64,000 bases of DNA from Sulfurihydrogenibium azorense Az-Fu1 (GTDB lineage Bacteria; Aquificota; Aquificia; Aquificales; Hydrogenothermaceae). The notes under the pieces were generated by a model, which was given only the letters and a program-made list of their open reading frames with translations, was not told the DNA's origin and made no database searches. The DNA lies in NCBI RefSeq assembly GCF_000021545.1, contig NC_012438.1, forward strand, positions 310,001-374,000. The letters are read 5' to 3'. Shown here one piece after another: positions 1-64,000 of the stretch (position 1 is the stretch's first letter; each line of letters starts with the position of its first letter). Both the position numbers and the translations under genes were made by a program.

Positions 1-1
1 A

Positions 2-463
2 AAAATAGGAGACGGATGTAAAATACAGAATAACGTCTCTATATACAAAGGTGTAGAGCTTGAAGACTACGTTTTTTGTGGACCTTCCTGTGTTTTTACA
101 AATGTTCTAACACCCAGAGCATTTATAGAAAGGAAACACGAATTTAAAAAAATCATTGTTAAAACCGGTGCTACAATAGGAGCTAACGCAACTGTAGTTT
201 GTGGAAACACCATAGGGAGATACGCAATGGTAGGGGCAGGAGCTGTAGTAGTTTGTGATGTTGAGGATTACGCTCTTTACACTGGAGTTCCTGCTAAAAG
301 GGTTGGTTGGGTTTGTAAATGTGGAGTAGTTTTAGTCCATAAAGACAGGATAAAAGGTGATGTAGTAAAAAAAGATGGAAAGATAGAAATTATTTGTAAA
401 AGTTGTAAAAGTAGATATCTTTTAGAAGGTAATAAATTCTATCCTTTAGAGGAAAAAGTATGA
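2..463 (+). CDS. wbpD: UDP-amino-sugar N-acetyltransferase, WbpD/WlbB type (5' end outside window)
   Basis: Left-handed beta-helix acyltransferase. WbpD/WlbB enzymes acetylate the 3-amino group of UDP-2-acetamido-3-amino-glucuronate in the cytoplasm. The frame is open from base 2 and shows hexapeptide-type turns (IGDGCKIQNNV, TIGANATVV, IGRYAMVGAGAVV), the loop FCGPSCVFTN, and the family ending YTGVPAKRVGW. It is followed by a cysteine-bearing tail (WVCKCG, ICKSCKS) that looks like a small zinc-ribbon and is common in this subfamily. The N-terminus is missing only because the window starts inside the gene. The stop overlaps the next start (ATGA at 460-463), so translation is probably coupled. 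The WbpE and WbpI homologues nearby support the pathway; the exact sugar is inferred. Confidence 0.88.
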   Translation, partial: KIGDGCKIQNNVSIYKGVELEDYVFCGPSCVFTNVLTPRAFIERKHEFKKIIVKTGATIGANATVVCGNTIGRYAMVGAGAVVVCDVEDYALYTGVPAKRVGWVCKCGVVLVHKDRIKGDVVKKDGKIEIICKSCKSRYLLEGNKFYPLEEKV

Positions 464-705
464 AAATTATAATTAATGTTTTAAACGAGGAAATTTTAGA
501 TAATTTACTATGGTTGTTAAAACATTTTGAAAAAGATGGTGTAGAAATTATTAAAAGTGAAGAAGATAAAGAAGAGTGGAGTGATGAGTATATTGAAAAA
601 AATTGGAAAGAAATAGGTATGAAAACAAACTCAGTAGATTTTGATGATGATGAGAAACTTTACGAAGCTGTAGGAGAGTTTTATAATGAGAAATATTCTG
701 ATTGA
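460..705 (+). CDS. Putative antitoxin of an embedded PIN-domain module
   Basis: Small acidic protein of 81 residues. The N-terminal part (VLNEEILDNLLWLLKHF, then DGVEII) and the acidic C-terminus look like small antitoxins that precede PIN-domain toxins, but I cannot name a family with certainty. It starts on the ATGA overlap with wbpD and overlaps the next gene (start 686) by 20 bases, the tight spacing usual in toxin-antitoxin pairs. Its position between two sugar-pathway genes is odd: wbpD and wbpE are normally adjacent. A role in neutralising the downstream PIN domain is inferred from position and size. Confidence 0.6.
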   Translation: MKIIINVLNEEILDNLLWLLKHFEKDGVEIIKSEEDKEEWSDEYIEKNWKEIGMKTNSVDFDDDEKLYEAVGEFYNEKYSD

Positions 706-2272
706 TTTAAACATTCTTTTAGATTACTATGAAGAAAAAAGAAGAAAAAAGTTTCCTTATTCAGTAGAAGCTTTTGATTACTTGAAATACAAAGATTTTG
801 CATTTGTATCTTCTTCATCTCTTGATAATTTTGTGTTTTTAAAGTATAAGTATATTTCAGATGCTTACCCAGATATGAAAAGACAGCATAAAATAAAAAT
901 AGTTAATAATTTTTTAAAGGAGATTTTATCTTTTTTCAAGTTAGCTAAAACTCCTACCTATATAGAAAAAGATTGGGATGATATAGAAGATTCTTTATTA
1001 AGATCAAGTGCAAAAGCGATTAATGGTTTAATTTTAACAAGAGATGAAAATTTACTAAATGAATATCCTGATATCACTATATCTCCAAAAGAGTTTGTTG
1101 AAAAGTATGTAAAGGAAAATAAAAAAACAAATATTCCTATGTTAGACCTAACGAGAGAAACTTACTATATGTACCCAAAAATAGAAGAAAATATAGATAA
1201 AGTTATCAATAAATCCAATTTTATACTTGGAGATGAAGTAAAAAAACTTGAAGAAAAAGTAGCAAACTATATAGGGACAAAATACGCTGTTGGAGTATCT
1301 TCTGGAACAGATGCTCTTGTCTTGGCTTTAAGGGCTTTAGCTATAATAAGAAAGAAACAGGAGTACTGGAACAAGGACGACCTTATAATAACGACTCCTT
1401 TTACATTTACTGCAACTGGAGACTCAATACTCAGGAGTGGAGCCACACCTTTGTTTGTTGATATAGACTTAGAAAATTATACCATTGATACACAACTGAT
1501 AAAAAAAGCTCTTGACAAGTATTGTTCAAGGGTAAAAGGAATAGTTCCTGTTCATTTATACGGTCATCCTTGTAATATGGATGAAATTATGGATATTGCC
1601 AGAGAGTACAATCTTTTTGTAGTAGAAGATTGTGCTCAGAGTTTTGGTGCAAAATGGGATGGCAAGATGACAGGGTCTTTTGGTGATGTGGGATGTTTTA
1701 GCTTTTTTCCATCTAAGAATTTAGGTGGATTTGGCGACGGTGGAATGATAACGACAAAGGATGAAGAAATTGCTGAAGTTATTCGTATGCTACTAAAACA
1801 CGGTGGAAAGGATAAGTACAATGTAGACCATATTGGTTATAATGCAAGACTTGATACTATTCAGGCTGCAGTTTTACTGGCTAAAATGGAGTATATAGAT
1901 GAGTTTACAGAAAGAAGAAGAAAAATAGCAAACATCTATAATAACCATCTTAAAGGTTTAAACTGGCTAAAAACACCATCTGAACATCCAAGAGCTTACC
2001 ATGTGTATCATCAGTACACAGTAAGATTGATAGAAAAAGATAGAAATCAACTGCAAAAGTATTTAAAAGAAAACGGAATAGACTCTATGGTATACTATCC
2101 GGTGCCTCTTCATAAGATGAAAGTTTTTGTAAACAATGGTATGGAGATTTTTGAAAGTTTAAAAAATAGTGAGCTTGCATCTAAAAGTGTTTTAAGCCTA
2201 CCTATTGAGCCATTGATGGAGGAAGATAAAATAAAAAAAGTTATAGAGAAAATTTTTGAATGGGATTTATGA
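686..2272 (+). CDS. wbpE: PIN domain fused to WbpE-type DegT/DnrJ/EryC1/StrS aminotransferase
   Basis: 528 residues, where WbpE enzymes have about 360. Residues 1-145 form an apparently complete PIN (VapC-like nuclease) domain: ILIDLNILLD at the start, acidic DIEDSLL near 105, then ILTRDENLL and the typical end ITISPKEFVEKY. Residues about 150-528 are a full PLP-dependent aminotransferase: NFILGDEV, SSGTDALVLALRAL, VPVHLYGHP, VVEDCAQSFGA and the PLP-lysine region SFFPSKNLGGFGDGG. WbpE transaminates the 3-keto sugar that WbpD then acetylates. A possible ancestral start is the ATG at 1139 (MLDLTRE), but it has no good Shine-Dalgarno sequence nearby, so a fused product is more likely. The frame is continuous through the junction. 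Whether the PIN part is catalytic is unknown. Confidence 0.85.
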   Translation: MRNILIDLNILLDYYEEKRRKKFPYSVEAFDYLKYKDFAFVSSSSLDNFVFLKYKYISDAYPDMKRQHKIKIVNNFLKEILSFFKLAKTPTYIEKDWDDIEDSLLRSSAKAINGLILTRDENLLNEYPDITISPKEFVEKYVKENKKTNIPMLDLTRETYYMYPKIEENIDKVINKSNFILGDEVKKLEEKVANYIGTKYAVGVSSGTDALVLALRALAIIRKKQEYWNKDDLIITTPFTFTATGDSILRSGATPLFVDIDLENYTIDTQLIKKALDKYCSRVKGIVPVHLYGHPCNMDEIMDIAREYNLFVVEDCAQSFGAKWDGKMTGSFGDVGCFSFFPSKNLGGFGDGGMITTKDEEIAEVIRMLLKHGGKDKYNVDHIGYNARLDTIQAAVLLAKMEYIDEFTERRRKIANIYNNHLKGLNWLKTPSEHPRAYHVYHQYTVRLIEKDRNQLQKYLKENGIDSMVYYPVPLHKMKVFVNNGMEIFESLKNSELASKSVLSLPIEPLMEEDKIKKVIEKIFEWDL

Positions 2273-3546
2273 ATATAGTAAATTCTTTAAAAGATAGAGT
2301 ACTTAAAAGTGAGTTTAATAAGAGTGTTTTAGTATTAGCTGGTGGGACAGCCGTAGCTCAAGCTGTTCCAATTTTAATCTCCCCTATTTTAACAAGATTA
2401 TATACTCCTGAGGATTTTGGAGCTTTTGCTATATTTATGTCTATAACGTCAATTATTTCAGTAATTGCTTGTGGTAAATATGAACTTGCTATAATGCTTC
2501 CAGAGAAAGATGAAGATGCTATAAATGTTGCGGCAGTTGCTTTTTTATTCAATGTTTTTGTAAGTGGTTTGTTTTTTCTTTTTATTTTATTTTTTGGAGA
2601 TTGGCTTTTAGATGTTTTAAATGCTAAAAATCTTGGATGGCTAATTTATCTTGCTCCTTTATCTGTATTTTTGTTGGGGACATTTAGTATATTGAATTAC
2701 ACAAATAACAGGTTTAAACTTTATAAAGATATATCTAAAGCAAATATATATAAATCTTTAGCCGGTGCTGTTGTTCAGATAGGTATGGGATTTTTAAAAT
2801 ATAAAACAACAGGATTAGTATTTGGGTATATAGCTTCTCAATTATTTTCTAATTTTAAGTTATTTAAGAATATTTCTAAGTATTTCAGTTCTATAAATTA
2901 TCTATATATAAAAACCATGTTTCATAAGTATAAAAACTTTCCTATATATTATGTTCCGGGTGCTTTAATAGACACTATATCTTCAAATATACATTTTTTC
3001 TTTATTTCTTTCTATTTTGGAATAAAAGTAACAGGATTATATTTTTTTGCATATAAAATAGTAAGTGCTCCTTTTAGTTTAATAGCTTCAGCTATTTCCC
3101 AGGTCTTTTTTAGAGAATTTTCTTTCCTATTCCAGAAAGATTTAGTATCAGCAAGAAATTTTTTAAAAAAAACGGCATTGAATTTATTAATTTTATCCAT
3201 ATCAGTAAATTTTGCTTTAATTGTGCTGATATATGTTTTCTGGAGTTTCATTTTTGGGTTGAAATGGGAAGATTCTAAATCTATAGCTATAATATTATTA
3301 ATCTCTTATTTAATAAGATTTATTGTTTCTCCTATTAGCGTCGCTCTTGTTTCTTCAAATAAATTAAATTATCTACTTCAATGGCAAATTTTATATTTTG
3401 CAGTCGAAGTTATATTTTTTGCAGTTATATATATTTTTCATATTAGTTTTCAAGATTTTTTGTTATATTTAATATTTGTAGAATGGTTCATATATTCCGT
3501 ATATCTAATATTTATATTTAAATCTGTTGAAATAAAAAAGAGGTAA
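2269..3546 (+). CDS. wzx: Wzx-type oligosaccharide flippase
   Basis: Polytopic membrane protein of about 425 residues in the MATE/MOP polysaccharide-exporter family, which flips undecaprenyl-linked repeat units across the inner membrane. The N-terminus is typical: VLVLAGGTAVAQAVPILISP followed by LTRLYTPEDFGAFAIFMS and GKYELAIMLP. About a dozen hydrophobic segments follow through to the C-terminus. I chose the ATG at 2269, which overlaps the previous stop as ATGA; an in-frame ATG lies at 2260. The gene is very T-rich even for this window, as is common for transferred wzx genes. The exported sugar cannot be read from the sequence. Confidence 0.87.
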   Translation: MNIVNSLKDRVLKSEFNKSVLVLAGGTAVAQAVPILISPILTRLYTPEDFGAFAIFMSITSIISVIACGKYELAIMLPEKDEDAINVAAVAFLFNVFVSGLFFLFILFFGDWLLDVLNAKNLGWLIYLAPLSVFLLGTFSILNYTNNRFKLYKDISKANIYKSLAGAVVQIGMGFLKYKTTGLVFGYIASQLFSNFKLFKNISKYFSSINYLYIKTMFHKYKNFPIYYVPGALIDTISSNIHFFFISFYFGIKVTGLYFFAYKIVSAPFSLIASAISQVFFREFSFLFQKDLVSARNFLKKTALNLLILSISVNFALIVLIYVFWSFIFGLKWEDSKSIAIILLISYLIRFIVSPISVALVSSNKLNYLLQWQILYFAVEVIFFAVIYIFHISFQDFLLYLIFVEWFIYSVYLIFIFKSVEIKKR

Positions 3547-3551
3547 ATAAT

Positions 3552-5486
3552 ATGTGCGGTATCGTTGGTTTGGTTTGTAATGAAAATATAAACTCAACTT
3601 TAATAAGAGATATGGCAAATACTATAAAACATCGTGGACCTGATGATGAAGGATTTATTTTTCTATCGGAGGAGAGCATTGTTTTGGCAGGAGGGGATGA
3701 CACATCCGATAAAGTATGGAATTCTAACTTCCTGTATTCACCGAAAAGTCATATTAATTCCCTTGAAGGTAAAAAATTTAAGGTTGCTTTAGGACATAGA
3801 AGATTATCTATATTAGATCTTTCTCCGGCCGGACATCAACCTATGTGTGATGAAGCTCAAAAAGTTTGGATTGTTTTTAATGGAGAGATATATAACTATT
3901 TAGAGTTGAGAGAAGAGTTAAAACAAAAAGGTTATACTTTTATTACAAATACAGATACTGAAGTTCTATTAAAGTCTTATATAGAATGGGGGTTTGATTG
4001 TGTAAGCAAGTTCAACGGTATGTGGGCTTTTGCAATACTTGATTTAAGAAAAAATATCTTATTTTTATCAAGAGATAGATTTGGAGTAAAGCCGTTATAC
4101 TACTACAAAGATGATAATTACTTTGCTTTTGCTTCTGAGATAAAAGCTTTACTTAGACTTCCTTTTATAAAAAAAGAAGTTAATTACGAAGCTGTTTTTG
4201 ACTACATTGCCTTGGGTCTGGAAGAACAGGGAGAAGAGAGTTTTTTCAAAGGAATAAGAGAATTAAAACCTTCTTACAATATAGTTTTAAATTTGAATAA
4301 CTTTGAATTTAAACTCCATAAGTATTATGAGCTTTTATACTATGATAAATTTGAAAAATATAATCCGGAGAAAGAGAAAAAGTATATATCCGAGATTAGA
4401 GAACTTATATTTGAGGCGATTAGATTAAGACTTAGGTCTGATGCAAGTGTTGGATCATGTTTAAGTGGTGGGCTTGACAGCTCAACCATTGTTTGCGTGA
4501 TGAATGAAATAATTAAAAATCAACATTTATCTCAAGTAGGAGACTATATAAAATGTTTTACAGCTTCTTATAAAGATGACAAGGTAGACGAAAGTAATTG
4601 GGCAAAGATAGTTGTAGAAAGTACTAAATCTCAATGGATAAGAACTTTTCCTACAGAAAAGGAACTAATAGAAGATTTAGAAGACCTTATATACACTCAA
4701 GACATTCCTTTCGGATCTACAAGTATATATGCACAGTATAGGGTAATGAAAGCTGCATATGAAAGTGGTGTAAAAGTTCTATTGGATGGTCAAGGAGGAG
4801 ATGAGTTATTTACAGGTTATACAGGATATTTTCCTACCTACTACAGAGAACTTATAAAGAATTTTGATTTTACTGATTTAATAAATGAAATAAAAAATGT
4901 AAATAACTCTCCTATAGATATTAAATCAATAATAAAAATGGCTATAAAATCAGAGTTAGGAAAGTTCTTAACTTTTCCTAAGATAAGAGACTTTTTAATT
5001 AAAAGAATATCTTATCCAATATCTTTACTTAATCCAGAATTTTATAAAGAATTTTCATACAGGATTAAAGATAGACAAGAGAAAATTCCCAATAGTCTTA
5101 ATCAACAACTTCATCAGTTGATAACTGGCTTTAGCTTAAAAAGATTACTAAGGTATGAAGATAGAAATTCAATGCGATTCAGTATAGAATCAAGAACACC
5201 TTTTGCTGACGATATAAACTTGATAGAATACTGTTTTGAAATACCTTCGGTTTATAAAATTCATAACGGATTTTCAAAGTATGTTTTAAGGCAAGCCATG
5301 GACGGAGTTTTACCGGAACAAATTAGGAAGAGAGTAGATAAGGTAGGTTTTGCAACACCAGAAGAAAAATGGCTAAGGATTAATAAAGGTTTTGTAGAAG
5401 ATATCATGTTTGAATCTCATATATTGAAAGATATTGCAAATATACAAAAACTAAAAAATGATTGTATAAGTTTCAATACACAGTGA
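3552..5486 (+). CDS. asnB: Asparagine synthase (glutamine-hydrolysing), 3' end cut off by an insertion sequence
   Basis: Class II glutamine amidotransferase plus ATP-dependent synthetase; in polysaccharide loci such enzymes often amidate uronic acids. Cys2 of MCGIVG is the glutaminase nucleophile; IKHRGPDDEG, FNGEIYN and SRDRFGVKPLYY belong to the glutaminase half. The synthetase half has the PP-loop SCLSGGLDSST and DGQGGDELFTGY. The protein ends abruptly (DCISFNTQ) where homologues continue for some tens of residues to a Trp-rich end. Its TGA stop (5484-5486) is supplied by the first bases of the insertion sequence. Activity is therefore doubtful. Amidation of a sugar uronate here is inference. 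Confidence 0.85.
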   Translation: MCGIVGLVCNENINSTLIRDMANTIKHRGPDDEGFIFLSEESIVLAGGDDTSDKVWNSNFLYSPKSHINSLEGKKFKVALGHRRLSILDLSPAGHQPMCDEAQKVWIVFNGEIYNYLELREELKQKGYTFITNTDTEVLLKSYIEWGFDCVSKFNGMWAFAILDLRKNILFLSRDRFGVKPLYYYKDDNYFAFASEIKALLRLPFIKKEVNYEAVFDYIALGLEEQGEESFFKGIRELKPSYNIVLNLNNFEFKLHKYYELLYYDKFEKYNPEKEKKYISEIRELIFEAIRLRLRSDASVGSCLSGGLDSSTIVCVMNEIIKNQHLSQVGDYIKCFTASYKDDKVDESNWAKIVVESTKSQWIRTFPTEKELIEDLEDLIYTQDIPFGSTSIYAQYRVMKAAYESGVKVLLDGQGGDELFTGYTGYFPTYYRELIKNFDFTDLINEIKNVNNSPIDIKSIIKMAIKSELGKFLTFPKIRDFLIKRISYPISLLNPEFYKEFSYRIKDRQEKIPNSLNQQLHQLITGFSLKRLLRYEDRNSMRFSIESRTPFADDINLIEYCFEIPSVYKIHNGFSKYVLRQAMDGVLPEQIRKRVDKVGFATPEEKWLRINKGFVEDIMFESHILKDIANIQKLKNDCISFNTQ

Positions 5487-5503
5487 ACACCTACCCCTTT
5501 AAA
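5483..5503 (+). repeat. Left terminal inverted repeat of IS481-like element
   Basis: Starts GTGAACACCTACCCC. Pairs imperfectly with 6524-6544 read on the other strand. The first ten bases match exactly. Confidence 0.75.
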
Positions 5504-5534
5504 ATAATTTCAACAAAAACAGGAGGTAGGTTAT

Positions 5535-6518
5535 ATGAAAGGTATTATAGGAACCCCTATGTATATGACAACACTCTTTCCTAAAAAACTATCAAACAAG
5601 ATTAAAGACATTCCTTTAACAAAAGAAGCCAAAAAAAGACTAAAATGGATACAGCACTACCAAGATACAAAAAATATATCCAAAACCTGCAGATACTTCG
5701 GAATATCAAGAACTACCTTCTATAAATGGTTTGAAAGATACAAAAAAGACGGACTTGAAGGACTTCTTGATAGACCTAAAACACCAAAAAACACAAGAAA
5801 ACCAACTATAAGAAATCAGTACAGAGAACAAATAATAAAAGTCAGGAAACAAAACCCAACTTGGAGCAAAGAAAAAATATCGGCATATCTACAAGAAGAA
5901 AAAAACATAAAAGTATCACCATCTACAGTGTATAAAGTATTAAAAGAAGAAGGATTAATAGAGAGAACAAAATCAATTAAAATACAAAACAAAAGAAAAA
6001 AGAGTATAAAGAAGAAAAGGACAAAAAGAGGCTTGCAAGCACAAGCCCCAGGGGATGTAGTACAAATAGACGTAAAACACCTGAACATCGCAGGTGCAAC
6101 ATATTACCAATTCACAGCTATAGATAAGTATAGCAGATTTTGTTTTGCACGGGTATATGAAAGTAAAAATTCAAAGAAAACAAAAGAATTTTATATTGAG
6201 TTAAATGAGTATTTTGAATTTGAGATAAAGAGGGTACAAACAGATAACGGGAGTGAGTTTTTAGGGGAGTTTAACAAGTATTTAACGGATATAGGAGTGG
6301 AGCATTACTTTAGCTATCCAAGGAGTCCAAAGACTAATGGTGTTGTAGAAAGATTGATAAGGACAATAGAAGAGGAGTTATGGTTGATAGAGGGATTAGA
6401 TTACACATTAGAGGAGATGAATAAGAAGTTAAGGAAGTATGTAAGGAAGTACAATTTTATAAGGCCACATCATTCTTTAGGATACAAAAGACCAGCAGAC
6501 ATTGTTTATGGAGTATGA
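5535..6518 (+). CDS. IS481-family DDE transposase
   Basis: 327 residues. N-terminal helix-turn-helix region (YFGISRTTFYKWFERYKKDG, then GLLDRP), a second helix-turn-helix (WSKEKISAYL, VSPSTVYKVLKEEGL), a basic linker, then an integrase-type catalytic core. The three acidic residues are visible in VVQIDVKHL, QTDNGSEFLG and GVVERLIRTIEEE, and the C-terminal NFIRPHHSLGYKRPADIV is typical of IS481/IS3-related enzymes. A strong Shine-Dalgarno (AGGAGGT at 5521-5527) precedes the ATG. The gene looks intact, so the element may still be mobile. Base use changes along the gene: the first half is C-rich and G-poor on this strand, the last third the reverse. Confidence 0.92.
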   Translation: MKGIIGTPMYMTTLFPKKLSNKIKDIPLTKEAKKRLKWIQHYQDTKNISKTCRYFGISRTTFYKWFERYKKDGLEGLLDRPKTPKNTRKPTIRNQYREQIIKVRKQNPTWSKEKISAYLQEEKNIKVSPSTVYKVLKEEGLIERTKSIKIQNKRKKSIKKKRTKRGLQAQAPGDVVQIDVKHLNIAGATYYQFTAIDKYSRFCFARVYESKNSKKTKEFYIELNEYFEFEIKRVQTDNGSEFLGEFNKYLTDIGVEHYFSYPRSPKTNGVVERLIRTIEEELWLIEGLDYTLEEMNKKLRKYVRKYNFIRPHHSLGYKRPADIVYGV

Positions 6519-6523
6519 TAAAA

Positions 6524-6544
6524 TTTTTAGGTGAAGGTGTTCAC
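6524..6544 (+). repeat. Right terminal inverted repeat of IS481-like element
   Basis: Ends AGGTGAAGGTGTTCAC, the imperfect inverse of the left end at 5483. Confidence 0.75.
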
Positions 6545-7037
6545 GATGTATAGAACTCATACAGTTTTTTTTCTTCCTGCACAACTAAACTTTGTATATT
6601 ACGAGTTTTTTTCTTCAAATCCAAAAGTTTTTTGGACAGATAGTAAATGGTTTCTATTAGACAAAATTATAGGATATCCTTATGATTTACCAGTTCCAAA
6701 TGTTATAGGAGAATTTTTCTTTAACAACGCATTAACAAGTGCTAATACAGGATGGTTGGGTTCAGGATATGCTCACGCAGGTTTTTTAGGACTCATTGTA
6801 TATGCAATATTTATTGGATTAATTTTAAAGTTTCTTGACCGAAAAGCAAAAAAATTAGGTAAAGAGTTTGTATTTATTTCGTTCTCTCCTTTTATAATTT
6901 CACTTATGCTTTCATCGGATCTGAAAACGGTACTTTTATCTCATGGATTAGCACTTTATTTATTTATACTTTCTACCTTTAATTTTAGAATAGATAAATC
7001 TAAATCTAATTTTGGAGGTGAATTATATGATAAATAA
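6545..7037 (+). pseudogene. 3' fragment of an oligosaccharide repeat-unit polymerase (wzy-like)
   Basis: About 164 residues remain of a membrane protein of normally 400 or more. The piece retains the periplasmic-loop region and last helices seen in repeat-unit polymerases: ANTGWLGSGYAHAGFLGLIV and further hydrophobic segments to the end. The reading frame runs directly out of the right end of the insertion sequence, and any start (GTG 6531 inside the IS, ATG 6546) is accidental. The 5' two-thirds is absent from the window, so it was deleted, probably together with the end of asnB. Loss of Wzy would leave the strain unable to polymerise this glycan unless another polymerase exists elsewhere. 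Assignment rests on context and topology. Confidence 0.68.
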
Positions 7038-8130
7038 AAACATATGTATTGTTACTACTGTGCATTCACCTTTTGATGTTCGTATATTTCACAAAGAGGC
7101 AATCTCATTAAAAAAAGCTGGATATAATTTAACTATTATTGCTCCCCATGATATCAACGAAACAGTGAATGATATAAATATCATAGCTTTAAAAAAACAT
7201 AAAGATCGTATTCAAAGGATGTTTAAAACTTCGAAACAAGCCTTTATATTGGCAGTTAATCAAAAAGCCGATGTTTATCATTTTCACGATCCAGAACTAA
7301 TTCCTGTTGGATTAAAGCTTAAAAAATTAGGTAAAAAAGTAATTTATGATGTCCACGAAGATGTTCCAAGGCAAATTTTATCAAAACCTTATCTTAAGAG
7401 ATTTATAAAACCAATAATTTCTAAAATTTTCGAAATTTATGAAAATTATGCAGCAAAAAAATTTGATGCTATAATAGCAGCAACTCCTTATATTAGAGAT
7501 AGATTTAAACAGATAAATAAAAATACAGTAGATATCAATAATTATCCAAAAATTGATGAACTATATGAACCAGTAAATTGGGATATAAGAAAAAATGAAA
7601 TTTGCTATATTGGTGGAATAACAAAAATAAGGGGGATTGAAGAAGTTATAAAAGCACTTGAATATACAAATACTGTACTTCATCTTGCTGGTAATTTTGA
7701 AAGTAAAGAGTTAGAAGAGTATATTAAGTCATTAAAAGGTTGGAGTAAGGTTAGATACTATGGTTTCATTGGAAGAGATAAAGTAAAAGAAATTCTAAAA
7801 AATGTTAAGATAGGACTGGTAACATTATATCCAACAATAAATTACCTAGATAGTCTACCTGTAAAAATGTTTGAGTATATGTCAGCAGGTATTCCTGTTA
7901 TAGCATCTAACTTTCCACTTTGGAAAGAGATAATAGAAAGAAATAATTGTGGTATATGTGTTGATCCTTTGAACCCAAAAGAGATAGCTAACGGAATAAA
8001 CTATCTTTTAGAAAATGATCACATAGCTAAAACTATGGGAGAAAATGGAAGAAAGCTTGTTATGACGAAATATAATTGGGAAAATGAAGAAAAGAAATTA
8101 TTAGATATATATTTTAAAATTCTAAAATAA
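7027..8130 (+). CDS. GT4-family glycosyltransferase
   Basis: About 367 residues, GT-B fold, retaining-type transferase acting on lipid-linked sugars at the cytoplasmic face of the membrane. Visible marks are the N-terminal strand (ICIVTTVHSPFDVRIFHKEA), the HFHDPELIPVG motif, VIYDVHEDVP, and the C-terminal nucleotide-sugar site LPVKMFEYMSAGIPVIASN followed by GICVDP. I chose ATG 7027, six bases after GGAGGTG, instead of an upstream in-frame TTG. It overlaps the end of the polymerase remnant by 11 bases, so the original operon order was polymerase then transferase. Donor and acceptor cannot be named. Confidence 0.85.
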   Translation: MINKNICIVTTVHSPFDVRIFHKEAISLKKAGYNLTIIAPHDINETVNDINIIALKKHKDRIQRMFKTSKQAFILAVNQKADVYHFHDPELIPVGLKLKKLGKKVIYDVHEDVPRQILSKPYLKRFIKPIISKIFEIYENYAAKKFDAIIAATPYIRDRFKQINKNTVDINNYPKIDELYEPVNWDIRKNEICYIGGITKIRGIEEVIKALEYTNTVLHLAGNFESKELEEYIKSLKGWSKVRYYGFIGRDKVKEILKNVKIGLVTLYPTINYLDSLPVKMFEYMSAGIPVIASNFPLWKEIIERNNCGICVDPLNPKEIANGINYLLENDHIAKTMGENGRKLVMTKYNWENEEKKLLDIYFKILK

Positions 8131-8156
8131 TATAAATGATATAAGGAGGAAATGAT

Positions 8157-9248
8157 TTGACGAAAATAATATCCATTGTAGGGACAAGGCCACAATTTAT
8201 AAAAGCTGCTTTGGTTTCTAAAAAGTTGAGAGAAAAAGGGGTTAAAGAAATTTTAGTACATACCGGACAGCACTATGACTTTAATATGTCAGATGTTTTT
8301 TTCAAAGAGCTTGGGCTTCCGGAGCCGGATTACTACCTTGGCATTGGGTCTGGAAATCATGGAGAGCAAACTGGAAAAATGCTTATAGAAATAGAGAAAG
8401 TCTTACTTAAAGAAAAGCCGGATATTGTAATAGTTTATGGAGATACAAACTCTACGCTGGCAGGAGCATTAGCAGCTGCAAAACTTCATATACCTGTTGC
8501 CCATGTAGAAGCAGGCTTGAGAAGTTATAATAAGAAAATGCCAGAAGAGATAAATAGAGTTCTGACAGACCATATATCTACATGGCTATTTACACCTACT
8601 AAGACAGCCGTTGAAAATTTACACAAAGAAGGTATTTCTAAAGGTGTTTACCAAGTGGGAGATGTAATGTTTGATATTGCCTTGGAGAGTATTAATAGGG
8701 TTGATGAGGAAAAAGTTTTAAGTAAATATGGATTAAAGCCAAAAGAGTTTATTTTAGCTACAATACACAGGGCAGAAAATACAGACTTTAGAGAGAATCT
8801 TATAAATATATGGGAAGCTTTAAACGAGATTGCATCTTATGGATATAGAATTATATTCCCGACTCATCCAAGAACAAAAAAAGCTTTAAACGAAGCTGGA
8901 ATTAATATCAACTTTAAAAATGAGAATCTATTATTAATAGAACCTGTTTCTTATTTTGAGATGTTAGCCCTTGAAAAGAATGCCAAACTTATAATAACAG
9001 ATTCAGGTGGAGTTCAAAAAGAAGGATATTTCTGGGAAACTCCTTGTGTAATTCCAAGAAATGAGACAGAGTGGATTGAATTGGTAAAAATAGAATTTAA
9101 TAAACTTGCTGGAAATAAGGCAGAAGCTATTGTAAAATACTCATTAGAGGTTTTAAACGGTGAAAAGCAATATAATATAATCGAGCACTTATATGGAAAA
9201 GGTGATGCTTCTGATAAAATTATTGAGGTTTTAACTCAAGGATGGTAA
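8157..9248 (+). CDS. wbpI: UDP-N-acetylglucosamine 2-epimerase family, WbpI/WecB type
   Basis: 363 residues, cytoplasmic non-hydrolysing epimerase. The family marks are all present: SIVGTRPQFIKAA, LVHTGQHYDFNMSD, VYGDTNSTLAGALAA, HVEAGLRSYNKKMPEE, IHRAENTD and the C-terminal TDSGGVQKEGYFWETPC. WecB and WbpI are hard to tell apart by eye. With wbpD and wbpE homologues in the same locus, the WbpI role is preferred: epimerising UDP-2,3-diacetamido-glucuronate to the manno form. The start is a TTG at 8157 placed eight bases after AAGGAGG, a strong ribosome site that settles the start. Confidence 0.86.
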   Translation: MTKIISIVGTRPQFIKAALVSKKLREKGVKEILVHTGQHYDFNMSDVFFKELGLPEPDYYLGIGSGNHGEQTGKMLIEIEKVLLKEKPDIVIVYGDTNSTLAGALAAAKLHIPVAHVEAGLRSYNKKMPEEINRVLTDHISTWLFTPTKTAVENLHKEGISKGVYQVGDVMFDIALESINRVDEEKVLSKYGLKPKEFILATIHRAENTDFRENLINIWEALNEIASYGYRIIFPTHPRTKKALNEAGININFKNENLLLIEPVSYFEMLALEKNAKLIITDSGGVQKEGYFWETPCVIPRNETEWIELVKIEFNKLAGNKAEAIVKYSLEVLNGEKQYNIIEHLYGKGDASDKIIEVLTQGW

Positions 9249-10462
9249 AGAAGAATATCTGGATTATAAACGAATATGCGGGTTCTCCTTATCATGGAAT
9301 GGAATTTCGACATTACTACTTAGGTAAGGAACTTTTAAAGCTTGGCTACAATGTTACAATAATAACAGCTTCATATTCACATCTATTCAAAAATCCTCCT
9401 AAAGTAAAAGATAGATTTGAGTTAGAAAAAATTGATGGAATTAATTATCTTTGGATAAAAGTTCCTCATTACAGCAAATCTTGGGACAAAAAAAGAGTAA
9501 TAAAATGGCTCCTTTTCACCTATTCCTTATTTAAATTACCTTTGAATAAACTACCTAAACCAGACTATATTATTATTTCACCTATGGAAACTCTACCTGT
9601 ATTACCTTCTTATAAATTAGCTAAAAAATATGATTCAAAATTAATCTTTGAAGTTAAAGATATTTGGCCTCTTTCAATAATTGAACTCGGTAATTACTCT
9701 CCCAAGCATCCATTTATTAAGCTACTTAAATATTTTGAAGATATGGCTATTAAAAAAAGTGATTTAATTGTATCAGTTTTACCAAATTATGGAGAGTATC
9801 TCAAAGATAACGGTTATAAAGATAAAAATTTTATATATATCCCAAACGGAGTAGACTTAGAGGATATGGAAAGAACTGAACCTTTAAACGAAGACATCAA
9901 AAAGCAAATTCCTATGAATAAATTCAAAGTTGCTTACACTGGTACAGTAGGGATAGCTAACGCATTAGAGTATTTAGTCGAAGCTGGTAAAATTTTGAAA
10001 GATTATAAAGATATTTTAATTCTTATAGTTGGAGAAGGGGGAGAAAAAGAAAAATTACAAAAAATGGCTGAAGGTTATGATAATATTAAATTTTTACCAG
10101 CTATTCCAAAAAGGCAGGTTCAAAGTCTGTTAAGTTTGGTAGATGCCTGTTATATAGGATTAAAAAATAAGCATTTATTTAAATACGGTGTATCACCGAA
10201 TAAAATTTTTGATTATATGTATGCAGGAAAACCTATAATACACTCCATTAATACAAAAATTGACATTGTAACAATGGCTAACTGTGGTATTTCTACCAAA
10301 GCAGAAAATCCAAACGCTATTGCTGAAGCAATCTTGAAATTATACAATATGAGTCAAGGAGAAAGAAAAAAGCTTGGCGAAAATGGAAAAAAATATGTTA
10401 TCGAAAATCATTCTTATGAAAAGTTAGCAAAAAGGTTAGATGAGGTTCTAAAAAACTATTAG
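9242..10462 (+). CDS. GT4-family glycosyltransferase, WbuB-like
   Basis: 406 residues. The N-terminus (IWIINEYAGSPYHGMEFRHY, then LGKELLKLGYNVTIITAS) matches the WbuB group of fucosamine-type transferases. The C-terminal half has the GT-B signature: VAYTGTVGIANALEYLVEA, IVGEGGEKEKL, and the donor site HLFKYGVSPNKIFDYMYAGK. The start ATG overlaps the previous stop by seven bases, so the two are translationally coupled. Next comes the aminotransferase at 10476, whose amino-sugar product may be among the sugars used. The specific linkage is unknown. Confidence 0.83.
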   Translation: MVKKNIWIINEYAGSPYHGMEFRHYYLGKELLKLGYNVTIITASYSHLFKNPPKVKDRFELEKIDGINYLWIKVPHYSKSWDKKRVIKWLLFTYSLFKLPLNKLPKPDYIIISPMETLPVLPSYKLAKKYDSKLIFEVKDIWPLSIIELGNYSPKHPFIKLLKYFEDMAIKKSDLIVSVLPNYGEYLKDNGYKDKNFIYIPNGVDLEDMERTEPLNEDIKKQIPMNKFKVAYTGTVGIANALEYLVEAGKILKDYKDILILIVGEGGEKEKLQKMAEGYDNIKFLPAIPKRQVQSLLSLVDACYIGLKNKHLFKYGVSPNKIFDYMYAGKPIIHSINTKIDIVTMANCGISTKAENPNAIAEAILKLYNMSQGERKKLGENGKKYVIENHSYEKLAKRLDEVLKNY

Positions 10463-10475
10463 AGAGGTAAAAGTT

Positions 10476-11621
10476 ATGCAAATTCCCTTTCATAGACCTT
10501 ATATAACAGAGGATGAGATAAACGAAGTAGTAGATAGCCTTAAAAAAGGCTGGATTACGATGGGTTATAAAACTGTTGAATTTGAAAATAGATTTAAAGA
10601 GTATATAGGTTCTAAAAATGCTGTTGCTGTTAATTCCTGTACCGCTGGACTTCATTTAGCACTCAGAGCTATAGGATTAAAAGAAGGAGATGAAGTTATA
10701 GTTCCCACTATCACTTTTGTTGCTACAGCAGAGGTAGTTAACTATTTTAAGGCAAAGCCTGTTTTGGTTGATGTTGAAAAAGATACGCACCTTATTGATG
10801 CTTCAAAAATAGAAGAAAAAATCACACCTAAAACAAAGGCCATAATACCTGTTCATTACTCAGGACAACCAGCCGATATGGATGAAATTCTTGAAATAGC
10901 AAAAAAATACAACCTTTTTGTTATAGAAGATGCTGCTCACTCTTTACCTGCTTGGTATAAAGGTAGAATAGTAGGGATAATAGGAGATATAACAGCTTTT
11001 AGCTTCTATGCAACAAAAACACTTGCTACTGGCGAAGGCGGAATGATAACAACAGATAACGACGAATGGGCTGAAAAAATCAGAATATTGAGACTACACG
11101 GCATAAGCAAAGATGCTTGGAAAAGGTATTCAAAAGAAGGAAGCTGGGAGTATGATGTTTTAGACAATGGGTATAAGTATAATATGACAGATATTAACGC
11201 AGCTTTAGGTCTTGCACAGCTTAAAAAACTTCATTGGATGTGGGAAGAAAGAGTAAGAATAGCCGATGCTTATAATCATGCCTTTAAAGAATATGAAGAA
11301 TTAATACCTTATATTGTAAAAAGTGATAGAGTTTCATCTTGGCATCTTTATCCATTAAAACTAAACTTAGAAGCTCTAAAAATAAGTAGAAATCAATTTA
11401 TAGAAGAACTTAAAAGTAGGGGAATAGGAACTAGTATTCATTTTATACCTTTATATAGGTTTTCTTACTATAAAGATCAAGGATACGATAAAAACTATCC
11501 TAATAGTGAATGGATTTTTGAGAAAGTTTTATCTTTACCTATTTTCCCTGGAATGACTCAACAAGAGGTAAACTATATAATTGAAAATGTTATAGATATT
11601 GTAAATAAGAACAAAAGGTAA
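10476..11621 (+). CDS. DegT/DnrJ/EryC1/StrS sugar aminotransferase
   Basis: 381 residues, PLP enzyme that transaminates a nucleotide keto-sugar. Motifs: IPFHRPYITEDEINEV, WITMGYKTVEFENRF, AVNSCTAGLHLALRAIGL, GDEVIVPTITFVATAE, VIEDAAHSLPAWY, the PLP-lysine stretch FYATKTLATGEGGMIT and YNMTDINAALGLAQL. It is a typical PglE-like or WecE-like member of normal length, without the PIN domain carried by the other aminotransferase at 686. With WbpM/PglF (12228) and the initiating transferase (11626) just downstream, it probably makes the 4-amino sugar first loaded on the lipid carrier. Shine-Dalgarno GAGAGG precedes the ATG. Confidence 0.88.
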   Translation: MQIPFHRPYITEDEINEVVDSLKKGWITMGYKTVEFENRFKEYIGSKNAVAVNSCTAGLHLALRAIGLKEGDEVIVPTITFVATAEVVNYFKAKPVLVDVEKDTHLIDASKIEEKITPKTKAIIPVHYSGQPADMDEILEIAKKYNLFVIEDAAHSLPAWYKGRIVGIIGDITAFSFYATKTLATGEGGMITTDNDEWAEKIRILRLHGISKDAWKRYSKEGSWEYDVLDNGYKYNMTDINAALGLAQLKKLHWMWEERVRIADAYNHAFKEYEELIPYIVKSDRVSSWHLYPLKLNLEALKISRNQFIEELKSRGIGTSIHFIPLYRFSYYKDQGYDKNYPNSEWIFEKVLSLPIFPGMTQQEVNYIIENVIDIVNKNKR

Positions 11622-11625
11622 TGAA

Positions 11626-12231
11626 ATGATTTATAGGAAATATATAAAAAGAATTATAGACTTTTTATTAGCTTTAATAGGAATTATCCTTCTAATACCT
11701 TTTTTTATTATAATAGCTATTCTCATAAAAAAAGAAGATGGTGGTAGTATATTCTTTAAACAAGTTCGAGTAGGACAATATGGAAAACCTTTCAGAATTT
11801 ACAAGTTTAGAACTATGGTAGAAAATGCTGGAAAGATGGGCTCTCAGGTGACAAAAGGAGATGACCCAAGAATTACAAAGATAGGAAAGTTTTTAAGAAA
11901 ATACAAATTAGATGAACTTCCTCAACTTATAAATGTATTAAAGGGTGATATGAGTTTAGTAGGTCCAAGACCAGAAGTTCCAAAGTATGTTGAAGTTTAT
12001 AAAGAAGACTATAACGAGATATTGAAAGTTAAACCTGGTATCACTGATTATGCTACTTTAGAATATGTAGACGAAGAAGAGATACTAAAAGGTGCTAATG
12101 ATGTAGAAAAAGTCTATCTTGAAAAGGTGTTACCTGAAAAAATAAAATATTATAAAAAATATATTAACGATATTAGCTTTTTGACAGATTTAAAACTTAT
12201 TTTAAAAACTCTTAAAAAGATAATAAGATGA
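11626..12231 (+). CDS. Initiating sugar-phosphate transferase (PglC/WcaJ/WbaP family)
   Basis: 201 residues, polyprenyl-phosphate phosphoglycosyltransferase. It places the first sugar phosphate on undecaprenyl phosphate at the inner membrane. One N-terminal hydrophobic segment (residues about 10-32) acts as a re-entrant membrane helix. The catalytic domain shows FFKQVRVGQYGKPFRIYKFRTM, LRKYKLDELPQLINVLKGDM and SLVGPRPEVPKYV, the standard family signature with the Asp-Glu pair. It is the short PglC-like form rather than the long WbaP form. The stop overlaps the next gene start by four bases. Its place between the aminotransferase and the 4,6-dehydratase matches Pgl-type loci. Confidence 0.88.
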   Translation: MIYRKYIKRIIDFLLALIGIILLIPFFIIIAILIKKEDGGSIFFKQVRVGQYGKPFRIYKFRTMVENAGKMGSQVTKGDDPRITKIGKFLRKYKLDELPQLINVLKGDMSLVGPRPEVPKYVEVYKEDYNEILKVKPGITDYATLEYVDEEEILKGANDVEKVYLEKVLPEKIKYYKKYINDISFLTDLKLILKTLKKIIR

Positions 12232-14108
12232 GAAAAATAAAAGATTTTTTAAAAAAAATATTTGAACCTACAAAAGCAAAAAGATTTTTGTTTTTTTTAT
12301 TTAATGATTTACTAATTTTCATGTTTAGCTTTATTTTCTCTTTTTACTTAAGATTTGAGTTTAACATACCAGAAAATTATAAAAGTTCAATAATTTACTG
12401 GGTAATACCTTTAACTTTAGGTAAAGTGTTAATTTTCTATTTTTTAGATATTTATAAATTAAACTGGAGATTCGTTGGACTTCGTGAACTCTCAAAAATT
12501 TTCTTAGGTTTACTTTCCTTTTTTGTAGTTATTTTCTTTTTGAATTATCTCCTACAGAAAAATTTTAACTCTTTGTCTATTCCTCAATCTGTTTTAGTTA
12601 TAGATTTTTTCATATCTCTAATTTTAATTGGATCGCTTAGAATCTCAAAAAGGATTTATTTAGAAATTTTTTCTATAAATAAAAGTGGTAAAAGAACACT
12701 TATAGTAGGTGCAGGGTCAACAGGAGAAAGGATTGTAAGAGGTTTAATAAAAGATCCAAATTATAATCCTGTAGGATTTGTAGATGACGATCCTAACAAA
12801 TTAGGTACTACTATTCACGGTGTACCTGTTTTAAACAGCCTAGATAATATTCAAGATGTTATTAAGGAGAATAGAATAGAGTCTGTTATTTTAGCTATTC
12901 CAAGTCTTAATCATAGAGAGATAAAAAGATTATACAATTTTATTAAAGAGCAAGGAATAAATGATATAAAAATAGTACCAAGTTTAAAAAACCTCCCTAA
13001 CAACATAGAACTATCAGTAAAAACTTTAAAGGACATCTCTATAGAAGACTTACTATTTAGAGAGGAAATTAATATAGATAAAGATAAAGTCACAAAATTT
13101 TTAAAAGGAAAGAAAATATTTATCTCAGGAGCTGGTGGATCAATAGGCAGTGAAATAGTAAGACAAGTTATAGATTTCAATCCATGTATGATAATAGCCT
13201 TTGAGATAGATGAAACGGAACTTTATAATCTAACTTTAGAAGTTTTAGATAAATGCAAAGGATATGGAATAGAGTTTATTCCAATAGTAGGAGATATAAG
13301 AAATAAGGACAAATTAGATAATATTTTCAAAAAGTATGCTCCTAAAATAGTTTTTCATGCTGCAGCCTATAAACACGTTCCTCTAATGGAGTATTTTCCT
13401 GAAGAAGCTGTAAAAACAAATGTATTTGGTACTTATAACCTTGCCGATGTATCTGTAAAATATAAAGTTGAAAAGTTTGTTAATATTTCTACTGACAAAG
13501 CGGTAAATCCAACAAGTATAATGGGAGCTACTAAAAGACTTGCAGAGATAATATGTAATAGTTTTAATCAGGTAAACATAACTAAATTTATATCTGTGAG
13601 ATTTGGAAACGTACTGGGAAGTCGTGGAAGTGTAATACCAATTTTTTTAGAACAAATTAAAAAAGGTGGTCCAGTAACTGTAACACATCCAGAAATGCAA
13701 AGATATTTTATGACTATTCCAGAAGCAGTATTACTTGTATTACAAGCTGCAGCGATGGGAGAAGGAGGAGAAATTTTTGTTCTTGATATGGGAGAACCTA
13801 TAAAAATAGTTAAACTTGCAGAAGAACTAATTAGATTACAAAACTTAGAGCCTTACAAAGATATAGAAATTGTTTTTTCAGGTTTAAGACCGGGAGAAAA
13901 GCTGTTCGAAGAGTTATTAACAGCAGAAGAAGGTACAGATAAAACCTACCATGAAAAAATATATATAGCGAAAAATCCAAAGTTTATGACTTTACAAGAT
14001 TTAGATTACTACTTAAAAGAATTAGAAAAAATAATAGAATTATGTCCTGAGAATATAAAAGACTTTTTAAAAAAGATAGTTCCATTTTATACTGATAACA
14101 AAGATTGA
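12228..14108 (+). CDS. wbpM: Membrane nucleotide-sugar 4,6-dehydratase, WbpM/PglF type
   Basis: 626 residues. Four N-terminal membrane segments (about 15-130), then a CoA-binding-like domain (LIVGAGSTGERIVRGLI), then an extended short-chain dehydrogenase domain. The NAD site is GAGGSIGSEIVRQ. Downstream are FHAAAYKHVPLME, ISTDKAVNPTSIMGATKR (the Ser-Met-Lys form of the catalytic site typical of WbpM/PglF in place of Ser-Tyr-Lys) and SVRFGNVLGSRGSV. Known members turn UDP-GlcNAc into the 4-keto-6-deoxy sugar that a DegT aminotransferase then uses, which fits the neighbour at 10476. The length is normal for the family. Confidence 0.9.
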   Translation: MRKIKDFLKKIFEPTKAKRFLFFLFNDLLIFMFSFIFSFYLRFEFNIPENYKSSIIYWVIPLTLGKVLIFYFLDIYKLNWRFVGLRELSKIFLGLLSFFVVIFFLNYLLQKNFNSLSIPQSVLVIDFFISLILIGSLRISKRIYLEIFSINKSGKRTLIVGAGSTGERIVRGLIKDPNYNPVGFVDDDPNKLGTTIHGVPVLNSLDNIQDVIKENRIESVILAIPSLNHREIKRLYNFIKEQGINDIKIVPSLKNLPNNIELSVKTLKDISIEDLLFREEINIDKDKVTKFLKGKKIFISGAGGSIGSEIVRQVIDFNPCMIIAFEIDETELYNLTLEVLDKCKGYGIEFIPIVGDIRNKDKLDNIFKKYAPKIVFHAAAYKHVPLMEYFPEEAVKTNVFGTYNLADVSVKYKVEKFVNISTDKAVNPTSIMGATKRLAEIICNSFNQVNITKFISVRFGNVLGSRGSVIPIFLEQIKKGGPVTVTHPEMQRYFMTIPEAVLLVLQAAAMGEGGEIFVLDMGEPIKIVKLAEELIRLQNLEPYKDIEIVFSGLRPGEKLFEELLTAEEGTDKTYHEKIYIAKNPKFMTLQDLDYYLKELEKIIELCPENIKDFLKKIVPFYTDNKD

Positions 14109-14117
14109 TTCCTATTT

Positions 14118-14432
14118 ATGGTGAGGTTATTAATTGGCTTTAATCCAAAAACTTGTTTAAATAGATTGTTTATACCATCTGGATATAATTGCAAACTTAA
14201 TAGAGGAAATTACATAAAAAGACAACAAAGATATCGCAAAATCATAGAAAATTTAGCAAAGAATTACAAAAATGTAAAAATCCTTGATCCTGAAGATATT
14301 TTTTGTGATGATAGCTACTGCTATTTATATAAAGACGGTAAGATCTTATATTCTGATGATGATCATGTAAGTAAATATGGTTCTTTTCTTATTGCAAAAA
14401 AGATAAGAAGTTTACTTAACATTAGAGAATAA
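14118..14432 (+). pseudogene. C-terminal remnant of an OafA-like acyltransferase (SGNH domain tail)
   Basis: 104 residues that read like the end of an acyltransferase-3/SGNH fusion: CLNRLFIPSGYNC, a helical stretch, VKILDPEDIFCDDSYC, then LYSDDDHVSKYGSFLIAKKI, where Asp and His are the last two members of the SGNH catalytic set. The membrane part and the Ser block are missing, and there is no ribosome site before the ATG. It sits ten bases after wbpM. The simplest reading is a gene that decorated the glycan with acetyl groups and has been mostly deleted. Confidence 0.65.
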
Positions 14433-14468
14433 AAAAGTATAAAATAATTTTTCTACAGGAGGAATTTT

Positions 14469-15872
14469 ATGAAAGCTGTTATACTTGCAGGTGGAAGTGG
14501 GACGAGGTTGTTTCCGTTATCAAGAAAAAATTACCCAAAACAGTTTTTAAAAATAGGAAGTAGTAAATCCTTATTTCAAAATACAGTTTTAAGATTATCT
14601 CCAATCTCAAAAGATCCAATCATAATTACAAATAAAGAGTATAAATTCCACGTTATAAATCAACTTAAAGAAATAGGAATAACCAACTACCATCTAATAG
14701 AAGAACCTGTTGGTAGAAACACAGCTCCTGCTATTGCTTTAGCCCTAAAGTTTGCAATAGAGCAGTTAGACCTCCCAGAAGACGAGGTTTTAGGTATATT
14801 CCCTTCAGACCACCTTATAGAACCAACTGACCTTTTTGTAGATTATGTAAAAAAAGCAGAAAAAGTAGCAAAAGATTACCTTATAACCTTTGGAATAAAA
14901 CCAACAAAACCAGAAACAGGATACGGCTACATAGAGTCAGGAGAAAAAATTAACGATTACACATACAAAGTAGTAAAATTCCACGAAAAACCTTCATTAG
15001 AAAAAGCCCAATCCTACATACAAAAAGGAAACTACTACTGGAACAGTGGGATGTTTGCCTTTACTATCTCAAATATCCTTCAAGAACTAAAAAAACACAG
15101 CCTAGACATATATCAACTTTTCCAAGAAAACTCTTACCAATCCTTACTTGAAAACTTTCAAAATATGCCAGATATATCCATAGATTATGCCATAATGGAA
15201 AAAACAGGCAAAGCAGCTGTCATACCTCTTGACCTAAAATGGTCTGACCTTGGGTCATGGGATAGCGTTTATCAAACCTTAGACAAAGACCAAAACCAAA
15301 ACGTAAAAGAAGGAAAAGTAGTAGACATAGATACAAAAAACTCTGTAATAATTTCAAACAAAAGATTAATAACCACAATATCAGTAGAAGATTTAATAAT
15401 AGTAGAAACAGACGATGTTATCCTTATAGCCAAAAAAGGAGAAACTCAAAAAGTAAAAGATTTAGTAAACACCTTAAAAGAAAACCCACAGTATAAAGAA
15501 ACAACAGAGATACATAAAACAGTCTACAGGCCTTGGGGAAGCTATACAGAGCTTGAAGAAGGAGAAAGATACAGAATAAAAAGAATAGTAGTAAACCCCG
15601 GAGAATCTTTAAGTATGCAGATGCATCATCACAGAAGTGAACACTGGGTAGTAGTAAGAGGAACGGCTAAGGTCATATTAGAAGATATTTATGGAAAAGA
15701 AAGAAAAGAGTACTACATTCACGAAAATGAAAGTATATACGTCCCAAAAAGCACAAAACACAGACTCTCAAACCCCGGTAAAATTCCCCTTGAAATCATT
15801 GAAATTCAAGTAGGAGAGTACGTAAAAGAAGATGATATAATAAGATTTGAAGACAACTACGGCAGGACATAA
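14469..15872 (+). CDS. manC: Mannose-1-phosphate guanylyltransferase / mannose-6-phosphate isomerase
   Basis: 467 residues, bifunctional type II enzyme supplying GDP-mannose. The N-terminal nucleotidyltransferase half has [49 protein letters not shown] and NYYWNSGMFAF. The C-terminal cupin half carries the isomerase site: RPWGSYTELEEGERYRIKRI, then MQMHHHRSEHWVVVRGTAKV. An AGGAGG ribosome site precedes the ATG. It is the first intact gene after the acyltransferase remnant and has a small A+T-rich upstream gap, so it may begin its own transcription unit. The length is normal. Confidence 0.93.
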   Translation: MKAVILAGGSGTRLFPLSRKNYPKQFLKIGSSKSLFQNTVLRLSPISKDPIIITNKEYKFHVINQLKEIGITNYHLIEEPVGRNTAPAIALALKFAIEQLDLPEDEVLGIFPSDHLIEPTDLFVDYVKKAEKVAKDYLITFGIKPTKPETGYGYIESGEKINDYTYKVVKFHEKPSLEKAQSYIQKGNYYWNSGMFAFTISNILQELKKHSLDIYQLFQENSYQSLLENFQNMPDISIDYAIMEKTGKAAVIPLDLKWSDLGSWDSVYQTLDKDQNQNVKEGKVVDIDTKNSVIISNKRLITTISVEDLIIVETDDVILIAKKGETQKVKDLVNTLKENPQYKETTEIHKTVYRPWGSYTELEEGERYRIKRIVVNPGESLSMQMHHHRSEHWVVVRGTAKVILEDIYGKERKEYYIHENESIYVPKSTKHRLSNPGKIPLEIIEIQVGEYVKEDDIIRFEDNYGRT

Positions 15873-15905
15873 ATTTAATTACAAAACCCTTAAGAGGAGT
15901 TAGAT

Positions 15906-16490
15906 ATGGAAGTGTTAGAAGAGAAAGTGTCCAAACTTGAAGAAATGATGATGAGACTTCTCTACATCCAACAAAAAACAGAAATGGAGATCCAAAGTTT
16001 AAGTAGAGAGATAAAAGAGTACAAACAGGAAGTTGACAAACAAATAAGAGATATGAACAAAAAATGGGGAGAAATATCTAACAAATTGGGAACTATAGTT
16101 GAGTATATAATCTTCCCAGCTGCAAAATCAGTTTTAGAAAAGTACTTTAACTGTGAAATAACAGATATACACATGAATAGGAAAAGAAAGAAAGATAATC
16201 TAAAAGATGAGTTTGATGTAATTGCTGTTAGCGACCCTTGTAAAACTGTTTATCTAATAGAAGTAAAAGCAACTCCAAAGATAGATTATATAAATGAGTT
16301 TAAAGATGAGAAATTAGAAAGATTTAAAGCATTATTCCCAGAGTATGAAGATTATAAACTCATCCCCATATTTGCATCTTTAAGGTTAGAAGATGATATA
16401 GTAAACTACCTAACAAAAAACAAAATATACGCAATGGCATATAGAGAATGGGAATATATGGATATCCTCAACTTTGATGAGATAAAATAA
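15906..16490 (+). CDS. Coiled-coil protein with PD-(D/E)XK nuclease-like C-terminus (paralogue 1)
   Basis: 194 residues of unknown role. The N-terminal 60 residues form a charged coiled coil ([20 protein letters not shown] onward). The C-terminal domain has the restriction-endonuclease-fold pattern EFDVIAV, then VYLIEVKAT (Asp, then Glu-x-Lys), and the family ending [16 protein letters not shown]. Its 5' part is nearly identical in DNA to the gene at 20495, which has extra coiled-coil repeats. It is inserted between manC and rfbA on the same strand. Such proteins occur as multicopy accessory genes in thermophiles; the function is not known, and involvement in DNA cleavage is only suggested by the fold motif. 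Confidence 0.72.
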
Positions 16491-16500
16491 GGAGGTTTTT

Positions 16501-17376
16501 GTGAAGGCTATTATACTTGCTGGAGGTAGTGGAACTAGACTTTATCCGGTTACACTGGTCATAAATAAACATTTTCTACCTATATACAACAAACCAATGA
16601 TATATTATCCTTTATCATTAGTTATGTTACTTGGAATCAAAGATGTTATCTTTGTGGTAAATCCTTCTGATTTAAATACTTTTAAAAGTATGTTTGGAGA
16701 TGGTAGTAAGTTAGGTATGAATATACAGTATGTTATCCAAAATAAGCCAAATGGACTTGCCGAAGGACTTATATTAGCTGAAGATTTTATTAAAGATGAT
16801 ACTGTGTGTTATATACTTGGAGATAATATCTTTTTTGGACACGATATTGTAAAGATTATGAAACAGGCAAAAGAAGAAGTAGAAAAAAACGGTGGTGCTT
16901 ACGTTTTTGGATACTATGTAAAAGACCCGGAAAGATTTGGAGTTGTAGAATTTGATGAAGAAGGAAATGTAATATCAATAGAAGAAAAACCAAAGAAACC
17001 AAAATCCAACTATGCAATAGTAGGACTTTACTTTTATGATAAAGAAGCTGTAGAAATTGCTAAAAATGTAAAACCATCTAATAGAGGAGAGTTAGAAATT
17101 ACATCTGTTAACGAAGAGTATCTTAAAAAGGGAAAGTTAAAGGTTAAACTTCTTGGCAGAGGTTTTGCTTGGTTTGATGCAGGAACTCACGATAGCTTCT
17201 TAGAAGCTGGAGAGTTTGTGGCAACTATAGAAAAAAGGACCGGACTTATGATAGGATGTATAGAAGAGATAGCATATAAAAACGGCTGGATAACCAAAGA
17301 CCAACTTTTAGAACTTGCCAAACCACTAAAAAAGACAGATTATGGAAAATATTTGTTAGAAATAGCAGGAGAATAA
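16501..17376 (+). CDS. rfbA: Glucose-1-phosphate thymidylyltransferase
   Basis: 291 residues, first step of dTDP-L-rhamnose synthesis: dTTP plus glucose-1-phosphate to dTDP-glucose. Motifs are [65 protein letters not shown] and [17 protein letters not shown]. It begins with GTG at 16501, set by a strong ribosome site (AAGGAGG at 16489-16495). The rhamnose genes follow in the order A, C, B, D, but a toxin-antitoxin pair lies between rfbA and rfbC. Confidence 0.94.
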
Positions 17377-17395
17377 ATTATATAGAGGTTAAACA

Positions 17396-17614
17396 ATGAA
17401 AACTATAAAAGATCAAGAGTTAATAAGCTTAATAGAAAGCTTACCGGATAGTATGAAGAAAGAAGTGAAAGACTTTGTAGAGTATTTATTATATAAATCC
17501 AGAAAAAAGCAGAATTTAAAACTTAGTTGGAAAGGAGGACTATCTGAATATAAAGATAGATTTACATCATTAGAACTTGAAAAGAAAGCTTTAGAATGGA
17601 GAATACATCCTTAA
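17396..17614 (+). CDS. Antitoxin, DUF2281/VapB-like
   Basis: 72 residues. The N-terminus ISLIESLPDSMKKEVKDFVEY followed by LLYKSRKK is the DUF2281-type helical pattern found in antitoxins that accompany PIN-domain toxins. The C-terminal WKGGLSEYKDRFTSLELEKK-like region would wrap the toxin. The stop codon shares a base with the toxin start (TAATG at 17612-17616). It lies in the middle of the rhamnose gene set. Neutralisation of the adjacent PIN protein is expected from the family. Confidence 0.78.
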   Translation: MKTIKDQELISLIESLPDSMKKEVKDFVEYLLYKSRKKQNLKLSWKGGLSEYKDRFTSLELEKKALEWRIHP

Positions 17615-18021
17615 TGAAATACTTAGTTGATACTAATATTTGGCTTGAAGTTTTACTTGATCAAGAAAAAAGTGAAGTAGCTTCCAATTTCTTAGAGAAT
17701 ATAAATTCAGACTTACTTGCGATTTCGGATTTTTCTTTACATTCTATTTTACTAATACTCGCAAAATTTAAAAAATTCGATCAGGCAATTTTATTTTTAG
17801 AAGATTTAATTAATTCTGAGGTTAATATTTTGTCCGTTTATCCTAAAGATATGAAAAAAGTAATAGAAGTTATAAAAGAATATAATCTAGACTTTGATGA
17901 TGCTTATCAGTATTTCCTTGCTAAAAATTATAACTTAATTTTAGTAAGCTTTGATAAAGATTTTGATAAAACAAACATTTATAGAAAAACACCTGAAGAT
18001 ATCACTAAAGAGGGAGAATAA
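17614..18021 (+). CDS. PIN-domain toxin, VapC-like
   Basis: 135 residues, a probable RNase of the PIN fold. Catalytic acidic residues are visible in YLVDTNIWLEVLL near the start, in the middle, and in LDFDDAYQYFLAK and VSFDKDFD near the end. I start it at ATG 17614, which overlaps the antitoxin stop, rather than an in-frame ATG at 17596. It is followed three bases later by rfbC, so it is co-transcribed with the rhamnose genes. VapC toxins usually cut tRNA or rRNA; the target here is unknown. Confidence 0.82.
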   Translation: MKYLVDTNIWLEVLLDQEKSEVASNFLENINSDLLAISDFSLHSILLILAKFKKFDQAILFLEDLINSEVNILSVYPKDMKKVIEVIKEYNLDFDDAYQYFLAKNYNLILVSFDKDFDKTNIYRKTPEDITKEGE

Positions 18022-18024
18022 AGT

Positions 18025-18594
18025 ATGCCCTTTGAGTTTATAAAAACAGAGATTCCAGAAGTTTTAATTGTTAAACCAAAAGTTTTTTCAGACGATAGAG
18101 GATTTTTTCTAGAATTTTACAAAGAATCAGAGTTTAAAGCAGCAGGAATAGATACAAATTTTGTACAAGATAACCACTCAAAATCAGTAAAAGGAGTTTT
18201 AAGAGGATTACATTACCAGTTAAATCCAAAAGCTCAAGGTAAGTTAGTAAGATGTATAAAAGGTAAAATTTTTGATGTGGCTGTAGATATAAGGAAAAAA
18301 AGTCCTACCTTTGGAAAATATGTTGCTGTAGAATTATCCGAAGAAAATAAATTAATGCTTTGGATACCAAAAGGATTTGCTCACGGATTTTTAGTTTTAT
18401 CTGAAGAAGCTGAGATTATATACAAAGTATCAGGATCAGAATACTCACCTGAACACGACAGAGCTATAAGATGGAATGACCCTGATATAAATATAAAATG
18501 GCCTATAGATACTTATCCTATATTATCACAAAAAGATGAAAAAGCACCATTTTTAAAAGATGCAGAAATAAATTTTATATATGGAGAGGATTGA
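18025..18594 (+). CDS. rfbC: dTDP-4-dehydrorhamnose 3,5-epimerase
   Basis: 189 residues, cupin-fold epimerase and third enzyme of dTDP-L-rhamnose synthesis. The hallmark segments are present: FSDDRGFFLEFYKESEF, FVQDNHSKSVKGVLRGLHYQ, VRCIKGKIFDVAVDIRK, WIPKGFAHGFLVLSE and YSPEHDRAIRWNDPDINIKW. The histidine of LRGLHYQ is the catalytic base. It is of normal length, with the stop overlapping the rfbB start (TGATG). Confidence 0.95.
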   Translation: MPFEFIKTEIPEVLIVKPKVFSDDRGFFLEFYKESEFKAAGIDTNFVQDNHSKSVKGVLRGLHYQLNPKAQGKLVRCIKGKIFDVAVDIRKKSPTFGKYVAVELSEENKLMLWIPKGFAHGFLVLSEEAEIIYKVSGSEYSPEHDRAIRWNDPDINIKWPIDTYPILSQKDEKAPFLKDAEINFIYGED

Positions 18595-19583
18595 TGAAAC
18601 TTTTAATTACAGGTGGAGCAGGTTTTATTGGAAGCGAATTTACAAGGCAAGCAGTAAAAAATTTATTTGAAACAGTAGTAGTAGATAAACTAACCTATGC
18701 AGGAGATTTAGAAAGATTAAAAGAAGTAGAAGACAAAATAAAATTTTACAAAACAGATATAAACAATCAAGAGTTTTTAGACTACATATTTCAAAAAGAG
18801 AAACCAGATGTAGTAGTACATTTTGCTGCAGAAAGTCATGTAGACAGAAGTATATTAGACCCTTCTATATTTATAGAGACAAACGTAAAAGGCACTCAAA
18901 TCTTATTAGATATTTCTAAAAAGTACAATATCAAACTTTTTATAAACATAGCCACAGACGAAGTATACGGAGAACTTGGAGAAAATGGACAATTTTACGA
19001 AGATACACCACTTATACCAAATTCACCTTACTCTGTTAGTAAAGCTTCGGCTGATATGTTAGGAAGAGCCTACTATAGAACCTATGGATTACCTGTTATA
19101 ACCGTAAGGCCATCTAACAATTATGGTTATTGGCAATATCCAGAAAAACTAATTCCAGTAGTTATAATAAAAGCTTTAAACAATCAACCTATACCTGTAT
19201 ATGGTAAAGGAGAAAATATAAGAGAATGGCTCTTCGTATCAGATTGTGCACAGGCAGTATTTGAAATTATACAAAAAGGTAAAGTAGGAGAGATTTATAA
19301 TGTAGGAAGTGGACAAGAAAGAAGAAATATAGAGGTTGTAAAATCTATATTAGATATTTTAAATAAACCATACGATTTAATTACATTTGTAAAGGATAGA
19401 CCCGGACATGATTACAGATATAGTTTAAATACAGAAAAAATACAAAGAGAAATAGGATGGAAAGCAAAAATAACTTTTGAAGAAGGAATTGAAAAAACTG
19501 TAAAGTGGTACTTAAACAATTTAGAATGGGTGAATAAGAAAATAAAACAGTTAGAAGAATACTGGAAAAAGGTTTACCAATGA
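18594..19583 (+). CDS. rfbB: dTDP-glucose 4,6-dehydratase
   Basis: About 329 residues, NAD-dependent short-chain dehydrogenase family, second step of dTDP-rhamnose synthesis. Motifs: LLITGGAGFIGSEF (NAD binding), VHFAAESHVDRSI, IATDEVYGELGE, NSPYSVSKASADML with the Tyr-x3-Lys pair, and RPSNNYGYWQYPEKLIP. I chose ATG 18594, twelve bases after GGAGAGGA, over a TTG one codon earlier. It overlaps rfbC and rfbD by a few bases at both ends, so the three are tightly coupled. Confidence 0.95.
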   Translation: MKLLITGGAGFIGSEFTRQAVKNLFETVVVDKLTYAGDLERLKEVEDKIKFYKTDINNQEFLDYIFQKEKPDVVVHFAAESHVDRSILDPSIFIETNVKGTQILLDISKKYNIKLFINIATDEVYGELGENGQFYEDTPLIPNSPYSVSKASADMLGRAYYRTYGLPVITVRPSNNYGYWQYPEKLIPVVIIKALNNQPIPVYGKGENIREWLFVSDCAQAVFEIIQKGKVGEIYNVGSGQERRNIEVVKSILDILNKPYDLITFVKDRPGHDYRYSLNTEKIQREIGWKAKITFEEGIEKTVKWYLNNLEWVNKKIKQLEEYWKKVYQ

Positions 19584-20425
19584 AATTTTTAGTTTTTGGT
19601 AAAAACGGTCAATTAGGTACAGAGTTTTCACAATATTTTGAAATTAATAACTATACCTATTTATCCTTATCAAAAACTGAATGTGATATAACAAACTTTA
19701 AACTTGTAGAAAAAATAATAAAAGATTATAAACCTAATGTAGTTATAAACTGTAGTGCGTATAACCTTGTAGATAAAGCTGAAGAAGAGTTTAAAGAGGC
19801 ATTTGAGGTAAACGCCTTTGCAATAAAAAATTTAGGGCTTCTCTGTCAAGAATATAAATGTTTTTTGATTCATTACTCAACAGATTACGTTTTTGATGGA
19901 ACAAAACAAGATTTTTACACAGAAGAAGATTTACCAAACCCTTTAAGTATTTATGCAAAAAGTAAGTACGCAGGAGAAAAATTTATAAAAGAAACTTTAG
20001 AACACTATCTTATTTTCAGAGTCAGCTGGGTGTACGGAAAAGGAAAACAAAACTTTCTATATAAACTCAACCAATGGGCAGCTACCCATAGTATGCTAAA
20101 AATAGCAGTAGATGAGTTTTCAGTCCCTACCTCAACAAGAACTATTGTGGAGATTACTCTAAAAGCATTAAAACAAGGTTTAACAGGATTATATCACCTT
20201 ACAAACTCAGGATACGCTTCAAGATACGAATGGTCTAAAGAGTATTTAAAATTAAAACAAGTAGATAAACTTATATATCCAGCTTACCAATCAGATTTTA
20301 ATCTTCCAGCAAAAAGGCCAAAATGGTCAGTTATGAGTAATCAAAAAATCAGTAAAATCCTAAATACTGATATACCTTTATGGAATGAAGAGTTAAAACT
20401 CATGGTGAGAGAAATGGACATTTAA
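19580..20425 (+). CDS. rfbD: dTDP-4-dehydrorhamnose reductase
   Basis: 281 residues, last step to dTDP-L-rhamnose using NAD(P)H. Signature segments are VFGKNGQLGTEFSQYF, NCSAYNLVDKAEEE, HYSTDYVFDGTK, NPLSIYAKSKYAGEKFI (Tyr-x3-Lys) and FRVSWVYGKGKQNF. It ends the polysaccharide block. The metal-contact region typical of some RmlD enzymes is not evident, which is common in this group. The start overlaps the rfbB stop. Confidence 0.94.
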   Translation: MKFLVFGKNGQLGTEFSQYFEINNYTYLSLSKTECDITNFKLVEKIIKDYKPNVVINCSAYNLVDKAEEEFKEAFEVNAFAIKNLGLLCQEYKCFLIHYSTDYVFDGTKQDFYTEEDLPNPLSIYAKSKYAGEKFIKETLEHYLIFRVSWVYGKGKQNFLYKLNQWAATHSMLKIAVDEFSVPTSTRTIVEITLKALKQGLTGLYHLTNSGYASRYEWSKEYLKLKQVDKLIYPAYQSDFNLPAKRPKWSVMSNQKISKILNTDIPLWNEELKLMVREMDI

Positions 20426-20429
20426 GATT

Positions 20430-20457
20430 TTGAATAAAAAACAAAAAAGTTTATATT
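20430..20457 (+). promoter_or_regulatory. Candidate sigma-70 promoter for the coiled-coil gene at 20495
   Basis: TTGAAT at 20430-20435 and TATATT at 20452-20457 are separated by 16 bases in the gap after rfbD. This would let the gene at 20495 be expressed independently of the rhamnose operon. Confidence 0.4.
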
Positions 20458-20494
20458 TAACTATAGCAAAATTTTTATAACCGGGAGCTGTGAG

Positions 20495-21481
20495 ATGGAA
20501 GTGCTTGAAGAAAAAGTATCCAAACTTGAAGAGATGATGATGAGACTTCTCTACATCCAACAAAAAACAGAAATGGAGCTCCAGAGTTTAAGTAGAGAGA
20601 TAAAGGAATTTAAAGAAAGTATTGAAAAGTACAAAGAGGAAAACGATAGAAGATTCGCCAAAATGGACGAAGAGTTTGAAAAGTATAAACAACAGGTGGA
20701 CAAACAGATAAATGAATATAAACAACAAGTAGACAAACAAATAAGAGAGTACAAACAGGAAAATGATAGAAGATTCGCCAAAATGGACGAAGAGTTTGAA
20801 AAGTATAAACAACAGGTGGACAAACAGATAAATGAATATAAACAACAAGTAGACAAACAAATAAGAGAGTACAAACAGGAAAATGATAGAAGATTTGCCA
20901 AAATGGACGAAGAGTTTGAAAAGTATAAACAACAGGTGGACAAACAGATAAACGAATACAAGCAAGAAAACGATAGAAGATTTGCCAAAATGGATGAAGA
21001 GTTTGAAAAGTATAAGAAACAAGTAAATGAACAAATAAGAGATATGAACAAAAGATGGGGAGAAATATCTAACAAAATGGGAACTATAGTTGAGGATATA
21101 ATATCCCCAGCTACAAGACCTGTTTTAGAAAAGTACTTTAAGTGTAATATTGAGAAAAAATTGGTAAACGTTGAAGTCAACGAAGAAAATATTCATACAG
21201 AGTTTGATGTTATTGCAGTTAGTGAGTCATGTAAAACAGTATTTTTAATAGAGGTAAAGACCACTTTCAGAGGAAAGTTTGTAGAAGATCTTTTTGAAAA
21301 GATCGAAAAGTTTAAAAAGGCTTTCCCAGAGTATAAAGATTATAAAATAGTACCAATCTTAGCCTCTTTATCTATGGACGAAAACACTGTAAATATACTA
21401 ACAAAAAACAAAATCTACGCAATGGCTTACAGAGAGTGGGAGTATATGGATATACTCAACTTTGACAAAATAGTGTATTAA
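20495..21481 (+). CDS. Repeat-containing coiled-coil protein with PD-(D/E)XK nuclease-like C-terminus (paralogue 2)
   Basis: 328 residues. The first 35 residues match the protein at 15906 almost exactly. Residues about 45-185 are a long coiled coil made of four copies of ENDRRFAKMDEEFEKYK, spaced by QQVDKQINEYKQQVDKQIR-type linkers. The C-terminal domain again has TEFDVIAV and VFLIEVKTT (Asp, Glu-x-Lys) and ends [15 protein letters not shown]. The coiled coil is encoded by nearly exact 120-bp DNA repeats, so its length should change easily by slippage or recombination. Long open frames on the opposite strand here are by-products of the repeats. The function is unknown; a repeat-extended nuclease-like or DNA-associated structural protein is a guess. 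Confidence 0.72.
   Translation: MEVLEEKVSKLEEMMMRLLYIQQKTEMELQSLSREIKEFKESIEKYKEENDRRFAKMDEEFEKYKQQVDKQINEYKQQVDKQIREYKQENDRRFAKMDEEFEKYKQQVDKQINEYKQQVDKQIREYKQENDRRFAKMDEEFEKYKQQVDKQINEYKQENDRRFAKMDEEFEKYKKQVNEQIRDMNKRWGEISNKMGTIVEDIISPATRPVLEKYFKCNIEKKLVNVEVNEENIHTEFDVIAVSESCKTVFLIEVKTTFRGKFVEDLFEKIEKFKKAFPEYKDYKIVPILASLSMDENTVNILTKNKIYAMAYREWEYMDILNFDKIVY
20641..21030 (+). repeat. 120-bp coding tandem repeat
   Basis: Copies at 20641-20760 and 20761-20880 differ at one base that I can see. A third copy starts at 20881 and is cut short near 20955, and a fourth, more diverged half-copy runs to about 21030. The 120-bp period is 40 codons, so copy number changes keep the frame. Confidence 0.93.
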
Positions 21482-21520
21482 AGCAACTGCTGTTTTTCTT
21501 TGTAAACTTTATATCAATCC

Positions 21521-22864
21521 TTACAGCTCCAGTATAAACTCTTGTCTGTTTAACTCTTTAAACTCTCTTAACTTTTCTTCATAACCTTTTCTTCCCATTA
21601 AACCGTATGCAAAGTTTTTACCTTCTTCTACTGCTGGCTGGTCAAATGGATTTATTTTGTACAAGTATCCTGTAAATCCTGTTGCAAGTTCGTATATATA
21701 AATTAACATTCCTAAGTTGTAAGGATTTAGTTCATCTATTGTTATAGTTAGGTTAGGTACTTTACTTTTTGTTAGTGCTGCTCTTGTTCCTAAAAGCTCC
21801 ATATCTAAAATCTCTTTTAAAGTATATCCAGATAAGTAGGATATTTCAGGTGGTAGGTCAGAAGGAATCTTAAAATCTCTCAAAGATTTTTCAACTTGGA
21901 TAAATGTAACTATTTTATCCTTAGGACCCTCTCTAAAGAGCTGGATCTGGGAGTGTTGATCTATTGTTCCTATAGCTTTTACAGGTGTTTGACCGTATCC
22001 TTGTTTTCCCAGACTTTCTGCCCAGAGCTGTCTGTACCAGTCTACAAACGAAGAAAGTCTTTCAAAGTAAGGCATCATAACAGAGATAGACTTTCCTTTT
22101 TTCTCGGCAGCTATATAATGGATTAAACCTATTAGGTAAGCTGGGTTTTCTATTACAATAGATGTTTTACTACAAATTTTATCGGCTTTCTTTGCCCCTT
22201 CAAGAAGAGCATCTATATCAATTCCACAAACAGCTGCAGAAAGTAGTCCCACAGACGTTAAAACTGAAAATCTTCCTCCAACAGCAGGTGGAATATCAAG
22301 AGTTTTTATTCCTTCTAACTGACCAAACTTTCTCAAAAATCCTTTTTCTGGGTCAGTTGTAAATATTAGATGGTTTTTGTAAGTCTCTGGAAGTAATTCT
22401 TTTAAGGTTGTATAGATTATAGCAAAGTTAGCCATCGTTTCTACAGTTGAGCCGGATTTTGTTATTACATTAAAGATAGTTTTTCTTATATCTATTAAAT
22501 CTAAAATGTTTCCAAACTTCTCAGGGTCAACGTTATCAAGTATGTATAACTTTGGAAATTCAAAGTTATTGTAGTTAAAGCCGTTGATAGCCTCTTGGAT
22601 CATCTGGTTGCCAAGAGCTGAACCCCCTATCCCAATTACAACAAAGTAATCAAAATTTTCTCTTATCTCTTTGGCAAGGGTTTTAATCTCTTGAGTGTCT
22701 TGATAAGGAAGCTTTGTAAAGTAAAAGTGAGTGTCTTTTTCTTTTAGTATCTTTTCGTGTATCTCGTGGACTATATGGTTATACTCATCAAACTCTTGTG
22801 GGATTATACCATCTTTTTCACCGATTATTTTTGCCATCACATTTGTGTAATCTATCTTTATCAT
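21521..22864 (-). CDS. pgi: Glucose-6-phosphate isomerase
   Basis: About 447 residues, interconverting glucose-6-phosphate and fructose-6-phosphate in the cytoplasm. Motifs: VVIGIGGSALGNQMIQEA, NVITKSGSTVETMANFAI, PPAVGGRFSVLTSVGLLSAA, and PNLTITIDELNPYNLGMLIY near the C-terminus. I start it at the second of two adjacent ATGs after GGGGGA. An upstream in-frame extension to 22912 has no family match. It follows the sugar locus in convergent orientation and feeds precursor hexose phosphates, although that link is metabolic, not an operon. Confidence 0.93.
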   Translation of the reverse strand: MIKIDYTNVMAKIIGEKDGIIPQEFDEYNHIVHEIHEKILKEKDTHFYFTKLPYQDTQEIKTLAKEIRENFDYFVVIGIGGSALGNQMIQEAINGFNYNNFEFPKLYILDNVDPEKFGNILDLIDIRKTIFNVITKSGSTVETMANFAIIYTTLKELLPETYKNHLIFTTDPEKGFLRKFGQLEGIKTLDIPPAVGGRFSVLTSVGLLSAAVCGIDIDALLEGAKKADKICSKTSIVIENPAYLIGLIHYIAAEKKGKSISVMMPYFERLSSFVDWYRQLWAESLGKQGYGQTPVKAIGTIDQHSQIQLFREGPKDKIVTFIQVEKSLRDFKIPSDLPPEISYLSGYTLKEILDMELLGTRAALTKSKVPNLTITIDELNPYNLGMLIYIYELATGFTGYLYKINPFDQPAVEEGKNFAYGLMGRKGYEEKLREFKELNRQEFILEL

Positions 22865-22922
22865 CATATCCCCCAAAAAACAACATTTATAATATTTTAT
22901 GATAAAAATCAAATTTTTGTTT

Positions 22923-22947
22923 TATAATAATGTTAGTAAATACTAAC
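22923..22947 (+). promoter_or_regulatory. Candidate -10 box with adjoining 7-2-7 palindrome
   Basis: TATAAT lies at 22923-22928, with no convincing -35 box. A perfect inverted repeat, GTTAGTA-AA-TACTAAC, follows at 22932-22947, covering the expected transcription start of the lipoprotein gene at 22965. That position suits a repressor operator. Confidence 0.45.
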
Positions 22948-22964
22948 TATAAGAGAGGTGTGGT

Positions 22965-24563
22965 ATGAAAAAGTTTTCTTTCCTTGTGATTCTCTTATCT
23001 TTCTTTCTATTTTCCTGTGAAGGAAAGGGTAAGCTATCAGTTAAAGAACCTCAGGGTGCAGAGGTTTATGTCAATGGAAAACCAGTAGGAAAAACACCTT
23101 TAGAGATAGAGTTGAAAGAAGGTAGTTATACAGTAGAAGTTGCTACCAGCGAGTTTGATAGAGATAGACAAACAGGAGTTTGGGTATACTACGATAAAAC
23201 TACAGAACTTTCCTTTAAACCAAGACCTAAAGGAATCCTTGAAGCAAACACTATTCCTCAAGGTGCTGTTGTAATGGAAGGTAGAAACTACCTTGGTAAA
23301 ACACCTTTCAAAGATTACCTTGACGTTGGAAAACATCTTATAGTTTTTAAACTTGGGAACGTTGGAGCTTCAAGGAAGGTTGTTATAGAGTATGGAAAAA
23401 CAACTTCTTTAACAGTTAATTTAGAAAAAGCTGTAATTCACTTTGACGCAAACCCAAGTGATACTACTATCTACGTAGATAATAAAAAGTTAGACTCACT
23501 TCCAAAAACAGTTGAGTTAGATGAAGGTGTACATAAGATAACAGTAGAAAAAGACGTTTATAAAGATACATTTACGTTAAAATGGAAGAAGGGAGATGAG
23601 TACACAGTAAAGTACACACTTAAAGATGTTCAGCTTCCACCTGTTCAGGCTTACGGTCCTATAACCATTACAAAAGATTATAAACGCTTTGTCTCTTTAG
23701 GAAAAGCAGGTATATACTTCTGGGATTTATCAGACTTAAAACCTCACATCTCTTTATGGGATCCTGAAGATGTAAGAAACTTTGATAAATTTACAAACTT
23801 CGCAGTTTCTGATGACGGTAAACTAACATCAGGAATAAAACCTATAAAAGCCCTCTCTTACAAATACAAAGATATGAAAAATCCTGTTAAAGTGTTAGTT
23901 TGGGATAACTCTACTGCTATGGTAATTGCTAACAAACTGTTTGATGCTAACATCTCTTTTGTTGCGTTTGGTAAAAATGGTTCTAACGTCTATCTACTAG
24001 GCAAAGATGGTAAAGGTTTTGTAATAGACTCTAAAACAGGCAATAAAGTTAAAGACGTATCAATTGGAGATAGTATATCTTCTGTGAAATCTTACTCAAA
24101 CAAGATATACATAGGAACAGAGAGTGGAAAACTAATCCTTTACGATACTTCTTCTGATTCTATCGTCTCCACAAACCCTGTTCATAGTGGTAGAATAAAC
24201 GATATTCAAATATCAAAAGATGGAAAATACTTAATTACCGCATCTAATGACAAAACTGTAAAAATACTCAATATTAGTGATCTATCTACAGTAAAAACTT
24301 TTTCTTCAAGTGCAGCTGTAGCTTCTGCAAATCTTTCACCATCAAACTCAAAGGTTGCTATTGCTAAAGCTGATAAAACTGTAGATGTACTATCTTTTGA
24401 TGGAAATAAGCTATACACAATATCTAACTTACCAGCTCAGGCCATCTCTGTAGCGTTTACATCAGAAGATATAGTCCTAACGGCTTCTTCTGTAGATAAT
24501 CCAGTTATAAATCTCTGGTACTCTGGTAAACTGCTTAGAAAATGGGTTCAAACAATTGAGTAA
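22965..24563 (+). CDS. Lipoprotein with PEGA repeats and a beta-propeller
   Basis: 532 residues. The signal peptide ends in the lipobox LFSC, so it is a lipid-anchored envelope protein. Three PEGA-type modules follow: GAEVYVNGKPVGKTPLEI (about 32-50), GAVVMEGRNYLGKTPF (about 100) and DTTIYVDNKKLDSLP (about 165). The rest, from residue 225 on, reads like WD40/YVTN-type blades (HSGRINDIQISKDGKYLITA, then SNDKTVKILN). PEGA modules are thought to bind surface structures or peptidoglycan, and propellers bind protein partners. The substrate is unknown. A clear terminator follows, so it is probably a single-gene unit. Confidence 0.85.
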   Translation: MKKFSFLVILLSFFLFSCEGKGKLSVKEPQGAEVYVNGKPVGKTPLEIELKEGSYTVEVATSEFDRDRQTGVWVYYDKTTELSFKPRPKGILEANTIPQGAVVMEGRNYLGKTPFKDYLDVGKHLIVFKLGNVGASRKVVIEYGKTTSLTVNLEKAVIHFDANPSDTTIYVDNKKLDSLPKTVELDEGVHKITVEKDVYKDTFTLKWKKGDEYTVKYTLKDVQLPPVQAYGPITITKDYKRFVSLGKAGIYFWDLSDLKPHISLWDPEDVRNFDKFTNFAVSDDGKLTSGIKPIKALSYKYKDMKNPVKVLVWDNSTAMVIANKLFDANISFVAFGKNGSNVYLLGKDGKGFVIDSKTGNKVKDVSIGDSISSVKSYSNKIYIGTESGKLILYDTSSDSIVSTNPVHSGRINDIQISKDGKYLITASNDKTVKILNISDLSTVKTFSSSAAVASANLSPSNSKVAIAKADKTVDVLSFDGNKLYTISNLPAQAISVAFTSEDIVLTASSVDNPVINLWYSGKLLRKWVQTIE

Positions 24564-24569
24564 TATATG

Positions 24570-24596
24570 AAGCTCCCGTAAGGGAGCTTTTTTACT
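24570..24596 (+). terminator. Rho-independent terminator after the PEGA lipoprotein gene
   Basis: Perfect 8-bp stem AAGCTCCC/GGGAGCTT at 24570-24589 with a GTAA loop, followed by a run of T. Confidence 0.9.
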
Positions 24597-24927
24597 ATTG
24601 ATTTGAGTAATTTTCATTTAAATACTGGATAATTTTCTCTGCATCTTCCTTTGATATAGGAGCTTTAAAATCGTTTATCATTTGGTAGACAACGGTTCTC
24701 CACATATCCTTTCCTGTTTTGCCTTTTGATTGACCAAATACATAACCCGGAGAATGACACATTAAACAGTTTTGTTCAAATACAAGTTTATACTTACCTT
24801 CTTTCAGTTTCCAATCATAATATGGAAGATTTATAGAGTAAACTTGACTATCTTGGGCTTTTGAGCTGCTAATTAAAATAGCATTTAACATTAAAGTAGA
24901 GATTAAAATCTTTTTAAAGAATCTCAT
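24595..24927 (-). CDS. sorB: Small monohaem cytochrome c, partner of sulfite dehydrogenase (SorB-like)
   Basis: 110 residues with a cleavable signal peptide (basic start, hydrophobic core, SSSKAQ). The haem site is CLMCH at residues 54-58. The C-terminal helix DAEKIIQYLNENY resembles small class I cytochromes, and an axial Met may lie in the preceding WRTVVYQMINDF segment. It starts eleven bases after sorA ends, so the two form an operon. In SorAB enzymes the cytochrome takes electrons from the molybdenum subunit in the periplasm. The name is assigned from this pairing. Confidence 0.82.
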   Translation of the reverse strand: MRFFKKILISTLMLNAILISSSKAQDSQVYSINLPYYDWKLKEGKYKLVFEQNCLMCHSPGYVFGQSKGKTGKDMWRTVVYQMINDFKAPISKEDAEKIIQYLNENYSNQ

Positions 24928-24938
24928 CTACAACCTCC

Positions 24939-26144
24939 TTAAACAACATTTATTTTTATAGTATCAATGCCGTTCCACATGTAGCCACCGGGGTTCCATC
25001 CTGCTTCTATAGGCTGAGTTTCTCCATTTTTATTTATTGCTCTTACCATTACCTTTACTTCTCCTTTTGTAGTAGGCCTAAAGTAGTAGTACCATTCTCT
25101 GAAAGAGTATCTACCTAAATCTGGTCCAAGACAAGTTGGTTTCCAGCTTTTACCACCGTCAAAAGATATTAAAACGTCCTGAATACCATAACCTTGATCA
25201 AAGGCCACACCAGCAATTTTAATAGTCTGTCCCAACTTTACTACTGTGTTGTCTTCAGGAGTTCCTATAACAGATTTAACGTTCATCTGGGTAATTATCC
25301 TTGTTTTAGATGGTTTTTGACCAATAGGTACACAGTGGCAAGCATTATCCGGAATGTGGTAAGCTTCTTCCATCCAGAAGTTTTTCAACTCTTGATTTAA
25401 GACCGTTATTGTCGTAACAGACTTTATCCAGTGAGTAGCATACCATCCAGGAACTATAAGTCTAAGTGGAAATCCATTAAGAATGTGTAAAGGTTCTCCA
25501 TTCATCTCGTATGCAAGGATCAAGTCTTCGTAAAGACATTTATCTATAGGTAAAGACCTTTCGACATCAGGTGTTTGAGGATAAGGCGCTTTATCAAGTC
25601 CCTTAAATGCAACTTCTAAAGTGTCCCACTTTACACCTGCGTAATTTAAGACATCAGCAAGTCTTACTCCCATCCATAGAGCATTTCCCATGGCTCCATG
25701 TTTCCACTGTATTCCCAGAGCTGTTTGTTGTTTCTCAAAGAAAGATCTGCCGTTTCCAGAACACTGTAAAACAGCATAGTAAGAAACCGGTTCAAATAAA
25801 GACTTGATTTCATCTAACGTTAAGCTTACAGTTTTATTTACGTTTCCTGTTATCGTTAACCTCCATTCTTTTAGGTCAACTTCTGTAGGAATGTTTGATA
25901 GGTGCCATCTAACAAAGAAGGCTTCGTTAGGAGTTACTGCTTTTGAAAAATAGCTTCTTGGTGTCTCAAGTAATGGAGGCCTATCTGAGTACATTATCAA
26001 ATCTGCTTTACCAGGGTACTTCACAGTTCTCGGATAATCTTGTAAGTCTATAGACGGAATATCTTCTGCAAAAGATTTCTTCATCGTTAAACCAGCTACA
26101 GCTAACAACAAAGAGCTCTTTAAAAACTCTCTTCTTGAACTCAT
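24939..26144 (-). CDS. sorA: Sulfite dehydrogenase / SorA-type molybdopterin oxidoreductase
   Basis: 401 residues, oxidising sulfite to sulfate in the periplasm, or a close relative such as SoxC. The N-terminus has a twin-arginine signal (SRREFLKSSLLLAVAG). The molybdenum-ligand cysteine is in VLQCSGNGRSFF (residue 128). The segment HILNGFPLRLIVPGWYATHW with the following Trp-Ile-Lys is the cofactor-domain signature, and the C-terminal half is the dimerisation domain (VLISFDGGKSWKPT). Of normal length. The downstream cytochrome gene and the sulfur-oxidising lifestyle of related Aquificota support the sulfite role; substrate proof is lacking. Confidence 0.87.
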   Translation of the reverse strand: MSSRREFLKSSLLLAVAGLTMKKSFAEDIPSIDLQDYPRTVKYPGKADLIMYSDRPPLLETPRSYFSKAVTPNEAFFVRWHLSNIPTEVDLKEWRLTITGNVNKTVSLTLDEIKSLFEPVSYYAVLQCSGNGRSFFEKQQTALGIQWKHGAMGNALWMGVRLADVLNYAGVKWDTLEVAFKGLDKAPYPQTPDVERSLPIDKCLYEDLILAYEMNGEPLHILNGFPLRLIVPGWYATHWIKSVTTITVLNQELKNFWMEEAYHIPDNACHCVPIGQKPSKTRIITQMNVKSVIGTPEDNTVVKLGQTIKIAGVAFDQGYGIQDVLISFDGGKSWKPTCLGPDLGRYSFREWYYYFRPTTKGEVKVMVRAINKNGETQPIEAGWNPGGYMWNGIDTIKINVV

Positions 26145-26179
26145 AAATCAAACCTCCAGATTAGTTTTTACAGGTGATA

Positions 26180-26209
26180 AGTATAGATTTGATTTTATTG
26201 AAAATCCAA
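26180..26209 (-). promoter_or_regulatory. Candidate promoter of sorAB
   Basis: On the minus strand, TTGGAT (26204-26209) and TATACT (26180-26185) are 18 bases apart in the gap before sorA. A GGAGG ribosome site lies closer to the gene. Confidence 0.45.
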
Positions 26210-26238
26210 TAGAAACTTTAAATATCTGTATTGAAATT

Positions 26239-27493
26239 TTAAAACTTTTCTAAAACTACTACGCTTTCTATGTGATGAGTTTGAGGGAACATATCAACCA
26301 TTGACACTTTTAACGGATTAAATCCATATTCTTTAAAATCTTTTAAATCTCTGGCTAAAGTTGATGGATTACAGGATATATAGATAATCTTTTGGATAGA
26401 CTCTATCTTTGAGATTTCTCTGATTATTGTTTTATTCAGCCCACTTCTTGGAGGGTCAAATACTACAACTTCTGGTTTAAAGTCTTTTGCATACTTTAAA
26501 CCTTTCTCTGTTTTTGCTTTTAAAAATTTTAGATTTTTTAGGTTGTTATGTCTTACGTTTGTTTTTGCATCTTTTACAGCTTCTTCGTTTGACTCTATAC
26601 CTAAGACTTCTCTTACATAGTTAGCCAGTGGAACAGAAAACGTTCCAACTCCACAGTAAAAATCTACAGCTCTTTTATAGCCTTTATCTTTTACTTCTTG
26701 CACCACTAAATCGATAAGATTTTTTATTTGGTATATATTCACTTGGAAGAAACTATCCATGCTTACTCTGTACTTGTAGTTATCTACAGTCTCAAAAATA
26801 ACATATTCTCCAAGTAGTAGCTGCCTTTTTTTTTTGTCGTAAAAACCAATACCTTTTATGTTTTCATCTATCTCATCTTTATATATTTCTATTTTCGGGA
26901 TTATATTTGCAATTTGGGAGTTGTCTGGGAAGACAAATTTAATAAGTTTTTGATTTTTACTGTTTGAAAAAACTATAACTTGTGATGGACTTAAAGCGTA
27001 TTTAAATAAAAACTTTTTTAAAGGGTGTATTATCTGGTTAAAATCTTCTTTTAAAAGGTAGCAGTAATCTATATCAATTACTTGATTAGAGTTTTGTCTG
27101 TAAAATCCAAAGTTTTTGCCGTCAAATTTAAACTGGACTTTAATTCTGTAGTTAAAAGGCTGTGATGGATAAACTTTCTCTATAGGTAGGTCTACTTTAC
27201 CTATTCTAAGTAGCTGGTCTTTTAAGATTTCTTTTTTTATCTCTATCTGTTTTTCATAGGGTATATGTTGAAAATCACATCCTCCACATAAAGTAAAGTA
27301 CTTACATACCGGCTCAACTCTTTCTGGAGATGGTTTTATTATATTTATAGGATTTGATAGGGAGTAATCTTTTTTTTCTTGGACAACTTCAATTTCAACT
27401 TCTTCTCCTTCCAAAGTGTAGGGGACAAAGTAAACTTTATCATCTTTAGCTAAACCGTATCCTCCATAGACTATCTTATCTATTTTAACTACT

Positions 27494-27501
<8 letters not shown>
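26239..27501 (-). CDS. RNA (uracil-5-)-methyltransferase, RlmD/RumA family
   Basis: 420 residues, SAM-dependent methylation of a uridine in rRNA or tRNA. An N-terminal TRAM domain (residues 1-60) is followed by the iron-sulfur cysteines of CKYFTLCGGCDFQH. The methyltransferase domain shows VDFYCGVGTFSVPLA (SAM), EVVFDPPRSGL, and the catalytic cysteine in IYISCNPSTLARDL. Which uridine is modified cannot be told by eye (RlmD, RlmCD or TrmA type). It overlaps the next upstream gene by eight bases. Confidence 0.88.
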
Positions 27502-29201
<1,700 letters not shown>

Positions 29202-29272
29202 TTAGATAATAGTTTATCATAACAAAGTTGCAACGTTTAAAATCCTACATTATCTTTATAAGAGGAGGAGAG

Positions 29273-30421
29273 ATGAGGTGGATTGTACTTTTAATTCTTA
29301 TTATATTTAGCAATGTATATCCTCAGACTTTAGATGATTTGATCAATCTTGCATTAAAGAATAATCCCCAGTTGAAAAAGTTAGAAAAAGAACTTTCAGT
29401 TCTAAAAGAGAAATCAGAAACTGTAAAAAAGTTGCCTAACCCTTCTTTTTCTCTATCTTACAGTGATAGTGTTAATGTTTCAATGAGACAGTATATACCA
29501 TGGTATGAAAAATTAGAGTTATCTAAAGAGATAGAAAAACAAAACTACAAATCCCAAATCTATATTTACGAGTTAGAAAAAAATAAACTCATTCGCCAGA
29601 TAAAAGAAGACGCTTACAGAATAAAGGTTTACAAAGATAAAGTAGAACTTTTAGAAAAGTATCAAAACGATGTTAAAAACCTTATCAACACAAAAAAAGA
29701 AGATTATGAATTAAATAAACTTAAAATTTTATACACAGAGATAGAGTTAGAAAAGTTAAGTTATCTAAAAGAAATAGAATCCTTAATTTCACACTTGAAA
29801 GAGGTTGTTAACTACGATATAAAGGGCGTTGAAGTAGAAGAGATAAATTTTAGAGAAGATCTAAATATAGAAATTATCTTAAAAGAAGCAGAAAAACAAA
29901 GCCCTGTATTAAAAAGTTTGGAAGAAACATTAAAAAGAGATAGATTCGCTTACAAACTTGCAAAAGAAATCTACTATCCAGATGTTTCTATAGGAACAAC
30001 TTATAAATCAAAAGAAAGATTTCAAGACGCTTTTTCTGTTAGTGTTAACTTAAATTTAAACTTTCCCTTTTGGAGAACTTTACATCAAGAACAGATTGTA
30101 TTAGAAAGAAAGCTTTTTGTTATAGCTCAAGAAGAACAAAAAATACAAACTTTAAACAATTTAAAAACGCAGCTAACAACTTTTTACAATGAGTATAAAT
30201 ATAACTTACAAAAGTTAAACTTACTTTTAAGTACAAAAGAAGCTTACCAGCAAGATTATAAAGTTACTTATGCAAAATTTTATTCCGGTGAAGTAGATTT
30301 CCAAACATTTTTAACTTCTTTTAACAGTAAGAGAAGGTTTGATTATGATATTTTAGATTCTAAGTTAAACGCTTCCATATCATCTATGAAGATAGAAGAG
30401 CTGATTTATACAAGTTTTTAA
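29273..30421 (+). CDS. TolC-family outer-membrane efflux protein
   Basis: About 382 residues with a signal peptide (WIVLLILIIFSNVYPQ). Two long helical halves follow, the layout of TolC-type trimeric channels: LDDLINLALKNNPQLKKLEK near the start and ILKEAEKQSPVLKSLEETL near the middle each begin a half, and the body has long heptad stretches with periodic beta segments (VSIGTTYKSKERF). I chose ATG 29273 behind GGAGGAG. The inner-membrane and adaptor partners are not adjacent, so the exported substrate is unknown. It is somewhat short for the family. Confidence 0.82.
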   Translation: MRWIVLLILIIFSNVYPQTLDDLINLALKNNPQLKKLEKELSVLKEKSETVKKLPNPSFSLSYSDSVNVSMRQYIPWYEKLELSKEIEKQNYKSQIYIYELEKNKLIRQIKEDAYRIKVYKDKVELLEKYQNDVKNLINTKKEDYELNKLKILYTEIELEKLSYLKEIESLISHLKEVVNYDIKGVEVEEINFREDLNIEIILKEAEKQSPVLKSLEETLKRDRFAYKLAKEIYYPDVSIGTTYKSKERFQDAFSVSVNLNLNFPFWRTLHQEQIVLERKLFVIAQEEQKIQTLNNLKTQLTTFYNEYKYNLQKLNLLLSTKEAYQQDYKVTYAKFYSGEVDFQTFLTSFNSKRRFDYDILDSKLNASISSMKIEELIYTSF

Positions 30422-30430
30422 GGTGTAAAC

Positions 30431-30502
30431 TTATAACAAAAAACTAATGTCACGATTTTAAAAGTTGAATACTTACGTGACGGATTTAAGTTTTTGTTAT
30501 AA
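30431..30502 (+). repeat. Quasi-palindrome between the TolC-like and fic genes
   Basis: Left arm 30431-30454 (TTATAACAAAAAACT then GTCACG) and right arm 30476-30502 (CGTGAC then AGTTTTTGTTATAA) are inverse copies with small gaps. The loop is about 21 bases. It may be an operator, a terminator for the upstream gene, or a small mobile remnant. Confidence 0.6.
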
Positions 30503-30503
30503 T
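30495..30503 (+). promoter_or_regulatory. Candidate extended -10 promoter of fic
   Basis: TGTTATAAT at 30495-30503 is an extended -10 box lying on the outer end of the right palindrome arm, 38 bases before the fic start. No good -35 box is seen. Confidence 0.4.
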
Positions 30504-30540
30504 TTAATTTTATAAGAAGACTAAAATTTAATGGTGACAG

Positions 30541-31431
30541 ATGATTGATGAAAAGTTGATAAAAAAGAGAAAAGAGATATTAGAAAATCTGGGAGGACTC
30601 CCAGAGCCAAAGGTTAAAAATAAAGAATGGCTTTATCTACTGGAAGAAGAAACAAGAAACTCTATAATGATAGAGGGGTTTTTTATTTCTGGAAAGGAGT
30701 TAAAGGAAGTTTTATCTAAAAATCAACCTATAACAAGAACAGAAGAAGAGGCTTTTAACTACTTTAGAACTGCAACGTTTATTTACGAGCTTGCCTATGA
30801 AAACTACAAACAGAAAGAGTTTTTATTTGGAGCTTCTTTAATCAGACAGATTAATAAAAGTTTAGGGAAAAGTGGTGAGTTTAGAAAAGGGAAAATCAAG
30901 ATTGCTGGTGCAAAGTTCAATCCTCCGGAAAGTTATATAGAGGAATGGGTTAAGATTTTTGTAGACTTTGCTATCTTTGTTGAGAAAAATTTTAATTTAG
31001 AATACTTATCATTACTTCATGGATTCTTTGAAGAAATTCATCCTTTTTCCGATGGAAATGGAAGAACAGGAAGGATACTTTTAAATTATTTCTTGATAAG
31101 TAAGGGTTACCCTCCTGCAATAATAAAAGGTGATGAAGATAATAAAAAGCTTTACTACAAAGGACTTGAAGAGATTGATATACAGCTCTCAGAAATCTTT
31201 AAAAAGTATGAGAACAAACCACCAAAAAAAGAAGAAGTAATTAACAAACTAAAAACCACAAAGTCAACAATCCTAAGGGACATTATATCAAAAAGTTTAA
31301 GAAGCAGCTTAGACACAATTATAGTAGGAATTTATGAAAAACAGGGGAAAAAAATTACAACTTGTATCAGATTTACTATCCCAAGTAGGCTACAGCCCAT
31401 CAAGTGCAAGACAGTTAATAAAAAGAGGTAA
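30541..31431 (+). CDS. fic: Fic-domain AMP-transferase with frameshifted C-terminus
   Basis: 296 residues as read. Fic enzymes move AMP or a similar group onto hydroxyl side chains of target proteins. The complete catalytic motif HPFSDGNGRTGR is at residue 167. An N-terminal autoinhibitory motif of class II, SIMIEG (residues 41-46), is also present. A winged-helix domain should follow, but the frame shifts at the A7 run 31348-31354: the present end after EKQGKK has no family resemblance, while the other frame continues with a sensible sequence to 31501. Dropping one A gives one continuous protein of about 319 residues. The catalytic domain is intact. Confidence 0.85.
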   Translation: MIDEKLIKKRKEILENLGGLPEPKVKNKEWLYLLEEETRNSIMIEGFFISGKELKEVLSKNQPITRTEEEAFNYFRTATFIYELAYENYKQKEFLFGASLIRQINKSLGKSGEFRKGKIKIAGAKFNPPESYIEEWVKIFVDFAIFVEKNFNLEYLSLLHGFFEEIHPFSDGNGRTGRILLNYFLISKGYPPAIIKGDEDNKKLYYKGLEEIDIQLSEIFKKYENKPPKKEEVINKLKTTKSTILRDIISKSLRSSLDTIIVGIYEKQGKKITTCIRFTIPSRLQPIKCKTVNKKR

Positions 31432-31501
31432 AGTAATAGCAGTTAAAAGAAATAACAAGTGGTTTTCTATAGAAGAATTAATAGAAAGTTTATTAAAGTA
31501 A
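31334..31501 (+). pseudogene. Displaced winged-helix C-terminus of the Fic protein
   Basis: Second frame after the A7 run. It encodes KLQLVSDLLSQVGYSPSSAR, then a short RGKVIAVKRNNKWF region and an end in LIESLLK, which looks like a normal C-terminal DNA-binding wing of Fic proteins. It has an ATG at 31334 but no ribosome site. It would be expressed only by slippage or if the run is really six A. Confidence 0.6.
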
Positions 31502-31505
31502 AAAA

Positions 31506-31520
31506 CGGGACAATGTCCCG
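31506..31520. terminator. Bidirectional terminator between fic and the flavin-binding gene
   Basis: Stem CGGGAC/GTCCCG with a three-base loop. It is followed by a T-rich stretch on the plus strand and by TTTTT on the minus strand, and lies between two convergent genes. Confidence 0.8.
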
Positions 31521-31527
31521 ATAATTT

Positions 31528-31953
31528 TTAACTTCTTAAAGCTTTTAACACCTTATCATCTAACTCTAAAGCTTTTTGGACATTTCCTGTATGTTCAAAA
31601 GGTATAGTACCTTTTACAGTAGCTCCTGGGAATAGGTTATCAACAACATTTTCAACTTTAACCTCTAAAACAGACACACCAAAAGGAATATCCTCAATAC
31701 TGTTCTTTATAATTTCTGCTTTACCGTAGATAGTAGCTGCAATCTCCGGACCAAATACAGAGATTGCCACATTTGGATTATTTTTTACATTCTCTACAGA
31801 TTTAGAATTTTTACTTAAAGCAACTCTCAATGTATTTTGGTCTTTTGCTATAAGCCAGCTTACGAAAGCAAGGTATGGTTTATCACCATCTACAGTGGCA
31901 AAAACAGCCGGAGTAAGGTCGTTTAAAAGTTTCATCAAGTTTTTGTTTAACAT
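31528..31953 (-). CDS. Flavin split-barrel protein (pyridoxamine-5'-phosphate oxidase-like)
   Basis: 141 residues. The FMN-binding split-barrel pattern shows in TPAVFATVDGDKPYLAFVSW, LRVALSKNSKSVENVKNNPN and VAISVFGPEIAATIYGKAEI. Such proteins bind FMN, F420 or haem and are usually small homodimeric oxidoreductases. The exact substrate cannot be told. The ribosome site GGGGGGT lies directly before the ATG. It is separated from speD by a 73-base gap and is probably transcribed alone or after speD. Confidence 0.78.
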   Translation of the reverse strand: MLNKNLMKLLNDLTPAVFATVDGDKPYLAFVSWLIAKDQNTLRVALSKNSKSVENVKNNPNVAISVFGPEIAATIYGKAEIIKNSIEDIPFGVSVLEVKVENVVDNLFPGATVKGTIPFEHTGNVQKALELDDKVLKALRS

Positions 31954-32026
31954 AGAATACCCCCCTAAAGATTTTTAAATATAATACTACATCTCAACAG
32001 TAAGGGTATCTATGTTTTTTATCAGA

Positions 32027-32431
32027 TTAAGCCGTAGCGGTTAACTCCCACTTTTCTATGTTTACACCTTCCGGATTAACCGGTACAACGCCTCTTTCTG
32101 CTATCTTTTCATCAACTCTTTTTGGCTTTAACATTTTAATAATGTATTCCATAGCCTTAAAGGTTTTCTCTTTACCACCGCAGGTGTAAACATCTATAGC
32201 AGCATAACCGTGTTCAGGCCACGTGTGGATTGATATGTGAGACTCTTCTAAGAGAATTACTCCTGTTGCTCCGTGAGGATTAAATTGATGGAAGTGAGAA
32301 GATAATTTACTTAAATTCGCGTACTTAACAGCTCCTTCAAGAAGAGCTTTAATGTCTTCAACATGGTCTAATTTTTCAAAATCTACTCCGTAAAGGTCTG
32401 CTATGATATGCAGTCCGAGGGTTTTTTCCAT
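32027..32431 (-). CDS. speD: S-adenosylmethionine decarboxylase proenzyme
   Basis: 134 residues, short bacterial type. It self-cleaves before Ser64 in LLEESHISIHTW to form the pyruvoyl group and then decarboxylates SAM for spermidine-type polyamine synthesis. His69 and Cys84 (DVYTCGG) are the other catalytic residues. The start is fixed by AAGGAGG at 32438-32444. A 29-codon reading frame with its own ribosome site lies just upstream and overlaps the start out of frame, which may control translation. Thermophiles need polyamines in quantity. The length matches family members. Confidence 0.93.
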   Translation of the reverse strand: MEKTLGLHIIADLYGVDFEKLDHVEDIKALLEGAVKYANLSKLSSHFHQFNPHGATGVILLEESHISIHTWPEHGYAAIDVYTCGGKEKTFKAMEYIIKMLKPKRVDEKIAERGVVPVNPEGVNIEKWELTATA

Positions 32432-32490
32432 TTTCTTTCCTCCTTAAAAGTTTTTTTAGTTAAAATTTTCGTCGGGCTAATACTGCCCAT
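32401..32490 (-). CDS. Upstream small ORF overlapping the speD start (possible leader peptide)
   Basis: A 29-residue frame starting ATG at 32490, nine bases after a strong AAAGGAGG site (32499-32506), and ending TAG at 32401-32403, which is 28 bases inside speD. It begins MGSISPTKIL. Its codons include the speD ribosome site, so ribosomes reading it would cover or expose that site. A short GC stem (GGGC/GCCC) lies at its first codons. No protein family is recognised. Translation is inferred from the ribosome site only. Confidence 0.45.
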   Translation of the reverse strand: MGSISPTKILTKKTFKEERKWKKPSDCIS

Positions 32491-32609
32491 GGTAAAAAAC
32501 CTCCTTTGTAGAATTTTATTCTTAAAATGAAAATAATATTATATGATAAATTTTTCACATTTTAAATATAAGTGCACAAAAAATATGCAAATTAAAATTT
32601 TTGTAGATA

Positions 32610-32618
32610 TGATATAAT
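32610..32618 (+). promoter_or_regulatory. Candidate extended -10 promoter of tig-clpP-clpX
   Basis: TGATATAAT (TGn plus TATAAT) lies 38 bases before the tig start. No clear -35 box. The 224-base gap between speD and tig otherwise holds only the speD upstream ORF and A+T-rich sequence. Confidence 0.5.
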
Positions 32619-32655
32619 TTTTTCTCAAAATTTAAAACAGTTAAGGAGAGCATAA

Positions 32656-33948
32656 ATGAACGTAGTAGTAGAGTCAAACGAGCTAGTTAGAACTTTAACT
32701 ATTAAAGACGAAGGAGAAAAAGTAAAAAATCTTGTAGAAGAAGTTGTAAAAGAAATATCTAAGGTAGCAAATGTGCCCGGATTTAGAAAAGGAAATGTCC
32801 CTAAAAATATAGTAAAAGCAAAATATAAAAACGAAATTAAAGAAGAGGTTGCAAGAAACTACGTAAGTAGATATTTACAAGAGATTTTAGAGCAGTACAA
32901 TCTCAAACCTGTCACCCAAGAGGTTTACTTTGGGGAAGTTGAAATTGTAAACGACCAAGAGATAACTTTTAAAGTAAGTTTTGAAGTTGCTCCAGAGTTT
33001 GAATTAAAACCTTACGAAGGAATGGAAGTAGAAATTACAAAGTTAGAAGTAAAAGATGAAGATGTAGAAAAGTATATACAAAACCTTTTAGAAAGAAATG
33101 CTCAGTATATACCTGAAGATAAAGAAGTAGAAGAGGGAGATAAAGTTAAAATTAAGTATCATATAGTATCTGAAAAAGGTGAAGAAGAGGAAGATGAGTT
33201 TGAAACTATAGTAGGTTCAGGAACTTTAAGAAAGGAGATAGAAGATGCTATAAAAGGTAAAAAGGTTGGAGATAAAGTAGAGTTAGAAAACGTTCCTCTC
33301 TATAACGAAAAAGGAGAAGAGATAGGTAAAGCAAAAGTTGAAATAGAAGTTTTGGAAGTAAGTAGAAAAGTTATTCCAGAGTTTAACGATGAGTTTGTTA
33401 AGAAGGTAGGTTTAGGAGAAAACGTAGAAGAAGCTAAAAACAAAATAAAAGAAAATCTCCAGAAACAAGTCGAAGAAATTAAAAAGCAAGAAGCCCAGCA
33501 AAAAATATTAGACAAAATAGCTTCTGAGTATGACTTCCCGGTTCCAAACTCACTTTTAGAGTTAGAGATTCAAAATTTAGCTCAAAGGTACGCTCAGCAG
33601 CTTCAGGCTTACGGAATAAATCCAAACAGGGAAATGTTAGAAGCTGCCAGAGAAGGGTTAACAAAAACAGCTATTAACAACATTAGAGTTATGTTTGTCC
33701 TCACAAAGATAGCTGAAAAAGAAGGTTTAACAGTTTCCGAAGATGAGTTGAACAAAGAGATAGAAAGATTAGCTAAACGTTATAATACTGAGGCTGAGGA
33801 TTTAAAACAGTATCTAACAGAAAGAAACATGATAGAAGGAATTAAAAGTGATATCTTAAGACAAAAAGCTCTTGACATGTTAGTCCAAAAGGCAAATATT
33901 AAAGAAGTTGAAAAACAAGAAGAAAAGCAAGAGGAGAATGATGGATAA
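32656..33948 (+). CDS. tig: Trigger factor
   Basis: 430 residues, ribosome-bound chaperone and peptidyl-prolyl isomerase. The ribosome-docking loop [13 protein letters not shown] is at about residue 40. The FKBP-like domain starts near [10 protein letters not shown] (residue 160) and the C-terminal arms run as long helices to an acidic end ([12 protein letters not shown]). It overlaps clpP and is followed by clpX, the standard tig-clpP-clpX order. Transcribed from the extended -10 box upstream. Confidence 0.95.
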
Positions 33949-34549
33949 AATACTAAACCAACTAGTACCTATAGTAATTGAACAAACACCAAGAGGTGAA
34001 AGGGCTTACGATATATACTCAAGACTATTAAAAGACAGGATTATACTTCTTGGAACTCCAATAGATGACCACGTTGCTAACCTTATAGTTGCACAGCTTC
34101 TATTTTTAGAAGCTGAAGACCCTGAAAAAGACATATACATGTACATAAACTCACCCGGTGGTGTAGTGACAGCAGGATTTGCAATTTACGATACTATGAA
34201 CTATATAAAGCCGGATGTAGTGACTATATGCATAGGTCAAGCTGCATCTATGGGAGCATTTTTACTCTCTGCAGGAGCTAAAGGAAAAAGATACTCACTT
34301 CCTAACGCAAGAATAATGATTCACCAACCACTTGGTGGATTCCAAGGACAAGCTACAGACATAGAGATTCATGCAAGAGAAATTCTTAGATTAAAAAGAA
34401 TGTTAAATGAATACCTTGCAAAACATACAGGCCAACCTATAGAAAAGATAGAGGCAGATACAGAAAGAGACTACTTTATGTCTGCTGAAGAAGCAAAAGA
34501 GTATGGTCTTATAGATAAGGTAATTTACAAAAGAGGTGAAAACGTATAA
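33941..34549 (+). CDS. clpP: ATP-dependent Clp protease proteolytic subunit
   Basis: About 202 residues, forming the tetradecameric serine protease chamber. Catalytic Ser in [11 protein letters not shown] (about residue 103) and His in [11 protein letters not shown] (about residue 128). [16 protein letters not shown] is the substrate-strand region. I start at the second of two adjacent ATGs after GAGGAG; the longer frame back to 33908 is tig coding sequence. Works with ClpX, encoded immediately downstream. Confidence 0.95.
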
Positions 34550-35767
34550 ATGAGAAAATGTTCATTTTGTGGAAAACCTGAGTCTCAGGCTGAGGTCTTA
34601 GTAGAAGGACCAAATGGTATATACGTATGTGATTCTTGTGTAGATAGACTTGCAAGTATTATAAAAGAAGAGTTAGAGAATAAGAAGTTTGAAGGTTTAT
34701 CTCAGCTGCCAACTCCTGCTGAAATAAAGGCTAAGCTTGATGAATACGTTATTGGTCAAGAAAAAGCTAAAAAAATACTTTCTGTTGCAGTTTACAACCA
34801 TTACAAAAGAATATACCAAAAAGACCTTTTTAAAAATACAGGTGTAGAAGTAGAAAAAAGCAACATTTTACTTATAGGTCCAACAGGTTCAGGAAAAACA
34901 TTACTTGCAAGGACTTTGGCAAGAATACTAAACGTTCCTTTTGCAATAGCCGATGCTACCAACATCACAGAAGCTGGATACGTTGGAGAAGATGTTGAAA
35001 GTATACTGGCAAGACTACTACAAAACGCCGATTACGACGTAGAAGCTGCAGAAAAAGGGATAGTCTACATAGACGAAGTTGATAAGATAGCAAAAAAATC
35101 GGGAGATAATCCATCTATAACAAGGGATGTTTCAGGAGAAGGTGTTCAACAGGCACTTTTAAAAATCCTTGAAGGAACTATAGCAAATGTTCCACCACAA
35201 GGTGGAAGAAAACATCCCCACCAAGAATTCATCCAGATAGATACAACAAACATACTGTTTATACTAGGTGGAGCTTTTGTAGGACTTGAAGATATAATTA
35301 GACAGAGATTGGGTAAAAAGGCTATAGGCTTTGGAGCTGAGATAAAAAGTAAAAAAGAGGAAGGAGACCTACTAGAGCAAGTCCAACCAGAAGATTTAAT
35401 AAAATTTGGACTTATTCCCGAGTTTTTAGGTAGAATACCTGTTATAGCAACGTTAAAAGAACTTGATGAAGACATGCTTGTAAGAGTTTTAACAGAGCCT
35501 AAAAACGCTTTAATAAAACAGTATCAAGCTCTTTTAGCTGTTGATGGAATAGACCTTGAATTTACAGAAGATGCTTTAAGGGAAATTGCAAGGGAAGCGA
35601 TAAAGAGAAAAACTGGAGCAAGAGGTTTAAGGGCTATAATAGAAGATATAATGCTTGACATTATGTACGAAGCTCCAAATCAAAAGACTTTAAAGAAGGT
35701 TGTTATAGATAAAGATGTTGTTCTAAAGAACAAACCACCGATTTTCGTATACGAAAAAGCAAGTTAA
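34550..35767 (+). CDS. clpX: ATP-dependent Clp protease ATP-binding subunit ClpX
   Basis: 405 residues, hexameric AAA+ unfoldase feeding ClpP. The N-terminal zinc finger is [10 protein letters not shown] with CDSC. The AAA+ domain has Walker A GPTGSGKT, pore-loop region GYVGEDVES, Walker [11 protein letters not shown], and the sensor/arginine region [12 protein letters not shown]. It begins directly after the clpP stop. Normal length and well conserved. Confidence 0.96.
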
Positions 35768-35770
35768 AAA

Positions 35771-36355
35771 ATGAGTATTAAAAGTGTAGAGTTTATAAAA
35801 AGTGCAGTAAAGCCTGAAGATTATCCACCTCCTGATAAACCGGAGGTGGCAGTAGTCGGAAGGTCAAACGTTGGAAAATCATCTTTAATCAACGCAATCT
35901 TTAAAAGGTCTGTTGCAAAGGTAAGTTCAACCCCCGGAAAAACAAGACTTATAAACTTTTTTACTTTAAATAACGATATTTACTTTGTTGACCTACCAGG
36001 GTACGGTTTTGCTTCTGTGTCTCAGAAAGAGAGACTAAGCTGGCAAAAGATGATTGAAAACTACCTGTTAAACAGAGAAAACTTAAAACTCATTATAATG
36101 CTTGTAGATACACGGTATCCACCTACAAATTTAGACATACTTATGAAACAGTGGCTTGATACTTTTGAAAAACAATACTTTGTTGTAGGGACTAAAATAG
36201 ATAAATTAAATCAAAGTGAAAAGGCAAAGGCAAAGAAAGTTATAAAAGAAACGTTAGATTTAGATGATAACACACCAATATTCTTAGTATCAGCAAAAGA
36301 AGGAACGGGAATAGACAACCTTGTATCAGAAATCTTTAAAGCTGTTAAGGAGTAA
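35771..36355 (+). CDS. engB: Ribosome-biogenesis GTPase EngB/YsxC
   Basis: 194 residues, essential GTPase acting in 50S subunit assembly. G1 GRSNVGKSSLINAI, G3 DLPGYGFASVS, G4 VGTKIDKL and G5 FLVSAKEGTG are visible. It lies three bases after clpX in the same operon. Confidence 0.94.
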   Translation: MSIKSVEFIKSAVKPEDYPPPDKPEVAVVGRSNVGKSSLINAIFKRSVAKVSSTPGKTRLINFFTLNNDIYFVDLPGYGFASVSQKERLSWQKMIENYLLNRENLKLIIMLVDTRYPPTNLDILMKQWLDTFEKQYFVVGTKIDKLNQSEKAKAKKVIKETLDLDDNTPIFLVSAKEGTGIDNLVSEIFKAVKE

Positions 36356-36358
36356 AAG

Positions 36359-37126
36359 GTGATAAAAGAGATTTTTCAAAGTAGAAAACCTCTTATCTGC
36401 TACTTTATGGCAGGATACCCATCTGTAGAAGACAGTATTAAAACAGCATTTACTTTAATAGAAAATGGAGCTGATATACTTGAAGTAGGATTTCCATTCT
36501 CTGACCCTGTTGCAGATGGCGTAACAATTCAAGTAGCCCATGAAAAAGCCGTAAAAGACGGTATCACACCTGAAAAAGTATTTCAAATCACTAAAACCAT
36601 TAAAGAAAAGTACCCAAACGTACCTTTAATAGGAATGACTTACTACAACCCAATATTTAGATTTGGAGAAGAAAACTTTTGCAATAGAGCAAAAGAAAGT
36701 GGAATAGATGGTTTTATAGTTCCAGACCTGCCACCAGAAGAAGGAGGAAATTTAAAAAAAGTAGCAAACCGTAAAGGATTATCTTTAATATTCTTACTTG
36801 CACCTACTTCTAACGAAGAAAGGATAAAACTTGTGTCAAAAATGAGTGATGATTTTATATACTATGTTTCATTAACAGGAATAACAGGAGAAAGGGATAC
36901 TCTTCCTTGGGACGAACTTAAAGAAAAAATAACTTTAATAAGAAAAATAACAGATAAAAAAATTGCTGTTGGTTTTGGAGTCTCTAAGGGAGAACATGCA
37001 AAGATTATATCTCAGATAGCAGATGGAGTTATAGTTGGTAGTAGTGTCGTAAAACTTCAAGGTAAAAGAGATTTTGAAGGACTTAAAAATTTGGTAAAAG
37101 AGTTAAAGTCAAACATAGAGGCGTAG
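36359..37126 (+). CDS. trpA: Tryptophan synthase alpha subunit
   Basis: 255 residues, cleaving indole-3-glycerol phosphate to indole. Catalytic Glu in ADILEVGFPFSDPVADGVTI, Asp in GIDGFIVPDLPPEEGG, and phosphate-loop regions VGFGVSKGEH and GVIVGSSVVK. The start is GTG at 36359 behind AAGGAG. trpB is not adjacent, so tryptophan genes are dispersed, as in other Aquificota. Co-transcribed with engB and hisH. Confidence 0.95.
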   Translation: MIKEIFQSRKPLICYFMAGYPSVEDSIKTAFTLIENGADILEVGFPFSDPVADGVTIQVAHEKAVKDGITPEKVFQITKTIKEKYPNVPLIGMTYYNPIFRFGEENFCNRAKESGIDGFIVPDLPPEEGGNLKKVANRKGLSLIFLLAPTSNEERIKLVSKMSDDFIYYVSLTGITGERDTLPWDELKEKITLIRKITDKKIAVGFGVSKGEHAKIISQIADGVIVGSSVVKLQGKRDFEGLKNLVKELKSNIEA

Positions 37127-37744
37127 ATGATAGCACTTGTTGACTACGGTATGGGAAATTTAAGGAGTGTTGAAAAAGCCTTAGAAAAAGTTGGTTTTAA
37201 TGTACTTAGAACATCTAATCCAGAAGATTTAGATAAAGCTGACGCTATTGTAGTTCCGGGTGTTGGAGCTTTTGGAGATGCTATCCATAACCTTGAGAGA
37301 TTGGGGTTAAAAAACAAAGTAATTCATCTGATAAATCAAGGAAAACCTTACCTTGGCATATGTTTAGGACTACAGATTCTGTTTGAGTACGGATACGAAT
37401 TTGGACAGCATGAAGGACTTGGCATTTTAAAAGGTAGTGTTGTAAGATTTGATGAAAAACTCCCTATAAAGATTCCCCATATGGGATGGAACCAAATTCA
37501 CAAGAAAAAAAACTCTAAAATGTTTGAAGGGATAAAAGAAGGTGAATTTTTCTACTTTGTTCACTCTTACTATGCAAACCCCGAGGATAAAAGTATTGTT
37601 GCCACTACAACAGATTACGCAATTGATTTTTGTTCTTCTGTCGAAGTAGATAACATATGGGCAGTTCAGTTTCATCCTGAAAAAAGTCAAACAGCTGGCT
37701 TAAAACTTTTAGATAACTTTAGAAAGTTTGTTTATGGAATTTAA
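37127..37744 (+). CDS. hisH: Imidazole glycerol phosphate synthase glutaminase subunit
   Basis: 205 residues, class I amidotransferase giving ammonia to HisF. Cys nucleophile in YLGICLGLQILFE, His-Glu of the triad in VQFHPEKSQTAGL, and oxyanion region VVPGVGAFGDA. It starts at the base after trpA and overlaps bioF by eleven bases. hisF is not in the window. Confidence 0.95.
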   Translation: MIALVDYGMGNLRSVEKALEKVGFNVLRTSNPEDLDKADAIVVPGVGAFGDAIHNLERLGLKNKVIHLINQGKPYLGICLGLQILFEYGYEFGQHEGLGILKGSVVRFDEKLPIKIPHMGWNQIHKKKNSKMFEGIKEGEFFYFVHSYYANPEDKSIVATTTDYAIDFCSSVEVDNIWAVQFHPEKSQTAGLKLLDNFRKFVYGI

Positions 37745-38855
37745 GGATTTTCTTAAAAAAAGTTTAGAGGATATTAAATCAAAAAATCTTTACCGTCAAA
37801 GAATTGTTTTATCAAAAGATACAGTAAACTTCTCTTCAAACGATTATTTAGGTTTAAGGGATAATCAAAAAACAAAAGAAAAGTTATTAAAGAATATAGA
37901 CAATTTAGACCTTGGAAGTGGAGCTTCTGTTTTAGTGTCTGGTTATCATCCTGTCCAGCAAGAATTAGAAGATTTTATAGCAAACTTTAAACAGACAGAA
38001 AGTTGTGTAGTAGTAGGAAGCGGTTATATGGCAAACGTAGGACTACTACAGGCAATTACAAACGAAGATGATGTAATATTTAGCGATGAGTTAAACCATG
38101 CTTCCATTATAGATGGGATTAGATTATCAAAAGCAAAAAAGGTGATTTACAGACATTTAGATTTAGAAGACTTAGAAGACAAGATAAAAGCTGTAAATGT
38201 GAAAGGTAAAAAGTTTATCATTACAGATGGTGTTTTTAGTATGGAGGGAGATATAGCACCCCTTGATAAGATTGTAGAGATAGCTGATAAATACGATGCT
38301 GTTTTAATCGTAGACGATGCACACGGAACAGGAATAACAGGAGAAGGTAGGGGAACACTTAATCATTTTGGTATTACTCCTAAAGATAACATAATTCAGG
38401 TAGGAACCCTTTCAAAGGCAGTAGGGAGCTACGGTGCATTTATCTGTGGAAGTAAATTACTTGTTGATTTTTTAGTTAACAAAATGAGGTCTATAATCTT
38501 CACAACTGGCTTATCTCCAATTCAAAACTTTATATCCCTTGAAAACTTTAAACTGTTATCAAAAGAAGACTACAGAAGAGTAGATGTTTTAGAGAAAGCT
38601 AAGTACCTATACAATGGCTTAAAAAGTGTTGGTATAGAGATTAACTTTCATAACACACCTATTTTATCTTATGTAGTAGGCAGTGAAGAAAAGGCTTTAA
38701 AGATAAGAGATAAGCTGTTAGAAAATAACATATTTATTCAAGCCATCAGACCACCTACAGTTCCTAAAGGTACTTCAAGACTTAGAATAACTGTAAGTCA
38801 TAAAAACAGTTATAAAGAGATTGACAGACTTTTAGAAATTATTTCTAATATTTAA
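37734..38855 (+). CDS. bioF: 8-amino-7-oxononanoate synthase family (BioF)
   Basis: About 373 residues, PLP enzyme of the alpha-oxoamine synthase family; in biotin synthesis it joins pimeloyl thioester and alanine. Motifs: FSSNDYLGLRD, GSGASVLVSGYHPVQQELED, FSDELNHASIIDG, VDDAHGTGITGEG and the PLP-lysine GTLSKAVGSYGAF. I chose ATG 37734 inside the end of hisH. A KBL-like or serine palmitoyl-type role cannot be excluded because no other biotin gene is near. Confidence 0.88.
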   Translation: MEFKDFLKKSLEDIKSKNLYRQRIVLSKDTVNFSSNDYLGLRDNQKTKEKLLKNIDNLDLGSGASVLVSGYHPVQQELEDFIANFKQTESCVVVGSGYMANVGLLQAITNEDDVIFSDELNHASIIDGIRLSKAKKVIYRHLDLEDLEDKIKAVNVKGKKFIITDGVFSMEGDIAPLDKIVEIADKYDAVLIVDDAHGTGITGEGRGTLNHFGITPKDNIIQVGTLSKAVGSYGAFICGSKLLVDFLVNKMRSIIFTTGLSPIQNFISLENFKLLSKEDYRRVDVLEKAKYLYNGLKSVGIEINFHNTPILSYVVGSEEKALKIRDKLLENNIFIQAIRPPTVPKGTSRLRITVSHKNSYKEIDRLLEIISNI

Positions 38856-39631
38856 GCCTTTGTTTTTTCCATAGCTTGTAAGAGTTTTTCTTCTACTTCA
38901 TTTAGCCAGTGTTCTCTTCTTATCACTTCATCAAACGTTTCTTTGTGAAGTATCTCACAGGCGTGATACTTTGACCTAAGTTCGTCGTACCTGAAAAAGA
39001 AGTTTATAGATGGCATAAAACTCACTATCTGGTCAGTCTCAAAAAAGTTTACATCCTTATCTATAAGAAGTTTTTTTTGAGTTTCTAAAAGCTGTCCGTT
39101 AGTTATTATGAGTACTTTATGGCAGCTGTACTTATCTTTTCCTTTTAAAAGGTTTTCAATGTATTTATCATCTAACTTTTTTATTTGAGTGTAATCTATA
39201 AAATCTACTGCAAAGTACTCTGTTTTAGTATCATCTTGGTACTTTAGTATTACATCTATGTTATGGTCTTTGTAAATTGGAGGGTCTATAACTGTAAAAC
39301 CGAGCATCTCAAAACTTTGGGTTAGAAAGTACTCAAATTCTGATCCTTTCATAGTTTTTAAGTAATCTACCTGAGACTGGGTCCAAGGGTAGAGAGATAG
39401 GTTCTTTTTTAGGTCTTGGAGCTGCTGTCTTAAATCATCAAGTTGTTGTTTTAAGTTTTGGCTTTTTTCCAAAAATTGCTGTTTTTCTTCTATAAACTTT
39501 TGTTTGTAATTTTGTAAAGTAGGTATTAACATTTTTTCTTCTTTATGCTTTTCTTCTCTATACCTTACGTATGCGTAAAGTGATACTATGAATAGCATTA
39601 CTGATACAATAGCTATATCAATTAGAGACAT
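38852..39631 (-). CDS. Membrane-anchored coiled-coil protein with Mrr-like restriction-endonuclease fold
   Basis: 259 residues. A single N-terminal membrane helix (IDIAIVSVMLFIVSLYAYV), a coiled coil with many Gln and Lys (about 30-80), then a domain with the Mrr-type pattern GSEFEYFLTQSFEMLGFTV and HNIDVILKYQ. The usual second half of the active site (Gln-x-Lys) reads AVDFIDY here, so the catalytic lysine seems lost and the domain may bind rather than cut. It overlaps the upstream macro-domain gene by 14 bases and the convergent bioF by four. Role unknown. Confidence 0.7.
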   Translation of the reverse strand: MSLIDIAIVSVMLFIVSLYAYVRYREEKHKEEKMLIPTLQNYKQKFIEEKQQFLEKSQNLKQQLDDLRQQLQDLKKNLSLYPWTQSQVDYLKTMKGSEFEYFLTQSFEMLGFTVIDPPIYKDHNIDVILKYQDDTKTEYFAVDFIDYTQIKKLDDKYIENLLKGKDKYSCHKVLIITNGQLLETQKKLLIDKDVNFFETDQIVSFMPSINFFFRYDELRSKYHACEILHKETFDEVIRREHWLNEVEEKLLQAMEKTKA

Positions 39632-40184
39632 TTAAAATTTCCTCAAGAGATTGTTTGTATATCTGGTAAATATCTTCTGTGAATAAAACAAAACGTATTT
39701 CTTCAAACCAGTCTGGATTTTCTTTTATAAAATTTATTACTGTGTTTAAAGCAACTTTTGAAGCTTCTTTTTTATTGCATCTATAAGCACCTGTACTTAT
39801 AGATGGAAAGGAAATTGATTTAATGTTATACTTCTTTGCAATGGACAAACTGTTTCTATACGCATTTGATAGTAGTTTTTTTTCTTTTTCTGTCATAACA
39901 CCACTACATATCGGTCCTACAGTATGGATTACGTACTTTGCCTTTAGATTGCCGCCAGAGGTTATAATAGCTTCCCCAGTGGGAAGCCCATCGGGATATA
40001 AAGTTTTTCTTATCTCTTTACACTCTTCTAAAATAGATGGACCACCTTTTGAGTGTATTGCTCCATCTACTCCTAAGCCACCCATTAAGGAAGAGTTTGC
40101 AGCATTAACAATAGCTTGTGTATCTGCCTCTGTAATATCTCCTACTACTAAGCTTAAGGTTGTACTACCTATCTTAACTTTCAC
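39618..40184 (-). CDS. Macro-domain protein (ADP-ribose / O-acetyl-ADP-ribose hydrolase type)
   Basis: 188 residues, single macro domain of YmdB/MacroD type. ADP-ribose-binding signatures are QAIVNAANSSLMGGLGVDGAIH and SISFPSISTGAYRCNKKEAS, with the catalytic-loop Asn and Asp present. These enzymes remove acetyl or mono-ADP-ribosyl groups. It starts six bases after the BFN gene ends and overlaps the Mrr-like gene, giving a three-gene unit. Confidence 0.9.
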   Translation of the reverse strand: MKVKIGSTTLSLVVGDITEADTQAIVNAANSSLMGGLGVDGAIHSKGGPSILEECKEIRKTLYPDGLPTGEAIITSGGNLKAKYVIHTVGPICSGVMTEKEKKLLSNAYRNSLSIAKKYNIKSISFPSISTGAYRCNKKEASKVALNTVINFIKENPDWFEEIRFVLFTEDIYQIYKQSLEEILNVSN

Positions 40185-40189
40185 ATAAA

Positions 40190-40783
40190 TTATTTTATCA
40201 AAAAGTCCTCTGGTTTTATGTTATCAAGCATCTCTCTAAATTTTTCTAAATCTTCTTCTTTTATACCTACTTCTTTTGTATCTGGGAGATTTAAATTATT
40301 TACTTCTGTTTGCTGAGCTAACTCTTCTACTGTCTTTATTTCGTCTTCCTCTTTTTCTTCATCCTTTTTTTGCTGTTGTGTAAATTGGGAAACGTTTACT
40401 TTTTTAACTACTTCTTCGTTAAGGTATATTGGTGCGTTAAATCTTAATGCCAAATTAATAGCATCACTTGGTCTTGCATCTATAACTATCTCTTTACCAT
40501 TTTGGTCTATTACTAACTCTGCTATGTAGGCATTGTTTACCATATTTACTATAGATACATACTTTACTGTTCCACCTAAAGACTCTATTGTATTTTTAAA
40601 TAGGTCGTAGGTTAATGGTCTTGGTGGGACAAATCCGCTTTGATTAACCACTATTCCTTCTGCCTCTGCAACACCTATCCATATAGGGTATATATCTTCA
40701 GGGTTATTAACATCAGCTAAAAGAAGTATAGGACTTCCTGTTATAGAATCTATAGCTATTGATTTTACTACTACCTCTATCAT
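40190..40783 (-). CDS. Bifunctional nuclease (BFN/DUF151) family protein
   Basis: 197 residues. The BFN domain fills the first 130: VKSIAIDSITGSPILLLAD, YPIWIGVAEAEGI, PLTYDLFKNTIESLGG and IDARPSDAINLALRFNAPIY. A charged, likely flexible tail follows, with KKDEEKEEDE. Plant and bacterial members are reported to have RNase and DNase activity, but the bacterial role is unclear. It heads the minus-strand BFN-macro-Mrr unit. Confidence 0.88.
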   Translation of the reverse strand: MIEVVVKSIAIDSITGSPILLLADVNNPEDIYPIWIGVAEAEGIVVNQSGFVPPRPLTYDLFKNTIESLGGTVKYVSIVNMVNNAYIAELVIDQNGKEIVIDARPSDAINLALRFNAPIYLNEEVVKKVNVSQFTQQQKKDEEKEEDEIKTVEELAQQTEVNNLNLPDTKEVGIKEEDLEKFREMLDNIKPEDFLIK

Positions 40784-40817
40784 ATTTATTACCTCCGATA
40801 TTAATTGATTTGATATT

Positions 40818-40845
40818 AATATACTAAAGTTTTCAAAATTTTCAA
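40818..40845 (-). promoter_or_regulatory. Candidate promoter of the BFN-macro-Mrr unit
   Basis: On the minus strand TTGAAA (40840-40845) and TATATT (40818-40823) are 16 bases apart, upstream of the ATG at 40783. Confidence 0.45.
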
Positions 40846-40863
40846 TGATGATAAAATATAGTT

Positions 40864-43260
40864 ATGGAAATAGTTTATAAAAAGGTTTTAGAGCCAAAAG
40901 AAGCTGTATATAGAGATTATAAGTTTGATTGTAAGAAGTTAAACGAGTTTTTAAAAAATAACTCTATAAAACTTTACAGCCATCAAGTTGAAGGTATAAA
41001 GGCAGTTTTAGAAGGAAAGGATGTAGTTATAACTACTCCTACAGCTTCAGGAAAATCTATGATATACACTTTATCTATATTAGACCAAGTATGTAAAAAT
41101 CCAAGTACAAAAGCTCTGCTTATTTTTCCTTTAGTTGCACTGGCAAGAGACCAAGAGAGTAAGATAAGAAGTTTTATACAAAGGTCTGGAATAAAGACTT
41201 CTGTAGCAAACTACTCAGGCTCTACAGATAAAGATGAAAGATACAGAATAAAAAGTAGTCCTCCAAACTTCCTAATAACAACACCAGACATGTTAAGTAA
41301 AGGGATACTTCCTTTTCATTACACATGGGAAAAGTTTTTTGAAGATTTAAAGTTTGTTGTCATAGATGAGCTTCACTCTTACAAAGGTGTTTTAGGGTCT
41401 CATGTTAGCAACGTTATAAAAAGGTTAAACAGAATTGTAAAGCACTACACAGGGGAATTACCTATATATATATGCAACTCTGCTACTATAAAAAACCCTG
41501 TAGATTTTGCTAAAAAGTTTGTAAACAAAGAGGTGATAGAGATAAACAAGTCTGGAGCTCCATCACCTAAAAAAATTATAAACATCTCAAAACCAACCTC
41601 TAACGAAAAGTTGATGCACCTTTTAAAAGAACATCTAATTAACGATATATCTACTATCGTTTTTATAGACAGTAGAAAAGATGTGGAACTTTTTTACAAA
41701 AACATGAAAATATTCTTAGAAAAAGAAGGACATGAAGAATTAGTATCTAAAATAAGTCCCTATAGGTCTGGATATAACTCAAAAGAAAGGCAAGAAATTG
41801 AAAATAAAATGGCTACAGGAAAGTTAAAAGTTTTAATATCTACAAGTGCATTAGAGATGGGAATAGATATAGGTAATATAGACAGTGTAATCGTAAAGGG
41901 ATTTCCCGGAACGTTAGCTTCTCTCTGGCAAAGGTTTGGAAGGTCAGGAAGAAGGGAAAAAGAGTCTATAAACTACTACATTGCAAAAAACGATGCCTTG
42001 GACCAGTATTACGTAAAAAACCCAAAGGAACTGTTTAACAGGTCTGTAGAAGAACCAGTTATAAACCCTGATAACAAGTATATCTTAAAAAAACATATCC
42101 TTGTTGCAGCAAAGGAAATTCCATTAGAGTTAAAAGATTTAACAGATAAAGAAAAAGAAGTTGTTAGAGATCTCTTAGAAGAGAGAAAATTAATCTTTAA
42201 AAACGGTAAATTTTACGTAAATAAATCTGTAAATACAGATTTTAACATTCGCTCAACGGGAGAGTCTTACGATATTGTTGAAGTTAATCAAAACAAAAAG
42301 ATAGGAGATATAAATCAAGAGTATGCATTTTACGAGATGTATCAAGATGCAGTTTACCTACACGGAGGGTCAACCTACAAAGTTTTACAGAAAGATGATA
42401 CAGAAAAAGTTATTTATGTAGAAGAGCAGTATTTAAACTACTACACAACACCTATATTACAGACAGAGATAGACATTCTCAATATAGAAAAAGGAAGAAC
42501 TTTCAAAGATATTAAAATCTACTATGGAGAGCTGAATGTAAAGTCAAGTATAGTAGGCTACACAAAAGTAGATATTGAAGAAAATAAAAGAATAAAAGAT
42601 ATACTGTTTGAAGAGTATATAGAGAGAAATTTTATAACAAAAGGGATGTGGTTTACAGTAGAAGATTACTATGAGAATCTAGTAATTGAAAGGACTAAAA
42701 AAGAGAAAGAAAGTTTCATTTTAAACAGATTAAAAAAGATATTAGATGAAGTTTCTTATAAACTAATTGAGGGAGTTGTAAAAGAGTCTAAAGAACCAAT
42801 AAAAACTTTAAAAGAAGCTCTCTCTTTAGAATTTTTAAAAAGTAAAAAAGGAGTAAAAAAAGAAGATTTACATGTTATAGAAGACCTTGAAAATACTTTA
42901 AAGGGTGGAAGGGATATTTTTATTGGAAGTCTACACGGAATAGAGCATGGAATGATAGGTATATACTCTATATTTGCTATGAATGACAGATGGGATATAG
43001 GTGGTATGTCAACTAACTTTCATAACCAAACAGAAAAAGCAACTATATTCATTTACGATGGTTTTGAAGGAGGAATTGGATACGGAGAGGTTGGGTTTGA
43101 AAGACTAGAGGATATACTCAAAGCTACTTATAAAAATATAAAAAATTGTAAATGTATATCCGGATGTCCTTCTTGTATATTATCACCAAAATGTGGAAAT
43201 GCAAATGAATACTTAGATAAGATAGGCTCCACTGTCTTGTTAGAACTAATACTAGCTTGA
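40864..43260 (+). CDS. DEAD/DEAH-box helicase, MrfA/YprA type with C-terminal zinc-binding region
   Basis: 798 residues, superfamily 2 helicase. Walker A TPTASGKSMIY (about residue 60), DEAH-type box VVIDELHSYKG, motif III CNSATIKNP, and C-terminal helicase motifs STSALEMGIDIG and WQRFGRSGRREK. The C-terminal DUF1998-like part has the Cys cluster CKCISGCPSCILSPKCG, near an EGGIGY motif. B. subtilis MrfA of this family works in repair of mitomycin damage with MrfB; no MrfB partner is seen next to it. It stands alone on the plus strand after a short divergent gap. Confidence 0.88.
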   Translation: MEIVYKKVLEPKEAVYRDYKFDCKKLNEFLKNNSIKLYSHQVEGIKAVLEGKDVVITTPTASGKSMIYTLSILDQVCKNPSTKALLIFPLVALARDQESKIRSFIQRSGIKTSVANYSGSTDKDERYRIKSSPPNFLITTPDMLSKGILPFHYTWEKFFEDLKFVVIDELHSYKGVLGSHVSNVIKRLNRIVKHYTGELPIYICNSATIKNPVDFAKKFVNKEVIEINKSGAPSPKKIINISKPTSNEKLMHLLKEHLINDISTIVFIDSRKDVELFYKNMKIFLEKEGHEELVSKISPYRSGYNSKERQEIENKMATGKLKVLISTSALEMGIDIGNIDSVIVKGFPGTLASLWQRFGRSGRREKESINYYIAKNDALDQYYVKNPKELFNRSVEEPVINPDNKYILKKHILVAAKEIPLELKDLTDKEKEVVRDLLEERKLIFKNGKFYVNKSVNTDFNIRSTGESYDIVEVNQNKKIGDINQEYAFYEMYQDAVYLHGGSTYKVLQKDDTEKVIYVEEQYLNYYTTPILQTEIDILNIEKGRTFKDIKIYYGELNVKSSIVGYTKVDIEENKRIKDILFEEYIERNFITKGMWFTVEDYYENLVIERTKKEKESFILNRLKKILDEVSYKLIEGVVKESKEPIKTLKEALSLEFLKSKKGVKKEDLHVIEDLENTLKGGRDIFIGSLHGIEHGMIGIYSIFAMNDRWDIGGMSTNFHNQTEKATIFIYDGFEGGIGYGEVGFERLEDILKATYKNIKNCKCISGCPSCILSPKCGNANEYLDKIGSTVLLELILA

Positions 43261-43331
43261 GTGTAATTTTTTATTGAAAACTTATCCAAACTTCTGTATA
43301 TTAAATAATATGTTAAGATTTGGAGAGAAAA

Positions 43332-43625
43332 ATGGTAGTTATAAAAGTAAAAGAAATTTTTAATCAGGATATGTTAGGTTCAAGAGAAAATGGCTTAATA
43401 CTAAGGCAAAAAGTTGAAGAAGAGTTATCAAGAAGCAGTATAGTCGTTATAGATTTTGAAGGGATTGATTTAACTACACAAGGTTTCGTAGATGAATTTA
43501 TAGGTGTTCTTATTAGGGAAAAAGGTCTTGATTTTGTTAGAGAACATATAAAAATTAAAAATGCATCAGATTTTGTGAAGTTAATAATCCAACTCGTTAT
43601 ATCCTACAGTAAAAAAGCAGCTTAG
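43332..43625 (+). CDS. DUF4325 (STAS-like) small protein
   Basis: About 97 residues. The pattern IVVIDFEGIDLTTQGFVDEF followed by IGVLIRE is the DUF4325/STAS-like fold, similar to anti-anti-sigma proteins. I chose ATG 43332 after GGAGAG over a TTG at 43320. It converges with the HATPase gene, their stops overlapping by four bases; the two families often pair in one operon, so a partner-switch relation is likely but not shown. Confidence 0.75.
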   Translation: MVVIKVKEIFNQDMLGSRENGLILRQKVEEELSRSSIVVIDFEGIDLTTQGFVDEFIGVLIREKGLDFVREHIKIKNASDFVKLIIQLVISYSKKAA

Positions 43626-44479
43626 ATAAATATATCTTCCGTATCTTCATTATCTTGATATATATATATCCTAAAGAACTCGTCTTTTGAAAAATTTATA
43701 TTTTTCTCATATAGTTCAAATACAACTATACTTCCTTTCCAATCACTGGAAATATTATCTTTTAAGTGTATTTCATTATTTTCATCAATATAAACAATCC
43801 CATCATTAGAGATTATCTTTAATCTTCCTCTTGTATGCTTTATTATTTCTGTAAGAACGAAAAGACCATAACCAGCATTATTAACCGAGCTTGAATATAG
43901 TTTAGGAGGAGGACAAGATACCCCTTTTTCAATAGCTTTTAATATAGCCTCACTTTCAGAACTAACATTATACTTTCTTTTAATGTTATGTAAAAATCCA
44001 ACTCCTTTATCTACTACACATAACTGTATTTTCTTTAGATTTGGGAAATACTGACCTGCAACAATAGCTCCTATATGGCTTAAGGAATGATTTAAAGCAT
44101 TGTTAAGTAATTCTGATATCATGTAATATAGATAGTCATATAAGTCCTTTCTATCTTCTGCTGATAAATTTTGAAAATCTTTATGTTTTAATAGTAAATT
44201 CGTAACATGTTTTGTACTCTTATCTATGCTCCCATATCTTACGTTTTCTATTGGAATATAACTTTTAGAAGAGTCGTATTCTTTATTGAATAAAGTATCC
44301 ATATAACTTTTTGTATTTCCATAATTTTCAACGTTTACATTTTCACTCAAAACTAAGGCTTTTAGAATAGCCATACCCACAGGTTCTATAAACTGATAAT
44401 TAGAGATATTTATAACATTATCCTTAAGTTTTATCAGATTGTATAATTCTTGGTCTATGTTATCAAATTTAAACTCCAT
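43622..44479 (-). CDS. Anti-sigma-type ATP-binding protein (HATPase) with N-terminal STAS-like region
   Basis: 285 residues. The GHKL ATPase motifs are N-box ISELLNNALNHS, G1 CVVDKGVGFLHN and G2 VNNAGYGLFVLTEI. The first 70 residues (IINISNYQFIEPVGMAILKA-like pattern) resemble a STAS half-domain. There are no membrane segments, dimerisation helix or phospho-acceptor His, so it is not a standard sensor kinase. A regulator of a sigma factor or effector through the DUF4325 protein is inferred. Confidence 0.75.
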   Translation of the reverse strand: MEFKFDNIDQELYNLIKLKDNVINISNYQFIEPVGMAILKALVLSENVNVENYGNTKSYMDTLFNKEYDSSKSYIPIENVRYGSIDKSTKHVTNLLLKHKDFQNLSAEDRKDLYDYLYYMISELLNNALNHSLSHIGAIVAGQYFPNLKKIQLCVVDKGVGFLHNIKRKYNVSSESEAILKAIEKGVSCPPPKLYSSSVNNAGYGLFVLTEIIKHTRGRLKIISNDGIVYIDENNEIHLKDNISSDWKGSIVVFELYEKNINFSKDEFFRIYIYQDNEDTEDIFI

Positions 44480-44499
44480 TGGATTACCTCAAAATCTTC

Positions 44500-46074
44500 T
44501 TAATCAACCTTTCTTATCAAACTGTCTCTCTTTACTTTCTTTTGGAGTTCTATCTCTTTGTAAGCGTGGGGGATATTTTCTATTAAGTCTGTTGCTTTTA
44601 GTGATTCTTCTCCTTTTTCTGCAGCTGCTAAGTCTCCTGCTGTTGAGTGAAGTAATACAGAAAGTTTTAAGGCCTCTTCTACTGGTAGCCTGTTTACAAG
44701 AGCTCCTACTATTCCTGCCAAAACATCACCTGTTCCGGCTGTTGCCATTCCGGGATTTCCTTTATTACAGTAATAAATTTTTCCTTCAGGAGTGAAAATA
44801 ACCATTCTGGAAAACTTTAATATAACGTAGCTACCTGTTTCTTTTGAAAAATCTAGTCCTATACTTTCAAAGTTTTGAAGTATTGTTTTAGTATCTAAAC
44901 CTGTTAACCTTGAAAATTCACCAGTATGGGGTGTTAACACTGTAGGAAATGTTCTTTGTTTTAATAGCTGTTTAAAATTTTCAATTCTTGAAAGGTTGTT
45001 TAAACCATCTGCATCTATCACTAAAGGCTTTTCAATTGCCAGTAATCCTTTTATTAGTTCTATAGTGTTTTCATTAACTGACATTCCCATTCCAACTACT
45101 ACTGAAGAAAACTTCCCTTTATTTAATATGTCAAGTATCTCTTCTTTTGATTCTTTTGAAAATGTTCCATTTTGACTACTAACAGGAATACTCATTTCTT
45201 CTATCAGGTTTGTTTCTAATACTGGGTTTATATCCTGTGGAACAATCGCCGTTGTAAGTCCACTTCCTGATACAGTTGCAGCTTTACTTGCCATAATAAC
45301 AGCTCCAGACTTTCCTACACTTCCACCTATTAGGGCAACATGTCCAAATGTGTACTTATTCCCAGTTTTTTCTCTTTTTGGTAGTAAGACGTTGTAAGGG
45401 GTTATGAGTTGTCTGTAAGATGGAGCGTAGCTATCATCAAGGCTTATATCGGCTACATAGACTTTTCCACAGTTTTCAGCTGCAGGATAAAGTATATGAC
45501 AAGGTTTTAGATATCCAAATGTAATAGTTAGATTTGCTTTTACTGATACATCACAAAAAGGACTGTCTGCATTTATCCCAGATGGTATATCTACCGATAC
45601 GACAGGTTTTCCAGTTGAGTTTATTATCTGGATAACATCTTTTAGGTATCCTTCAACTGGAGGTTTAAATCCAGTTCCAAATATTGCATCCACAATTAAG
45701 TCAGTAGTTACTAAGTTTTCTTCTAAAAAGCCTAAATCAGACTGGGTTATAAAGTAAAAGTGGTTTGAAAATTTTTTAAAGATGTTAAGATTACTTTTAT
45801 TGTCAGGAGATAACTTTTCTTCGTTTTGGGCAAGAATAAAAAGTTTTACATTTTTCCCAAGTTTTTGCAAATACCTTGCAATAACTATACCATCTCCACC
45901 GTTATTTCCTTTTCCAGCAACTACCGATACATTTTTAACAAAGGGGTAGTCTTTTAAGATAATATCTACACAAGACCTACCGGCATTCTCCATAAGTACC
46001 AAGGAAGGAATGCCGGTTTTTTCTATTGTGCTTTTATCTACCTGTGATATTTCTTTACTTGTAAGGATTTTCAT
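44500..46074 (-). CDS. nnrDE: Bifunctional NAD(P)H-hydrate epimerase / ADP-dependent dehydratase
   Basis: 524 residues, repairing hydrated NAD(P)H, a heat-damaged cofactor form that matters in thermophiles. The N-terminal YjeF_N epimerase (1-210) has VVAGKGNNGGDGIVIARYL and VDIPSGINAD. The C-terminal ribokinase-like dehydratase has LIGGSVGKSGAVIMA, VVGMGMSVNE, VLTPHTGEFSRL and GMATAGTGDVLAGIVGAL. It starts at the last base of elbB, so the two are coupled. Confidence 0.93.
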   Translation of the reverse strand: MKILTSKEISQVDKSTIEKTGIPSLVLMENAGRSCVDIILKDYPFVKNVSVVAGKGNNGGDGIVIARYLQKLGKNVKLFILAQNEEKLSPDNKSNLNIFKKFSNHFYFITQSDLGFLEENLVTTDLIVDAIFGTGFKPPVEGYLKDVIQIINSTGKPVVSVDIPSGINADSPFCDVSVKANLTITFGYLKPCHILYPAAENCGKVYVADISLDDSYAPSYRQLITPYNVLLPKREKTGNKYTFGHVALIGGSVGKSGAVIMASKAATVSGSGLTTAIVPQDINPVLETNLIEEMSIPVSSQNGTFSKESKEEILDILNKGKFSSVVVGMGMSVNENTIELIKGLLAIEKPLVIDADGLNNLSRIENFKQLLKQRTFPTVLTPHTGEFSRLTGLDTKTILQNFESIGLDFSKETGSYVILKFSRMVIFTPEGKIYYCNKGNPGMATAGTGDVLAGIVGALVNRLPVEEALKLSVLLHSTAGDLAAAEKGEESLKATDLIENIPHAYKEIELQKKVKRDSLIRKVD

Positions 46075-46730
46075 TACTTTTTAGCAAGTCTGATAACTTC
46101 ATTTACCAGCTTTTCTATACCTTCTGCAACATCTTTAATTGTTTTTCCAAGCATATAAGCAGGGGTTGTAACTATCTTGTTCTCTTCATCTACAACCATC
46201 TCATTTACGGGACAGCTTAAATGTCTTGCTCCCATAGCTTCAATGGTTTTTGCAACATCTACATCTGTTCCTATTGTTACAGTAGGCTTAGCTTCTCTTA
46301 GTGCAGCAGCTACTATTACAGGAGATATACATATGGCACCGATTGGTTTTCCTGCTTTGAATAGTTCTACTAACAATCTTTTTACCTGTGGGATAACGTC
46401 AGCTTCTGCACCTTTTTCTAAGAAGTTAGAAAAGTTTTTTGCTACTCCGTATCCACCGGGCATTATAAGACCGTCTATATCTTCAGCTTTTACTTGATCT
46501 ATATCGACTATATTTCCTCTTGCAATCCTTGCAGCTTCTACTAAAACATTTCTCTCCTCGTTCATAGGCTCGCCAGTAAGGTGGTTTATAACGTCCTTCT
46601 GTTTTATGTTTGGAGCCATTATTAAAGTTTCTACTCCTGCTTTATCTAAAAAGTAGAGTGTAAGTGTTGCTTCGTGTATCTCAGCTCCGTCAAACACTCC
46701 ACAACCTGCCAACAAAACACCTATCTTCAT
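46074..46730 (-). CDS. elbB: Isoprenoid-biosynthesis glyoxalase ElbB (DJ-1/PfpI superfamily)
   Basis: 218 residues. ElbB hallmarks are LLAGCGVFDGAEIHEATLTL, GLIMPGGYGVAKNFSNF and the nucleophile elbow KPIGAICISPVIVAAAL with Cys. E. coli ElbB has glyoxalase activity; the physiological substrate is unclear. A clear ribosome site (AAGGGGG) precedes the ATG. Confidence 0.9.
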   Translation of the reverse strand: MKIGVLLAGCGVFDGAEIHEATLTLYFLDKAGVETLIMAPNIKQKDVINHLTGEPMNEERNVLVEAARIARGNIVDIDQVKAEDIDGLIMPGGYGVAKNFSNFLEKGAEADVIPQVKRLLVELFKAGKPIGAICISPVIVAAALREAKPTVTIGTDVDVAKTIEAMGARHLSCPVNEMVVDEENKIVTTPAYMLGKTIKDVAEGIEKLVNEVIRLAKK

Positions 46731-46793
46731 TAATAACTACCCCCTTAAGTTTAGTATTATATGAATAATTAATAGGTTTCTCTTAGTAAACTG

Positions 46794-48077
46794 TCAAGCT
46801 TTATTTTTAAATCTGTTTACTTCCCTAAAACCTATATCTTTTCTATAGAAAGCACCTTCAAAGTGTATTTTTTCTACAGCTGCATACACTTTTTCTCTTG
46901 CTTGGTTTATATCTTTTCCAGTTGCTGTAACTGTTAAGACTCTTCCGCCGTTTGTAATTACCTTCCCATCTTTTTCTTCTGTTCCTGCGTGAAATACTAC
47001 TACATCAGGGTCTTTTTCAGCTTCATCTATACCTGTTATCTCAAATCCTTTTTGATAGCTGTCCGGATATCCTTTTGATGCCATTACTACGCCTATTGCA
47101 TAGTCCTCTATCCACTGTGGTTTTACATTATCTATATCACCTTCTAAAATCTGTAGAATATGCTCTACTAAGTCTGATTTTAATCTTCTCATTATTGGTT
47201 GAGTTTCAGGGTCTCCCATTCTTACGTTAAACTCTAAAACGTTTATTCCTTTTGGACCTATCATAAGTCCGGCATACAAAAACCCAGACATAGGTCTTCC
47301 TTCATTTATCATACCCTTTAAAGTCGGCAGAATTATTCTTTCTTGTATCTCTTTTTCTATCTGTGGGGTTATTAATGAAGTAGGGCTGTAAGCACCCATT
47401 CCTCCAGTGTTTGGTCCTTCATCGTTGTCAAAGGCTCTTTTGTGGTCTTGGGAAGTAGGCATAGGCAGGAATTTATCATCTTTAACAAAACATATGTAAG
47501 AAGCTTCCTCACCTTCTAAAAATTCTTCTATTACAACTCTTTTACTTGCAGGACCAAACTTTCCTGCAAACATATCTTTTACTGCTTGAAATGCTTCTTC
47601 TTCAGTTTTTGCTACTACAACACCTTTTCCTGCTGCAAGACCATCTGCTTTTATTACTATTGGAGCTCCAACAGATTTGATAAACTCTATGGCTTCTTTT
47701 TCATTGTCAAAACTTTCAAACTTTGCAGTTGGGACTGAGTATTTTTTCATAAAGTTTTTTGCAAATACTTTACTTGCTTCTAATACAGCTGCTGCCTTTT
47801 TATGTCCAAATATTTTAAGACCTTCTGCTTCAAATCTATCTGTAATACCTTCTGACAAAGGTTGCTCTGGTCCTACTATTGTAAGGTCTATATTTTTTTC
47901 TTTTGCAAACCTTACAAGGTTGTAGATATCAGTTGGAGATATGTTCACTCTTGTAGCTATCTTACCTATACCAGCGTTTCCAGAAGCACAGTATACTTCT
48001 TTCACTAACGGACTTTGTTTTACTTTCCAGACTAACGCATGTTCTCTTCCACCGTTTCCTACAACTAATACTCTCAT
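46794..48077 (-). CDS. purD: Phosphoribosylamine-glycine ligase
   Basis: 427 residues, ATP-grasp enzyme and second step of purine synthesis. Motifs: VLVVGNGGREHALVWKV, VGPEQPLSEGI, IKADGLAAGKGVVVAKT, TSQDHKRAFDNDEGPNTGGM, GFLYAGLMIG and EFNVRMGDPETQPIM. Its start overlaps the lysA stop by four bases, a two-gene unit lysA-purD. Confidence 0.95.
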   Translation of the reverse strand: MRVLVVGNGGREHALVWKVKQSPLVKEVYCASGNAGIGKIATRVNISPTDIYNLVRFAKEKNIDLTIVGPEQPLSEGITDRFEAEGLKIFGHKKAAAVLEASKVFAKNFMKKYSVPTAKFESFDNEKEAIEFIKSVGAPIVIKADGLAAGKGVVVAKTEEEAFQAVKDMFAGKFGPASKRVVIEEFLEGEEASYICFVKDDKFLPMPTSQDHKRAFDNDEGPNTGGMGAYSPTSLITPQIEKEIQERIILPTLKGMINEGRPMSGFLYAGLMIGPKGINVLEFNVRMGDPETQPIMRRLKSDLVEHILQILEGDIDNVKPQWIEDYAIGVVMASKGYPDSYQKGFEITGIDEAEKDPDVVVFHAGTEEKDGKVITNGGRVLTVTATGKDINQAREKVYAAVEKIHFEGAFYRKDIGFREVNRFKNKA

Positions 48078-49336
48078 AAAACTTCCTCTTCTAACTTTGT
48101 TATAAAGCTGTAATCTTCTCTTTCTTTTATTATCTTAAACTTATCACCGTCTACAAGGATTTCTATAGCTTTTGGTCTTACGTTGTAGTTAGATGCCATA
48201 CTACTTCCATAAGCTCCAGCTGTAAGGATAGCTAAAAGGTCTCCTCTATTTACTTTTCCTATCTCTCTATCTAATCCAAAGAAATCTCCTGTTTCACATA
48301 TAGGTCCTACTATATCAGCTACCATTTTCTCTTGCTTTTCCTCTACAGTAATTATGTGATGGTATGCGTTGTATATGGAAGGTCTTATAAGGTCATTCAT
48401 TCCAGAGTCAACTATCACAAAGTGTTTATCTTTTTTATCTTTTGTAAAGATAACCTTTGTAATCAGAGCTCCGGCTTGGGCTATTAAAGACCTTCCCGGC
48501 TCTATTATCAGTTTTAATCCTGTTTGTTTTACAATTGGTAAAACCGTATTTGCTAAATCAAAGGCAGTAGGAGGATTATCCTCTGGATAATATTTTACAC
48601 CTAAACCACCACCAATATCAATAAATTGAAGCTCTATACCTTCTTTTTTAAGTTTAAACACAAGGTCTACCGTTTTTTCTACAGCTTCTTTATAAACAGA
48701 AACGTCCATAATTTGAGAGCCAATATGACAATGAATTCCAACGACATTTAAGTTTTCCATCTTTACTGCCTGTTTGTACACATCCAGAGCTTGGCCTATA
48801 TCTATTCCAAACTTGCTTTTCTTTAGTCCTGTTGATATGTAAGGATGAGTTTTAGGGTCTACATCTGGGTTTATTCTTATACTTATGTTTGCCTTTTTGT
48901 TTTGCCTTTTGGCTATCTCATTTATAACCTCTAACTCCATCTGACTTTCTACGTTAAAAGAGAGTATATTCTCATTTATAGCGTATATAATCTCTACATC
49001 TGTTTTGCCTACACCTGCATAAACGATTTTATTAGATGGTATTCCAACCTTTCTTGCTTTGTATAACTCTCCTCCTGATACTATGTCAGCTCCAAGACCG
49101 TGTTCTTCAAAGATTTTTAAAATAGAGAGGTTAGAGTTTGCTTTTAAAGCGTAGCATATTAAAGTAGGATAGTCTTTAAAGGCCTCTTTATACTCATTAA
49201 TTTTGTCTATAATAGCTTTTTTACTATAGATATAAAAAGGAGTTCCTATCTTTGATGCAAGATTTTGGATATTTACATCTTCACAGTAAAGTTTTCCGTC
49301 TTTGTAGACGAAATAATCATTAAAATTATCACCCAT
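48074..49336 (-). CDS. lysA: Diaminopimelate decarboxylase
   Basis: About 420 residues, PLP alanine-racemase-fold enzyme making lysine from meso-diaminopimelate. PLP lysine in ICYALKANSNL, phosphate site FIDIGGGLGVKYYPE and IIEPGRSLIAQAGALI, catalytic Cys in VGPICETGDFFG, and VGIHCHIGSQI. I chose ATG 49336 (MGDNFNDYF) preceded by GGAGG. The open frame extends back to 49417 but that part has no family match and would meet the divergent minC start. Confidence 0.94.
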   Translation of the reverse strand: MGDNFNDYFVYKDGKLYCEDVNIQNLASKIGTPFYIYSKKAIIDKINEYKEAFKDYPTLICYALKANSNLSILKIFEEHGLGADIVSGGELYKARKVGIPSNKIVYAGVGKTDVEIIYAINENILSFNVESQMELEVINEIAKRQNKKANISIRINPDVDPKTHPYISTGLKKSKFGIDIGQALDVYKQAVKMENLNVVGIHCHIGSQIMDVSVYKEAVEKTVDLVFKLKKEGIELQFIDIGGGLGVKYYPEDNPPTAFDLANTVLPIVKQTGLKLIIEPGRSLIAQAGALITKVIFTKDKKDKHFVIVDSGMNDLIRPSIYNAYHHIITVEEKQEKMVADIVGPICETGDFFGLDREIGKVNRGDLLAILTAGAYGSSMASNYNVRPKAIEILVDGDKFKIIKEREDYSFITKLEEEVL

Positions 49337-49417
49337 TAATAATTTTTGACCTCCAAATGAATTTTGCAGTAGAATAGATAAGCATAATTTTATAAAATTT
49401 TCAAGAAGGTAAAACAT

Positions 49418-50017
49418 ATGGGAATTGAGATTAAAGGCTTAACAGTTCCAGCACTACTTATAAAGTTAGACCCGAGTTTATCGATAGAAGAGAATATAAA
49501 CCAGCTTGAAAAAAAGCTTTCTTCTGCTGTTTTTAAAGGTTCTTACGCCGTTCTAGATTATATGGGGTTAGAGTTAAACGAAGACCAGTCTAAAAAAATA
49601 GAAGAGATATTAAAAAGCCATAACACAAAAGTTTTGGGATACCAGAATACAAAGTCTGACAGTAAAAACATTCCAAAACCTGTAAGTGAGAAAAAATCTT
49701 TAAAAATCATAAATAAAACCCTGAGAAGTGGTCAAAGTGTTGAGTATGATGGAGATGTTCTTATATTAGGTGATGTAAATCCAGATGCTTACGTCGTTGC
49801 TTCTGGAAGTATTATTGTGATGGGAGCTTTAAGAGGTGTTGTTCACGCAGGGGCAAACGGTGATGAAACGGCAATCATAATGGCATTAAAACTAATGCCA
49901 CAGCAACTTAGAATAGCAAGTTATATAGCAAGGTCTCCAGATTCCTACGAAGAAGTAAATCAGCCAGAAAAAGCATACATTGAAAACAATCAAATTGTAA
50001 TAGAAAAAATTAAGTAG
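49418..50017 (+). CDS. minC: Septum site-determining protein MinC
   Basis: 199 residues, inhibitor of FtsZ assembly. The N-terminal domain (1-85) is followed by the C-terminal beta-helix (about 105-199): LRSGQSVEYDGDVLILGDVN, ASGSIIVMGALRGVVHAGA and ALKLMPQQLRIASYIARSPD. AAGAAGG ribosome site. First gene of minC-minD-minE, reading away from lysA. Confidence 0.93.
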   Translation: MGIEIKGLTVPALLIKLDPSLSIEENINQLEKKLSSAVFKGSYAVLDYMGLELNEDQSKKIEEILKSHNTKVLGYQNTKSDSKNIPKPVSEKKSLKIINKTLRSGQSVEYDGDVLILGDVNPDAYVVASGSIIVMGALRGVVHAGANGDETAIIMALKLMPQQLRIASYIARSPDSYEEVNQPEKAYIENNQIVIEKIK

Positions 50018-50028
50018 AGGTGCGTTCT

Positions 50029-50811
50029 ATGGCAAAAGTTTACGTTGTTACATCAGGAAAAGGTGGGGTTGGAAAAACCACAATAACAGCTAACGTATCT
50101 ACAGCTCTGGCTAAAATGGGTAAAAAAGTCCTTTGCATTGATGCAGATATAGGACTTAGAAACCTTGATATGATACTTGGACTTGAAAATAGGATAGTTT
50201 ACGATATAGTTGACGTTGTAGAAGGAAGAGTTCCGCCACAAAAAGCATTTGTAAAGGATAAAAGAGGTCTTCCCTTATACCTTCTGCCAGCTGCTCAAAC
50301 AAAGGATAAAGACGCAGTAAAACCTCACCAGATGGTGGAAATTGTTGAATCTGTGAAAGATGAGTTTGATTACATCTTTATAGACTCTCCAGCAGGGATA
50401 GAAGGAGGTTTTAAAACAGCATCAGCTCCAGCTGAAGAGGCTATAGTTGTTGTTAACCCTGAGGTTTCTTCTGTAAGAGATGCTGACAGAATAATAGGCT
50501 TACTTGAATCTATGGAAAAAAATCAGCCAAGATTAGTTATTAATAGGATAAGGCTTCATCAAGTTAAAAAAGGTGAGATGTTGTCTGTTGAAGATATAGA
50601 AGAGATACTCCAGATACCAAAGATAGGTATAGTCCCAGATGAAGAGAAGTTAGTAGACTTTACAAATAAAGGTGAGCCGATTGTACTACACGAAGAACTC
50701 CCAGCTGCCAGAGCCATTATAAACATAGCAAAAAGGATAGAAGGACAAGATATTCCGTTTACAGAGCTTGAAGAGAAAAAGGGATTTTTTGCAAAACTGT
50801 TTGGAAGATAA
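50029..50811 (+). CDS. minD: Septum site-determining ATPase MinD
   Basis: About 260 residues, membrane ATPase that recruits MinC and oscillates with MinE. Deviant Walker A SGKGGVGKTTITAN, CIDADIGLRNLDMILGLEN, VDVVEGRVPPQKAF, YIFIDSPAGIEGGF, and the C-terminal amphipathic membrane-targeting helix GFFAKLFGR. I chose ATG 50029 with AGAGGTG upstream over a GTG at 50020. Confidence 0.95.
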   Translation: MAKVYVVTSGKGGVGKTTITANVSTALAKMGKKVLCIDADIGLRNLDMILGLENRIVYDIVDVVEGRVPPQKAFVKDKRGLPLYLLPAAQTKDKDAVKPHQMVEIVESVKDEFDYIFIDSPAGIEGGFKTASAPAEEAIVVVNPEVSSVRDADRIIGLLESMEKNQPRLVINRIRLHQVKKGEMLSVEDIEEILQIPKIGIVPDEEKLVDFTNKGEPIVLHEELPAARAIINIAKRIEGQDIPFTELEEKKGFFAKLFGR

Positions 50812-50825
50812 TTCAGGGGGAAATC

Positions 50826-51071
50826 ATGTCAATGTTTAGTTTTTTTAAGAGAAACTCATCGGCAAACAAAGCAAAAGAAAGATTAATGATGGTTTTATCA
50901 TACGAGAGAAAAGGACTGCCACCTAACTTTGCAGATATACTAAAGGACGATTTAGTAGCTGTATTTTCAAAGTATCCTCAGTTTGATTCAAGGAATATAG
51001 AAGTTGAGATAAAGTCAGAAAACGATAGGGACGAGCTTTGGATAAGTATACCATTTGCTAACGGAAGGTGA
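50826..51071 (+). CDS. minE: Cell-division topological specificity factor MinE
   Basis: 81 residues. N-terminal membrane/MinD-contact helix (FSFFKRNSSANKAKERLMMV) and C-terminal dimerisation region (LPPNFADILKDDLVAVFSKY). Stimulates the MinD ATPase. CAGGGGGA ribosome site. The short size is normal. Confidence 0.92.
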   Translation: MSMFSFFKRNSSANKAKERLMMVLSYERKGLPPNFADILKDDLVAVFSKYPQFDSRNIEVEIKSENDRDELWISIPFANGR

Positions 51072-51075
51072 GATA

Positions 51076-51714
51076 TTGGATAAAATAACATTTGCACTAC
51101 CTAAAGGAAGGCTTTTTGACCAAACTATAGATATCCTTAAAAAGTCAGGTATACTCTCAGAAGATATAAATCAAAACACAAGAAAACTTATTTTAGAGTC
51201 TAAAGAGTATAGATTTTTAGTTGTCAGAGCAAAGGACGTTCCAGTCTACGTAGAAAATGGTATAGCCGACATAGGTGTAGCTGGGGACGATGTTTTGTTA
51301 GAATCCCAGCCAGACGTGTACAAGCCGTTAGACCTAAAAATAGGCTACTGTAACATAGTAGTTGCAGGAAAACCAGAAGACAGAGATTTTTACTTTTCAA
51401 ACCCTGTATCTTTAGATGTTGCTACAAAGTATCCTAAAATAACAGCTCAGTTTTTTTCAGACAAAGGAATAAACGTAAGAATATTTGAACTTTATGGCTC
51501 TGTTGAGCTTGCACCTTTAGTTGGTCTTGCAAAGTTTATAGTAGACATAGTTGAAACTGGAACAACTCTCAGAGAAAATGGACTTGTAGTTATTGATACG
51601 ATAAGACCATCTACTGCAAAACTTATTATAAACAGAGGAAGTTATAAGTTAAAATCTGATAAAATCTTTAAAATACTTGACAGTGTAGAAAAGTTTTTAG
51701 GAGGTGAGTTATGA
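51076..51714 (+). CDS. hisG: ATP phosphoribosyltransferase, short (HisZ-dependent) form
   Basis: About 212 residues, first step of histidine synthesis. ITFALPKGRLFDQTIDIL at the start, YVENGIADIGVAGDDVL, and the PRPP loop IVDIVETGTTLRENGL. It lacks the C-terminal regulatory domain, so it needs a HisZ subunit, which is not in the window. I chose the TTG at 51076 behind GGAAGGTGAG. An in-frame TTG at 51055 would lie inside minE. Confidence 0.93.
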   Translation: MDKITFALPKGRLFDQTIDILKKSGILSEDINQNTRKLILESKEYRFLVVRAKDVPVYVENGIADIGVAGDDVLLESQPDVYKPLDLKIGYCNIVVAGKPEDRDFYFSNPVSLDVATKYPKITAQFFSDKGINVRIFELYGSVELAPLVGLAKFIVDIVETGTTLRENGLVVIDTIRPSTAKLIINRGSYKLKSDKIFKILDSVEKFLGGEL

Positions 51715-53156
51715 TAGATTTTCCGTTGGTTGCAGTTGTACTGGCAGCTGGAAAAGGTACACGATTTAAATCTGAAAAACCTAAAGTAATTCACCATATA
51801 TTAGGAAAACCGATGTTATGGTACACTCTATTTGGAGTTAGATGGATAAAGCCTCAAAAGACTGTTATCGTTGTAGGATATAAAAAAGATGAAGTTATAA
51901 ATGCTGTAAACTGTGATGGTTGTGAGTTTGTGTACCAAGAAGAACAGCTTGGTACAGGACATGCTGTTTACACTGCAAAAGAGTACTTTAAAGACTTTGA
52001 TGGATACGTATTAATAATAAACGGAGATACGCCACTTATAAGAGGAGAAACCCTTCACAACGCAGGAGAGTACCTTAAAGCCCTCATTAGATACGAAGGA
52101 GCTGATCTTACAAATTATAGAGGTTATAGAAACAAGTCTATAGCCGGAGTTGTTTTAACTGCCAGAGTTCCCAGTCCTTACGGCTATGGAAGAATTATAA
52201 AAGACAAAGACCACAGAGTAATAAAGATAGTTGAAGAAAAAGATGCAAATAACCAAGAAAAACAGATTAATGAAGTAAACTCAGGAATATACTTTTTCTA
52301 CGCACCTTACTTGATACAGGCTTTAGAAAAACTTGAAAATAAAAACGCACAGCAGGAGTACTATCTTACAGATGTTATAGAGATACTTCGTCAAGAAGAA
52401 AAGTATGTATATGCTTTAGAAATTCCAGATTACACAGAGATTTTAGGAGTAAATGACAGGCTACAGCTTGCAGGAGTAGAAAATATACTAAAAGAAAGGT
52501 ATATTACTTTTTGGGCTTTAAATGGTACAACCTTCCATAACCCACAGTCTGTATGGATAGAGTTTGACGTAGATTTATCAAGAGACGTTGAGATACACCA
52601 AAACGTTGTGCTTCAAGGAAAAACTTTTATAGATGAAGGAACTGTTATAGAACCAAACTGTATTATAAGAAACTCTAAAATAGGTAAAAATGTAAAGATA
52701 CTTGCAAACTCTTATATAGAAGACTCTGAGATACAGGACAACGCAGTTATTGGACCATTTGCCAGAATAAGAGGAGGTAGTGTAATAAAAGAAGAAGCTG
52801 TAATAGGAAACTTTGTTGAGGTTAAAAACTCTGTAATAGGAAGAAAAACAAACGCAAGACATCTATCCTACTTAGGAGATGCAGAGATAGGAGAAGAGGT
52901 AAACATAGGAGCTGGCACTATAACCTGCAACTTTGATGGATTTAAAAAGCATAAAACAGTGATAAAAGACAGAGCATTTATAGGTAGTGATACAATGTTA
53001 GTGGCTCCTGTTGTTATAGGAGAAGAGGCTATTACAGGATCTGGGTCTGTTATCACAAAAGACGTTCCAGACAAAGCCCTTGCAATTGAAAGAAACCAGC
53101 AAAAAATAATTGAAAACTATGCAGAAAAAAGGAAGAAAAAGTATGAAAAAAGTTAG
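51711..53156 (+). CDS. glmU: Bifunctional GlcNAc-1-P uridyltransferase / GlcN-1-P acetyltransferase
   Basis: 481 residues, making UDP-GlcNAc, the entry point for peptidoglycan, lipid A and the amino sugars of the upstream locus. N-terminal VVLAAGKGTRFKSEKPKVIH, QLGTGHAVYTA and INGDTPLIRGE. C-terminal left-handed beta-helix with NARHLSYLGDAEIGEEVNIG, AGTITCNFDGFKKHKTVI and FIGSDTMLVAPV. ATGA overlap with hisG and AGGAGGT ribosome site. Confidence 0.96.
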   Translation: MIDFPLVAVVLAAGKGTRFKSEKPKVIHHILGKPMLWYTLFGVRWIKPQKTVIVVGYKKDEVINAVNCDGCEFVYQEEQLGTGHAVYTAKEYFKDFDGYVLIINGDTPLIRGETLHNAGEYLKALIRYEGADLTNYRGYRNKSIAGVVLTARVPSPYGYGRIIKDKDHRVIKIVEEKDANNQEKQINEVNSGIYFFYAPYLIQALEKLENKNAQQEYYLTDVIEILRQEEKYVYALEIPDYTEILGVNDRLQLAGVENILKERYITFWALNGTTFHNPQSVWIEFDVDLSRDVEIHQNVVLQGKTFIDEGTVIEPNCIIRNSKIGKNVKILANSYIEDSEIQDNAVIGPFARIRGGSVIKEEAVIGNFVEVKNSVIGRKTNARHLSYLGDAEIGEEVNIGAGTITCNFDGFKKHKTVIKDRAFIGSDTMLVAPVVIGEEAITGSGSVITKDVPDKALAIERNQQKIIENYAEKRKKKYEKS

Positions 53157-54000
53157 TTTTATCTTTATCTTTGTTTTAACGGTTTTAGGATTTGTAAAAG
53201 CAGAAAATTTAGAAGGATATCAGCTTTTTGACAAAATAGTTTTAGTAGTTAACGGAGAGCCAGTCTTAAAATCAGACGTAGAGTTTGCCAAAGAGTGGTA
53301 TAAAATAAAAGACGATAAACAAGCTCAAGAGAAGATAATAGACTCTATACTACTATCCCAGCAGGCAAGAAAGTTAGGGATATCAGTCTCTCCTAAGGAG
53401 GTAGACAACGCACTTTTATCAATAGCAAAAGCAAATAACATCCAAGATTTAGAGACATTTAAAAAAGAACTTGAAAAAAATGGTATATCCTATACAAAAC
53501 TCAAAGAGTTTATAACAAGAGATTTAGTAAGTAATAAATTTCTACACTTTTACCTAAGAGACTACATAACAAAAGGAATTGTAGAAGGAAGCGTTGAAGA
53601 TGTTAAAAAAATTAGAATGATATACATCTCAAAAGACAGGCCTGATTACGAAAGTGTGGTAAAACTACTTAAAGAAAAACTAAATAAAAATAACTTTTCA
53701 GAGTATGCAGCTAAATACTCAGACGATAAATTTACAGCTGAAAACGCAGGACTACTTGGAGAAGTAAAAAAAGGAGATCTTGCAGAAGAGTTGGATAAAG
53801 AAGTGTTTAGCAGGAAAGAAGGAGATATATTCCAAGTAGATACAAAAGAAGGGACTTATTTTATATACATTGAAAAAGAAGAAAAGAAACTCATTCCAAA
53901 AGAAAATCTAACAGAAAAGGATATGGAAAAGCTAAAAAGAGAATACGATATGTACCTTAAAAAACTCAGAGAAAAAGCGGTAATCCAAAGGTTTGAATAA
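53143..54000 (+). CDS. SurA-like periplasmic peptidyl-prolyl isomerase/chaperone
   Basis: About 285 residues with a signal peptide (KKVSFIFIFVLTVLGFVKA). SurA N-domain: YQLFDKIVLVVNGEPVLKSD, SILLSQQARKLGISVSPKEV. Parvulin-type domain: KIRMIYISK, FSEYAAKYSDDKFTAENAGL, LGEVKKGDLAEEL. One parvulin domain only, so shorter than E. coli SurA. Helps fold outer-membrane proteins. I chose ATG 53143 within the glmU end because it begins a proper signal peptide. Confidence 0.87.
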   Translation: MKKVSFIFIFVLTVLGFVKAENLEGYQLFDKIVLVVNGEPVLKSDVEFAKEWYKIKDDKQAQEKIIDSILLSQQARKLGISVSPKEVDNALLSIAKANNIQDLETFKKELEKNGISYTKLKEFITRDLVSNKFLHFYLRDYITKGIVEGSVEDVKKIRMIYISKDRPDYESVVKLLKEKLNKNNFSEYAAKYSDDKFTAENAGLLGEVKKGDLAEELDKEVFSRKEGDIFQVDTKEGTYFIYIEKEEKKLIPKENLTEKDMEKLKREYDMYLKKLREKAVIQRFE

Positions 54001-54346
54001 AAGAGAAAAAGGTAAGAAAAACGAAGATTTAGCTGTAGAGTTTTTAAAGAGTAAAGGTTATAACATTTTACAGAGGAACTTTTACACAAGGTCTGGTGAG
54101 ATAGATATAGTTGCTCTAAAAGATGATACAGTTGTATTTGTTGAAGTCAGAAGTTTATCTAAATGTTATTTCGGACTGCCACAGGAAAGTATAAATAAAA
54201 CAAAGATAAAAAAGATTGTAAAAGCAGCTCAGCAGTTTTTATACAAATACAATCTAACTGGTAAAAACGTTAGGTTTGACGTTGTTGCAATTTTTCAAGA
54301 TAGTATAACTCACATAGAAAACGCTTTTACCCTTGATTACTTATAA
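53993..54346 (+). CDS. yraN: UPF0102 (YraN) family endonuclease-fold protein
   Basis: 117 residues. KKNEDLAVEFLKSKGYNILQ, RSGEIDIVALKDDTVVFVEV and the lysine/arginine after it form the PD-(D/E)XK core of the YraN family; the usual VEVK reads VEVR. Start TTG at 53993, overlapping the previous stop by eight bases, with AAAGG upstream. Function of the family is still unclear. It converges on the c-di-GMP gene with a 20-base overlap. Confidence 0.88.
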   Translation: MNKREKGKKNEDLAVEFLKSKGYNILQRNFYTRSGEIDIVALKDDTVVFVEVRSLSKCYFGLPQESINKTKIKKIVKAAQQFLYKYNLTGKNVRFDVVAIFQDSITHIENAFTLDYL

Positions 54347-57300
54347 GTTTTTCAGCTTCTTCTTCAGGCATAGGTTTACCAAGAAGATAACCTTGAAGAT
54401 AATCACAACCTAAATCCCTTAGTATCTTTAACTGTTCTTCTGTCTCTACCCCTTCTGCCAGTGTTTTAACTCCTAACTCTTTTGCAAGGGTTATAATTGC
54501 TTTTACTATAGACCTCGTCTTTAAATCGTCTACAATCTCTTTTGTAAAGGATATATCTATCTTTATCTCATCTATAGGAAGATCTTTTATATACTTTAAC
54601 GAGGAGTACTCTATTCCAAAATCATCAACAGCTATTTTTAAGGCAGTCTCTTTTTTAATTTTACTGAGTAATTCTTTTGTGTCTTCTGGATTTATCATCA
54701 AAACTCTTTCTGTAATTTCCATTATTAGATTAAGGTTAGGGTTTATAGAAGAAAGGTAGTTTATATAATCTTTGTTTTTAAAACTGTTAGCTGAAGCATT
54801 AAAAGATATAGGTACATGCCACTTTCTTGCTTTCTGAGTTATCTCTTGTAAAAGCCATTTTTCATAATCCATTAGGTATTTACTGTTTTCAAGAACATCT
54901 ATAAAAATATTTGGAGTGTATATCTTTCCATCTTTGTCCTTTATTCTAACTAACCCTTCAAACCCTTCTAACTTTAAAGTCTTGGTATTAAAAAATGGTT
55001 GATAGTAGAGGGTAAATAAATTCTCGTTTAATGCTCTTTCTATAAGCTGCTTTGCAAAAGAAATATTTTTAATTTTGTCATCTATCTCTTTGTTAAATAT
55101 TACTACAACGTTTTCTCCTTGTAATTTTGAATGAGCTAAAGCTGTAGAAGCATTTTCATACAGTAATTCTAAACTATCTCCGTCTCTTGGTGCTAAAGCT
55201 ATACCAGCATTAAAAGATACGTTAATTATTTTATCATCATAAAGTATTGGCTCTGAGAAAATGTGATTTAATTTATTAATAAATTGGTTTAGCTGGATAG
55301 CCTCACTTTCTTTGTTTATCTCTATAAAAATTCCAAATTCATCAGCTGCAACCCTTGCTATTAACCCATCAGGAAAAGAAAGGTTAAGTCTACTTGCTAT
55401 TTGTTTTAACACAAAATTTCCAACTTCAAATCCGTAAGTTTTATTTAAAAAAGTAAAATCTTTAATGTCTATTAAAGCTAAAATTCCATCGAGTTTTAAA
55501 CTTTTTAACCTCTCTGATACTATTAAGAAAAATCCTTTTAGGTTCATTAAGTTCGTTAAAGTATCGTGGTTTTCAAGTTTTGATATTTGATGCTGTAATT
55601 CAACCTCTTTTGTAATGTCTGTACCTATTTCTAAATACCTTTTTATATTTGGTGGTATTTCCACTGGATATATTGTTGTTTTTAAATAGAAAAGCTCTCC
55701 GTTCTTTTTCTTATTTACAAATATAGCTGAAAAAGTTTTTCCAGATAGTATTGTTTTGTACAACTCTTCATAAAACTCTCGTGGTTGTATTTCTGATTTG
55801 AAAATTCTTTGATTTTTACCTATAAGCTCTTCTCTTGAGTAGCCAGTTAATTTACATACTGTATCGTTAACATAAGTTATGTTAAAGTTTTCGTCTGTAA
55901 CCAACACCCAAGAATCAGAGTTTTCAATAGCCTTTGATATTATTATATTTTTTCTGATTTCATTTAGTCTTTTTACTACAAACTCTAAATCTTGTTTTAA
56001 CTCTTGTAAAACAGATACAAGTTCTTCGTCAAAAAACTCAGGCTCAGGAGAATACATATTAATTACGTATTTAACTTTTCCACTTTCATCTTTTAAAGGA
56101 ATAGCAGCTGTAGACAAAAAGTTCCTTTCCTTTGTGTACTCTCTCCAAGGTATAAATCTTGGGTCTGTTTGGGTGTTTGATATTATAAAAATATTATCTG
56201 TTCTAAATGCAGTTCCAGTAGGACCTCTTCCGGTTGGCAGATCTTCTCTCCAAGATATTTTGACTTCCTCAAGGTATCCTTTATCTTCTCCGTACTTATA
56301 CAAAACTTTAAAGTATGGATTATCTTCACTTTCTTTGGTGCCAACCCAAACAAATTTAAGTCCTATTTTTTCAACTAAAGCCTTACTTACTTTTTCAAAC
56401 ATATCTTCTTCTGTTAGTGAAAGTGTAATAGCTTGGTTAACTTCTCTCAATAGATGATAAAGTCTTTCGTATTTTTTTTGTTTTGTAATATCAAAAAATA
56501 TCAAAAATCCTGAGTATTTCCCTTTGTACAGGATGGTATTACTGAAAACAGTCAAGATTAAAATTTTTCCACTTTTAGTTACAACCCTAACTTCATTGTG
56601 TGAAGTTTGAAACCTTTCTCCTTTTAATCTTTTCTCTACAATAGGAATTACTTTTTCTCTATCTTTGTCACAGATAAAGTCTAAAATAGATTTTGATAGT
56701 ATTTCCTCTTTTGAATATCCTGAAATCTTAGTTACATAATCGTTAATGTAAACAATCTTTTCTTGATAAATAACAACTCCTACATCATTTATGTTTAATA
56801 TAGCTTTTGCTATGTCGTGTTCTTCCCATCTTTTTACCAGTATGTTAAATCTAATGAAAACTTCTATTGTTCTTATAATATCTTCGTCTGTAGCTTCTTC
56901 TAAAAAATCAAAGGACAATAAAACAGGCTTTACCTTATCGTAAACAGAAGGATGGGACATAAAAAAGTGAGAAGTTTCAAGCATCGTAGAACTAATTATT
57001 TTAACACCTTCTTTATTTTCTATCTGTTCCCAAGTTTGATTATATATTACTCCTAAATCAACTTTACCCTCCTTAACAAGTTCAAAAACTTCCTGCCAAG
57101 TTTTTGTAAGAATTACCTCTACCTCTTCAAAATTATGGTTTAACAAGCCATATGCAGGAGGGTTTGATACAGCTGTTGCAATCTTTACATAACTTTTATT
57201 AAAAACTGATTCATCTCTTCCTATTACAAAGAAGGTATCTTTTTGTCCTTTAAATCTTGCTACGGGTTTATAGCCTTTTTGGTAGAGTTGTATAGCTATT

Positions 57301-57479
57301 TCAGAATTAGCATAGTAAATGTGATGTAATTTAGTATCAAGTAATTCCTTTTCTTCCTCAAAGGATTTAAAAGGTTTAAAATCTATCTTTTCATTAATTT
57401 TTTCTTCAACCTTTTTAATAAAATCTTCCCAAAATTTAAGTCCCTTTTCAGTATCATGAGGACATACAGAAAAGTTCAT
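54327..57479 (-). CDS. PhnD-like/PAS/GAF/PAS/GGDEF/EAL c-di-GMP signalling protein
   Basis: 1050 residues, no signal peptide or membrane helix. Residues 1-225 look like a PhnD-type ligand-binding domain (HHIYYANSEIAIQLYQKGYK, LGVIYNQTWEQI). PAS about 230-340, GAF about 345-505 (TGRGPTGTAFRTDNIFIISN), PAS about 510-630, GGDEF about 640-795, EAL about 805-1045. The GGDEF site reads VAADEFGIF, so cyclase activity is doubtful. EAL residues look mostly kept: FEGLVRI (EGL), MEITERV, AVDDFG, AEGVETEEQL, so a phosphodiesterase is likely. Its promoter has a C9 spacer tract. The putative ligand-binding domain is cytoplasmic, which is unusual. Confidence 0.86.
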   Translation of the reverse strand: MNFSVCPHDTEKGLKFWEDFIKKVEEKINEKIDFKPFKSFEEEKELLDTKLHHIYYANSEIAIQLYQKGYKPVARFKGQKDTFFVIGRDESVFNKSYVKIATAVSNPPAYGLLNHNFEEVEVILTKTWQEVFELVKEGKVDLGVIYNQTWEQIENKEGVKIISSTMLETSHFFMSHPSVYDKVKPVLLSFDFLEEATDEDIIRTIEVFIRFNILVKRWEEHDIAKAILNINDVGVVIYQEKIVYINDYVTKISGYSKEEILSKSILDFICDKDREKVIPIVEKRLKGERFQTSHNEVRVVTKSGKILILTVFSNTILYKGKYSGFLIFFDITKQKKYERLYHLLREVNQAITLSLTEEDMFEKVSKALVEKIGLKFVWVGTKESEDNPYFKVLYKYGEDKGYLEEVKISWREDLPTGRGPTGTAFRTDNIFIISNTQTDPRFIPWREYTKERNFLSTAAIPLKDESGKVKYVINMYSPEPEFFDEELVSVLQELKQDLEFVVKRLNEIRKNIIISKAIENSDSWVLVTDENFNITYVNDTVCKLTGYSREELIGKNQRIFKSEIQPREFYEELYKTILSGKTFSAIFVNKKKNGELFYLKTTIYPVEIPPNIKRYLEIGTDITKEVELQHQISKLENHDTLTNLMNLKGFFLIVSERLKSLKLDGILALIDIKDFTFLNKTYGFEVGNFVLKQIASRLNLSFPDGLIARVAADEFGIFIEINKESEAIQLNQFINKLNHIFSEPILYDDKIINVSFNAGIALAPRDGDSLELLYENASTALAHSKLQGENVVVIFNKEIDDKIKNISFAKQLIERALNENLFTLYYQPFFNTKTLKLEGFEGLVRIKDKDGKIYTPNIFIDVLENSKYLMDYEKWLLQEITQKARKWHVPISFNASANSFKNKDYINYLSSINPNLNLIMEITERVLMINPEDTKELLSKIKKETALKIAVDDFGIEYSSLKYIKDLPIDEIKIDISFTKEIVDDLKTRSIVKAIITLAKELGVKTLAEGVETEEQLKILRDLGCDYLQGYLLGKPMPEEEAEKLISNQG

Positions 57480-57508
57480 TTATTTTCCCCCTAAATTTTC
57501 ACAATATT

Positions 57509-57537
57509 ATTATACAAGTGGGGGGGGGTGTAATCAA
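57509..57537 (-). promoter_or_regulatory. Sigma-70 promoter with a C9 homopolymer in the spacer
   Basis: On the minus strand, TTGATT (57532-57537) and TATAAT (57509-57514) are exactly 17 bases apart, and nine of the spacer bases are an uninterrupted run of C (G run at 57520-57528 on the plus strand). A gain or loss of one C would move the spacer to 18 or 16. The -10 box ends 30 bases before the ATG of the GGDEF/EAL gene. Confidence 0.7.
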
Positions 57538-57556
57538 GTATTTTAATTTTAATAAT
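57533..57556 (+). repeat. Left 24-bp direct repeat flanking the IS982/IS5-like element
   Basis: Begins ATCAAGTATT and is identical over 24 bases to 58521-58544. Most simply a long target-site duplication. Confidence 0.9.
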
Positions 57557-57583
57557 ACGTTGAGTGAGAAATTAATGCCATAA

Positions 57584-58420
57584 TTAAACCTCACAGTACC
57601 TGAAAAAGCTATAACCTATTGCATAAGCATACAAATATGAAAGAAGCGTTATACCTTTTCTCCATCTGCTAAGAGCGTTAAATTGTTTTAACCTTGAAAA
57701 TACGCTCTCAATAATCTGCCTTTGAGCTTTATCTTCTTTTGTCTCACATACGATAACATTCTCACATCCTCTATAGCCTTTGTCTCCTATTACTTCAAAA
57801 AGGCTTATAAGTCTTTTAAACCAAATACTAGTTTTTGCTCTTAACCTAAAAGATTTAACTTCATGATAACTTGCTGGATGAAACCAAATGTCATAAACTC
57901 TTCCCTTTGTATCACAAATTATCATAACAAGCACTCCATAGTATATCTCTTCAAATTTTACTCTTTTTTTGTAGTGTTGACTGTATAGATTTCTTTTTCT
58001 TCTTACCCAAAACTTCTTTCCATTAAATCTCTTTATTCTCTGGGTTTTTGCTCTGTTTACATTAGCTACTGGAAGTATTGTACCATCTACTATAAGCCTT
58101 GGTTTTTTATTAGATACCAAAACTTCTATAATTACAGACAGTATTCTCATTTGTAGATATATTCTAAGCAGTTCGTATATTCTTTTAATTCTTGATTTTC
58201 TGAATATGTGATAAGACTTTATAGAGTCATCAATAAATTGTCTTGCTATTTTCAAAACAGGCATTCCAGTTATGTATGATAAGATGAAAACTGCTGCTAT
58301 TTCTTCATCGGTAATTTTTGGTTTTCTACCAGCATTAGATTTAGCTGTATTCTTATAAAAAGAAACTTTAAATGATTGAAAATTTTTGAGAAGTATGTTA
58401 TAAAACTTTTCCAGTTGCAT
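57584..58420 (-). CDS. DDE transposase, IS982/IS5-like
   Basis: About 278 residues. The N-terminal region GRKPKITDEEIAAVFILSYI is followed by the catalytic core: first Asp in RLIVDGTILPVANVNRAK, second in VIGDKGYRGCENVI, and Glu in QRQIIESVFSRLKQFNALSR. Short spacing between the second Asp and the Glu. I chose ATG 58420 with GGGAGGT upstream. The family is judged from motif layout: IS982 fits best, other IS5-group members are possible. Confidence 0.85.
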   Translation of the reverse strand: MQLEKFYNILLKNFQSFKVSFYKNTAKSNAGRKPKITDEEIAAVFILSYITGMPVLKIARQFIDDSIKSYHIFRKSRIKRIYELLRIYLQMRILSVIIEVLVSNKKPRLIVDGTILPVANVNRAKTQRIKRFNGKKFWVRRKRNLYSQHYKKRVKFEEIYYGVLVMIICDTKGRVYDIWFHPASYHEVKSFRLRAKTSIWFKRLISLFEVIGDKGYRGCENVIVCETKEDKAQRQIIESVFSRLKQFNALSRWRKGITLLSYLYAYAIGYSFFRYCEV

Positions 58421-58431
58421 TTTTTGACCTC

Positions 58432-58473
58432 CCAAAAGTAGTTTGGGTATATTATAACCCGAGCTACTTTTGG
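58432..58473 (-). promoter_or_regulatory. Hairpin with internal promoter at the transposase start
   Basis: Perfect 10-bp arms CCAAAAGTAG (58432-58441) and CTACTTTTGG (58464-58473), with an inner GGGT/ACCC stem. A minus-strand TATAAT lies in the loop (58451-58456). The lower arm touches the transposase ribosome site (58427-58433). Read-through RNA could fold and hide that site, while RNA started in the loop could not. Confidence 0.5.
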
Positions 58474-58520
58474 CTTTTTATTAGAAATAAAATTGAAAAA
58501 ATGAATTTCTCACTCAAGGT

Positions 58521-58544
58521 ATCAAGTATTTTAATTTTAATAAT
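58521..58544 (+). repeat. Right 24-bp direct repeat flanking the IS982/IS5-like element
   Basis: Exact copy of 57533-57556, beginning directly at the end of the element. Confidence 0.9.
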
Positions 58545-58661
58545 TTTAAGACAAACCAAGACAGGTAGTAAAAATTAAAGCCAAAATAAAAGAGAATTTA
58601 GGCTTGTTTGTTTTATGTTCTTGTTTTTGAATTGGAAATTAGGGTTTATTTTAAATAAAAT

Positions 58662-58682
58662 AAGGCAGCGGGGAGCTGCCTT
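58662..58682 (-). terminator. Terminator of the coiled-coil lipoprotein gene
   Basis: Perfect 8-bp stem AAGGCAGC/GCTGCCTT with a five-base loop, eight bases beyond the stop codon on the minus strand and followed there by a T-rich run. The preceding 117 bases back to the IS repeat hold no gene that I can see. Confidence 0.85.
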
Positions 58683-58689
58683 TTAAGAA

Positions 58690-59061
58690 CTATTTTCTCA
58701 TAGATTTTTCTACTTCTTTCTCCATATGAGTAGTTTGCTTGCTTACTTTTTCTTTTAACTCGTCAACATCTTTTTCAAGTTTGTTAATTCTGTCAGTGCA
58801 AGCTGTTGGGCAAGTGTTTTTGAGGTTGTTTACTTCAGTTTCTAAAGCAGATACTTTTGAAGCTAAACCAGCATCTGTTTTAGGAGCTGCTTTCAATGCT
58901 GCAACTTCTTTTTCTAATGCAGATAGTTTAGCGTCTACACTGTTTACTTTTTCAGAAACTGATGCTACCTGCTGATCTACGTAATCCTTTGTTGCATAGT
59001 TTGCACAGCTTGCAAGGAATAAAGATCCTGCTGCTACTGTTAAAGCTACTACTTTTTTCAT
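58690..59061 (-). CDS. Small coiled-coil lipoprotein (Lpp-like)
   Basis: 123 residues. Signal peptide with lipobox LASC (Cys at about residue 19), then YATKDYVDQQVASVSEKVNS and heptad repeats to the end, interrupted by TCPTACTDR with two extra cysteines. It resembles Lpp or Pal-associated coiled-coil lipoproteins that link or space the envelope. It has a strong promoter, a GGAGG ribosome site and a strong terminator, all marks of an abundant single-gene transcript. The C-terminus ends SMRK, with a final Lys as in Lpp, where that Lys is bonded to peptidoglycan; similarity here is only suggestive. Confidence 0.78.
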   Translation of the reverse strand: MKKVVALTVAAGSLFLASCANYATKDYVDQQVASVSEKVNSVDAKLSALEKEVAALKAAPKTDAGLASKVSALETEVNNLKNTCPTACTDRINKLEKDVDELKEKVSKQTTHMEKEVEKSMRK

Positions 59062-59098
59062 GATGATACCTCCTATATAAAGTTATTTATCAATTTTA

Positions 59099-59127
59099 AG
59101 TATAGACTTAAAATGCAGTCTTGTCAA
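59099..59127 (-). promoter_or_regulatory. Strong promoter of the coiled-coil lipoprotein gene
   Basis: Minus strand TTGACA (59122-59127) and TATACT (59099-59104), spacing exactly 17. A full-consensus -35 box. Confidence 0.8.
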
Positions 59128-59228
59128 TTTAAATTTTCTTAATCTTTTGTTAAAATTTTTATAGCAAAATCTATGCCAGTTTAAAAGATTGTACTATCTT
59201 AATCTTTGTAAATATATTCTTTTGCATT

Positions 59229-59244
59229 TTTGCAAAATTGCAAA
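59229..59244 (+). promoter_or_regulatory. 7-2-7 palindrome upstream of glcD
   Basis: TTTGCAA-AA-TTGCAAA, a perfect inverted repeat in the 259-base gap before glcD, with a further TTTTGCA half-site just before it. A regulator-binding site is plausible. The rest of the gap holds the lipoprotein promoter and A+T-rich sequence. Confidence 0.4.
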
Positions 59245-59320
59245 GATGATTTTTTTTATTGTAATTTTTAAAAAAAGGAGTTTTAATATATCTTAGTAAT
59301 TTTAATCAAGAGGTAAAAGA

Positions 59321-60727
59321 ATGTTTAAAATAAAACCAGTTGAAAAAATACCTGTACCAGAAAATGTTAAAAGATACTTAAAAGAAGCTATTGGAGAGCA
59401 TAAAGTATTAGACGATGAGATGGATAGGATGCTTTACTCCTACGATGCAACAAGACTTAGCGTTCCTCCAGATGTGGTAGTTATTCCGGAAAGTGAAGAA
59501 GATGTTCAGAAAGTTGTAAAGATATGTTATGAAAATGATATTCCTATAACACCACGGGGAGCTGGTTCTGGATACACGGGAGGTTCTATTCCTGTTAAAG
59601 GTGGTGTTTTAATATCTTTTGAGAAGATGGATAAAATCCTTTGGATTGATGAAGATAACGCAGTTGCCAAAGTTCAACCCGGAGTAATAACCTATAAACT
59701 CCAGCAAGCTGTGGAAAAAAGAGGCCTTTTTTATCCGCCAGACCCTGCAAGTTATAAGTTCTGTACCTTAGGGGGAAATGTTGCAGAAAACGCAGGTGGT
59801 CCAAGGTGTGTTAAGTATGGAGTCACTAGAGAGTATATAATGGAGCTTGATACTGTTATATACACAGGAGATATAATACACACTGGAAGAATAACTTTAA
59901 AAGATGTTGCAGGGTATGACATTACAAGACTTTTAATAGGAAGTGAGGGAACTTTAGGAATATTTACAGGAATAACTGTAAAACTTATTCCAAAGCCAAA
60001 GGCTAAAAAAACGGTAAAAGCTGTGTATATGGATTTAGAGTCCGTTGGTAAAACAGTCAAAGATATATTTAAAGCAGGAATATCTCCATCTGCACTGGAG
60101 TTTATGGACAAACTTGCAATAAATGCAGTTGAAGATTTTGGACATTTTGGACTTCCAAGGGATGCAGAAGTAATACTACTGATAGAAGTTGATGGTCATC
60201 CTAAAGCGTTAGAAGATGAGATAACAGAAGTAGCAAGAATCTGTGAGCAAAACGGTGCAAAAGTTGAGATAGCTAAAACAGACAGGGAAGCTGAAAAACT
60301 TTGGGAAGCAAGAAGATCTTTATCTCCTGCAGTTGCAAAACTAGGTAGAACAAAGATAAACGAAGATATAGTATTCCCAAGAAGCTACCTTCCCGAAGCT
60401 CTACCAAGACTTAGAGAGATAGGTAAAAAGTATAATCTAAAGATGGTTAACTTTGGACATATAGGAGATGGAAACGTCCATGCAAACTTTATGATAAACG
60501 GTTTAGACCCTGATGAGGTAGCAAGGGCAGAGAAAGCTGTTGAAGAGGTTTTTGAACTTGCGTTGTCTTACAGAGGATCTATAACAGGGGAACACGGTGT
60601 AGGAATAACAAAAGCAGAGTTTATGAGAAAACAGTTTTCACCACAAGAGATGGAGATAATGAGAAAGATAAAAAGAGTCTGGGATCCAAAGAACCTTATA
60701 AACCCGGGTAAAATGGATTTAGATTAA
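59321..60727 (+). CDS. glcD: FAD-linked oxidase, GlcD family (glycolate/lactate dehydrogenase-type)
   Basis: 468 residues, oxidising a 2-hydroxyacid such as glycolate or D-lactate. FAD-binding PCMH domain: PRGAGSGYTGGSIPVKGGV, LGGNVAENAGGPRCVKYGVT and LIGSEGTLGIFTGITVKLIP. C-terminal substrate domain: NFGHIGDGNVHANF and GSITGEHGVG, ending LINPGKMD. glcE and glcF are not adjacent, so the physiological electron partner and substrate are uncertain. Confidence 0.88.
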   Translation: MFKIKPVEKIPVPENVKRYLKEAIGEHKVLDDEMDRMLYSYDATRLSVPPDVVVIPESEEDVQKVVKICYENDIPITPRGAGSGYTGGSIPVKGGVLISFEKMDKILWIDEDNAVAKVQPGVITYKLQQAVEKRGLFYPPDPASYKFCTLGGNVAENAGGPRCVKYGVTREYIMELDTVIYTGDIIHTGRITLKDVAGYDITRLLIGSEGTLGIFTGITVKLIPKPKAKKTVKAVYMDLESVGKTVKDIFKAGISPSALEFMDKLAINAVEDFGHFGLPRDAEVILLIEVDGHPKALEDEITEVARICEQNGAKVEIAKTDREAEKLWEARRSLSPAVAKLGRTKINEDIVFPRSYLPEALPRLREIGKKYNLKMVNFGHIGDGNVHANFMINGLDPDEVARAEKAVEEVFELALSYRGSITGEHGVGITKAEFMRKQFSPQEMEIMRKIKRVWDPKNLINPGKMDLD

Positions 60728-60731
60728 TTTA

Positions 60732-60740
60732 TGGTATAAT
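60732..60740 (+). promoter_or_regulatory. Extended -10 promoter of rpmB
   Basis: TGGTATAAT, a TGn plus perfect -10 box, 37 bases before the rpmB start. No clear -35 box. Confidence 0.55.
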
Positions 60741-60777
60741 ATTTCTTTCTAAAATTTGATCGAGGAGGATTTGAGAT

Positions 60778-60969
60778 ATGGCTGTTTGTCAAGTATGCGG
60801 AAAAAAGACAGTGTTTGGTAATACTGTAGCTCACTCAGCAACTACAGAAAGAAGAACATGGAAACCAAACCTAAGAAGAGTTAGAGTTATTTTAGAAGAT
60901 GGGTCTACAAAAAGAATTTACGTCTGTGCTAAATGCTTAAAAGCCGGAAAAGTTAAAAAAGCAGTTTAA
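60778..60969 (+). CDS. rpmB: 50S ribosomal protein L28
   Basis: 63 residues. CQVCGKKTVFGNTVAHSATT, then RTWKPNLRRVRV and IYVCAKCLKAGKVKK. Cysteine pairs at both ends form the zinc-binding version of L28. GAGGAGG ribosome site. Followed by a hairpin terminator, so it is transcribed alone. Confidence 0.97.
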   Translation: MAVCQVCGKKTVFGNTVAHSATTERRTWKPNLRRVRVILEDGSTKRIYVCAKCLKAGKVKKAV

Positions 60970-60978
60970 ATCTATATA

Positions 60979-60999
60979 AAGCAGGGTAAACCCCTGCTT
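60979..60999 (+). terminator. Terminator of rpmB
   Basis: 8-bp stem AAGCAGGG/CCCTGCTT directly after the rpmB stop, followed by a short T-rich tail. Confidence 0.75.
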
Positions 61000-61010
61000 A
61001 TTCTAATTAA

Positions 61011-61664
61011 GTGAACTTGAATATAAAAAAAATAAAAACCGATTTATTACTAAAACATCTATTCAAAAACCCAGCCACAAAACTCATAGAGATAATACTC
61101 GGCAAAAAAGTAAACTGGCAGCTCCTTCAAGATACTGACCTTAAAATAGTTAAAAATAGAGAAGCTGACTTGGTTGTTAAGTTAGAAGACAATACCATTT
61201 TACACATAGAGATACAAAGCACAAACGACCCTTCTATGCCATATAGAATGTTTGAGTATTTTTATCTTATCACTGACAAGTATAAACCAATTCTTGAAAT
61301 AAGTAAAATAAGGAATAATATAGAGGAAGAGATAAAGAGGTACATAAAGCAGGAGGATTTTGAGATGCCAATTACAATAGAGTGGACGAGGGAAGAGATA
61401 GAAAGTTATCCGGTGTTAAGAGATGTTTTAAAGATTGGGAGAGATGAAGGTTTTAAGGAAGGATTACAACAAGGACTACAAGAAGGACTACAGCAAGGTT
61501 TAATAGAAGGATTAAGACAGAGTGTGATTGATGCTATAGAGCAGAAATTTGGTCATGTAGAAGATGATGTTATAGAGAAGATAAATCAAATATCTGATAT
61601 TAACTATTTGAGAGAACTACTTAGAAAAGTTATTTTTGCAAATAGTTTAAATGATATACTTTAA
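61011..61664 (+). CDS. Rpn/YhgA-like PD-(D/E)XK nuclease-family protein, apparently shortened in the middle
   Basis: 217 residues from a GTG start without a clear ribosome site. N-terminal LLLKHLFKNPATKLIEIILG, then the nuclease core DLVVKLEDNTILHIEIQSTND (Asp, Glu-x-Gln). The C-terminal tail has the tell-tale GLQQGLQEGLQQGLIEGL repeats of the Rpn transposase-like family. Relatives are about 290 residues; here DKYKPILEIS runs straight into a C-terminal helical region, so about 70 residues of the middle seem to be missing. Base use switches from C-rich to G-rich across the gene, as in the IS481 transposase. Members are linked to recombination and mobile elements. Confidence 0.68.
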   Translation: MNLNIKKIKTDLLLKHLFKNPATKLIEIILGKKVNWQLLQDTDLKIVKNREADLVVKLEDNTILHIEIQSTNDPSMPYRMFEYFYLITDKYKPILEISKIRNNIEEEIKRYIKQEDFEMPITIEWTREEIESYPVLRDVLKIGRDEGFKEGLQQGLQEGLQQGLIEGLRQSVIDAIEQKFGHVEDDVIEKINQISDINYLRELLRKVIFANSLNDIL

Positions 61665-61707
61665 GCAAACGGCATTTCAATAGTAAGCTTAATAACAATA
61701 GGTGTAG

Positions 61708-63659
<1,952 letters not shown>

Positions 63660-63667
<8 letters not shown>

Positions 63668-64000
63668 GATTTTTTTAGGGCTTGGTAGTAATGTTGGAGA
63701 TAGACTTACAAACTTAAATAGAGCTATAAAAATCCTATCAGACAAGATACAAATTTTAAAAGTATCAAAAATCTATGAAACTAAACCAATAGGAGTAGAG
63801 AATCAGCCAGACTTTTTAAATATGGCTGTAATGGGACAAACAGAGTTAGACCATTTATCTTTATTTGAATTTGTTAAAAATGTTGAAAAACAGGTAGGAA
63901 GAGTTTACAGATACAGATGGGGTCCACGGGAGATAGATATAGACATACTTTTTTATAATGATTTAATCTATAAGTCTAAAGCTTTAGAAATACCTCATCC
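63660..64000 (+). CDS. folK: Hydroxymethyl-dihydropterin pyrophosphokinase (3' end outside window)
   Basis: First 113 or so residues. [36 protein letters not shown] and the signature [17 protein letters not shown]. Transfers pyrophosphate from ATP in folate synthesis. I start at TTG 63660, overlapping the fmt stop, with AAGAAGGGG upstream; no ATG gives the full N-terminus. Confidence 0.92.

Follow-up and report, generated by a model that had tools for sequence, protein, structure and literature searches.

A homopolymeric C tract as a probable contingency locus upstream of a predicted c-di-GMP phosphodiesterase gene in Sulfurihydrogenibium azorense

Introduction

Could an unbroken run of nine C, lying between two promoter-like boxes in front of a GGDEF/EAL gene of the free-living thermophile Sulfurihydrogenibium azorense Az-Fu1, act as a slipping switch? 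Most known cases of phase variation come from host-associated bacteria and concern surface antigens. The window analyzed here is a stretch of 64,000 nucleotides of this genome (contig NC_012438.1, positions 310,001 to 374,000), for which a preliminary description had proposed that slippage of the run switches c-di-GMP output through promoter spacing. From sequence comparison, we read the run (C9) as probably a simple-sequence contingency tract lying in the 5′ control region of a gene for a probable c-di-GMP phosphodiesterase. The tract fits the contingency pattern: it is long, of a kind avoided elsewhere in the genome, variable in relatives and placed where one unit may matter. G-numbered handles denote genomes throughout.

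Results

The control region of the GGDEF/EAL gene

On the minus strand, the control region reads TTGATT, ACA, C9, ACTTG and TATAAT, which confirms the arrangement first described, with C9 between the two boxes at a near-optimal spacing of 17 bases (Table 1). The location of the boxes relative to the gene was also confirmed; TATAAT ends 29 bases before the ATG (57479), not the 30 originally given. A promoter scan of the window scored the pair at 10 of 12 box matches. The same scan found 11 promoter-like matches against 6.3 expected; because such matches are common in an AT-rich window, the boxes alone are weak proof of a promoter. We also considered a hairpin in which the C run pairs with GGGGG and masks the ribosome-binding site. 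This candidate was rejected, as it was not significant in the window or in G006, a genome of the same genus; in the window leader, the C-run/GGGGG pairing was no better than in shuffled sequence (z 0.31).

Table 1. Features of the candidate tract and its surroundings in the window
Feature	Position	Strand	Basis or remark
GGDEF/EAL gene, 1050 aa, probable c-di-GMP phosphodiesterase	54327..57479	-	Pfam, motifs, structure match
GGGGG, candidate ribosome-binding site, 7 bases 5′ of ATG	57487..57491	-	conserved in G006
TATAAT, candidate -10 box	57509..57514	-	promoter scan; present in G006
C9 homopolymer (G9 on + strand), proposed slipping tract	57520..57528	-	genome run counts, ortholog comparison
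TTGATT, candidate -35 box	57532..57537	-	promoter scan; ACTTGATTAC kept in G006 ortholog
Perfect 24-bp direct repeat, read as target-site duplication	57533..57556 and 58521-58544	.	flanks insertion sequence
Insertion sequence copy, just upstream of C9 region	57557..58520	-	three further copies at 99-100% identity
Transposase ORF in insertion sequence	57584-58435		IS982/IS5-like match, weak, below model cut-offs

The encoded protein carries, in Pfam order, a phosphonate-binding-like N-terminus, PAS, GAF, PAS, GGDEF and EAL domains, with an EAL match of 3e-57. All EAL catalytic residues (E, N, E, DD, K, E, Q) are present, and the motif itself reads EGL. The GG(D/E)EF active-site motif is absent, with AADEF in its place. 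Because AADEF is degenerate and the EAL catalytic residues are intact, breakdown is favored over synthesis, and the protein more likely degrades c-di-GMP than makes it, as judged from these residues. What the preliminary description called c-di-GMP output is therefore probably c-di-GMP breakdown. The closest solved structure is a motility regulator, which we take to be MorA. In the tract-bearing relatives, the GGDEF motif reads ASDEF, GDDAF, GSDEF, GNDEF, GDDEF or SSDTF.

The adjoining insertion sequence has three further copies in the genome, 99-100% identical. Its 24-bp target duplication contains five of the six bases of TTGATT, and the insertion therefore left the promoter region whole. 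We also asked whether C9 belongs to the insertion sequence or to a second repeated element at 58533-58651, and rejected this because it lies outside both. The insertion sequence was likewise rejected as the source of C9; G006 has the run too, and there the upstream neighbor is a sequence resembling RNase P RNA (by eye). The insertion sequence is no part of the proposed switch. Its target duplication is unusually long, 24 bases here and about 26 and 33 at copies L003 and L004. The element at 58533-58651 is a shrunken, decayed remnant whose ends are found again in some nine fuller copies at other sites of the genome.

Rarity of C/G runs in the genome

In the genome of 1,640,877 bp, C9 is the sole C/G run longer than six. 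No run of seven or eight occurs anywhere in the genome, and all other runs are exactly six: a search for CCCCCC returned 44 overlapping matches, 4 inside C9 and 40 standing alone. One of these 40, at 31960-31965 of the window, lies 13 bases before a TATAAT-like box. A first-order Markov estimate predicted about 20 runs of at least seven and 0.7 runs of at least nine per genome. Since about 20 runs of at least seven were expected and one was seen, this genome avoids long C runs, the one exception being C9, a tract that exceeds the expectation from composition. By length alone, one C9 per genome would be unremarkable. It is the position, the conservation and the length differences in relatives that make the run notable.

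Tract length in orthologs and in a second gene type

At the place of C9, the full-length ortholog in G006 (81% identical) reads ACTTGATTAC, C8 in all, then ACTTATAATAATAT. Upstream of the orthologs in G012 (45% identical) and in G025, from another family (43% identical), we found C7, again at the same place, and C16, respectively. In each of these orthologs the C run is on the coding strand, at a distance of 33-51 bases upstream of the start. The orthologs in G027 and G011 are without any run, which we counted against the contingency reading. In a second GGDEF-EAL gene type, four species belonging to one genus carry C9, C14, C9 and C10, and G031 carries C10; here the run lies 50-57 bases before the start, always with C on the coding strand. 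Within this type, G035 and G065 share 96% identity across the 150 bases 5′ of the run, but their runs are C9 and C14. G122, from a different order, has C9 at 48 bases upstream of an EAL gene, and TATAAT follows the run at 15 bases.

Thus, at one genome per species, tract length differs between orthologs with conserved flanks. The preliminary description had named a constant run length in relatives as a refutation; the length was not constant (9, 8, 7 and 16; for the second gene 9, 14, 9 and 10), and the proposal was not refuted. The claim of phase variation by a slipping C run is well supported by comparison, from these ortholog lengths and from the concentration at GGDEF/EAL genes described below; slippage itself we infer.

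A separate arrangement was seen in G004 (L033), where the N-terminal part of the gene's relative is reversed just upstream of a truncated 766-aa frame, and a second copy elsewhere in the genome encodes 956 aa. Inversion or recombination between the copies could account for this arrangement.

Possible modes of action

The simplest mechanism for the window is that of a promoter spacer. Slipped-strand replication would change the length of C9 now and then, and each C added or lost would change the spacing between TTGATT and TATAAT, and hence transcription of the phosphodiesterase gene. As the spacing is now 17, the C9 state is predicted to be ON. Some cells would then break down c-di-GMP and others would not, so that a clone would split into attached and motile types; switching within one population and its effect on surface behavior are both predictions of this scheme. 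For a fast-slipping tract, nine units is at the low end of the range, which we counted against the contingency reading.

The comparison with relatives does not confirm the spacer mechanism. In G006, TTGATT and TATAAT are both present but 12 bases apart, compared with 17 in the window; G006 would therefore be OFF as sequenced or use other boxes. The G035 group has no clear boxes around the run, so the box arrangement is not shared by these run-bearing relatives. Of the promoter-spacer switch originally proposed, the 17-base arrangement holds in the window and its conservation does not, and we put the mechanism forward for the window species only tentatively, as somewhat short of an even chance.

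The same slipping tract could instead act in an RNA leader or at an upstream activator site, with transcription starting upstream of the run or with the run setting a regulator's distance from RNA polymerase. The 12-base box spacing in G006 fits this alternative. So does the conserved block TTGAC..TGTTAAAAAGTGTTAAATT of the four G035-type species, which stands well 5′ of the run; these species also share an inverted repeat CTTG-N5-CAAG between the run and the start codon. Because the conserved block is promoter-like, the run may sit in a leader in that group. Moreover, the G067 leader folds better than shuffled sequences (z -3.3). The window species, however, has a good TATAAT 5 bases after the run, G122 likewise has one just after its run, and the pairing in the window leader described above was no better than in shuffles. 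We consider a leader or activator site unlikely, though worth keeping in view.

Tracts inside coding frames

Homopolymers were also found within c-di-GMP genes of relatives. In G068 and G071, G9 splits a GGDEF-EAL gene into two frames, whereas the G072 ortholog reads GGATGGG at the same site and has an intact frame of 782 aa. G071 additionally contains C25 in a PAS-GGDEF gene, at a site where the paralogs read IELSKNPSITFD; the tract breaks the frame, which 24 or 27 C would leave open. A G9 run in G122 truncates a GGDEF domain, whose normal end is regained with 7 or 10 G. In G126, G9 overlaps the start codon (ATG) of a GGDEF gene and is one base out of frame, whereas 10 G would be in frame. 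Frame-breaking runs in c-di-GMP genes thus occur in three lineages, and one or two units more or fewer restore the frame. The effect of one unit on the reading frame is clear for these in-gene tracts, and in the window one unit matters only if TTGATT and TATAAT are the boxes used.

These tracts also bear on the idea that the C run is a fixed protein-binding site that does not slip, such as a CsoR/RcnR-type G/C-tract operator or a site for another regulator. Between G000 and G006, the run is conserved together with its flanks, ACTTGATTAC and ACTT, and TACA..TGTA around the run is partly symmetrical by eye, as an operator might be. But orthologs have runs of 7 to 16, near-identical flanks enclose runs of 9 and 14, and similar runs sit in the coding frames of genes of this class, where an operator would serve no purpose. 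A fixed operator is therefore improbable, and we retain the contingency tract as the preferred reading. The window species has MutL, which we counted against that reading; a MutL match was absent in G068 and G071 and present in the other nine genomes tested.

Comparison with known switches

Homopolymer switches of both kinds have precedents. In Bordetella pertussis, fim2 and fim3 have a poly-C run just upstream of the -10 box, require the activator BvgA and control fimbriae. The window resembles them in having a C run just 5′ of a candidate -10 box and differs from their BvgA dependence and fimbrial target. The poly-G contingency genes of Campylobacter are frameshift switches, mostly in surface glycan and flagellar genes, with many tracts per genome. 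The in-gene tracts of the relatives are likewise of the poly-G frameshift type, in contrast with one or two tracts per genome here.

In Neisseria meningitidis, 11 to 12 C in the opc promoter raise expression (PMC3447861), and promoter homopolymer spacing acts at porA (van der Ende 1995, as cited in PMC5084427). Both share with the window a poly-C or poly-G run between -35 and -10 boxes, which are candidates in the window; its length sets expression in those systems. They concern outer-membrane proteins of a host-adapted pathogen in which variation and expression were measured, whereas the present case concerns a c-di-GMP enzyme of a free-living thermophile, known from sequence.

Phase-variable c-di-GMP phosphodiesterase genes are known in Clostridioides difficile, where pdcB and pdcC are promoter-switched by recombinase-mediated DNA inversion (PMC9286219), unlike the homopolymer slipping proposed here at a promoter of the same type of gene. 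According to a review (PMC11868660), the phosphodiesterase gene linked to sfa in Escherichia coli varies in phase by an epigenetic switch, again a target of the same type under a mechanism other than a homopolymer. The passages of the review consulted here name no simple-sequence example for c-di-GMP. In the open-access literature, to which our search was confined, we found no report of homopolymer phase variation of c-di-GMP enzymes, or of phase variation of any kind in Aquificota. Homopolymer phase variation is thus known; c-di-GMP enzymes as a target class and Aquificota as a clade look new.

Distribution of long C/G runs in Aquificota

All C/G runs of at least nine in 136 Aquificota genomes (58 runs) were collected and their surroundings read. 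Runs were classified using simple ORF calls, BLAST, motif reading and, for selected genes, Pfam, so that gene calls are approximate. In the quality subset of genomes at least 90% complete, 12 of 40 runs lay directly upstream of or inside GGDEF/EAL genes by hand count, as did all five runs of at least ten away from contig ends (C10, C10, C14, C16 and C25). The 15 genomes searched contained 3-25 GGDEF genes each, and we estimated these genes at about 1-1.5% of the sequence, an approximate background rate. At 1.5% background, the binomial probability of 12/40 is 5e-13; counted by lineage, with related genomes taken once, the figures are 8/36 and 5e-8. Runs were not counted as support where the assembly is fragmentary or the run lies at the end of a contig (G073, G044, G120 and G093); the same holds for C9 runs in G009, G018, G021 and G095, which belong to a tRNA 3′ end (ggttcaaatC9gcaacca).

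It might be argued that C9 is a chance run, or AT-rich intergenic noise without function. The dinucleotide expectation of about 0.7 such runs per genome is compatible with chance, as are the runs of exactly eight elsewhere in the order, which are mostly random and inside genes and were rejected as members of the same class, only that of the G006 ortholog fitting. Against chance, long runs are otherwise absent from the genome, a run is present in three other orthologs, and the concentration at GGDEF/EAL genes is far above expectation. We regard a chance origin as very improbable.

These results somewhat favor a wider reading, in which slipping poly-C/G tracts in Aquificota, a free-living and largely thermophilic group, would form a dedicated bet-hedging switch for cyclic-di-GMP that evolved repeatedly at phosphodiesterase and cyclase genes, in promoter and coding positions, usually once or twice per genome. 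If this holds, a homopolymer switch has repeatedly been placed on c-di-GMP enzymes of deep-branching hot-spring and vent bacteria, and random switching between settled and moving states is selected in free-living extremophiles that have no immune system to evade. The tracts are few and short, which makes the switch reading directly testable.

The census also returned runs in other settings. In G069 (L262, minus strand), an EAL gene and a methyl-accepting chemotaxis gene (Pfam MCPsignal) have C9 between them, about 59 bases upstream of the gene at 2871-4985. In G129 (L302, minus strand, 3494-3970), C9 precedes by 47 bases a gene whose product has the N-terminal methylation motif of type IV pilins, and which adjoins another pilin-like gene. 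Finally, G027 (L150, around 4000-4008) has G9 where formyltransferase-like and acetyltransferase-like (PseH-like, by eye) frames overlap, an arrangement resembling the flagellar-glycan contingency genes of Campylobacter.
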